Source: Gemmatimonadota bacterium (GTDB lineage Bacteria; Gemmatimonadota; Gemmatimonadetes; Longimicrobiales; Gaopeijiaceae). Taken from it: 38,008 bases of DNA. Where the stretch lies: NCBI GenBank assembly GCA_009841165.1, contig VXMI01000177.1:1-38008 (forward strand), written 5' to 3'. The notes under the pieces were generated by a model, which had not been told where the DNA came from, searched no databases, and saw only the letters and a list, made by a program, of their open reading frames with translations. Below are positions 1 to 38,008 of this stretch, in pieces. The stretch's first letter is position 1. Each line of letters begins with the position of its first letter. The translations under genes and the position numbers were made by a program.

Positions 1-2
1 AG

Positions 3-46
3 AACCGGACAGATGTTGTGCTACGAAACCGGACAATTCATGTGCT
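3..46. repeat. Two 20-base direct repeats, possible insertion-sequence end
   Basis: Two 20-base units (3-22 and 27-46) share the pattern AACCGGACA-n5-TGTGCT and are identical at 16 of 20 positions, with a 24-base period. Tandem units of about 20 bases with a CCGGACA core are the kind of transposase-binding repeats found at the ends of IS21- and IS481-type elements. The window begins inside the first unit, so no transposase can be seen. An element terminus ending in CA around 52-53 is possible. The element identity is inference. Confidence 0.4.
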
Positions 47-69
47 CCCAACAGACCGATCGATGGCGG

Positions 70-99
70 TTGACCGGTCAAATGCCGAGCAGATAGCTT
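70..99 (+). promoter_or_regulatory. Candidate sigma-70 promoter for rpmH-rnpA operon
   Basis: A TTGACC box (70-75) lies 18 bases before TAGCTT (94-99), which would start transcription near 106, about 65 bases before the rpmH ATG. The -35 box is also the left half of a perfect 12-base palindrome, TTGACCGGTCAA (70-81), so a repressor site could overlap it. The -10 match is weak (three of six). Confidence 0.35.
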
Positions 100-169
100 A
101 CAGGGCTGTCAGCGATCTGGCCGGGTGCAGGTGCGCGCGGCCCGCCTTCAGGACGGGGACCGGAAAGAG

Positions 170-328
170 ATGAAACCGACATACAGGCCGCGGAACCGCA
201 AACGGGTCAACAAGCATGGTTTCCGGGCGCGGATGAGCACGAAGGCCGGACGTGCGACACTCAACCGGCGTCGCCGTCGCGGACGCTGGGCGCTTGTGGT
301 GCGGACCGGATCCAAGAACGGTCGCTAG
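170..328 (+). CDS. rpmH: 50S ribosomal protein L34
   Basis: This is the very small, basic large-subunit protein bL34, 52 residues here. It shows the family signature: [12 protein letters not shown] at the N-terminus, then [13 protein letters not shown] and an arginine run. The start is the ATG at 170, preceded by GGAAAGAG. An in-frame GTG at 125 would add 15 residues that do not look like L34. The protein is a few residues longer than the usual 44-46 because of a tail after the arginine run ([13 protein letters not shown]). It heads the usual rpmH-rnpA-yidD-yidC order that sits near dnaA and oriC in most bacteria. Confidence 0.95.
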
Positions 329-380
329 CGGTCCGGAGGTGCCAGGCCAGGACGGCCGCCGGCAGCCCGGGCCACATCGG

Positions 381-728
381 TTGCCGCGAGCGGCACGGAT
401 CAGCCGGGGAGCGGAAATCCGGTCAATGCTCAGGGAGGGAGCCAGGCAACGGACGCGCCTGGTCGATCTCTACTGGCGCAGATCGGTGGAACCGCTGCCG
501 CGAATGGGGCTGGTAGTTCCGAAGCTGGGCCAACGGATCGTCGACCGAAACCGGATCAAGCGTCGGGTGAGGGAAATCGGGCGGAGCAAGCTGCTCCCGA
601 GGCTCCGGCAACACGGGCCCGAGCTCGACATTCTGATCAGGATCCGAAGGCCCGCGTATCGGGCCGCGTATGCGGAACTCGAGTTGGCGATTGTGGAGGG
701 TCTGGAGGCCGCGTGCTCAGATACGTGA
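381..728 (+). CDS. rnpA: Ribonuclease P protein component
   Basis: Encodes the protein subunit of RNase P, which with the catalytic RNA trims the 5' leader of pre-tRNA. The hallmark RNR motif is present as [10 protein letters not shown] near residue 60, after [16 protein letters not shown]. The chosen TTG at 381 gives 115 residues beginning (M)PRAARISRG, the usual length and N-terminus. The frame stays open back to a GTG at 252, overlapping rpmH, which would make a 158-residue protein; the extra sequence is glycine/proline-rich and not RnpA-like. The 3' end overlaps the yidD start by 16 bases. Confidence 0.93.
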
Positions 729-940
729 CGACCGCGATGATCCGGTTGTATCAGATGTACATCTCGGTGCACCTGCCACCGTCCTGCCGGTTCCTGCCCA
801 CCTGCTCCGAATACACCCGTCTCGCGATCGAGACGCACGGCGTTGCGCGGGGCGTCTGGCTGGGCATGAAGCGCATTGGACGCTGTCATCCATGGGGCGG
901 ACGCGGTTTTGACCCGGTGCCCGGGAGGGGCGAAGGATGA
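713..940 (+). CDS. yidD: Membrane protein insertion efficiency factor YidD
   Basis: A 75-residue protein of the YidD (DUF37) family, which assists YidC in inserting inner-membrane proteins and attaches to the membrane by an amphipathic N-terminal helix ([10 protein letters not shown]). The diagnostic cysteine segment [19 protein letters not shown] is followed by [17 protein letters not shown], which is conserved in the family. The start is GTG 713, inside the end of rnpA. An ATG at 737 is an alternative but would remove family-like N-terminal sequence. The stop overlaps the yidC ATG (ATGA at 937-940), pointing to translational coupling. Confidence 0.93.
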
Positions 941-2622
941 GGCCCGAGTTCCGGTTCTTTCTGGCGTTGACGCTGATGATCGGCGTCTTCGTGCTTACCG
1001 AAATGCTCTTCCCTCCCATCCGGCCGGAAGCGCCTCCGCTCGAAGAGGGAGCGATCGAATCGGTCGAGCCGCCCGCCGCCGAAGTCGTCACTCCGCCCGA
1101 GCCGCCCGGCCAGACGCCGGTCGTCGAGGAACCTGAACAGGACCAGGAAGCCGCGGAACGGCTGGTCACCGTGGAGACGCCCCTCTACCGGATGACCTTT
1201 TCCAGCTACGGCGGCGTCGCACGGTCCATCCAGCTGCTGGGGTATGAATCCTTCACCCGTGAGGGGCCCGTGGAACTGGTCCCCGAGGGACAGGGAATAC
1301 TGGGTGGAATCTGGGTCGCCGGGGTCGGGGGAGATGCGTTCGACCTGTCGCGCTACGCCCACACGGTCACCCCGGCGGAGGGCGTTCGGATTGCGGAAGG
1401 CGATGGGCCGCAGACACTTACCTTCCGATACGACTACCCCGGTGGACAGTTCTTCAGCGAGATCCGGTACACCTTCTCGCCGGATTCGTACATCGTGGTC
1501 GTCGAAGGGGACCTGCCGGCCATCGAGAGGGCCTCGCTATTCGTGGATCTGGGGCCGGGCCTCGAGATCAACGAGCTGCGCGAGGCGGACGACCGCAGGA
1601 TGATGGCCTTCGCCGGGAACCACATCGACGACGGGATCACGTCCAGACCGCTGGCGCGCGTGGACGAGCCCGAATCGCTGGATGGCCCGCTGCGCTGGGC
1701 CGCGGTCAAGAGCAAGTACTTCGTCGAAGTCATTCTACCGGGGAGACAATCGGGCGGGACGGACTTCCTGGCGGGGATCCGGGCTGAGGAGGGCCCGGTT
1801 GTCGGAGGCCCGCTGCGGATCAGGGTCGGCACCCCCGTGAGCGAAGCCGGCGGCTATGCCTACAGGGCCTACCTCGGGCCCATCGAGCGAGAGCGCCTCA
1901 TTGCCATCGGGGACGACCTCGAGGAGGTAAACCCTTACGGCTGGCGGGTATTCCGGCCCATTGTGCGTCCCTTCGTCGGCATCGTCCTGTGGCTGGTGAG
2001 GTTCCTGCACGAGAGCCTTTTCCTTTCCTACGGCTGGGTTCTGATCGTCATCGGGATCGGGATCCGCGTCGTGATGTGGCCGCTCAACCGCAAGATGATG
2101 CTCTCCCAGGTCAAGACGATGGCGGTACAGCCGCTGGCGGAGGAGATCAAGCGCAAGTACGGGAAAGATCCGCAGCGGATGCAGCAGGAAACACTGAAGC
2201 TCTACAAGGAACACGGGGTCAACCCGCTGGCAGGCTGTCTCCCGATGATGATCCCGATGCCGGTGCTGATCGCCCTGTTCTTCGTCTTCCAGAACACGAT
2301 TGAAATGCGGGGCGTTCCGTTCATGTGGCTTCCGGACCTCTCGGCCCCGGACCCGTTCTACATCCTGCCGGTCTTCATGGGTGCGAGCCTCTACCTGACG
2401 CAGCTGATCACCATGAGGATCTCCGGGAGCGCCGGAAATCCGCAGATGAAGATGATGCTGTACATGATGCCCATCCTCCTGACGGTCCTGTTCTGGCGAT
2501 TCCCGTCCGGGTTGAACCTGTACTACGCCACGATGAATCTGGCGTCCGTCCCGCAGCAGATCCTGATCGGCAGGGAGCGGAAGAGGATGCAGGCGGCCGG
2601 GCCGCTCAAACGCCCCGTGTGA
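937..2622 (+). CDS. yidC: Membrane protein insertase YidC
   Basis: A full-length Gram-negative-type YidC of 561 residues, which inserts and folds inner-membrane proteins alone or with SecYEG. An N-terminal membrane helix (about residues 5-24) is followed by an acidic proline-rich linker and the large periplasmic beta domain (about 70-330). The C-terminal five-helix core follows from about residue 345. The core contains [11 protein letters not shown], with the conserved arginine of the hydrophilic groove, then the cytoplasmic hairpin ([26 protein letters not shown]) and [16 protein letters not shown]. The large periplasmic domain implies a two-membrane cell envelope. Confidence 0.96.
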
Positions 2623-2635
2623 CTTCGGTGGCGGC

Positions 2636-4009
2636 ATGGCCGAGCCCCGTTCGCTTCTGGACACCATCGTCGCGCTGGCGACTCCTCCCGGTGTCGGCGC
2701 GGTCGCGCTGATCCGGCTTTCCGGCCCGCGGGCGCAGGAGATCGCGGGCGGCCTGGCGAACAAGGACGAGGAGTCGGCGACGGCGTGGCCCGAACGTCGG
2801 TGCCGGCTGCGGTCGCTGTACCGTCCCGGATCCGACGATGTTCTCGATCGGGCGCTCTTCACGCTGTTCCGGGCTCCGCGGAGCTACACCGGCGAGGACC
2901 TCGTCGAGATATCGACTCACGGGGGCGTCTCCATTCCGGCAAGCGTGGTGGACGCGTGCGTCGCGCTAGGAGCGCGCGAGGCCCGACCGGGCGAGTTCAC
3001 ACAGCGCGCCTTCCTGAACGGCAAGCTCGATCTTACCCAGGCGGAAGCCGTCGGGGACCTCGTTGCCGCGACTTCGCCGAAGCGGCGGGCAGTCGCGCTG
3101 CATCAGCTGGAGAGAGGGTTGGGCGAACGGATCGCCCACCTTCGCAGCGAGGTGATCGGGCTGTCGGCGCTGCTGGTGCAACACATCGATTTTCCGGAAG
3201 AAGACGACGCGCCGACTTCCATCGAGACCATCGTATCGCGGGCGAAGCATGTAACATGCGAAATGGATCGGTTGCTCGCGACAGCTCCGGCCGGCGAACT
3301 TCTGCGACACGGCGCGGTGACGGTTCTCGCGGGGCGTCCGAATTCTGGTAAATCCAGTCTGTTCAACGCGTTAGTAGGGACGGAGCGGGCAATTGTAACC
3401 GACGAGGAAGGCACCACCAGAGACGCCATAGAAGCGGTTGTGTCGATTGCCGGCTTCCCGTTCAGGCTGGTCGATACTGCCGGGTTGCGGGACGGTGCCG
3501 GCAGAGTGGAACAGATCGGGATCGAGATTGCGCACCGCTACCTGGCGAGTGCGGACGTGGTTCTCTATTGCCTGGAAGCGGGTGAGGCGCCCAGCGCCGA
3601 CGAAACCGCTTTCCTCCGGTCGTTGTCCTGCCCTATTGTGAAAGTATTCACAAAGTGGGATCTGGTACCCGGGAGAGCTGCGCCAGGGAACGGTGAATTG
3701 CCTGTGTCGGTGGTATCCGGCGAGGGATTGAGCGACTTGAAGGAGGCGCTTCGCGATCTGGTCTTCCAGGGAATCGTCGAGGGCCGTGATGAGGTTCCGG
3801 TCGTCACGAACGCCCGTCAGGCAGATCTGTTGAAGCAGGCCAGGGCGGAGGTCGGCGGGTTCGGCGAAGCGCTGGGGCGGAGGATCCCGCCGGAGGTGGC
3901 GGCGGCGCATCTCAAGACGGCCGAGAGTGCGCTGGAAGAGATTCTCGGCGTCGTTGCCACCGACGACGTGCTGGACCGGGTATTCAGGGACTTCTGTATC
4001 GGGAAGTGA
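2636..4009 (+). CDS. mnmE: tRNA modification GTPase MnmE
   Basis: MnmE works with MnmG to build the 5-carboxymethylaminomethyl group on U34 of tRNAs. Its 457 residues show the N-terminal tetrahydrofolate-binding domain (about 1-120, with [16 protein letters not shown]), a helical domain, and an inserted G domain. The G domain has the P-loop GRPNSGKS (233-240, with the asparagine used for potassium sensing), DTAG (280-283) and TKWD. The protein ends in the required FCIGK motif (453-457), whose cysteine is catalytically important. It starts 13 bases after yidC. The coding sequence ends within GTGAG, just before mnmG. Confidence 0.97.
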
Positions 4010-4014
4010 GCGGT

Positions 4015-5916
4015 ATGAGGCTTCGTTACGATGTCGTCGTGGTCGGCGGGGGTCACGCGGGCGCTGAAGCGGCGGCCGCGTCCGCTCGCATCGGGGCCAG
4101 GACGGTGCTGGTCACGCCGGACCTCACCAGGATCGGACAGATGAGCTGCAACCCGGCGATCGGGGGAGTGGCCAAGGGAACGGTAGCTCGCGAAGTGGAT
4201 GCGCTGGGCGGGGTCATGGCGCGGGCCACCGACGCGGCTAGCATCCAGTTCCGAATGCTCAACCGCTCAAAGGGACCTGCGGTCTGGGGCCCCCGCTCCC
4301 AATGTGACCGGGCGCGCTACCCGATCGCGGTCCGCCGGATACTGGACGAGTTGGACAACCTCGACCTGTTTCAGGAAATGGTGACCGGGTTGCACTTCGA
4401 CGGCCGGGCGAAGGGAGTTGAAACGCGCGGCGGCATCGTGATCGAGGCCGACGCGGTCGTGGTGACAGCGGGGACTTTTCTCCGTGGGAAGATCCACGTC
4501 GGCGGAACGGCGGCGCTCGGTGCGGGCCGCGCGGGCGAAGGCCCGTCGGTTGCCCTCGCCGAGGCTCTGGAGGCGCAGGGACTGAGAATCGCTCGCTTCA
4601 AGACGGGTACGCCGCCGCGGATCGACGGCAGATCGGTCGACTATGGGCAGTGTGAACGCCAGGAAGGAGACAGCGAACCGTTCCGCTTCTCCTACTACTC
4701 GAAGGAGCCGTTCCTGGAGCAGCGGCCATGCTGGATCACGTGGGCGGGAGAGGCGTTGAAGACCATCGTGTCCTCGAATCTGACCCGCAGCGCCCTCTAC
4801 GGTGGCGAGATTTCGGGGCAGGGTCCCCGCTATTGTCCGTCGATCGAGGACAAGGTGAAGAGGTTCCCCGACGCGCCCCGGCACCAGGTCTTCCTCGAGC
4901 CCGAGGGGCTGGAAACCACCGAACTGTACGTAAACGGGCTGTCGACGTCACTGCCTCCCGATGTGCAGATCGATTTTCTCAGGTCGATCCCGGGGCTCGA
5001 AGACGCAAGGATGACCAAGCCGGCGTATGCAATCGAGTACGACTATTTTCCTCCGGATCAGCTTCGTCACACTCTGGAGCTGCGCGAGGTCCCCGGTCTC
5101 TACTTCGCTGGACAGATCAACGGCACGACCGGATATGAGGAGGCGGCGGGGCAGGGTCTGATCGCGGGCGCGAATGCGGCGCTGGCCGTACAGGGCGGAG
5201 ACCCGTTTGTGCTGGAGCGAGACCAGGGGTACATGGGCGTGCTCATCGACGATCTCGTCACAAAGGGCGTGGACGAGCCCTATCGCCTGTTCACATCCCG
5301 TGCGGAATTCCGCCTGTTGCTGAGACAGGACAACGGACCGGCAAGACTGGGCAAGCTGGCTCGTTCTGTGGGGCTGCTGACGTCGGAGCAACGGGTGGCC
5401 CTCGGAGAGCGACTCGCTCAGGAGGCGCGCACGATGGTCTGGTTTCGGGAACACACGCTTGCGCCGGCGGACGCCAACAGGGTGCTGGAAGAAGTGAACA
5501 GCGCCCCCGTGCAGAGACCGGTGCGGGCCGGCAAGCTCCTCAAACGGCCGGGAGTCACTGCCGGTGCGCTACTGCGCGTGGCCGGGGACGAGGCCCCGGA
5601 AGTGGATCTCGACATCCTGGCGACCGTTGAGATCGACGTGAAGTATGAAGGGTATGTCCGGCGGGAGCTTGATCGTGCGGCAAGGCTCAGGGCACAGGCG
5701 GGCTTCGTGATTCCGGAAGACACGCCCTTCGGCGAGCTGACCACGCTCTCGTTCGAGGCCCGTCAGAAACTCGCCAGGATACGGCCGGCCAACGTGGCCC
5801 AGGCGAGCAGAATCCCGGGCGTATCTCCTGCAGATCTGCAAAACCTTGTGATGGAAGTCCGGAGGCGGACGGGCGAGACTGTTTCACGTGAAACACGGGC
5901 TGCATCACCGTGTTAG
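4015..5916 (+). CDS. mnmG: tRNA uridine-5-carboxymethylaminomethyl enzyme MnmG
   Basis: An FAD-dependent partner of MnmE, about 633 residues. The dinucleotide-binding motif [13 protein letters not shown] is at the N-terminus. It is followed by family blocks: [78 protein letters not shown] and [18 protein letters not shown] 4015 is preferred; GTG 4006, overlapping the mnmE stop, would add three residues. The last codons (ETVSRETR) contain a complete parS palindrome, so this 3' end serves both coding and segregation. No rsmG follows, although mnmG-rsmG-parA is a frequent order. Confidence 0.96.
5880..5895. promoter_or_regulatory. parS: parS centromere site (ParB-binding palindrome)
   Basis: The sequence TGTTTCACGTGAAACA is a perfect 16-base palindrome that differs at one position from the Bacillus subtilis consensus TGTTCCACGTGAAACA. 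It lies in the last codons of mnmG, about 115 bases before parA and 0.9 kb before parB, as expected for an origin-proximal parS. ParB would load here as a CTP-dependent clamp and spread, with ParA moving the complex. I saw no other exact copy in the window. Confidence 0.93.
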
Positions 5917-6009
5917 GTTTCTGAAACGCGGGGAATCGTCCCGAGAACGTCCGAAGAGCCCGCAACCTGCCCCAACACGCTGGCCGGCGTAGAAACGGAT
6001 TCGCTTCGC

Positions 6010-6810
6010 TTGACCCGGGTCATCGCAGTCGCAAACCAGAAAGGCGGAGTTGGCAAGACCACAACCGCGGTCAATCTGGGTTCGGCACTCGCCAAGCGGG
6101 GTGCGAGGGTACTGCTCGTCGACATGGATCCGCAGGGAAACGCATCCAGCGGGCTGGGTCTGGTCGACAGGGACAACATCAACACGGTCTATGATGTGCT
6201 CGTCCGCGGTCTCCCGGCATACAGGGCCATCCAGAAGACCGCGTGCCACCCGACACTGTCGCTCCTGCCCGCAAACCGGGACCTCGTCGGGGCCGAAGTC
6301 GAACTGGTGGGTGTGCGCGACCGGGAGACCATTCTCAGAGAAGCGCTCGCTCCGATCGCAGGGGACAGTGATTTCATACTGATCGACTGTCCGCCTTCTC
6401 TCGGTCTTCTGACCCTGAACACCCTGGCAGCCGCAGGATCGGTGCTCATCCCCATCCAGTGCGAGTACTATGCACTCGAGGGTCTGTCCCAGCTGCTCAA
6501 CACGGTCCGGCTTGTACAGCGGGCGTTGAACCGCACTCTGTCCATCGAGGGAGTGCTGTTGACCATGTACGATCAGCGCTTGAGCCTCTCGCGGCAGGTC
6601 GCGACCGACGCCAAGCGTTTCTTCGGATCGAGGGTCTTCGAAACGGTCATACCGAGGAATGTGAGCATTGCCGAGGCGCCGAGTTTCGGCCTGCCCGTCG
6701 GCGACTACAGTCCGGATTCCGCCGGCGCCCGCCGATATGCTGCTCTGGCACGGGAGATCGCGAGCAACGGCGGGAGACCCCCGGCGCACAATGGAGTTGG
6801 CAAACCATGA
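6010..6810 (+). CDS. parA: Chromosome-partitioning ATPase ParA (Soj)
   Basis: A 266-residue Walker-type ATPase of the chromosomal ParA/Soj class, with no N-terminal DNA-binding extension. The deviant P-loop KGGVGKTT is at residues 11-18. VDMDPQGNAS (Walker A') and FILIDCPPSLGLLTLN (Walker B) follow. It starts at TTG 6010; no ATG or GTG gives a better N-terminus, and MTRVIAVANQKGG matches the family exactly. It acts on the ParB-parS complex, using nucleoid-bound ATP dimers to separate origins. Its ATG-TGA overlap with parB (6807-6810) couples the two genes. Confidence 0.96.
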   Translation: MTRVIAVANQKGGVGKTTTAVNLGSALAKRGARVLLVDMDPQGNASSGLGLVDRDNINTVYDVLVRGLPAYRAIQKTACHPTLSLLPANRDLVGAEVELVGVRDRETILREALAPIAGDSDFILIDCPPSLGLLTLNTLAAAGSVLIPIQCEYYALEGLSQLLNTVRLVQRALNRTLSIEGVLLTMYDQRLSLSRQVATDAKRFFGSRVFETVIPRNVSIAEAPSFGLPVGDYSPDSAGARRYAALAREIASNGGRPPAHNGVGKP

Positions 6811-7718
6811 GCAAGAACGACCGATTGGGCAGAGGCCTCGGAGCGCTCCTCGGAGACTACATGGAGACCGGCCATTCGACGCGGGACGACACCGCATCGC
6901 CCGGCGGACTCCCGGTTCGCGCCATAGCCCCGAACCCCTTTCAGCCAAGGCGCACGTTCGATCCCGACGACCTGGCCGAACTGGCATCCTCGATCGAGGT
7001 CAACGGGCTGTTACAGCCCATTCTGGTCCGACGCTCCGCCTCCGGACGAACCTACGACCTGGTCGCGGGGGAACGCCGCCTGAGGGCGGTCAAACAGCTC
7101 GGCTGGGCCGAGATCCCCGCCCTGGTGCGCGAGGTGGACGATCGCACGCTCCTCGTACTGGCCCTGGTAGAGAATCTCCAGCGGCAGGAGCTGGGGCCGC
7201 TGGAGGAGGCCGACGGATATCAGACACTTCGGGAAACGTTCGGGTATACGCAGAGGGAGATTGCTGACGCCGTCGGCAAGAGCCGCTCGGCGGTCGCGAA
7301 CATGCTGCGCCTTAGAAAACTGCCGCCGTCCGTCCGGCGCATGCTCGTGGAGGGCAATCTCACCATGGGGCACGGAAGGGCCCTGCTGGCCGTCGAAGAC
7401 CCCTTGAAAGCCGCGGACCTGGCCCGTGACGCGGTCGCGGGCGGGTGGTCCGTGCGGGAAACCGAACGCAGGGTACGGGAATTGTCGAAGGGATCGGAGG
7501 AATCGTCGGAGCCGTCCTCCAGCGCGGTCGCGAAAGAACCGGATCCCGCCATATGCGCGCTCGAGGATGCCCTTGCCGGCCACTTCGACACACGGGTTGC
7601 GATTCAGTGGAAGGGCCAGGGTCGCGGCACGATCCGCGTCACGTTTCAATCCGCACGCGATCTCGAGCGCGTCTTCGCGGCGATGACCGGCCGGGAAGCC
7701 GCGGCGATCCTCGCGTGA
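6807..7718 (+). CDS. parB: Chromosome-partitioning protein ParB (Spo0J)
   Basis: A CTPase clamp of 303 residues that binds parS. It begins with the short ParA-activating peptide (SKNDRLGRGLGALLG), then NPFQPRRTF (43-51), the CTP-binding GERRLRA box (88-94), ENLQR (122-126) and the helix-turn-helix TQREIADAVGKSRSAVANMLRL (about 148-169). The C-terminal dimerisation domain begins near residue 245. Start ATG 6807 overlaps the parA stop; a longer upstream reading frame is a shadow of parA. The cognate parS is at 5880-5895. Confidence 0.96.
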   Translation: MSKNDRLGRGLGALLGDYMETGHSTRDDTASPGGLPVRAIAPNPFQPRRTFDPDDLAELASSIEVNGLLQPILVRRSASGRTYDLVAGERRLRAVKQLGWAEIPALVREVDDRTLLVLALVENLQRQELGPLEEADGYQTLRETFGYTQREIADAVGKSRSAVANMLRLRKLPPSVRRMLVEGNLTMGHGRALLAVEDPLKAADLARDAVAGGWSVRETERRVRELSKGSEESSEPSSSAVAKEPDPAICALEDALAGHFDTRVAIQWKGQGRGTIRVTFQSARDLERVFAAMTGREAAAILA

Positions 7719-7737
7719 ACGGATAGGCGTCGGAACC

Positions 7738-8508
7738 GTGGAAAAGGACGACCGGAAACTGTCGATCATCGTGCTCCCGGACTGGGGGCCGGCGCCAAGG
7801 ACCGTCGAGATTACCTGGCGGCGGGCAAGGATCCTGGCCGCGCTGGGGGCGTTCGTCGCGGCGGGATTGCTGGTAGTGGCCGCCACCTGGATCTCCATGG
7901 CCCGGCGAGCCGCGACCGCCGAAGAACTGAGGATCGAGAGAGACGCACTCCTGGCTCGAAGGGACAGCATGGCCATTCTGGCCGAGCGTCTTGCCGGGCT
8001 GGAGACAAGAGAGACGCAACTGCGGGTGTTATCGGGCCTCGAAGGGAGTCGTGATTCGGCGCTTTGGCTGTCCGGCGCTCCCCGTGCGGTAGCCTCGGCT
8101 TCGAACCCTGCAGCCGGCGATGCCGCCACGGCTCCAACGATGTGGCCGCTGACCGAGCGAGGCTTTTTGACCCAGTCTCTGCTTGCCGGAGAGGATGGGG
8201 ATCATCCCGGGATCGACATCGCGGTCCCGCGCGGCTCGTACATCAGAGCGGCGGGCGGCGGTGAGGTGATTGAGGCAGCCGAAGATCCGGTCTATGGACG
8301 CTTCGTGCTGATTGATCACGGGAACGGTGTTTGGACCCGGTACGGGCACGCCATATATTTGACGGTTGAGCGAGGCCAGAGCGTAAAGCGCGGCGAAGTC
8401 ATCGCGTTGTCGGGCTCAACCGGAAGGTCCACGGCCCCCCACCTTCATTTCGAGATCATAAGGAACGGGCGCGCGGTAGATCCACTGTCGATGGTGACGC
8501 CTCCCTGA
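7738..8508 (+). CDS. Membrane-anchored M23 family peptidoglycan endopeptidase
   Basis: A 256-residue protein with a short cytoplasmic N-terminus, one membrane helix (about 31-54), a short coiled coil (about 58-100) and a C-terminal LytM/M23 domain. The metal-binding set is complete: H156 and D160 (HPGIDIAVP), YGH at 202-204 and H235-L-H237 (HLHFE). It should therefore be catalytically active, probably cutting peptidoglycan cross-links in the periplasm. It starts at GTG 7738, 19 bases after parB. The next gene is a bactofilin, and bactofilin/M23 pairs control cell shape in several bacteria (CcmA-Csd1 in Helicobacter). A role in shape control here is an inference from that pairing. Confidence 0.88.
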   Translation: MEKDDRKLSIIVLPDWGPAPRTVEITWRRARILAALGAFVAAGLLVVAATWISMARRAATAEELRIERDALLARRDSMAILAERLAGLETRETQLRVLSGLEGSRDSALWLSGAPRAVASASNPAAGDAATAPTMWPLTERGFLTQSLLAGEDGDHPGIDIAVPRGSYIRAAGGGEVIEAAEDPVYGRFVLIDHGNGVWTRYGHAIYLTVERGQSVKRGEVIALSGSTGRSTAPHLHFEIIRNGRAVDPLSMVTPP

Positions 8509-8567
8509 CCTCGCCGGCCCTGAAGTCCGACAGATTCCCAGATGACCTGACAATGAGGACGAGAAAA

Positions 8568-9023
8568 ATGGCGAAGGGTCGTGTGGTCCCGGTTCCGCCC
8601 GAGACGGTCATGTCGATCATCGGCCCGGGCATGCGTGTGAAGGGCGACTGTGAGACGAGCGATACCATCCGCATCGAGGGTGTCGTCGAGGGATCCGTCA
8701 CCGCGAAGAAGGCGGTGGTAATCGGCCAGGAAGGCCGCGTCACGGGAGACATCACCACGGCCGACGCGAAGATCGCGGGCTCGGTCAAGGGCACCTTGAA
8801 CGTCCGGTCCCGCCTCGAGCTGAGCGAAACGTGCGTGATCGACGGTGAGATACGGGCCGCGCGCGTTCAGCTCGACGACGGCGGAAAGGTCAGCGGCGCG
8901 CTGCACGTCGGTCCGCAAGGCGCGGCGCCGAAGGATGGCGCCGGCCCGACCGGACAGGGGACGAAGACGAACGCCCCGCCACCGCAGCCGGCCGCCACCG
9001 GCAGGCGACTCGGTCGCAAATAG
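8568..9023 (+). CDS. Bactofilin (polymer-forming cytoskeletal protein)
   Basis: A bactofilin-domain protein of about 151 residues. The central part is the regular beta-helix: GDCETSDTIRIEGVVEGSV, then repeated turns such as GRVTGDITTADAKIAGSVKGTL and DGEIRAARVQLDDGGKVSG. It is flanked by a short N-terminal tail and a disordered proline/glycine-rich C-terminus ending in basic residues (GRRLGRK). Bactofilins form nucleotide-independent filaments at the inner membrane. ATG 8568, preceded by AGGACGAG, is preferred over ATG 8553, which would add MRTRK. Position directly behind the M23 gene suggests a shared shape-determining role. Confidence 0.88.
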   Translation: MAKGRVVPVPPETVMSIIGPGMRVKGDCETSDTIRIEGVVEGSVTAKKAVVIGQEGRVTGDITTADAKIAGSVKGTLNVRSRLELSETCVIDGEIRAARVQLDDGGKVSGALHVGPQGAAPKDGAGPTGQGTKTNAPPPQPAATGRRLGRK

Positions 9024-9040
9024 GGCAAAGCAGCCCGCCA

Positions 9041-9808
9041 ATGCGCGGCGTACCGCTCCGAGAGATCGTCGCCTTCCTGGACAGCTACCTCGAAGTCGAG
9101 TCGGTCGTCGACTATCCGAACGCACTCAATGGCCTGCAGGTGGAAGCGGATGGTCCCGTGGAGCGGTTCGCGGTCTCGGTGGACTCGAGCGAGGCGGTCA
9201 TCCATGCCGCGCGGGACTGGGCGGACCTGCTGATCGTCCACCACGGCCTCTTCTGGCGGGGCCTTCAACCCCTGACGGGGCCACACTTCCGGCGGGTGAG
9301 GGCACTGATCGAAAGTGGCACGGCTCTCTACAGCGCTCATCTTCCCCTGGATTCCCACCCGGAGGTCGGAAACTCGGCGGCGCTGGCGCGCGCGGTGGGA
9401 GTGACCTCCCTCGAGCCCTTCGGAGAGTACGGGGGGGCACCGGTCGGCTGGCACGGCGTGCTGGCCGGGTCGGGCGCCACCCTCGGCGACTTCGCGGCCA
9501 CCCTGTCGGAAGTCCTCGGCAACGAGGTCAGGACCTTGCCTGGGGGATCCGATTCGGTATCCGGGGTGGGCATCGTGACCGGTGCCGGCGCGTCGGCCCT
9601 CGACGAAGCAGCCGCGCTTGGACTGGACGTCCTGGTCACCGGGGAAGCCCAGCATCATCATGCCATCGAAGCTGCCGAAACGGGGGTTGCCATATTGCTC
9701 GGAGGCCACTACGCCACGGAAACCTGGGGCGTGAAACAGGTGTGCGAACTGCTGACTCGGCATTTCGGAATCGAGGGCCGTTTCGTAGACTCGCCCACAG
9801 GGCTCTGA
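9041..9808 (+). CDS. Nif3-family dinuclear metal-binding protein
   Basis: A 255-residue member of the Nif3/YbgI family (annotated in databases as GTP cyclohydrolase 1 type 2 homologue), which forms hexameric toroids with a two-metal centre. Metal ligands are visible: HHGLFW with H67 and H68, H100 and D104 in SAHLPLDSH, and H223 and E227 in GGHYATE. N30 in NALNGLQV is also typical. The biochemical function of the family is unsettled, so none is assigned. It is the short form without the inserted PII-like domain. It lies 17 bases after the bactofilin gene. Confidence 0.87.
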   Translation: MRGVPLREIVAFLDSYLEVESVVDYPNALNGLQVEADGPVERFAVSVDSSEAVIHAARDWADLLIVHHGLFWRGLQPLTGPHFRRVRALIESGTALYSAHLPLDSHPEVGNSAALARAVGVTSLEPFGEYGGAPVGWHGVLAGSGATLGDFAATLSEVLGNEVRTLPGGSDSVSGVGIVTGAGASALDEAAALGLDVLVTGEAQHHHAIEAAETGVAILLGGHYATETWGVKQVCELLTRHFGIEGRFVDSPTGL

Positions 9809-9842
9809 GCAGGCCTCCGCCCAACATCCACTGGAGAAACCG

Positions 9843-12185
9843 ATGAGCAGTCCCCGGGGAACACGACGTTTGTTTTCGGCTATCGCGGCGGCGGCCGCCA
9901 ATGCAGCACTCCTGGCCGGCATCGGCACCGAGGGCGTGCACGGACAGGTCCCGACGCCCAGCGACCACTTCGGCTTCCCGATTGGCGCCGAACGGCAACT
10001 CGCCAACTGGGACGACCTCACCGCCTACTACGAGGTCCTCGCGCACACCAGCGACCGCGTCGCCGTGGATACCCTCGGGCCTACGACCCGGGGCCGCCCC
10101 TTCGTGATGCTCACCATCACCAGCCCGGCCAACCACGCGCGCCTGACCGAGTTGCACGGCATCCAGCGCCGGCTTTCCGACCCGCGCACCATCGCCGGCA
10201 ACGACGACCTCGAACGCCTGCTGGCCGAAGGCCGCACGATCGTCATGATCACCCACGCCATCCACTCGACCGAGGTCGGCAGCGCCCAGTCGGCCGCCAA
10301 GCTCGCGCACCACCTCGCTTCCTCTCAGGACGAGCGAGTCCGCGATATTCTCGACAACGTGATCCTGCTGCAGATCCCGTCGCTCAACCCCGACGGCACG
10401 CAGTGGGTCAACGACTTCTACAACGAACACGTCGACACCGACTTCGAGGGTCGCGCGCCGCCGTGGCTGTACCATTTCTACACCGGTCACGACAACAACC
10501 GCGACTGGTACACGTTCTACCAGAACGAGACGCAGCACACCGTCCGCGCCCAGAACGAATGGCACCCCCAAATCGTGCACGACATCCACCAGATGGGCGG
10601 CTCGGGCGCGCGCATCTTCTTTCCGCCCTACATCGATCCGATCGAGCCCAACGTGGACCCCGGGCTCGTGACGGCCGTCAACCAGCTCGGGGCGTACATG
10701 GCCGCTGAACTGACTTCTCAGGGGAAGAAGGGCGTCGTCATCAACGCCATCTACGACGGCTTTCATCCAGGGCGCGCCTACATGCACTACCACGGGGGAG
10801 CCCGAATCCTCAGCGAGACCGCGTCCGCACAACTGGCCAGCAGCGTGAACGTGCCGCGCGAAGTGGTGCAGGGCGGGCGCGAGTACGACGCCGGCCAGGC
10901 GGCCTGGAACTTCCCCTGGCCCTGGCGAGGCGGCGAGTGGGGCCTGCCCGACATCGTCGAATACCAGTTCTCGGGGGCGATGGCGCTCCTGACGAATGCG
11001 GCAAGGAACCGGCGCTTCTGGCTCGAGAATTTCTACCGGGTGAACGAACGTGCGGTGGACGGTTGGGATAGCTGGCCGGCCGCGTGGGTGATTCCCGCCG
11101 GGCAGGAGAACGAAGTCGGCGTCCGAAGCGTCCTGCGCATCCTCACCATGGGCGACGTGGAGGTCCACCGCGCGGAGACCGGCTTCACCGCGGACGGCGC
11201 GACCTGGCCGGCCGGCTCCTGGGTCGTCCCCATGCGGCAGCCCAACGCCGCCTTTGCCCAGACGCTGCTTGTCGAGCAGGAATACCCCGATCTGCGCGAA
11301 TTTCCGGGAGGCCCGCCGAAGCGCCCCTACGACGTCACCGCGCACACCCTTCCGCTCTTGATGGGGATCGAGGCGCACGCTCTCGAGGCTGCACCCGAAG
11401 TGGCACTGGGTGCCCCGATTCCCGTCCAGTCGGTCGACTATGTGCTGCCCGAGGCCCTGAGCGGGAGCACGGCTCCGCGAGTCGGCATGTACAAGGGCCA
11501 CCAGGAGCCGATGATCGCCGGATGGACGCGCTGGATGCTCGACCGGCACGGAATGCGCTACGACTCGCTCCACGACGCGCGCATCCGGGCCGGATCGCTG
11601 GCCGACGACTACGATGTGCTGATCTTCCAGAGCCAGTCGGACCGATCGATCAGCGAGGGCCATGCCGCGGGCTTCCTCCCCGAGGAGTACACCGGGGGCC
11701 TCGGCGAGGACGGCCGCGCCGCGGTGCGCGATTTCGTCGAGTCGGGGGGCCGGCTGATCGTCATGGAGGAAGCGGCGGACTTCGCTGCCAGCGTGTTCGG
11801 CCTCGGGGTCGGCAACGCAGTGGAGGGGTTGCCCAATACCGACTTCTACGTGCCCGGTTCGATCCTGCGCGTCGATCTGGCGCCCGACCCCCTGTCCAGC
11901 GGCTACGGTGGTTCCACCGCGGCGTGGTACTGGCGCAGCAGTCGCGCCTTTACGGTCGACGACGACCGCGTAGAGGTCCTGGGGACGTACGGGCAGGAAA
12001 ACCCGGCCGTTGCGGGCTGGATCCTGGGGCCGGAAAGGCTGGCCGGACAGCCTGCACTGCTGCGTGCGCGCGTCGGAGAGGGCGAGGTGATCCTCTTCGG
12101 CTTTCAGCCCAACTATCGTGGACAGAGCATCGTTACCTGGCCGCTGTTTTTCAACGCGATAGCGGGGGGGAGGCTCATCGGATGA
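9843..12185 (+). CDS. Secreted M14-family zinc carboxypeptidase
   Basis: A 780-residue exported metallopeptidase. A signal peptide (about 1-34, ending GVHGQ) precedes an M14 carboxypeptidase domain. Zinc ligands are H141 and E144 in THAIHSTE and probably H249 in HDIHQMG, with NPDG at 182-185 in the substrate region. A glutamate in DIVEYQFSG (near 372) is placed like the catalytic base of the family. The C-terminal third (about 540-770) looks like a class-I glutamine-amidotransferase/DJ-1 fold (VGMYKGHQEP, DYDVLIFQSQ, GGRLIVMEEAADF), as in other large environmental M14 proteins. The ATG follows GGAG at a 6-base spacing. The stop overlaps the next start (ATGA). Its substrate cannot be deduced. 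Confidence 0.87.
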   Translation: MSSPRGTRRLFSAIAAAAANAALLAGIGTEGVHGQVPTPSDHFGFPIGAERQLANWDDLTAYYEVLAHTSDRVAVDTLGPTTRGRPFVMLTITSPANHARLTELHGIQRRLSDPRTIAGNDDLERLLAEGRTIVMITHAIHSTEVGSAQSAAKLAHHLASSQDERVRDILDNVILLQIPSLNPDGTQWVNDFYNEHVDTDFEGRAPPWLYHFYTGHDNNRDWYTFYQNETQHTVRAQNEWHPQIVHDIHQMGGSGARIFFPPYIDPIEPNVDPGLVTAVNQLGAYMAAELTSQGKKGVVINAIYDGFHPGRAYMHYHGGARILSETASAQLASSVNVPREVVQGGREYDAGQAAWNFPWPWRGGEWGLPDIVEYQFSGAMALLTNAARNRRFWLENFYRVNERAVDGWDSWPAAWVIPAGQENEVGVRSVLRILTMGDVEVHRAETGFTADGATWPAGSWVVPMRQPNAAFAQTLLVEQEYPDLREFPGGPPKRPYDVTAHTLPLLMGIEAHALEAAPEVALGAPIPVQSVDYVLPEALSGSTAPRVGMYKGHQEPMIAGWTRWMLDRHGMRYDSLHDARIRAGSLADDYDVLIFQSQSDRSISEGHAAGFLPEEYTGGLGEDGRAAVRDFVESGGRLIVMEEAADFAASVFGLGVGNAVEGLPNTDFYVPGSILRVDLAPDPLSSGYGGSTAAWYWRSSRAFTVDDDRVEVLGTYGQENPAVAGWILGPERLAGQPALLRARVGEGEVILFGFQPNYRGQSIVTWPLFFNAIAGGRLIG

Positions 12186-13000
12186 CCCAGGTGGTCCCTG
12201 TGGCCTGCCCCCAGTGCCAGCATCGAGTGCACGCCGAAGCCCACTTCTGCTCCCAGTGCGGTGCCACCCTGCGCGGCCCGCCCTGTCCGTCGTGTGGCGC
12301 GCCATCGCAGGCGGGAGACATCTACTGCACCCAGTGCGGTGCCGCCCTGCAACCCGAACGTGCGCGCTTCGGGGGCCCGGCCGCGCGCGTGCCCTGGGCG
12401 GTGGCGGTAATGCTGGCGCTTGCCCTGGTGCTCATCCTGGTGCTTCGGGGCGGCGGTGGGCGCGAGATCACCCTGTCGCCCCCGCCTGGCGCGCCGTCCG
12501 GCGGCCAGGGCTCGCCCACCACACCGCTCGGACCGACTTCGGCGGTGGACCTTGGTTCGATGACGCCGCGCGACGCGGCCACAAGGCTGTTCGACAGGGT
12601 CATGAGGGCCCTGGAGGCGGGCAATCAGGCCGAGGCGAACCAGTTCCTGCCGATGGCGATCGCCTCGTACGACCTGATTGCGGCTCTGTCCCTGGACGAC
12701 CGCTTTCACCTATCCCTGCTCTACGCGGCCGCCGGGAATGGCGACGCGGCCCTTCTGACGGCCGAAGCCGGGCTAGCCGTCCGGCCTACGCACATTCTGC
12801 TGCTCGGGGCGGCCGCCCAGGCGGCGCTGGCGATCGGCGACACGGCGCGCGCGCGCGCGCATTATCAGACGGTGGTGGACGTTTACGACGAAGAGATCCG
12901 CGCGGACCTGGAAGAGTACGGGATGGGAGCGGGTGGCCACGCCAACCTCCTGCCGGCCCTACAGGCCGAAGCCGCTGCCTATCTCGCCGGCACCGGATAG
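12182..13000 (+). CDS. Double zinc-ribbon, single-pass membrane protein with TPR-like domain
   Basis: A 272-residue protein. Residues 1-55 hold two zinc ribbons with ligands C9-C12/C23-C26 and C35-C38/C49-C52. A membrane helix follows at about 71-89 and a proline/glycine-rich linker to about 120. A helical region comes next that looks like a few degenerate tetratricopeptide repeats (DRFHLSLLYAAAGNGDAALLTAEAGLAVRPTH). The ribbons should be cytoplasmic and the helical domain outside. The function is unknown. The ATG overlaps the M14 stop by four bases, suggesting co-expression. A (GC)8 tract lies in its 3' part. Confidence 0.78.
   Translation: MTQVVPVACPQCQHRVHAEAHFCSQCGATLRGPPCPSCGAPSQAGDIYCTQCGAALQPERARFGGPAARVPWAVAVMLALALVLILVLRGGGGREITLSPPPGAPSGGQGSPTTPLGPTSAVDLGSMTPRDAATRLFDRVMRALEAGNQAEANQFLPMAIASYDLIAALSLDDRFHLSLLYAAAGNGDAALLTAEAGLAVRPTHILLLGAAAQAALAIGDTARARAHYQTVVDVYDEEIRADLEEYGMGAGGHANLLPALQAEAAAYLAGTG
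12845..12860. repeat. (GC)8 dinucleotide tract within a gene
   Basis: Sixteen bases of alternating GC encode an Ala-Arg run in the TPR-like domain of the zinc-ribbon protein. The tract is long enough to be slippage-prone or Z-DNA-forming, but the reading frame is intact here. Confidence 0.5.
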
Positions 13001-13010
13001 GAAAAGCACC

Positions 13011-14162
13011 ATGATCGAATCCCCCCTGGCCCTCGCGACCCTTATCGCGGCCGTCACCGCGCTCGCCTTCTGGCTGGACTACCGCTTTCCCGCGCTCGGC
13101 AAGCTCGGCGCGTCGATGATGGCGATCATCTTCGGCGCGATCCTCTCCAACACCGGCCTCGTGCCCGTCGCGTCGCCGGTCTACGACGCCGTACTCGGTC
13201 CCGTCACCTCGGTATCGATCGCCTGGCTGCTGCTGTCGGTGAATCTGCGCGACCTGGTGAAGGCGGGGCCGCGCATGACCGGCGCGTTCATCGTCGCGGT
13301 CGTGGGCACGACGATCGGCGCGGTCGTGGCGGCGCTCCTGTACAGCGACCGATTCCCGGAGGACACCTGGCGAATCGCGGGAGCGCTGACCGGCACCTAT
13401 TCCGGCGGCTCCGTCAACTTCGTGTCGGTCGGCCGCGAACTGGGCCTGTCTGGGACACTCTTCGCCGGACTGAACGCCGCGGACGCGGTGGTGACCGGTC
13501 TCTGGCTCGGCGCGACGCTCGTACTTCCCGTGTGGCTCGCGCGGTTCTATGCGCCGGTGCCCAAACCGGCGCGGGCCGAAGAGACGCCCGCCGACCAGCC
13601 CGCGGCGGATTCGGACGAGCGCTCGCGTCACCATCCCTACTTTGTCCGCGAGGGCCTGTCGGCCGTCGGCATCGCGAACCTGTTCGCCGCCGGGCTGATC
13701 CTGGTCTTCGCCTCGGAATGGCTGAACCAGCTGTTTCCCCTCATTCCTGCGATCCTGATCCTGACCACCCTCGCCCTGGTGCTGGGCCACTCACCCCTCT
13801 ACCGCGAAGCGCCCGGCGCGATGCAGCTCGGGTCGGTGGGCCTTCATTTCTTCTTCGTGCTGATCGGCATCCTGTCACGAGTCTCGGAGATCGCTGCGGT
13901 GGGCTTCGAGGTCTTCTTCTTCACCCTCACGGTCGTCGGCGTTCACGGGGTCTGGGTGCTGGGAGTCGGCAAGCTGCTGCGCCTCGACATCGGAACCCTC
14001 TTCGTGGCGTCCCAGGCCGCCGTCGGAGGCCCGTCGAGCGCGCTCGCGGTGGCTATCGCGCGCGAATGGCGCCACCTCGTGCTGCCGGGCGTCGTGATGG
14101 GGCTCTTCGGCTACGCGGTGGGCACCTACCTCGGCCTCGGTGTAGCCTACCTGCTGCGATAG
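13011..14162 (+). CDS. DUF819 family multi-spanning membrane protein
   Basis: A 383-residue integral membrane protein with about ten hydrophobic helices. It matches the DUF819 (YjcL-like) family: an N-terminal hydrophobic pair, LGKLGASMMAIIFGAILSN, and the glycine/serine-rich signature GTYSGGSVNFVSVGRELG. A soluble charged loop (about 185-220) precedes the second half, which repeats the pattern (ASQAAVGGPSSALAVAIAREW). The two similar glycine-rich motifs suggest an inverted-repeat transporter, possibly sodium-linked like related families; the substrate is unknown. The start is ATG 13011, after GGAAAAG. The frame extends upstream over the previous gene, but that part is not membrane-like. Confidence 0.82.
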   Translation: MIESPLALATLIAAVTALAFWLDYRFPALGKLGASMMAIIFGAILSNTGLVPVASPVYDAVLGPVTSVSIAWLLLSVNLRDLVKAGPRMTGAFIVAVVGTTIGAVVAALLYSDRFPEDTWRIAGALTGTYSGGSVNFVSVGRELGLSGTLFAGLNAADAVVTGLWLGATLVLPVWLARFYAPVPKPARAEETPADQPAADSDERSRHHPYFVREGLSAVGIANLFAAGLILVFASEWLNQLFPLIPAILILTTLALVLGHSPLYREAPGAMQLGSVGLHFFFVLIGILSRVSEIAAVGFEVFFFTLTVVGVHGVWVLGVGKLLRLDIGTLFVASQAAVGGPSSALAVAIAREWRHLVLPGVVMGLFGYAVGTYLGLGVAYLLR

Positions 14163-14260
14163 CCGGTCGGACCCGGTTCGTCCTCGAGGCCGCTCACCGG
14201 GCTCGGGCGCCAAGCGGTGCGTGAGACCGGGCGCGGCGCGCGCTGCACCCCCCGCTTCCA

Positions 14261-14289
14261 TGGTGCGGAAAGTCCGACTTTCTTATGAT
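14261..14289 (+). promoter_or_regulatory. Candidate promoter for the lipA-pdhABC cluster
   Basis: TATGAT at 14284-14289 matches the -10 consensus at five of six positions; TGGTGC at 14261-14266 (17-base spacer) is a poor -35. It lies in the longest non-coding stretch of the window (about 14163-14387), where no other gene is apparent. Transcription would start near 14297, making the upstream TTG at 14289 an impossible start for lipA. Confidence 0.35.
14269..14281. promoter_or_regulatory. Inverted repeat AAAGTC-C-GACTTT upstream of lipA
   Basis: This perfect 6+1+6 inverted repeat sits two bases before the candidate -10 box TATGAT (14284-14289). Its position in the -35/-10 spacer suits a repressor operator controlling the lipA-pdh cluster. 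The regulator is unknown. Confidence 0.35.
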
Positions 14290-14387
14290 TGACGCCCATT
14301 CGACGCAATCGGAGACTACCGGAAGTGATTCCGCGGGATACGAATAGACCGGGCGGCTACGCGCCCGCAGGCAAGGATACGGGCCGG

Positions 14388-15488
14388 GTGAAGCCGAAAG
14401 GCACGTCCCGGATCCGGGCTCATTGCGGCGTGGACACCATCCCGATCACCTCGCGCAAGCCGTCGTGGCTCAAGGTGCGCTCTCCCGGAGGGCCCAACTA
14501 CCTGCGCCTCAAGCAGCTCATGCGCAGCCAGTCGCTGCACACGGTCTGCGAGGAGGCCGGCTGCCCCAACATCGGTGAGTGCTGGGAGGCCGGCACCGCC
14601 ACCTTCATGATCCTGGGCGATGTATGCACCCGCGCCTGCAAGTACTGCGCGGTGGCGCACGGCATGCCCACCGAACTCGATCTCGAGGAGCCCGGGAGGG
14701 TGGCCGAGACGATCGAGGCGATGGGGCTCGACCACGTCGTCATCACATCGGTCAATCGGGACGAGCTTGCCGACGGCGGCGCGAGCATCTACGCGGCGAC
14801 GATCCGGGAGGTGCACGCGCGGCTGCCGCACTGCTCGGTCGAGGTGCTCATCCCCGACTTCAAGGGCGACGAGAATGCGCTGCGCACGGTGATGGACGCG
14901 CGCCCCGCGATCCTGGGCCACAACCTCGAGACAGTCGAGCGGCTCCACCCCGAGGTGCGGCCGGGCGGCCGCTACTGGCGCTCGATCTCGTACCTTGGGA
15001 GCGCCAAGCGCATCGACGCCTCGATGCTGACCAAGACGGGGATCATCCTGGGGATGGGCGAGAAAGCCGGCGAGATCCGCCAGGCCATGGCCGACCTGCG
15101 CGAAGCCGCGGTCGACATCCTGACACTGGGACAGTACCTGCGCCCGTCCCGCCAGCACATTCCCGTGGCCCGCTGGGTGACGCCCGGGGAGTTCCGCGAC
15201 TGGAAGCGGATCGGCGAGGACGAGTACGGGTTCCGCCACGTGGAGTCCGGGCCGCTCGTGCGCTCCAGCTACCACGCGAAGGAGCAGGCGCGCGAGGTCG
15301 AGGCTGGCGGCGCGGGCTCGATACGCAATGTGATGGAGGCGGACGTACCGGCGCCGGCCGAGCTGATCGGCCCGGGCAGTCCTGCAGCGGGCACGGATGG
15401 AACCGGGCAGCCCGCCGTGCGCCGCGAGCTGATCCAGCTCCGCACGTCCACGAGGCCGCCCAAACGCGCCACCGGCACGGGTGGCTGA
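14388..15488 (+). CDS. lipA: Lipoyl synthase
   Basis: A radical-SAM enzyme that inserts two sulfurs into octanoyl groups to make the lipoyl cofactor of PDH E2. Both iron-sulfur clusters are present: the auxiliary cluster motif CEEAGCPNIGEC and the SAM cluster CTRACKYC, followed by GHNLETVERLHPEVRP and TLGQYLRPSRQHIPV. The start is uncertain. GTG 14388 (after AAGGA) is given; GTG 14325 and TTG 14289 are in frame, and TTG 14289 overlaps a -10 box. The protein has an unusual low-complexity C-terminal tail of about 65 residues beyond the usual end (SYHAKEQ). It lies directly upstream of its client complex; lipB is absent from the window. Confidence 0.93.
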   Translation: MKPKGTSRIRAHCGVDTIPITSRKPSWLKVRSPGGPNYLRLKQLMRSQSLHTVCEEAGCPNIGECWEAGTATFMILGDVCTRACKYCAVAHGMPTELDLEEPGRVAETIEAMGLDHVVITSVNRDELADGGASIYAATIREVHARLPHCSVEVLIPDFKGDENALRTVMDARPAILGHNLETVERLHPEVRPGGRYWRSISYLGSAKRIDASMLTKTGIILGMGEKAGEIRQAMADLREAAVDILTLGQYLRPSRQHIPVARWVTPGEFRDWKRIGEDEYGFRHVESGPLVRSSYHAKEQAREVEAGGAGSIRNVMEADVPAPAELIGPGSPAAGTDGTGQPAVRRELIQLRTSTRPPKRATGTGG

Positions 15489-15524
15489 CGCAACGTGGCG
15501 CAAGGCATACAGGAGAAGGAAGCA

Positions 15525-16604
15525 GTGGCGACGATTACCGGAATCGGGACCGCCGACGACGAGACCGAAGCGGCGGCCGCAGGGCTGGAGGGGTTCTCCG
15601 GCGACGAACTGCAGGCCCTGCTCGCCGAGATGCTCCTCTACCGCCGCTTCGAGGAGAAGGCGGAGGAAGCCTATGCGATCGGCAAGATCGGCGGGTTCTG
15701 TCACCTGCACATCGGGCAGGAAGGACTTGCGGCGGGTGCGATCAAGCCTCTCCGCGAGGACGACCAGGTCGTCACCGCGTACCGCGAACACACGCAGGCC
15801 ATCGCCAAGGGCATAACGCCCCGGGCGGTAATGGCCGAACTCTACGGGCGGACGGACGGCTGCTCGGGCGGACGCGGAGGATCGATGCACCTCTTCGACA
15901 CCGCCGTGGGTTTCCTCGGTGGACACGGAATCGTGGGTGGCCAGATTCCGCTCGGTGCGGGCGTCGCGTGGGCCATCAGGTACCGCGGCGGCGATCAGAT
16001 CTGCATGTGTTTCATGGGCGACGCGGCGGTGAACCAGGGCGCCTTTCTCGAGGCGCTCAACATGTCCGCGATCTGGCGGTTGCCCGTGATCTACGTCGTG
16101 GAAAACAACGGCTACGGCATGGGCACCGCGTTTTCACGCGTCTCCGCCACCGAGATGCAGGCGCGTTCGGGGGCCTACGGAATCCCGGCGCACACCGTCA
16201 ACGGGCAGGACGTGCTGGAGACCTACCGGTTTTTCGAGGATCTCGCCGAGCATGTGCGATCGGGGGCGGGCCCGCAGTTCGTGAACGCCGTGACCTACCG
16301 CTTTCGGGGACACTCGATGTCGGACCCGGTGTCCGGGACCTACCGGTCGAAGGAAGAAGTCGAATCGCACGTCGAGGAGCAGGACCCGATCACGATCCTG
16401 CGCGACCGCATGATGAAGGCGGGCCTGCTGACCCAGGCTGAACTCGAGGCCATGGACGCCGACGCGCGAGCGGCGAGCGAAGATGCCGCGGACTTTGCGG
16501 ACGCATCCCCGCTTCCGGACCCCTCGACGCTCTACGATCACGTGTACGCGGAGATCAACCCGCACGGTCGGCTTTTCCTGGACGGGAGGAGCCCTCATGG
16601 CTGA
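15525..16604 (+). CDS. pdhA: Pyruvate dehydrogenase E1 component, alpha subunit
   Basis: The thiamine-diphosphate-binding alpha subunit of a heterotetrameric 2-oxoacid dehydrogenase E1, about 359 residues. Family blocks include LYRRFEEKAEEAYAIGKIGGFCHLHIGQE, YREHTQAIAKG, GRGGSMHLFD, and the TPP/magnesium motif starting GDAAVNQGAFLEALN and ending VENNGYGMGT. The block RFRGHSMSDP is typical of PDH rather than branched-chain E1. GTG 15525 is preferred because AGGAGAAGGAAG precedes it; GTG 15495 would add ten residues with no ribosome-binding site. It overlaps pdhB by eight bases. Confidence 0.93.
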   Translation: MATITGIGTADDETEAAAAGLEGFSGDELQALLAEMLLYRRFEEKAEEAYAIGKIGGFCHLHIGQEGLAAGAIKPLREDDQVVTAYREHTQAIAKGITPRAVMAELYGRTDGCSGGRGGSMHLFDTAVGFLGGHGIVGGQIPLGAGVAWAIRYRGGDQICMCFMGDAAVNQGAFLEALNMSAIWRLPVIYVVENNGYGMGTAFSRVSATEMQARSGAYGIPAHTVNGQDVLETYRFFEDLAEHVRSGAGPQFVNAVTYRFRGHSMSDPVSGTYRSKEEVESHVEEQDPITILRDRMMKAGLLTQAELEAMDADARAASEDAADFADASPLPDPSTLYDHVYAEINPHGRLFLDGRSPHG

Positions 16605-17580
16605 AATGACCTACCGCGAGGCCCTCAACGCGGCCATGTGCCAGGAGATGGACCGGGACGACTCGGTCTTCCTCATGGGCGAGGAAGTCGCCGAATACGA
16701 TGGCGCCTACAAGGTTTCGCGCGGAATGCTGGCCCGCTACGGGGACCGCCGCGTCGTCGACTCGCCGATCAGCGAACTGGGCTTCACCGGGCTCTGCGTC
16801 GGCGCGGCGATGACGGGACTGCGCCCGATCTGCGAGTTCATGACCTTCAACTTCTCCATCCTCGCCCTCGACCAGGTCATCAACAGCGCGGCCAAGATGC
16901 TGTACATGACCAACGGGCAGATCCCGGTACCGATCGTCTTTCGCGGCCCCACCGGCGCGGCGCTGCAGCTCTCCGCGCAGCACTCCCAGGCCTGCGAGAC
17001 CTGGTACGTACACGCGCCCGGCGTGAAGCTGGTCACGCCCGCAACCCCCGCCGACGCCAAGGGACTGCTGGCCGCGGCGATCCGCGACGACGACCCCGTT
17101 GCCGTCATGGAGGGCGAGCTGCTCTACAACGTCCGCGGCGAGGTGCCCGACGGCGAATACGTGATCCCGCTGGGCGTGGCCGACCTGAAGCGCTCGGGCG
17201 ACGACGTCAGCATCATCACGCACGGCAAGATGGTGCACGTGGCGCTGCAGGCGGCGCGCACGCTTGCCCGCGACGGGATCGAGGCCGATGTGGTCGACCT
17301 GCGCTCGATCCGCCCCCTCGATGTCGACGCCATCCTGGAGTCGGTGGAGCGCACCAACCGCGTGGTCTACCTGGAGGAAGGGTGGCCGTTCGCTGGGGTC
17401 GGCGCGCAGATCGTCTCGCTGATTCAGGAGGAAGCCTTCGACGATCTCGACGCGCCGGTCGTGCGGGTGACCCAGGCCGACGTGCCGATGCCGTACGCGA
17501 AGAACCTCGAGCAGATCGCCAAGCCCGGCGTGAAAGGCGTAGTGGAAGCCTGCAGGAAGGTGATGTACCTGCCGGCGTAA
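16597..17580 (+). CDS. pdhB: Pyruvate dehydrogenase E1 component, beta subunit
   Basis: A 327-residue transketolase-like beta subunit that pairs with PdhA. Conserved stretches include MGEEVAEYDGAYKVSRGM, DSPISELGFTGLCVGAAMTGLRPICEFMTFNF, FRGPTGAALQLSAQHSQ and the C-terminal domain block VVDLRSIRPLDVDAI, then VYLEEGWPFAGVGAQI. The ATG at 16597 follows a strong GGGAGGAG, inside the end of pdhA, so the subunits are translationally coupled. The sequence favours pyruvate over branched-chain substrates, but substrate was not tested. Confidence 0.94.
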   Translation: MAEMTYREALNAAMCQEMDRDDSVFLMGEEVAEYDGAYKVSRGMLARYGDRRVVDSPISELGFTGLCVGAAMTGLRPICEFMTFNFSILALDQVINSAAKMLYMTNGQIPVPIVFRGPTGAALQLSAQHSQACETWYVHAPGVKLVTPATPADAKGLLAAAIRDDDPVAVMEGELLYNVRGEVPDGEYVIPLGVADLKRSGDDVSIITHGKMVHVALQAARTLARDGIEADVVDLRSIRPLDVDAILESVERTNRVVYLEEGWPFAGVGAQIVSLIQEEAFDDLDAPVVRVTQADVPMPYAKNLEQIAKPGVKGVVEACRKVMYLPA

Positions 17581-17598
17581 ACCCGGACAAGCGAAGAA

Positions 17599-18927
17599 AT
17601 GGCAACCAAGGTCCACATGGAAGCGCTCTCGCCCACGATGGAAGAGGGCCAGGTCGTGAAGTGGTTGAAGGATGAGGGCGACGCGGTCGCGCAGGGAGAA
17701 ATCCTTGCGGAGATAGAGACCGACAAGGCCACGATGGAGCTGGTAGCGCGCGGCGACGGCGTGCTCAGGAAGATCCTGGTGGCCGAGGGCGTCGCGGCGC
17801 CGGTGGGCGACGTCATCGCGATCATCGCCGCAGGCGACGAGGACATCGCCGGGCTGTTGGCGGGGCTGGGCAGCGGGAGCGCGGCGACGAATGGCGGGGC
17901 GGCCGCGCCTGCGGGGGAAGCGGGCACAGGGCAGGCATCGGAGACCGCTGGCGCCGCCGCCGGTTCGGCGCGGGTCTCGGCGGCTGCCACGGCTCCCGAT
18001 GCTGCCCCGTCCACCGTTCCCGCGACCGCTTCCGTGGCCACCGGACGGGTCAAGGCCTCACCGCTGGCAAAGCGGCTGGCGAGCGAGCTCGGCCTGGACA
18101 TCCGCACCGTCCAGGGGTCCGGCCCGGCCGGCCGCGTCATCCGCCGCGACATCGAAGCGGCCGCGGCGGCCGCTTCGGCGCCGCCCGTCACGCCGGCAGT
18201 CCCGGCTACGGTCACCGTTCCCGCAGCCGCGCCCGGCGAAGACTTCGTGGACATCCCCCTGTCTCAGATGCGCAAGACCGTGGCGCGCCGCCTAGCCGAA
18301 TCGCTCGGGCCGGTGCCGCACTTCTTCCTGACGGTCGACGTGGACATGACGCGCGCGCTGGCGGCGCGTGTGCGTGTCAACGAACTGCTGGCCGCGCAGG
18401 GCGCCAGGGCGTCGCTCAACGACATGGTCATCAAGGCCGTCGCGGTAGCGCTCACCCACCACCCGGATTGCAATGCGTGGTGGCAGGGCGACTCCATCCG
18501 GCGCTTCAGCCGCGTGCACATCGGTGTGGCTGTGGCGGTGCCGGACGGGCTGATCACGCCCGTCGTCACCGACGCCCACGCCAAGGGGCTGGGACGGATC
18601 AGCACCGAGGTTCGCGAACTCGCAGGACGTGCGCGCGAGAAGAAGCTCCAGCCGCACGAGTACACCGGCTCGACCTTCTCGATCTCGAACCTCGGCATGT
18701 TCGGGATCGAGGAGTTCACGGCGGTGATCAACCCGCCGGAAGCCGGAATCATCGCCGTGGGCGCGGTGGAGGAGCGGCCGGTCGTGGTTGACGGCGAGGT
18801 CGTCGTGCAGCCGCGCATGCGGATCACGATGAGCTGCGACCATCGCGTCATCGACGGCGCCCAGGGCGCACGCTTCCTGGCCACGCTCAAGTCGTTCCTG
18901 GAGGAGCCGGCGGCGATCCTGATCTAG
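17599..18927 (+). CDS. pdhC: Dihydrolipoamide acetyltransferase (PDH E2)
   Basis: A 442-residue E2 core of the complex. A single N-terminal lipoyl domain carries the lipoylated lysine K43 in [10 protein letters not shown]. An alanine/glycine-rich flexible linker (about 85-150) leads to the E1/E3-binding domain (about 152-190, [20 protein letters not shown]). A second linker precedes the catalytic acyltransferase domain (about 215-442), with H415 and D419 in CDHRVIDG as the active site. LipA, encoded upstream, should modify K43. The gene follows pdhB by 18 bases. Confidence 0.94.
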
Positions 18928-18967
18928 CGGGCTGTGTCCACGCGGAGCCGGACCGGCAACGGAAAGA

Positions 18968-19005
18968 GTAATGTCAACATGACAAAATGTAATGTCAACA
19001 TGACA
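18968..19005. promoter_or_regulatory. Two tandem identical inverted repeats, candidate operator
   Basis: A 17-base unit containing TGTCA-ACA-TGACA occurs at 18968-18984 and again, identically, at 18989-19005. The 21-base period places both copies on the same face of the DNA helix. The pair straddles the possible start codons of the amidohydrolase (ATG 18979 and ATG 19000). This has the geometry of a cooperative dimer-binding operator blocking translation start or early transcription. The regulator family cannot be named from the sequence. Confidence 0.55.
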
Positions 19006-20316
19006 CACACCGGGCCGCGCAACGGGCTGTTGACGCTGATCGCGGCAACGATGGCCACCCTTTCTCCCCCGCTCCACGCCCAGGACGCCACCACCCTGAT
19101 CCGCGCCGCCCGCCTCATTGACGGCAACGGCGCCCTCGTCGCCCCCGGCGTGGTCCTCGTCGCGGGCGAGCGCATCGAGGCGGTCGGCGCGGCCGCGCTT
19201 TCCCACCCTGCCGACCGCACCATCGACCTCGGCGACGCCACCCTCCTCCCCGGCCTGATCGACCTTCACACGCACCTCACCGACAAGGTCGGCGTGCACT
19301 GGGAGGAGGTGCTCACCACCACCACACCCGCGCAGGCGGCGCTCTACGGCGCGGCGAACGCGCTGACCACCCTGCGCGCCGGCTTCACCACGGTCCGGGA
19401 CATGGGCCCCACCTGGCCCTACACCGATGTCGAACTGCGCGACATCATCGACGCCGGCGTGATCCCGGGACCACGCATGCAGGTGGCCGGCAACTACGTC
19501 TCGTCGACGGGCGGTGCAGGCGACGCCCGCCAGTTCTCCATCTACGTCGACGTGCCCGCCGTCCGGAACCTCGCCGACGGCGTCGACGCGGTGCGGGCCG
19601 CGGTGCGCACCAACCACAAGCACGGCGCCGACTTCACCAAGATCCTGGCCACCGGCGCGGTCCTCTCCCAGGGCCTGTCTCCGGGCGCGCAGCAGTACTC
19701 CGACGAGGAAATCGCAGTCGCCGTCGAGGAGACGAACCGCTGGGGACGCTTCACCGCCGCGCACGCTCACGGGACCGAGGGCATCAAGGCCGCGATCCGG
19801 GCGGGCGTGCGCACGATCGACCACGGCTCCATGCTCGACGACGAAGCGATCGCCATGCTCCGGCAGAGCGACCACACCTACTTCGTCCCCACCCTGTACG
19901 TCGGCGTGATCGTCCCGCGGGACGGCGCGGCGCTGGGCATCCCGGAGCCGCTGATCAGGCGCTCCACCGAGATGATGCGCTACCGCAACTCGACCTTCCG
20001 CCGCGCCCTCGAGGCCGGGCTGACGATCGGGTTCGGCACCGACGCAGGCGTCTTCGAACACGGCCACAACGCCCGCGAGTTCCAGGTCCGGGTCGAGATC
20101 GGCGAGAGCGAAATGGACGCGATCACCTCGGCCACCAGCATCTCGGCCATGATCATGGGCTGGGAGTCCGACGTCGGGTCGCTCGAGCCGGGCAAGTACG
20201 CCGACGTCATCGCGGTGCCCGGCAACCCGCTCGACGACATCGCGGCCCTCGAACGCGTCATCTGGGTCATGAAGGGCGGCGAGATCCACCGGGACGACCT
20301 GGCGCCGCGACGTTAG
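18979..20316 (+). CDS. Secreted amidohydrolase (prolidase/imidazolonepropionase-like)
   Basis: A metal-dependent amidohydrolase of about 445 residues with a predicted signal peptide ending PPLHAQDA. Binuclear-site ligands follow the subfamily pattern: H97 and H99 in DLHTHL, the carbamylated-lysine candidate K221 (DFTKILATGAV), H262/H264 (AAHAHG), H282 (DHGS) and D355 (GTDAG). This resembles the environmental prolidase-like enzymes that cleave Xaa-Pro or Xaa-Arg dipeptides, so peptide hydrolysis is likely but the substrate is open. ATG 18979 is ten bases after GGAAAGAG; ATG 19000 also gives a clean signal peptide. The gene interrupts the PDH operon between pdhC and lpdA and has its own operator-like repeats. 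Confidence 0.85.
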   Translation: MTKCNVNMTHTGPRNGLLTLIAATMATLSPPLHAQDATTLIRAARLIDGNGALVAPGVVLVAGERIEAVGAAALSHPADRTIDLGDATLLPGLIDLHTHLTDKVGVHWEEVLTTTTPAQAALYGAANALTTLRAGFTTVRDMGPTWPYTDVELRDIIDAGVIPGPRMQVAGNYVSSTGGAGDARQFSIYVDVPAVRNLADGVDAVRAAVRTNHKHGADFTKILATGAVLSQGLSPGAQQYSDEEIAVAVEETNRWGRFTAAHAHGTEGIKAAIRAGVRTIDHGSMLDDEAIAMLRQSDHTYFVPTLYVGVIVPRDGAALGIPEPLIRRSTEMMRYRNSTFRRALEAGLTIGFGTDAGVFEHGHNAREFQVRVEIGESEMDAITSATSISAMIMGWESDVGSLEPGKYADVIAVPGNPLDDIAALERVIWVMKGGEIHRDDLAPRR

Positions 20317-20371
20317 CTTTTCACGGCCCGTCCAGGGGCCACACCCGTTTCACCCCAGCGAGAGGCTTCCC

Positions 20372-21790
20372 TTGGCAGGAGATCGACAGAGCAAAACGGA
20401 TTTCGATGTCGTCGTGGTCGGCGGCGGACCGGGGGGCTACGTTGCCGCGATCCGCGCCGGCCAGCTCGGCCTCAGGACTGCGTGCATCGAGGCGGACAAA
20501 CTGGGTGGCGTGTGCCTCAACATCGGGTGCATCCCGACCAAGGCCCTCCTCAGCAGCGCGCTCATGGTCAACGAGCTCAGGGACGCCGGCGGGCACGGCA
20601 TCACCTTCGACGGATTCACGGCCGACCTCGGCCCCGCGCAGAAGCGCAGCCGCTCGGTGGCCGCAAAGCTCTCGAACGGCGTCAGCTTCCTCCTCAGGAA
20701 GAACAAGGTCGCCCACATCGAGGGCTATGGACGTCTTCTGGGGGGTGGAAGGGTCGAAGTCGACAACAACGGCGAGAAGCAGGTCATCAGCGCCCGCGAC
20801 ATCATCATCGCCACGGGTTCACGACCCCGCAGCCTGCCCTTCCTGCAGATCGACGAGGAGCGAATCTGGTCTTCCACGGGAGCACTCTTCCAGGACGAGG
20901 CGCCCGAAACGCTCGTGGTCGTCGGCGCCGGCGCGGTCGGTATGGAGTTCGCGGACATCTACAACGCCTACGGCACCAAGGTCACGGTCATCGAGGCGCT
21001 CGACCGGGTCCTGCCGCTCGAGGACAAGGACTCCTCGCGCACCGTGGCCATGGCCTTCAAGAAGCGGAAGATGGACATCTTCACGAGCGCCCGCGTGGAG
21101 AGCACGGAAGTCGTGGACGACGGCGTCGTCATCTCCTTCACCGACAAGCGCGGCAAGGCCCACCGGCTCGAAGTCGACTACGTGCTGTCGGCCGTGGGGC
21201 GGATTCCGAACACCGAGGACATCGGGCTCGAAGCGGCGGGCGTGAAGGTCACCGAGCGGGGCAACTTCGTCGCGGTGGACGAGGCCATGCGCACGAACGT
21301 CCCGGGCATCTGGGCGGTGGGCGACTGCGCGGGCCAGCAGCTCCTGGCGCACAAGGGCATGCACGAGGGTGTCGTGGCCGCCGAGCACATCGCCGGGGTC
21401 GGCCACCACACCGTGGACTACGCCAACGTGCCGAACTGCACCTACTGCCACCCCGAGGTTGCGTCGGTGGGGCTGACCGAGGAACAGGCCCGCGAAAACG
21501 GCCTCGACATCGAGGTCGGCAAGTTCCCGTGGGCGGGCAACGGCCGCGCCCTGGCCGCCGGCGACTCCACCGGATTCGTGAAGGTCATCCGCGACAAGCG
21601 CTACTCCGAGGTGGTAGGCGCGCACATCGTGGGCCCCCACGCCACCGAGCTCATCGCCGAATTCGTAATGGCGCGCCACCTGGAATCGACCGTCGAAGAG
21701 ATCGACCTGGCCATGCACCCGCACCCCACGCTGTCCGAGGCGGTCGCGGAAGGGGCGCTCGGTGCGCTCGGGAGGCCCCTGCACATCTAG
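20372..21790 (+). CDS. lpdA: Dihydrolipoyl dehydrogenase (E3)
   Basis: A 472-residue FAD/NAD flavoprotein that reoxidises the E2 lipoyl arm. The FAD motif GGGPGG is at 17-22. The redox disulfide C48/C53 lies in GGVCLNIGCIPTK. A second dinucleotide fold begins VVVGAGAVGMEFADI, and NVPGIWAVGDCAG follows. The catalytic dyad H451/E456 lies in HPHPTLSEAV. There is no N-terminal lipoyl domain. The start is TTG 20372, preceded by GAGAGG. It completes the PDH set, although an amidohydrolase gene lies between it and pdhC. Its last 140 bases are overlapped by a minus-strand reading frame. Confidence 0.95.
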   Translation: MAGDRQSKTDFDVVVVGGGPGGYVAAIRAGQLGLRTACIEADKLGGVCLNIGCIPTKALLSSALMVNELRDAGGHGITFDGFTADLGPAQKRSRSVAAKLSNGVSFLLRKNKVAHIEGYGRLLGGGRVEVDNNGEKQVISARDIIIATGSRPRSLPFLQIDEERIWSSTGALFQDEAPETLVVVGAGAVGMEFADIYNAYGTKVTVIEALDRVLPLEDKDSSRTVAMAFKKRKMDIFTSARVESTEVVDDGVVISFTDKRGKAHRLEVDYVLSAVGRIPNTEDIGLEAAGVKVTERGNFVAVDEAMRTNVPGIWAVGDCAGQQLLAHKGMHEGVVAAEHIAGVGHHTVDYANVPNCTYCHPEVASVGLTEEQARENGLDIEVGKFPWAGNGRALAAGDSTGFVKVIRDKRYSEVVGAHIVGPHATELIAEFVMARHLESTVEEIDLAMHPHPTLSEAVAEGALGALGRPLHI

Positions 21791-22862
21791 CCTGGCTCCC
21801 CTGGACGCTCGCTTGACGGAGCAGTGCAGCCGCCCCTGAACTCCCGGCATCCTCTGCCGCTTCCAGAGGTGTGCGACCGTTGTAGTCACGGACCGACACA
21901 TCAGCGCCGGCCTCGAGCAGCACATTCAGAATGTCCGTGTTCTCCGTGTTCGCCGCCAAATGCAAGGGTGTCGCACCCGTCGCGTTCCTGGCGTTCACGT
22001 CGGCCCCGGCCTGGATGAGCGCCGCGGCCACCTCGGGGCCATGGCCGAAGGACGCCGCGCTGTGCAGGGGTGCTCCGGACGTTGCCAACTCCCGGGCGTT
22101 CACGTCCGCTCCGGCTTCGATGAGGGCAAGAGCCATTCCGGGGTTCCAGTTGGCATGCAACGCCCTCAGGAGAGGGGTATCTCCATGCCCGTTTTCGACG
22201 TTCACGTCGGATCCCCCGTTTACGAGAGCCAACGCGACCTCGGGGTTCTCGTTGTTCGCTGCCGCCAGGTGGAGCGGTGCCTCGTCGAGGTGGCTCGCGC
22301 GAGCGTCGAGATCAGCTCCGGCCCGCATGAGAGCCACAACCATCTCCGGGTTCTCGTTGGACCGTGCCGCGAGCGAAAGGGCTGTTGATCCCTCCGGGTT
22401 CGTGGCGTCCACGTCCACTCCGGCGCGGACGAACGTCAAGGCTACCTCCGGATTCTCGTTGAATATTGCGGCGCCGAGCAGGTGCCGGACTTCGGCGCGT
22501 GCGCCGGCCCCGAGAAGGACAAGAGCCACCTGGGGATTCCCGTTGTACCGCGCTGCCATGTCCAGGGGCGCCCGATGCATGGCGCTTGTGCCGAAGTAGC
22601 TGTCCATGGCGTCGATGTCCGCCCCGGCTTCAACAACTGCTTTCACCACGCCCGGGTGCTCGCTCCACGCCGCAGCGAGATGAAGGGGAGTCAGACCGGC
22701 TGAATCCCGGACCATCACATCAGCCCCTGCTTGCAGGCAGGCCCTCGTATCGCCAGGAGTCGCCGCCTTGAAGAAGGCTCCGGTATTCCAGGTTGCGCAA
22801 TCGGGGGACGCGCACGTCGCCAGCAGCAACGTTGTCAGCAACAGACTCGTGGCTCGCAACAT
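21651..22862 (-). CDS. Exported ankyrin-repeat protein, possible lipoprotein
   Basis: A protein of about 403 residues with an N-terminal export signal (MLRATSLLLTTLLLATC, possible lipobox cysteine C17, atypical threonine at -1). About nine ankyrin-type repeats follow (for example GLTPLHLAAA, GAPLHSAASFG, GATPLHLAANTENTDILNVLLEAGADV). Many repeats share the unusual pattern N-E/W-NP-E/G before the second helix. After the last repeat the frame runs about 55 residues, low-complexity and arginine/proline-rich, antisense into lpdA. A frameshift near 21800 would end it at a TAG overlapping the lpdA stop, so the tail may be artefactual. Start 22862 gives the best signal; ATG 22898 is an alternative. 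It sits 28 bases after the M20 gene, probably in the same transcript. The role is presumably protein binding. Confidence 0.72.
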   Translation of the reverse strand: MLRATSLLLTTLLLATCASPDCATWNTGAFFKAATPGDTRACLQAGADVMVRDSAGLTPLHLAAAWSEHPGVVKAVVEAGADIDAMDSYFGTSAMHRAPLDMAARYNGNPQVALVLLGAGARAEVRHLLGAAIFNENPEVALTFVRAGVDVDATNPEGSTALSLAARSNENPEMVVALMRAGADLDARASHLDEAPLHLAAANNENPEVALALVNGGSDVNVENGHGDTPLLRALHANWNPGMALALIEAGADVNARELATSGAPLHSAASFGHGPEVAAALIQAGADVNARNATGATPLHLAANTENTDILNVLLEAGADVSVRDYNGRTPLEAAEDAGSSGAAALLRQASVQGSQARCAGASRAHRAPLPRPPRTAWGAGAWPGRSLRRSIPGGAPLRIRR

Positions 22863-22890
22863 CCACGGATTGCCGACATCCGCACCCCGG

Positions 22891-24222
22891 TCATCCATTC
22901 CGCAAGCGGGACCCTCCGACCGGCGCCCGACCCGGACCTGCAAGCCCCAGCGCCGCGAGCGCCAGCACCTGCGTGCAGGACACCAGGTCGTCCACGGAGC
23001 AGGATTCGTCGGGCTGGTGGGCCTCTTCGAGGGGGCCGGGGCCGTACGCCACGCAGTGCTCGATGCCGGCGATCCGCGCGAAGTGCTTCTGGTCGTAGGT
23101 GCCGGGGCTTGCCACGAGTTCCGCATCGCGTCCACGGACCTCGCGCACCGCACGAGACAACGCCCGCACGAGCGGGGACCCCCGAGGCGCGGAGGTGGGG
23201 TGGACCACCATGCGGTCCTCTATCGTGAAGCGGCGCCCCGGATCTTCGCGCTCGACCGCGCCGACGAGCGCCGCGACCTCGGCACGGACCTCCTCGAACG
23301 GCTCTTCGGGAATGAAGCGACGGTCGAAGGTGGCCACGCAACGGTCGGCAACGCAGGGAGACTGGGTATCCGCACCCGCCTGGCCGCCAGTGATGGCGTT
23401 GACGTTGAGCGACGGCAGCCGCGAGGGCGCCGGGACCACCGGAAGCTCGGAACGGCGCGTCGCCAGGGCCGGCCCGAGCCGGGTCCGAAACGTCTCGAGG
23501 AGCGCGCCCATGTCGTCGATCGCGCTGCGGCCGAGGTGGCTCATGCTGCCGTGAGCCACGTGGCCGTGCGCGACGATGTCGAACCAGTAGACGCCCCTGT
23601 GCCCCAGGCAAACCCGGTCCGGTCCGAACGGCTCCGGTATGATCGCGTAGTCGACATCGCGGGCCGAGATGATGCCCTCCCGGCACAGGTGAGCCACGCC
23701 GGCGAACCCGCCGCTCTCCTCGTCGACGGTGGCGCTGATATCGACGGCGCCTTCCAGTTCGATCCCGGCCCGGCGGATCGCTTCGACCGCGAAGACGGCC
23801 GCGGCGATCCCCGATTTCATGTCCGAGGCGCCGCGCCCGTAGATCCGGCCGTCCCGCACCTGCGCCGCGAACGGATCCACCGTCCACCCCTCACCCGGCG
23901 GAACCACGTCGAAATGTCCGTTGAGGTGCAGCCTCGCGCCGTTTCCGCTCCGGTGCCCGCGTCCCACCACATTCACGCGCGGGTGACCGGCCGTGTGCTC
24001 CGGACGGCCCTCCGCCTCGACGTACTCCACGGCCAATCCGGCCTCCCCCAGCCGCCGCCCGATCAGTTCCGCACATTCGCGGTAGCGGTCTCCCGGCGGA
24101 TTGACCGTCGGGATCCGGATCATCTCGGCCGTGAAGGCCACGATCTCGTCGCGGGCCGCCTCCACCTGGGCCATCAGGTGGTCGGCGAGGACCGTCCGGC
24201 TGTCTTTGCGGGTGCGCCTCAA
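22891..24222 (-). CDS. M20 family ArgE/DapE-type deacylase/peptidase
   Basis: A 443-residue cytosolic two-metal hydrolase of the ArgE/DapE/ACY1/CPG2 family. Metal ligands and catalytic residues are complete: H103 and D105 in NGHFDVVPPG, D134 in GRGASDMKSG, E168/E169 in DEESGG, E197 in IPEPFG and the last histidine in EEAHQPDE. The dimerisation domain is inserted in the middle. The closest named group is acetylornithine deacetylase/succinyl-diaminopimelate desuccinylase, but no arg or dap genes are near, so the substrate is open. The TTG at 24222 follows GCGAGG; ATG 24174 is an in-frame alternative. It is divergent from the SDR gene. Confidence 0.86.
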   Translation of the reverse strand: MRRTRKDSRTVLADHLMAQVEAARDEIVAFTAEMIRIPTVNPPGDRYRECAELIGRRLGEAGLAVEYVEAEGRPEHTAGHPRVNVVGRGHRSGNGARLHLNGHFDVVPPGEGWTVDPFAAQVRDGRIYGRGASDMKSGIAAAVFAVEAIRRAGIELEGAVDISATVDEESGGFAGVAHLCREGIISARDVDYAIIPEPFGPDRVCLGHRGVYWFDIVAHGHVAHGSMSHLGRSAIDDMGALLETFRTRLGPALATRRSELPVVPAPSRLPSLNVNAITGGQAGADTQSPCVADRCVATFDRRFIPEEPFEEVRAEVAALVGAVEREDPGRRFTIEDRMVVHPTSAPRGSPLVRALSRAVREVRGRDAELVASPGTYDQKHFARIAGIEHCVAYGPGPLEEAHQPDESCSVDDLVSCTQVLALAALGLAGPGRAPVGGSRLRNG

Positions 24223-24247
24223 GGGCCTGGCCTCGCGGGATCGCTTT

Positions 24248-24255
24248 GGGGGGGG
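24248..24255. repeat. G8 homopolymer between divergent genes
   Basis: A run of eight G residues lies in the 111-base divergent region between the M20 gene and the SDR gene. Upstream homopolymers can vary in length and alter promoter spacing. A weak TACATT (24278-24283) is the only -10-like box seen nearby. Confidence 0.4.
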
Positions 24256-24333
24256 ACGCTCGGGGGCAACTTTCCCTTACATTCTGCCGCACGAATGCCC
24301 CAAAGCAAACTCAGCCGGGAGAGACGACCTCCG

Positions 24334-25122
24334 ATGACCTCCATGTTCAGCCTTCAGGGCCGCACGGCCGCCATCGTCGGCGGCGGCTCCGGCATCGGCG
24401 AAGCCGTGGCGATCGGGTGCGCCGAGGCGGGCGCCGGCGTGCACTGCCTCGACATCGACGCGGAAGCCGCGGCTGGCACCGCGGCAACCATCCGCGCGGC
24501 GGGCGGAGAGGCCAACTCGGCCCGGCTCGACATCGTCGACGGAGCCGCCGTCACCGCCGCCTTCAGCGGCATCGCGACCGCGCACGGCTCTCTCGACGTC
24601 GTCGTCTGCACGCCCGGCGTGAACGTGCGCAAGCCCCTGCTCGACTACACCGACGACGAGATCGACCGCGTCCTCGGGCTCAACCTCAAGGGCGGCGCCC
24701 ACGTCATCCAGGCCGCGGGGCGGATCATGCGCGCCCAGGGATCCGGCTCGATCATCCTGTTCAGCTCGATCCGTTCGGTCGTGGTCGAGCCGGGCCAGAG
24801 CATGTACGCGGCGACGAAGGCGGGGATCGTGCAGATGGTGCGAGCCGCGGCGGCGGAGCTGGGGCCGCACGGGGTGAGGGTGAACGCCGTGGCGCCGGGC
24901 GTGATCGACACGCCGCTCACCGCGCCGATCAGGGACAACCCCGACTGGTACGGAGCCTACGCTGCGCGCAACATCTTCAACCGCTGGGGCTGCGCGCGGG
25001 AGATGGCCGGACCGACCGTGTTCCTCGCGTCGGACGCCGCCAGCTACGTGACCGGGACGGTCCTCTTCGCGGACGGCGGCTGGACCGCCGTCGACGGGAG
25101 GTTCACGCCGCCAGGCATGTAG
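24334..25122 (+). CDS. Short-chain dehydrogenase/reductase (SDR)
   Basis: A classical SDR of 262 residues. The cofactor motif GGGSGIG is at 16-22, and an aspartate after the second strand (CLDID, D40/D42) favours NAD over NADP. The catalytic serine is about S145, with Y158 and K162 in YAATK. NAVAPGVIDTPL and the C-terminal FADGGWTAVDG are typical of the 3-ketoacyl-reductase/glucose-dehydrogenase-like group. The substrate cannot be deduced. The ATG follows GGGAGAG. A very long upstream extension of the frame is a shadow of the minus-strand M20 gene. It ends one base from the convergent ispH stop. Confidence 0.87.
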   Translation: MTSMFSLQGRTAAIVGGGSGIGEAVAIGCAEAGAGVHCLDIDAEAAAGTAATIRAAGGEANSARLDIVDGAAVTAAFSGIATAHGSLDVVVCTPGVNVRKPLLDYTDDEIDRVLGLNLKGGAHVIQAAGRIMRAQGSGSIILFSSIRSVVVEPGQSMYAATKAGIVQMVRAAAAELGPHGVRVNAVAPGVIDTPLTAPIRDNPDWYGAYAARNIFNRWGCAREMAGPTVFLASDAASYVTGTVLFADGGWTAVDGRFTPPGM

Positions 25123-25123
25123 C

Positions 25124-26335
25124 CTACAGCTCGACCTCCAACCCCTTCAGCTCCAGCACCCGCGCCAGGGTCCTGCCGATCTCGTTGTCGGGGGTGGATG
25201 CGCCGGCGGTGATCCCCAGCTGGAAGGGGCCGGCGGGGAGCCAGTCCCAGTCGACGGCCTCGGGGGTGTGCGGATCCAGTTCGGGCTTGTGGTGGATTGC
25301 CCCGGTGCCGAGGTCGATGCACGCCGCGTTGTCGATGTGGAAGGTCCTGGTGTAGCCGCGGCAGAGGTGAGCGAGGTGGTTGGTGTTGGACGAATTGTAC
25401 CCGCCGATCACGATCATCACGTCCGGGGGGTCCTGCATCATCTCGAGGACCGCGTCCTGGCGCTCCTGGGTGGCGGAGCAGATGGTCCCGAAGGAACGGA
25501 AGTGCTCCTGCGCGTGCTCCTCTCCGAAGGACTCGGCCATCATCTCGCGCAAGCGGGCGCCGATGGCCAGCGATTCGGTGGCGAGCATGGTGGTCTGGTT
25601 GGCGACGCCGATCTTCCTGAGGTGCAGGTCCGGATCGAAGCCCTCGGAGCTGCACCTGCCAAAACGGCGCATGAAGTCGTCGCGGCTGAGCCGCCCCTCG
25701 CGTCCGGTCAGGTAGGCGCCGACCAGTTCGGCCTCGGCCATGTCCCGGACGACTATGTATTTGCCCCCCTGGTAGCGCTCCACCTGGCTGGCCGTGGCGC
25801 GCGACTCCTCGTGCCTGTACTTGCCGTGGACCACGGCCGTGAAACCGTCGCGGGCGTAGCCGTCGACGCGCTTCCAGACCAGCAGCACCGAGCCGCAGGT
25901 GGTGTCGACGAGAACGCAACCGATTGCCTGGAGGGTCTTCAGGTCCTGGAGCGTGACGCCGAACGCGGGGATGATCACCACGTCCTCGGGGGTGACGCGG
26001 CGAAAGTCGAAACCGCCGGCGTCGTCCGGGTAGATGAACTCGATGCCCATTTCCTGCAGGCGCTTGTTCACGTGGGGGTTGTGGATGATCTCCCCAACGA
26101 GATAGACGCGCTTGTCGGGGAACTTGTGGCGCGTCTGGTAGGCGTAGTCGACCGCGCGATCGACGCCGTAGCAGAACCCGAAGTCCTTCGCCAGGCGTAC
26201 GGTGATGTCGCCGAAGCGGTCGGTGTAGGCCCGCGACCGGACCCGCTCCAGGAGCGCCGAGTGATATTCCGACTCGATGATGGGCTTCACCTCGGCCTTC
26301 AATCCGAAGCCCTTGCGGAAATATGTGTCTTTCAT
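25124..26335 (-). CDS. ispH: 4-hydroxy-3-methylbut-2-enyl diphosphate reductase, long form
   Basis: The last enzyme of the MEP isoprenoid pathway, reducing HMBPP to IPP and DMAPP with a [4Fe-4S] cluster. Cluster cysteines are C55 (FGFCYGVDRA), C147 (DTTCGS) and C286 (FGTICSATQERQ). The substrate motif SSNTNHL is also present. At 403 residues it is about 90 longer than the E. coli enzyme. Its N-terminal RKGFG and internal insertions match the long cyanobacterial/plastid-type IspH. The ATG at 26335 directly follows GGGAGGAACC; a TTG 12 bases upstream is unlikely. Other MEP genes are not in the window. Confidence 0.94.
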   Translation of the reverse strand: MKDTYFRKGFGLKAEVKPIIESEYHSALLERVRSRAYTDRFGDITVRLAKDFGFCYGVDRAVDYAYQTRHKFPDKRVYLVGEIIHNPHVNKRLQEMGIEFIYPDDAGGFDFRRVTPEDVVIIPAFGVTLQDLKTLQAIGCVLVDTTCGSVLLVWKRVDGYARDGFTAVVHGKYRHEESRATASQVERYQGGKYIVVRDMAEAELVGAYLTGREGRLSRDDFMRRFGRCSSEGFDPDLHLRKIGVANQTTMLATESLAIGARLREMMAESFGEEHAQEHFRSFGTICSATQERQDAVLEMMQDPPDVMIVIGGYNSSNTNHLAHLCRGYTRTFHIDNAACIDLGTGAIHHKPELDPHTPEAVDWDWLPAGPFQLGITAGASTPDNEIGRTLARVLELKGLEVEL

Positions 26336-26437
26336 GGTTCCTCCCAACCCGGGCGATGAATATACATTGCATTGGCCGTACCCGGATAACGCGGCGTTGC
26401 GCGCAGGGGCGACACTTCGACAAGGAACAGTGAATCC

Positions 26438-26917
26438 GTGCTCAGCAGGTTGATCCTTCTATTCGTCACCGTTCCGCTGGTGGAGCTGGCGATCCTGCTC
26501 CAGGTGGCGCAGTGGATCGGGCTGCTGCCCACGATCGCGCTGGTCGTCACCACCGGCATCGCGGGGGCGGCGCTCGCGCGCAACCAGGGGCTTCGGGCCT
26601 TCCTCTCCGTGCAGGAGGAACTGGCCGCGGGCCGGCTTCCCGGGCGATCGCTCCTCGACGGCCTGTCCATTCTCGTCGGCGGGGCGTTCCTGCTGACCCC
26701 CGGCATCCTCACCGATATCGCGGGGTTCAGCCTCCTGGTTCCCTTTTCCAGGCGCATGCTGCAGCGCGCCCTGCGCCGCACGCTCGAACGACGCGTGCGC
26801 GAGGGGAGCGTCGAGTTCAGGGTCTTCACTCCCGGGGGCGGTTCCAGCACGCGCCGGGGCGATGTCGGCACGCGGGAGGTGGGCACGCATCCGCCACGCT
26901 ACAGGGATCGCGAATGA
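26438..26917 (+). CDS. FxsA-family membrane protein
   Basis: A 159-residue protein of the FxsA family (suppressor of F-exclusion of phage T7 in E. coli). The first helix, RLILLFVTVPLVELAILLQVAQWIG, contains the conserved PLVEL motif. A second helix (LLPTIALVVTTGIAGAALAR) and LSILVGGAFLLTPGILTDIAGFSLLVPFSR follow, as in the family. The C-terminus is basic and cytoplasmic. The start is GTG 26438; expression could come from the divergent region shared with ispH (26336-26437). The biological role is poorly defined. Confidence 0.86.
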   Translation: MLSRLILLFVTVPLVELAILLQVAQWIGLLPTIALVVTTGIAGAALARNQGLRAFLSVQEELAAGRLPGRSLLDGLSILVGGAFLLTPGILTDIAGFSLLVPFSRRMLQRALRRTLERRVREGSVEFRVFTPGGGSSTRRGDVGTREVGTHPPRYRDRE

Positions 26918-26930
26918 ACCAGGGCCGCCC

Positions 26931-27995
26931 ATGAACCACGATATCTCCTTTCTCGAGCGTCTTCTTGACGCTCCCGGGCCGTCAGGCTTTGAAACCCGGC
27001 CGGCGGGCGTGTGGCGCGACGAGGCCGCTTCCTTCGCGAATGTGTGGTCCGACGTGGTCGGCAACAGCTACGCGGCGGTTCGGCGCGATGCGCGGCCGCT
27101 GGCGCTCATGGCGGGCCACATCGACGAAATCGGACTGCAGGTCACGCACGCCGACAAGTCCGGGCTGCTGTACTTTGCCGGGATCGGCGGATGGGACGCC
27201 CAGGTGCTCGTGGGCCAGCGCGTCCGGATTCTCGGCGCCAGGGGCGACGTCCCCGGCGTGATCGGGCGCAAGGCGATTCACCTCATGGAGCCGAAGGAGC
27301 GCGATGTGGCCGTGAAGGTGAAGAAGCTGTGGATCGATGTGGGCGCAGGGTCACGCGACGAGCTCGGGGAGCTGGGTGTGCGCGTCGGCGACCCCGCAGT
27401 GCTGGATGGGGGGATGGTGAGGCTGGCTGGCGACCGGGTCGCGAGCCGCGCGATCGACAACCGGGTTGGGGCGTTCGTGGTGCTGGAAGCGCTTCGCCTG
27501 CTGGCCGGGGGCGACGGCAGCGCCGGAGCGGTGGCCGTGGCGACCGCCCAGGAAGAGATCGGCTATTCCGGGGGTGGGGCGCGGACCAGCGCCTTCGATC
27601 TGTCGCCGGACGTTGCGCTGGTCGTGGACGTCACCCATGCCACCGATGTTCCCGGTGTCGAGAAGACTGAAGTGGGCGAGCATTCGCTCGGCGGCGGACC
27701 CGTTCTGACCCGCGGCTCGTCAACGCACCCCGCCGTCTTCGAACTCCTGGCCGAGACCGCCGAGTCGAACGACATCCCGTACTCGATCCAGGCTGCGCCG
27801 CTGCGGACCGCCACCGACGCGGACGGGATCCACCTCGCCCGGGGCGGCGTCCCCACCGGCCTCGTTTCGGTCCCGAACCGCTACATGCACTCGCCCTGCG
27901 AGATGGTCGCGACATCGGATCTCTTTCATGTGGCGCACCTGCTTGCGGCGTTCGTGGAACGGCTGGACGAGGGGGTCGACTTCGGGCGCCGATGA
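26931..27995 (+). CDS. M42 family glutamyl/deblocking aminopeptidase
   Basis: A 354-residue cytosolic co-catalytic metallopeptidase of the M42 family (PepA/TET/deblocking aminopeptidase group, also misnamed endoglucanase M). Ligands: H63 and D65 in AGHIDEIG, bridging D176 in AIDNRVG, the catalytic base and ligand E208/E209 in QEEIG, D233 in VDVTHATD, and a C-terminal histidine in YMHSPCE. Members usually form dodecameric shells that trim peptides to amino acids. The start is ATG 26931, 13 bases after the fxsA stop. It adds to the peptide-degrading content of the window. Confidence 0.9.
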   Translation: MNHDISFLERLLDAPGPSGFETRPAGVWRDEAASFANVWSDVVGNSYAAVRRDARPLALMAGHIDEIGLQVTHADKSGLLYFAGIGGWDAQVLVGQRVRILGARGDVPGVIGRKAIHLMEPKERDVAVKVKKLWIDVGAGSRDELGELGVRVGDPAVLDGGMVRLAGDRVASRAIDNRVGAFVVLEALRLLAGGDGSAGAVAVATAQEEIGYSGGGARTSAFDLSPDVALVVDVTHATDVPGVEKTEVGEHSLGGGPVLTRGSSTHPAVFELLAETAESNDIPYSIQAAPLRTATDADGIHLARGGVPTGLVSVPNRYMHSPCEMVATSDLFHVAHLLAAFVERLDEGVDFGRR

Positions 27996-28031
27996 CGTCC
28001 GCGGCCGTTCGGGGTGCGGGCAGGCTCTGCG

Positions 28032-28055
28032 TTGACCGCCTACCTTGCCTATACT
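28032..28055 (+). promoter_or_regulatory. Weak promoter-like boxes before the GAF-MBL-glc series
   Basis: TTGACC (28032-28037) and TATACT (28050-28055) occur in the 127-base gap before the GAF gene. Their 12-base spacing is too short for a standard sigma-70 promoter, so only the -10 may be used, or another sigma factor. Confidence 0.25.
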
Positions 28056-28122
28056 TAAGGGCTGGCCCTCGACCGCCCGCATTCCCTGATCCCTCAAATG
28101 CCGCCGGAAACAAGATCCCGAC

Positions 28123-28593
28123 ATGATCGATGCCCGCTACGTCGTCACCGAACTGCAGGAAATGAGAGAAGACGGACATCTCTCGGACGCCCTCCTTCGA
28201 TACGCTGTGCGCAGCCTCTACAAGTCCGACGAACGGTACAGCTGGGTGGGTGTCTACCTCCTCAGCGACGACAGGCTGGAACTCTGGCTTCACAACTACG
28301 TTGGCGCGCCCACCGAGCACGCCAGAATCCCGGTGGGCGAGGGGGTCTGCGGTACTGCCGTCGCGCACGGCGCCAACCAGAACGTGCCCGACGTGACGGA
28401 GTTTCCGGGGTATCTCGCCTGCAGCCCCTCGGTGAAATCGGAACTGGTGGTCCTGATCCGTGCGGGAGGCGAGATCTACGGCCAGTTCGACATCGATTCG
28501 AACGTTGCCGACGCGTTCACGGACCTGGACGAAGCGGCCATCCAGATGATCGCCGACAAGCTGGCCGAACAGCTCACCCGCGAGCGCCGCTGA
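28123..28593 (+). CDS. GAF domain protein, free methionine-R-sulfoxide reductase-like
   Basis: A 156-residue single GAF-domain protein resembling fRMsr (E. coli YebR/MsrC), which reduces free methionine-(R)-sulfoxide. Shared blocks are YSWVGVYLL, RIPVGEGVCGTAV, NVPDVTEFPGYLACSPSVKSELVVLI and GQFDIDS. Of the three cysteines of that family, C76 and C100 align with the second and third. The first is replaced by H66 (TEHARIP), from memory of the E. coli sequence. Activity may therefore use a different resolving route or be lost. The gene ends in TGA followed by C, and the same frame continues straight into the MBL-fold gene. Confidence 0.82.
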   Translation: MIDARYVVTELQEMREDGHLSDALLRYAVRSLYKSDERYSWVGVYLLSDDRLELWLHNYVGAPTEHARIPVGEGVCGTAVAHGANQNVPDVTEFPGYLACSPSVKSELVVLIRAGGEIYGQFDIDSNVADAFTDLDEAAIQMIADKLAEQLTRERR

Positions 28594-29316
28594 CTGGGCG
28601 TTCAGTCCTTTCTTGCGCCCAATCCCGGGCCGATCACGCTCACAGGCACCCGTAGCTACGTAGTCGGCGGAGAAACCGCGGCCATCATCGACCCGGGCCC
28701 GGCCATCGAGTCCCATCTGGCCCGGCTCGCCGACGCGGTGAACGCCGCGGCCAGGGTCGTCATCCTCCTTACCCACGCGCACGACGACCACACCGCGGGG
28801 GCGGCCGATCTGGCGCGCACCCTCGGTGCCGAAGTGTCGGGTCCGGGCGGACAACGCGCCATCGAAGACGGCGGGACCTTCTCCACCAGCGACGGAGAAC
28901 TGGTCGCCGTCTCCACGCCGGGCCACGCGCGCCGCCACTTCTGCTTCCACCTTCCGCGCACCGGAGAGGCCTTCGCAGGCGACCTGATCCTCGGCGAAGG
29001 CGACACCACCTGGGTGGGGGAATACCCCGGAGCCGTGGCCCAGTACCTCGCCTCGCTGGACCGGCTGGAAGCCCTCCGGCCCCGGGTCATCCATCCCGCC
29101 CACGGCCCGGACATCCTCGATCCGGCGGCCGCCATCGAGCGCTTTCGCCGCCACCGCCTGTCCCGCATCGAGATGGTCCGGAGCGCGCTCGACGCGGGCC
29201 ACACGGATTCCGCCGCCATCACGCGGCACGTCTACGGCGCCCTCCCGCGGGAGGTGCGGGCGATGGCCCTCGCGAGCGTCGAGGCCATTCTGGACTACCT
29301 CTCCGGCGCCGAATAG
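28594..29316 (+). CDS. Metallo-beta-lactamase-fold hydrolase (LACTB2-like), no canonical start
   Basis: A metal-dependent hydrolase domain with THAHDDHTAGA (the HxHxDH motif), STPGHARRHFCFHL, AFAGDLILG and HPAHGP, plus a C-terminal helical domain as in LACTB2-type proteins. The conserved first strands, APNPGPITLTGTRSYVVGG (28615-28668), lie upstream of the first usable codon, GTG 28738. Between the preceding TGA (28591-28593) and that motif there is no ATG, GTG or TTG, only CTG at 28594. I place the start at this CTG (240 residues). Readthrough of the TGA from the in-frame GAF gene would give a fusion of 397 residues. If GTG 28738 were used, the fold would lack its first strands. Confidence 0.72.
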   Translation: MGVQSFLAPNPGPITLTGTRSYVVGGETAAIIDPGPAIESHLARLADAVNAAARVVILLTHAHDDHTAGAADLARTLGAEVSGPGGQRAIEDGGTFSTSDGELVAVSTPGHARRHFCFHLPRTGEAFAGDLILGEGDTTWVGEYPGAVAQYLASLDRLEALRPRVIHPAHGPDILDPAAAIERFRRHRLSRIEMVRSALDAGHTDSAAITRHVYGALPREVRAMALASVEAILDYLSGAE

Positions 29317-29326
29317 CTTGACCCGC

Positions 29327-30784
29327 ATGATACCGGGACGTCTAACGAAGGAACTGGCGCGGATATGCGGGCGCGATCACGTCATCGTCGACCGCGACCG
29401 GCTCCTCGTCTACGAATCCGACGCGCTGACCGCGTACCGGCACCGGCCGGGCGCCGTGGTCCTCCCGCGCACGACCGAAGAGGTACGCCGCACCGTCCAG
29501 GCCGTGGTGCGGCACGGGCTCCCCATCGTGCCGCGCGGCGCCGGCACCGGGCTCTCGGGCGGCGCGGTCGCGCTCAACGGCGCCGTCGTCATCGGCACCG
29601 CGCGCATGAACCGCATCCTGGCCATCGACGCCCCGAACCGCCGCGCCGTGCTTCAACCGGGCGTCATCAACGCCGAGCTGTCGGCCGCGGCTGCCGTCCA
29701 CGGCCTCTACTACGCCCCCGATCCCTCCTCCCAGACCGCCTGCACCATCGGCGGCAACGTGGCGGAGAACTCCGGCGGCCCACACTGCCTCAAGTACGGG
29801 GTCACTTCGCGCTACGTCACCGGGTTGACCGTGGTCCTTGCCGACGGCTCCGTGGTGAAGGTGGGGGGCCACGGACGCGAGGCGCCGGGCTACGACCTGG
29901 TCGGCCTGTTCGTGGGCTCGGAGGGGTGTTTCGGCATCGCCACCGAGATCGAGGTCGGCCTGTTGCCGGTCCCGGAGGGCGTCCGCACCCTGCTCGGCAT
30001 CTTCGATCGAATCGAGGATTCGGGACGTGCCGTGTCCGACATCATCAGCGCCGGCCTGCTCCCGGCCGCGATGGAGATCATCGACGGGCCCACGATCCGC
30101 GCCGTCGAGGACAGCGTCTTCGCCGCGGGCTACCCCACCGATGCCGAGGCCGCGCTCGTGATCGAGTTCGACGGCCTCGAGGCGGGTCTCGACCACGAGG
30201 CCGAGCGGGCCACCCGCTTCTGTTTCCGTGCCGGCGCGCGCGAGGTGCGAAGCGCCCGCGACGAAGAGGAGCGCCTCGCGCTGTGGAAGGGACGCAAGAA
30301 GGCGTTCGGCGCCATGGGACGGATTGCCCCCGACCTCCTGGTCCAGGACGCCACCGTTCCCCGCACGACGCTCCCCGCGATCCTCAAGGGCATCTCGGAG
30401 ATCGGGAATCGCTACAACCTGATCGTCGCGAACGTCTTCCACGCCGGCGACGGCAACCTTCATCCCAACATCCTCTTCGACCGCCGCGACCTGGACGAAC
30501 TGGAACGCGTCGAGCACGCCTCGAAGGAGATCATGCAGCTGTGCGTCGACGCCGGCGGCACGATCACCGGCGAGCACGGGGTCGGGCTCGACAAGAAGCA
30601 TCACATGCCGCTCATCTACGGCCCCGACGAACTCGACACCATGTGGGGGATCCGCCGCGTCTTCGACCCGGGGGCCGTGATGAACCCCGGCAAGGTCCTG
30701 CCCGAAGAGACCGAACCGTCGCCCGCGAACCCGCGTCGGGAACCCGCGCCCGGCGAGCTGGTCGGCGCACCGGCGCCGGCATGA
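29327..30784 (+). CDS. glcD: FAD-linked oxidase, glycolate/D-lactate oxidase subunit GlcD-like
   Basis: A 485-residue flavoprotein of the GlcD/D-2-hydroxyacid dehydrogenase family. The PCMH-type FAD-binding domain has VPRGAGTGLSGGAVALNGAVV and CTIGGNVAENSGGPHCLKYGVTSRYV. The C-terminal oxidase domain has NVFHAGDGNLHPNI and GGTITGEHGVGLDKK. It would oxidise glycolate, D-lactate or another 2-hydroxyacid at the membrane together with GlcE and GlcF. ATG 29327 is preferred; TTG 29318 would add MTR. The stop overlaps the glcE start (ATGA, 30781-30784). Confidence 0.9.
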   Translation: MIPGRLTKELARICGRDHVIVDRDRLLVYESDALTAYRHRPGAVVLPRTTEEVRRTVQAVVRHGLPIVPRGAGTGLSGGAVALNGAVVIGTARMNRILAIDAPNRRAVLQPGVINAELSAAAAVHGLYYAPDPSSQTACTIGGNVAENSGGPHCLKYGVTSRYVTGLTVVLADGSVVKVGGHGREAPGYDLVGLFVGSEGCFGIATEIEVGLLPVPEGVRTLLGIFDRIEDSGRAVSDIISAGLLPAAMEIIDGPTIRAVEDSVFAAGYPTDAEAALVIEFDGLEAGLDHEAERATRFCFRAGAREVRSARDEEERLALWKGRKKAFGAMGRIAPDLLVQDATVPRTTLPAILKGISEIGNRYNLIVANVFHAGDGNLHPNILFDRRDLDELERVEHASKEIMQLCVDAGGTITGEHGVGLDKKHHMPLIYGPDELDTMWGIRRVFDPGAVMNPGKVLPEETEPSPANPRREPAPGELVGAPAPA

Positions 30785-31971
30785 ACAAAGAGGCGCTCAC
30801 CCCGGAGTCCACCGCAGAGACACGGGAGATCGTGCTGGCCGCCCGCGAGGCCGGATCCCGCCTGCTCCCCGCGGGCCGCCGGACGTGGCCGCGCGCCGGC
30901 GGGTGGACGCGAGACGGCGGCACACCCGTCTCGACATCGCAACTGGACACCGTCCACCACTACGAACCCGCCGATCTGACCCTCACCGCCGGCGCCGGCA
31001 TCGGCCTGGACCGCCTCGCCCGGATCGTCGGACCCAACCGGCAATGGCTGCCCTTCGACGCGCCGGGAAGCAGCGCCGGAACGCTCGGAGCGGCGGTCGC
31101 GTCGGGGACCTCGGGACCGCTGCGGACCCGCTACGGCGCCACCCGCGACAACGTGCTCGGCCTCGAGGTGGTCACGGGCGACGGCCGCACGCTTCGTATC
31201 GGCGGCCGCGTCGTCAAGAACGTCGCCGGATACGACCTCGTGCGCCTCTTCACCGGCAGCCGCGGCAGTCTGGGCATCATCACCCGCGTGTCGGTTCGCC
31301 TCTTCCCGATCCCCGAGGCCGACGAGACTCTCCTCTTCTCGGGCGGGCCGGCCGAGGCCGTGTCGATGGCCCGCACCGTGTGCACGAGCGAGGTTCCGGT
31401 CGCGGCGGCGGAGTTGGTGGAGGGAGAAGAGGTCGGCGCCGACCGCGCCATGGTGCTGGCCGTGCGTCTTCTCGGCGGTCCTCGCGAGGTGGAGGAGAGC
31501 CGCAGGCGCATCTGCGCGGCGCTGGGCACCGATCCCTGGCGCGCGCTTCACGACGGCGAAAGCCGCCGCTTCCACGCGGCCCGCATCGGGTGGGAGGAGG
31601 GGGCCTCCGTCGTCGCGCGGCTGGCCGCCCTCCCCGACCGGATCGACGCGGCGCTGGCGGCGGCGCGGGCCTGCGCAACCCGGGCAAACGGCGCCCAGGG
31701 CAGCGCCGCGATCACCGCCGACGCGCTCCAGGGCCTCGTGCGCGTCAGGGCATCCCTTCCGGATTCCGACTCGACGCGCCTGGCGGAGACCCTGGCCACG
31801 GCGCGCCGCGAAACGGAAGCCCTGGGCGGCTCCCTCACCTTGAGCCACGCGCCGCCGGAGGTTGCGGCCCGCGTGGGATGGACGGGCTCCGGGCCAGAGA
31901 CGGCCGCACTCACCGACCGGATCAAGGCGCTTTTCGACCCCGATTCCGTGCTGGCCCCCCGGTGTCCGTGA
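30781..31971 (+). CDS. glcE: FAD-binding oxidase subunit GlcE-like
   Basis: A 396-residue second FAD-binding protein of the glycolate oxidase complex. It is shorter than GlcD, as is typical. The FAD domain shows TLTAGAGIGLDRLARI, GTLGAAVASGTSGPLRTRYGATRDNVLG and the GlcE hallmark GGRVVKNVAGYDLVRLFTGSRGSLG written across 31201-31275. The C-terminus ends with FDPDSVLAP, as in the family. It overlaps glcD and glcF by four bases each, so the three subunits are translationally coupled. Confidence 0.9.
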   Translation: MNKEALTPESTAETREIVLAAREAGSRLLPAGRRTWPRAGGWTRDGGTPVSTSQLDTVHHYEPADLTLTAGAGIGLDRLARIVGPNRQWLPFDAPGSSAGTLGAAVASGTSGPLRTRYGATRDNVLGLEVVTGDGRTLRIGGRVVKNVAGYDLVRLFTGSRGSLGIITRVSVRLFPIPEADETLLFSGGPAEAVSMARTVCTSEVPVAAAELVEGEEVGADRAMVLAVRLLGGPREVEESRRRICAALGTDPWRALHDGESRRFHAARIGWEEGASVVARLAALPDRIDAALAAARACATRANGAQGSAAITADALQGLVRVRASLPDSDSTRLAETLATARRETEALGGSLTLSHAPPEVAARVGWTGSGPETAALTDRIKALFDPDSVLAPRCP

Positions 31972-33308
31972 GCGCCGCGGCCGACTCCCTGGCCCACGCG
32001 GTCAAGGAACAGGAGGAAGGCCTCCTCAACTGCGTGCACTGCGGTTTCTGCCTCCCCGCCTGTCCCACCTACAGGCGCCTGGGCGACGAGGCCGACTCGC
32101 CGCGCGGCCGTCTGCACCTGATGCGCGCCGTCGTGGAAGGGCGGCTCGACCCCGGGGCGGAGGCCTTTCAGACGCACATCGGGCGCTGCCTGGGCTGCCG
32201 GGCCTGCGAGCCTGTCTGCCCCTCGGGGGTCGAGTACGGCAACCTGCTGGAGCTAGCTCGTCACGTGGGCGGTGAGGCGAGGCGTCCCTCCCTGGTGACG
32301 CGGCTTCTGCTGCGGGTTTTCGGCACGGAGTGGCTCGCCCGCCCGGCCATGTTCGCGGGCCGGGCCGCGCGCGCAACCGGCATCCCGGCGCTGGTGACGC
32401 GCCTGCTCGCCGGCAGCGCGCCCCCGCGGGGGCCACGCCTCGGGCTGGCCATGCTGGCCGCCTCGGGCCCCATGCGCGGACTGCACGCCGCGCCCGCCGG
32501 TTCCGGCTCCCCTCGCCCCGGCGCCCGCGTGCGGGCCACCGTCGGCCTCCTGACCGGGTGCGTCCAGGCCGGCCTCTTCTCCCGCGTCAACCAGGCAACC
32601 GCGCGGGTTCTGGAGGCCAACGGATACCAGGTCGTACCCGTCGAGGCCCAGGGATGCTGCGGCGCCCTGCACGCCCACGCGGGCGATCTGGAGGCTGCGC
32701 GGGCAATGGCACGGCGCAACGTCGAGGCCTTCGAGGCGGCCGGCGTCGACTATCTGGCCATGAACGCCTCGGGGTGCGGCGCGGCGATGGCCGAGTACGG
32801 CTCGCTCCTCTCCCACGACCCGGCAATGCGCGACCGAGCGGCGGCGATCGCCGGGCGGGTCAGGGACGTCTCGGAGCTCCTGGCGGCTTGCGGGCCCGTG
32901 CGCGGGAGCGCGGTGCGAATGAAGGTGACCTGGGACGCACCCTGCCACCTGGTGCACGCCCAGCGCGTGAGCGGCCCGCCGCAGGCGGTGCTGGACGCGG
33001 TGCCGGAGCTCGATGTTCTGCCGCTCGCGGGAGCCACCGAGTGTTGTGGCGGCGCGGGGATCTACGGCCTTACCCACCCTCATCTGGGCGGATGGATCGG
33101 TGGCGACAAGGTGCGCAGCGTGCTGGAGAGCGGCGCTGACATCCTGGTTACCGGCAACCCGGGGTGCATGATGCAGATCGGCGCCGGGCTCCGCCTGGCC
33201 GGCAGCGAAGTGCCCGTGTTGCACCTGGTGGAACTGCTGGACGAGAGCTATCGGCGCGCGGGGTTTTACGCCGGCGGGACGGACCACGGCAACGGGAGTC
33301 GTCCGTGA
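31968..33308 (+). CDS. glcF: Iron-sulfur subunit GlcF-like
   Basis: A 446-residue electron-transfer subunit. Two [4Fe-4S] motifs lie near the N-terminus: C22/C25/C28/C32 (CVHCGFCLPACP) and C74/C77/C80/C84 (CLGCRACEPVCP). Two CCG (DUF224) domains follow, marked by GCCGALHAHAGD and ECCGGAGIYG. This is the standard GlcF layout, passing electrons from the flavin subunits to the quinone pool. GTG 31968 overlaps the glcE stop (GTGA); GTG 31962 is a close alternative. The stop overlaps the start of the next M20 gene. Confidence 0.9.
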   Translation: MSAAADSLAHAVKEQEEGLLNCVHCGFCLPACPTYRRLGDEADSPRGRLHLMRAVVEGRLDPGAEAFQTHIGRCLGCRACEPVCPSGVEYGNLLELARHVGGEARRPSLVTRLLLRVFGTEWLARPAMFAGRAARATGIPALVTRLLAGSAPPRGPRLGLAMLAASGPMRGLHAAPAGSGSPRPGARVRATVGLLTGCVQAGLFSRVNQATARVLEANGYQVVPVEAQGCCGALHAHAGDLEAARAMARRNVEAFEAAGVDYLAMNASGCGAAMAEYGSLLSHDPAMRDRAAAIAGRVRDVSELLAACGPVRGSAVRMKVTWDAPCHLVHAQRVSGPPQAVLDAVPELDVLPLAGATECCGGAGIYGLTHPHLGGWIGGDKVRSVLESGADILVTGNPGCMMQIGAGLRLAGSEVPVLHLVELLDESYRRAGFYAGGTDHGNGSRP

Positions 33309-34453
33309 AACCGCTTGCCGTGACGATCGACGTGGCGGAGCGGCGAGCGGCCGAGTTCATGGAGTTGCTGCGCGCCCTGGTCACGACGGAGTCTCCGACC
33401 GGCGACGAAACCGCGAACCTGAACGTTGCCGGAATCCTCGAGGAGGCCATCGCCCGGGCCGGGGGCATCGTGGAGCGCGTTCCCGCACCCGGGCTGGGGG
33501 TCCATCTCGTGGGGCGGTTCCGCGGAGCCCGGAACAACGGTCGGCCGCCCCTGCTGGTGGTTGGGCACATGGACACCGTGCACCCGATCGGGACGTTGAA
33601 GCGGCTTCCCTTCGCCGCCAGGGAAGGGCGCCTCTACGGGCCGGGAATCTATGACATGAAGAGCGGGGTCACGACCGCGCTCGTCGCGCTCCAGACGCTG
33701 GCGGACACGAACGGCGGCCCCGGCTCGGATGTCTCGCTGCTGATCACCTGCGACGAGGAATGGGGCTCGCCCGCGTCGCGGGAGCTGATCGAGGCCGAAG
33801 CCCGGAAGTCGCGCGCGGCGCTGGTGGTGGAGCCGTCAGTGCCCGGAGGCGGCGTAAAGAGCCGGCGCAAGGGAGTGAGTGCCTACGTTGTTCATGTGGC
33901 GGGAAAGGCTGCACACGCCGGGATCGAACCGGAGGCGGGCGCCAGCGCGGTTCACGAAATCGCGCGTCAGATCTGCCGGATTTGCGATCTGGCCGATACT
34001 TCCGCGGGCACGACCATAAGCGTGGGCGTCGTCTCGGGAGGCACGGCCGAAAACGTGGTTGCCGATGCCGCAAGGTGTACAATCGATGTCCGTTTCTGGA
34101 CGGCCGACGAGGCCGAAAGGGTTGACGCCGCCTTACGAAGAGCGAGTGCATTTGACCAGCGTTGCACCTTGAGACTCGAGGGGGGCATCAATAGAGGTCC
34201 ACTCGAAAAGACGCCGGAGTCTGCCGGGCTTCTTCGACGGGCCCGCGAGTTTGCGGCCGAACTGGGATTCGAACTCGGCGATGGCAAGACCGGCGGCGGC
34301 AGCGACGGCAACATCACTTCGGCGGTCGGCTGCCCCACACTCGATGGTCTTGGCCCGGATGGCGGGGGCGCGCATACGCTCGAAGAGCACATTGTCGAAC
34401 TCGACATTCCCCGCCGGATCGCCCTGATGGCGGCCCTGTTGGAAAGGTTGTAG
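33305..34453 (+). CDS. M20 family glutamate carboxypeptidase-like (CPG2-type)
   Basis: A 382-residue two-zinc exopeptidase resembling carboxypeptidase G2. Ligands: H88 and D90 in VGHMDTVHP, D117 in GIYDMKSG, catalytic E151 with E152 in CDEEWGS, E176 in VEPS, and H357 in GAHTLEEHI. GKAAHAGIEPEAGASAV is the dimerisation-domain motif of this subgroup. There is no signal peptide, so it acts in the cytoplasm. The start is GTG 33305, overlapping glcF by four bases (GTGA). Co-translation with GlcDEF suggests that a product, such as a released amino acid or acyl group, is used alongside 2-hydroxyacids; this link is inference. Confidence 0.87.
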   Translation: MKPLAVTIDVAERRAAEFMELLRALVTTESPTGDETANLNVAGILEEAIARAGGIVERVPAPGLGVHLVGRFRGARNNGRPPLLVVGHMDTVHPIGTLKRLPFAAREGRLYGPGIYDMKSGVTTALVALQTLADTNGGPGSDVSLLITCDEEWGSPASRELIEAEARKSRAALVVEPSVPGGGVKSRRKGVSAYVVHVAGKAAHAGIEPEAGASAVHEIARQICRICDLADTSAGTTISVGVVSGGTAENVVADAARCTIDVRFWTADEAERVDAALRRASAFDQRCTLRLEGGINRGPLEKTPESAGLLRRAREFAAELGFELGDGKTGGGSDGNITSAVGCPTLDGLGPDGGGAHTLEEHIVELDIPRRIALMAALLERL

Positions 34454-34486
34454 GCGTTTGACTTGTGCGTCCTGGACATCTGCAGG

Positions 34487-34515
34487 TTGTGCCGACCCGG
34501 TCCGGGACATATCTT
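34487..34515 (+). promoter_or_regulatory. Candidate sigma-70 promoter before the small wHTH-like gene
   Basis: TTGTGC (34487-34492) and TATCTT (34510-34515) are separated by 17 bases, giving a start near 34522 and a 60-base leader before the ATG at 34584. Each box matches consensus only partly. The 130-base gap after the glcDEF-M20 series supports a separate transcript. Confidence 0.38.
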
Positions 34516-34583
34516 GCGACTCCGACCAACCCGTTCCCGCCAACGTGCGGGTCTTTTCAAACCGATCCCGGAGAACCCCCTAG

Positions 34584-35051
34584 ATGGACGGAACAACCAG
34601 AAGCAGCTACCAGACCGCCCTGAAGCAGGCCGAGGCCGAACTCGCCAGCCACGAAAAGCGCGGCGAAGCGCTCAAACAGACGGTCATGGCACTCAGGAAT
34701 CTGCTGGCCCTCGGAGTCGAGGCACCTGCTGCTGCACCCCCGGCGCCGAAGCCCGTGCGCAAGAGAAGGCCGCGGCGGAAGATCATCAGGGGCAATCATC
34801 CGCCCATACCGGCGGGCCACTTCGGTGGGATGGGGCCCACGGCCGCCTATCGAAAGTTTGTGGCGGAATTCGGCATGGACCATCCGGTTCCCTCGATCCG
34901 CGATGCGCTTCTGGCCGGCGGCGTCAGGACCAAGTCCTCGACATCGCTGCTCACCGGACTGCACTCGGTTCGGCGCCGCGACGAGATGAAGGCAAAGGCT
35001 GCAGAGTCCGCGAAGGCCGAGGAAGCGGGTGCCGAGGAGAGCGGCGAATAG
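34584..35051 (+). CDS. Small basic protein with coiled coil and winged-helix-like domain
   Basis: A 155-residue protein of no named family I recognise. The N-terminus (about 5-48) is a predicted coiled coil (ALKQAEAELASHEKRGEALKQTV). A proline-rich segment and a very basic patch (KPVRKRRPRRK, about 56-66) follow. The compact domain at about 83-130 (GPTAAYRKFVAEFG, IRDALLAGGVRTKSSTSLLTGLHSV) resembles small winged-helix modules of the HARE type. The C-terminus is acidic/alanine-rich. This layout suggests a dimeric DNA- or nucleoid-binding protein. The ATG follows GGAGAA at a good spacing. The function is inferred only from these features. Confidence 0.68.
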   Translation: MDGTTRSSYQTALKQAEAELASHEKRGEALKQTVMALRNLLALGVEAPAAAPPAPKPVRKRRPRRKIIRGNHPPIPAGHFGGMGPTAAYRKFVAEFGMDHPVPSIRDALLAGGVRTKSSTSLLTGLHSVRRRDEMKAKAAESAKAEEAGAEESGE

Positions 35052-35097
35052 CGTTCTCCGGTCTTACAGAACCCCTAGATCCCGGCACCCCAACAAC

Positions 35098-36204
35098 ATG
35101 CGAATCCAGCGGGCTGTCCTCCGCGAAATACCGCTAGAGCTCCGAGAGTACTTCGAGATCAGCAGCGGGGGCACCGATTCCCGGCGCGTGGTGCTGCTGA
35201 CCCTGGAGGCCGACGGAGTCACGGCGTGGTCCGAGTGCGTGGCCGGCGAAACGCCGGGGTACTCCTACGAGACAACCGACACCGCCTGGTTCGTACTGAC
35301 TCGATGGCTCTTGCCGGCACTGGTCGGTACGGAGGTCGAGGACGGCCGCCGACTGCATCCCGTACCGTGGCTGCGCGGTCACCCCATGGCTCGCGCGGCG
35401 ATTGAAATGGCAGGGTGGGACCTCGAGGCAAAGCGGCGCGACGTGTCGCTCGCCCGCCTGCTCGGCGCGACCAGGACATCTGTCCCGGTAGGCGTCTCGA
35501 TCGGCATTCAAAAGACCGACGATGCTCTGCTGGAACGGGTTGAAGGATTTGTCGCAGAAGGCTATCGCAAGATCAAGATCAAGATCAAACCGGGGCGCGA
35601 TGTAGAAATGTTGAGCGCGGTCAGAGAGCGCTTCCCCGATGCACCGATCATGGCCGATGCAAACTCCGCATATACCCTCGACCGGGATCTATCTCGCCTG
35701 CAAGCGATGGATCATCATGATCTGATGATGATGGAACAGCCGCTTTCCCACGAGGACATGCTCGACCATTCACTCCTGCAGGAGCAGATCAGTACACCCG
35801 TATGTCTGGACGAGTCGATTCGCTCACCCGGTGATGCCCGTCTTGCTCTTCACCTGCAAGCGGGCAGGATCATCAATATCAAACCTGGCAGGGTCGGCGG
35901 ATTCGGTCCTTCGGTTGCCATACACGACGCCTGCGTCGCGGCGGGCTGGCCGGTCTGGTGCGGCGGAATGCTCGAATCCGGAGTTGGCCGCGCGTACAAT
36001 GTGGCATTGGCGTCGCTGCCGGGATTCACAATTCCTGGCGACATTTCAAACTCGCGCCGCTATTGGGCAAGGGACATTGTAACGCCGGAGTTCGAAATGG
36101 TCGCCGGCATGATGTCCGTGCCCGACGGTCCCGGGATCGGCGTGACTCCCGACGTTGAGCGAATAGAGGCCATGACGGTTCGCAAAGAGGTGTTTGAAGC
36201 GTAG
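35098..36204 (+). CDS. N-succinylamino acid racemase / o-succinylbenzoate synthase (enolase superfamily)
   Basis: A 368-residue enolase-superfamily enzyme of the NSAR/OSBS (MenC type 2) subgroup. Acid/base lysines are K160-x-K162 in KIKIKIKPGRD and K262 in INIKPGR. Magnesium ligands are D187 (MADANS), E213 (MEQP) and D238 (CLDES). The subgroup signatures GGMLESGVGRAYNVALASL and PGFTIPGDIS are present. These enzymes racemise N-succinylamino acids, make o-succinylbenzoate for menaquinone, or both. No men genes are near, but an M20 hydrolase is three genes away, as in amino-acid deracemisation clusters. ATG 35098 matches the usual family start and length. It ends three bases from the convergent gspE-like gene. 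Confidence 0.86.
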   Translation: MRIQRAVLREIPLELREYFEISSGGTDSRRVVLLTLEADGVTAWSECVAGETPGYSYETTDTAWFVLTRWLLPALVGTEVEDGRRLHPVPWLRGHPMARAAIEMAGWDLEAKRRDVSLARLLGATRTSVPVGVSIGIQKTDDALLERVEGFVAEGYRKIKIKIKPGRDVEMLSAVRERFPDAPIMADANSAYTLDRDLSRLQAMDHHDLMMMEQPLSHEDMLDHSLLQEQISTPVCLDESIRSPGDARLALHLQAGRIINIKPGRVGGFGPSVAIHDACVAAGWPVWCGGMLESGVGRAYNVALASLPGFTIPGDISNSRRYWARDIVTPEFEMVAGMMSVPDGPGIGVTPDVERIEAMTVRKEVFEA

Positions 36205-36207
36205 CAG

Positions 36208-37980
36208 CTAGTGCGAAGGTGATACTCCACGCAGGCAGGCAGGACAGAAACGCCAGCGCTTTTCCAGCGGCTCGCCGCAAAGGCAGACGCTTGCCCGCGG
36301 TCGCCCGCACATGGCGCACCCCGCCGCGCCCGGTGGCAGGGGCTCGCTGCAATTCACGCACCGCGCGGATACGCTTCTCGTGAGAGCGATGATCCGGCCG
36401 GCCTCGTGAGGCGTGGTCACGCCCTGGGCGACCTGGCGCCTGGCATCGCGAGCCATCGACCCCATGCCGTTGCGTCGGGCAAGGGTGCGCAAAGCCGTGA
36501 TCGACGCGCCCGCGGTGACGGAGCTGCGGATCTCGTCGTTGACGACGAGCACTTCGAAGACGCCGCTGCGGCCGCGGTATCCGTCGGTGCAACCCGGGCA
36601 ATCGGGACTGCCCCGACCCCAGCATTGCGAACACAGTCTCCGCACCAGCCTCTGGCCCACAACGCCGGCGAGGCCACCGGCGATGAGGAAGCGCGGAACC
36701 CCCATTTCGACCAGCCTCACAATGGCGCTGGGCGCATCGACGGTGTGAATCGTCGTCAACACCAGATGGCCGGTTACGGCTGCCGACATGGCGATCTCGG
36801 CGGTCTCGCGGTCGCGTATCTCACCAACCAGGATGGCGTCGGGGTCCTGCCTGAGTATTGCCCGGAGACCCGAGGGAAAGTCGACGCCGGCCTTGCGGTC
36901 GATCTCAACCTGCGCGACACCCGGGAACCGGTACTCCACGGGGTCTTCCAGCGTCACGATGTTGATGCTCGAGGCGGCGAGTTCGGCGACGGCGCCGGAG
37001 AGGGTCGTGGTCTTGCCGCTGCCGGTGGGCCCTGAAGCGATCAGCACTCCCTGCCGCCGATCCAGGATCTGCCGCAGTCTCGCCAGATCGCTGGTCGAAA
37101 ACCCGAGTGACGCGAGGTTCCGTGGAGCGTCGCCCGGATCGAGGAGACGCAACACCGCCTTCTCACCCTCACGCGTTGGGATGGTAGACACCCGTATGGT
37201 GAGCTGGGCGTTTCGTCTCCTGATGGCGAATCCTCCGTCCTGCGGCCGGCGCCGTACCGAGATGTCCAGTCCGGCCATGATCTTCACCCGCGAAATGGCC
37301 GCACGGTGAGTCCCCGGGGGAAGTTCCGTGGCGGTCACGAGGACCCCGTCGATGCGCAACCGCACCCGTGAGCCCTCGCGCCTGGCTTCGATGTGGATGT
37401 CGCTGGCGCGACTCTCGATCGCATTGGAGATGATGTGGTCCACGATTCTGACGACCGGCGCCGCGGCCGCTTCCTCTTCCAGGTTCGGTGTCCTGCTGCG
37501 CACCGTGGGCGAGGCCGCTGGCCCGAGGCGGTCCAGAAGCTCGGGGAGCTCCTCGCCGTAGGACTTCAGCACCGCCTGCGCCACGGCGGAGGATGGGGCG
37601 ACCACCGCCTCGACGTGGCATCCGGACTGGAAGGAAAGGTCGTCGATCAGGCCGGCATCGAGCGGGTCGGCCACCGCCACGGTGAGGAGCCGACCGGAGA
37701 CCGCGAGAGGCAGAACGCCCCTGGAGCGGGCTACCGCGGCATCGATCTTCCGCAGGGCCTTTTCTTCGGGCTCGAACGGCGGGGCCGCGAAGCCCAGGTC
37801 GAGGTGGGACGCAAGGGCCCTCGCCAGCCGGGACTCGCCCACCATGCCCCTGCGAAGCACGACATCACGCAGCCCGCGTCCGGAGCGGCGCTGCTCAGCG
37901 CGGGCTTCGTCGAGCGCGGCGGCGGAGAGAGCCCCGCTGTCCAGCAGCAATTGGCCGAGAAGGCGGTCGTTGGTGGCCAT
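36208..37980 (-). CDS. GspE/PilB-type secretion or pilus ATPase with zinc-ribbon tail
   Basis: A 590-residue AAA-type assembly ATPase for a type II secretion system or type IV pilus. The N-terminal MshEN-like domain spans about 5-145. The ATPase core has Walker A GPTGSGKTT (317-325), the Asp box LEDPVEY, Walker B ILVGE (383-387), the His box TGHLVLTTIHT and the usual zinc cysteines C450/C453/C461/C464. Unusually, the C-terminus adds a second cysteine-rich segment (C541/C544, C555/C558, C566/C568, C579/C582) like two more zinc ribbons. The ATG at 37980 is 28 bases from the window edge; partner genes are not visible, so pilus versus secretion cannot be decided. Confidence 0.87.
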   Translation of the reverse strand: MATNDRLLGQLLLDSGALSAAALDEARAEQRRSGRGLRDVVLRRGMVGESRLARALASHLDLGFAAPPFEPEEKALRKIDAAVARSRGVLPLAVSGRLLTVAVADPLDAGLIDDLSFQSGCHVEAVVAPSSAVAQAVLKSYGEELPELLDRLGPAASPTVRSRTPNLEEEAAAAPVVRIVDHIISNAIESRASDIHIEARREGSRVRLRIDGVLVTATELPPGTHRAAISRVKIMAGLDISVRRRPQDGGFAIRRRNAQLTIRVSTIPTREGEKAVLRLLDPGDAPRNLASLGFSTSDLARLRQILDRRQGVLIASGPTGSGKTTTLSGAVAELAASSINIVTLEDPVEYRFPGVAQVEIDRKAGVDFPSGLRAILRQDPDAILVGEIRDRETAEIAMSAAVTGHLVLTTIHTVDAPSAIVRLVEMGVPRFLIAGGLAGVVGQRLVRRLCSQCWGRGSPDCPGCTDGYRGRSGVFEVLVVNDEIRSSVTAGASITALRTLARRNGMGSMARDARRQVAQGVTTPHEAGRIIALTRSVSARCVNCSEPLPPGAAGCAMCGRPRASVCLCGEPLEKRWRFCPACLRGVSPSH

Positions 37981-38008
37981 CGTGCCGGGAAGCTAGGCGG
38001 ATCGGGGG

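Follow-up and report, generated by a model that had tools for sequence, protein, structure and literature searches.

Introduction

The AUU codon of infC is a conserved near-cognate start that is used for regulation. CUG makes up about 0.024 % of bacterial initiation codons, supports initiation in E. coli at 0.86 % of the AUG level, and is discriminated against less strictly when the initiator tRNA carries a known change (PMC11497404). Prodigal considers only ATG, GTG and TTG as starts (PMC2848648); by finders limited to these three codons, genes that start with CTG must therefore be truncated, extended or dropped. Termination-reinitiation has been described for gene pairs joined as ATGA or TGATG (PMC6728339, PMC10666635), and a stop-to-start distance of −8 to +10 nt is taken as predictive of it (PMC10666635).

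The window analysed here is a stretch of 38,008 nt from a Gemmatimonadota bacterium (contig VXMI01000177.1, forward strand), in which a gene for a GAF-domain protein of the fRMsr type is followed directly, and in the same frame, by a gene for an MBL-fold hydrolase. Three options had been offered for this junction in a first-pass annotation: a CTG start of the MBL gene, programmed readthrough, and a recently broken fusion. The first is retained below, and the other two are given up. No earlier report of a CTG start for the MBL gene was found in the literature searched, which consisted mainly of non-subscription papers.

Experimental Section

Orthologues were gathered from 121 genomes of the family, 97 of which gave a match, and from sister families, and the junctions of those retrieved were read one by one. 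The sequences compared were genome assemblies, mostly MAGs; the close relatives of the window genome, itself a MAG, are Gemmatimonadota (Longimicrobiales) MAGs. Under the strictest rule for a non-canonical start, an in-frame stop had to lie upstream, and no ATG, GTG or TTG was allowed as far as four codons short of the conserved motif. The firm cases do not include g2, g19, g21, g23, g36 and G011, in which the CTG label was weak.

Results

Proteins and gene block

The features of the locus are collected in Table 1. The first-pass identification of the two products as an fRMsr-like GAF protein and a LACTB2-like MBL protein was borne out by the Pfam and PDB matches. Among solved relatives, the GAF protein matched Ta0848, YebR and the Neisseria-type MsrC (PDB matches 4mmn, 1vhm and 3mmh); the relation to YebR and MsrC is accompanied by the cysteines Cys76 and Cys100 in the motifs GVCGTA and YLAC, and the protein is an ordinary fRMsr member, a predicted free methionine-(R)-sulfoxide reductase. 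The MBL protein contains the HxHxDH motif, and H61, H63, D65, H66, H111, D130 and H170 were invariant in an alignment of 12 orthologues. The solved structure closest to it is LACTB2, and it is, as judged from these motifs and matches, an ordinary LACTB2-like hydrolase; the unusual point is the start of its gene only.

Table 1. Positions of the genes and codons discussed, numbered from the first letter of the window.
Feature	Position	Strand	Basis
GAF-domain gene, fRMsr type, 156 aa	28123..28593	+	ORF; Pfam GAF 2.5e-9; stop TGA 28591-28593
CTG, proposed MBL start codon, 0 nt past TGA	28594..28596	+	sole in-frame NTG before conserved motif
LACTB2-like MBL-fold hydrolase gene, 240 aa, stop TAG 29314-29316	28594..29316	+	Pfam Lactamase_B 4.5e-16; PDB 4ad9 LACTB2 2.1e-23
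GTG, first canonical codon in MBL frame, 48 codons past CTG	28738..28740	+	ORF reading
glcD-like gene, start ATG 29327 or TTG 29318	29327..30784	+	NCBIfam GlcD, Pfam FAD-oxidase matches; synteny

The gene order M42 peptidase, fRMsr, MBL, glcD was found in 31 of 32 related loci, the remaining one being interrupted by a contig end, and MBL is the least conserved of the four proteins. In the window, positions 26862-33308 contain these four genes and then glcE- and glcF-like ORFs; from this neighbourhood, a functional tie of the MBL hydrolase to glycolate oxidation is possible. The same block as in the g6 Gemmatimonadota MAGs was also present in PBUX01000064.1 (L054), titled "Euryarchaeota archaeon isolate RS442"; because of this equality of gene blocks, the title is probably a misnaming.

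The junction in the window

The GAF ORF ends with GAG CGC CGC TGA, and the MBL frame runs from 28594 as CTG GGC GTT CAG TCC TTT CTT GCG CCC AAT CCC GGG CCG up to the NPGP motif. After the last in-frame stop, no ATG, GTG or TTG precedes the conserved MBL N-terminus, and the single TTG nearby (28613-28615) lies outside the MBL frame. The earlier description of the junction, a GAF stop followed by an in-frame CTG and an MBL N-terminus devoid of canonical starts, was thus confirmed on the sequence; the length of 397 residues given for a hypothetical GAF-MBL fusion was also right. Two other species (G014 and G002), whose MBL proteins are 94-96 % identical, carry the identical sequence TGA CTG GGC GTT CAG TCC TTT CTT GCG CCC AAT, so an assembly error in a single genome does not explain the junction. 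Over 46 nt, it is unchanged among the three species; this is the third-longest unchanged run of both genes and is suggestive only. Across both genes, the trio differs by 31-36 synonymous versus 10-22 non-synonymous codons, a pattern that places the pair under constraint.

A 7-bp hairpin with UGA-CUG in its loop was predicted at 28582-28603 of the window (z −1.8) and is weakened in G002 (z 0.0). As a functional element it was discarded; with the G002 value, it is probably due to chance.

The first canonical codon in the MBL frame, GTG 28738, would yield a short protein and leave the conserved part upstream untranslated. Such a start would remove 48 residues, 11 of which (A8 to H41) are invariant in the 12 orthologues; the block is encoded in all relatives, and the product would lack the start of the fold. 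We regard such a start as highly improbable.

Start codons within the genus of the window

On the tree, G006 and G010 form the nearest branch outside the species cluster of the window. Their junctions read GTG AGC GTT TGC TCC TTT CTC GCG CTC AAT (G006) and GTG AGC GTG CGT TCC TTT CTC GCG CTT AAT (G010), and in both the GTG is aligned with the CTG of the window. The candidate codon thus coincides with canonical starts of orthologues, namely GTG in these two species and GTG and TTG in g34. In another part of the genus (G007, G021), the sequence TGA GAR CTG GGA CAR GTC was found, again with no canonical start. The relatives lend strong support to CTG as the start of the MBL gene, through the GTG at the same codon in G006 and G010 as well as through the genera that have CTG only.

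Initiation at another, non-NTG codon (GTT 28600 or CTT), or at an out-of-frame start followed by a frameshift, was also considered. At the position of GTT 28600, the codon in relatives is GTG, GTC, GTT or GTA; however, CTG is the only near-cognate NTG and is aligned with the GTG of the nearest sisters, and neither a slippery nor a conserved out-of-frame start was observed for the frameshift variant. Both variants together appear scarcely probable.

Frame relation of the two genes

UGAC is a leaky stop context. With a C after the TGA, both domains in one frame and no canonical start in the window, readthrough of the UGA, programmed or basal, to a GAF-MBL fusion could provide a route to the MBL protein. 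Among about 100 related species, however, the MBL gene occurs in all three frames (0, 1 and 2) with respect to GAF, with a spacing from a 4-nt overlap to tens of nucleotides, rather than both parts sharing one frame; because this relation varies, no GAF-MBL fusion is maintained. In g6 the genes overlap as CTGA, which makes a readthrough fusion impossible there. In G016 and G022, two examples of frame-0 relatives, a TAG is followed by a GTG start of the MBL gene itself, and the sisters G006 and G010 carry GTG at the CTG position. Readthrough as the source of the MBL protein is accordingly very unlikely, even if basal leakage may occur at the UGA-C of the window.

Separate ATG, GTG or TTG starts of the MBL gene are common among relatives. 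Clearly separate genes with canonical starts had been named beforehand as the observation that would speak against a fusion, and their presence does so. With the variable frames, the g6 overlaps and the TAG of the frame-0 relatives, it leaves programmed readthrough unsupported. The GAF stop is found at about the same ...ERR* end throughout the genus of the window and in most other species, including pairs that are clearly separate, which lends no support to a fused gene that has recently gained a stop.

CTG starts across the family

The 93 classifiable orthologues comprised 56 with a canonical start, 36 with CTG only and 1 with neither. Under the strictest rule 28 species were left, and 24 of these (the window and 23 others) have CTG 9-11 codons before the motif. 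CTG was found in all 13 species of g6, where it overlaps the GAF stop as CTGA (−4 nt) in 12/12 species in which GAF was found, in 5/5 species of g25 and in 2/2 of g29. In g34, three species have CTG at one aligned start position, where a fourth has GTG and a fifth TTG. The outgroup families f2, f3 and f4 have mainly ATG or GTG. On the tree, 17 changes among the canonical, CTG and none states were counted; the start state is therefore labile in some lineages and common to whole genera in others. The distribution over many related, mostly uncultured Gemmatimonadota makes the CTG start look like a maintained feature.

A decaying MBL pseudogene would account for the missing canonical start and for the position of MBL as the least conserved protein of the block. 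Against this stand the same junction in three independently assembled species, the excess of synonymous change with all metal ligands intact, and a CTG state common to whole genera, so that decay is barely credible.

Neither a canonical start nor a well-placed CTG was present in G047 and two g21 species. At locus L016 (G047, g26), no near-cognate NTG precedes the conserved block after the in-frame stop; a TTG lies within the block. At L105 and L106 (G134 and G042, g21), ACG stands at the expected start position after GTAGGAG and is a possible MBL start in these two species. Four g25 loci (L097, L100, L103, L104) contain an out-of-frame minigene, ATGGCCTGA or ATGCCCTGA, that overlaps the CTG start; it is absent from G046 (L107).

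Shine-Dalgarno pairing

Mean SD pairing, from simple duplex values, was −7.0 kcal/mol before CTG (n=36), −3.4 before GTG, −2.5 before ATG and −2.4 before TTG; the stronger pairing before CTG is due to g6, g25 and g34, and ancestry is a confounder, the species compared being related and phylogenetically not independent. In the genus of the window the SD is weak, at −2.2 to −2.8 kcal/mol (window −2.2).

In g6, GGAGG stands 4 nt upstream of CTG in 11/13 species; G147 has GGAG and G143 only GGGA. This SD lies inside the 3′ end of GAF, and its Arg codon is CGG in 12/12 species, the neighbouring codon being CGT, CGC, CGA, AAG or CAG. The last GAF residue is A, S, T, N or P, with a codon ending in C in 12/12 (here, too, related species that do not count as independent), and ATG, GTG or TTG (TTG for Asn) is therefore one synonymous change away. 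Third-base C at fourfold A/S/T/P codons amounts to 35 % in G145 and 23 % in G139; a C before the GAF stop was also found in 65/85 other family members and is common in the family.

Start choice beyond the MBL gene and initiator tRNA

SD-to-codon profiles of 300 kb of G145, 100 kb of G139 and 400 kb of G021 gave no excess of CTG; ATG was in excess in all three and GTG in two, the number of sites in G139 being small. A genome-wide relaxed start choice was rejected on these profiles, which cover parts of three genomes. In an unsupervised codon-signal scan of 100 kb of G139, one of 75 genes had coding signal well before any canonical start, and this was the MBL gene; the scan, which is coarse, flagged MBL and 12 others among 272 genes of G145, and 17 of 319 in G021. 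The best reading is that CTG starts are not general in the sampled genomes and would be specific to the MBL gene.

Of the 18 genomes checked, 16 contain an exact copy of the anticodon arm of the initiator tRNA, GGGCTCATAACCC, whether or not they use CTG; G112 and G154 gave no exact match. Eight of the loci were confirmed as tRNA-Met, and tRNA positions 1 and 72 are unpaired in the window genome. An altered initiator tRNA was likewise rejected: the three G-C pairs are present and the stem is normal in the window genome, and because of these pairs the CUG-relaxing change is not seen there.

Discussion

We consider it very probable, on the comparison of sequences, that the locus consists of two genes in one operon and that the MBL gene starts at CTG 28594 next to the fRMsr UGA, most likely by re-initiation, with a CUG start that is specific to this gene and has been kept or re-gained over much of the family. 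By the most likely route, a ribosome would end fRMsr at the UGA and re-initiate on the adjoining CUG with fMet-tRNA, which would decode it with a weak first base pair and at low efficiency. The stop-to-start distances of 0 nt in the window and −4 nt in g6 lie within the range predictive of termination-reinitiation; for the window, re-initiation is proposed because stop and start adjoin and the SD pairs only weakly (−2.2 kcal/mol). As the SD is weak throughout its genus, efficient CUG initiation there would depend entirely on coupling. In several genera in which CUG is fixed, it is backed by a strong SD, which in g6 lies within the 3′ end of the upstream gene and is accompanied by the −4 nt overlap; in some lineages, CUG alternates with GTG and TTG at one position. 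From initiation at the CTG, a tryptic peptide within residues 1-48 would be expected, either GVQSFLAPNPGPITLTGTR, with Met cleaved off before Gly, or the form that retains Met.

CUG is kept in whole genera though single changes, synonymous ones in g6, would give ATG, GTG or TTG; either it works well enough with an SD and a neighbouring stop, or weak initiation is wanted. We infer that translation of MBL begins at the CUG, that this initiation is linked to termination of the gene upstream, and that so weak a start limits MBL synthesis and couples it to translation of fRMsr; the simplest reason for keeping it would be that the hydrolase is then made in small amounts and in step with fRMsr. More tentatively, and with rather more doubt than confidence, we suggest that selection maintains CUG for its deliberate weakness and coupling, possibly with regulation, and that the start codon sets the fRMsr:MBL ratio or the way in which this ratio responds to initiation fidelity (IF3, stress). 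If so, MBL output across the family would be set by the frequency of re-initiation after fRMsr, and an ordinary metabolic operon would hold a counterpart of the infC AUU. For annotation, "truncated" homologues in MAGs can be screened for CTG starts.

Compared with the known systems, the locus resembles rare bacterial CUG starts in that CUG is the sole available start, which fMet-tRNA presumably decodes through a weak first pair; unlike them, the MBL CTG is conserved at a single gene in many species from several genera, touches or overlaps the preceding stop and, in some genera, follows a strong SD. With termination-reinitiation pairs of the ATGA and TGATG kind, it shares a stop and start that touch or overlap by 4 nt and, in g6, an SD in the upstream gene; in contrast to these pairs, the start is CTG (as CTGA or TGACTG), and coupling is deduced from sequence. 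As with the AUU of infC, a weak start has been kept in evolution with a stronger codon one change away, whereas here the codon is CUG and the gene a metabolic one with no known feedback.
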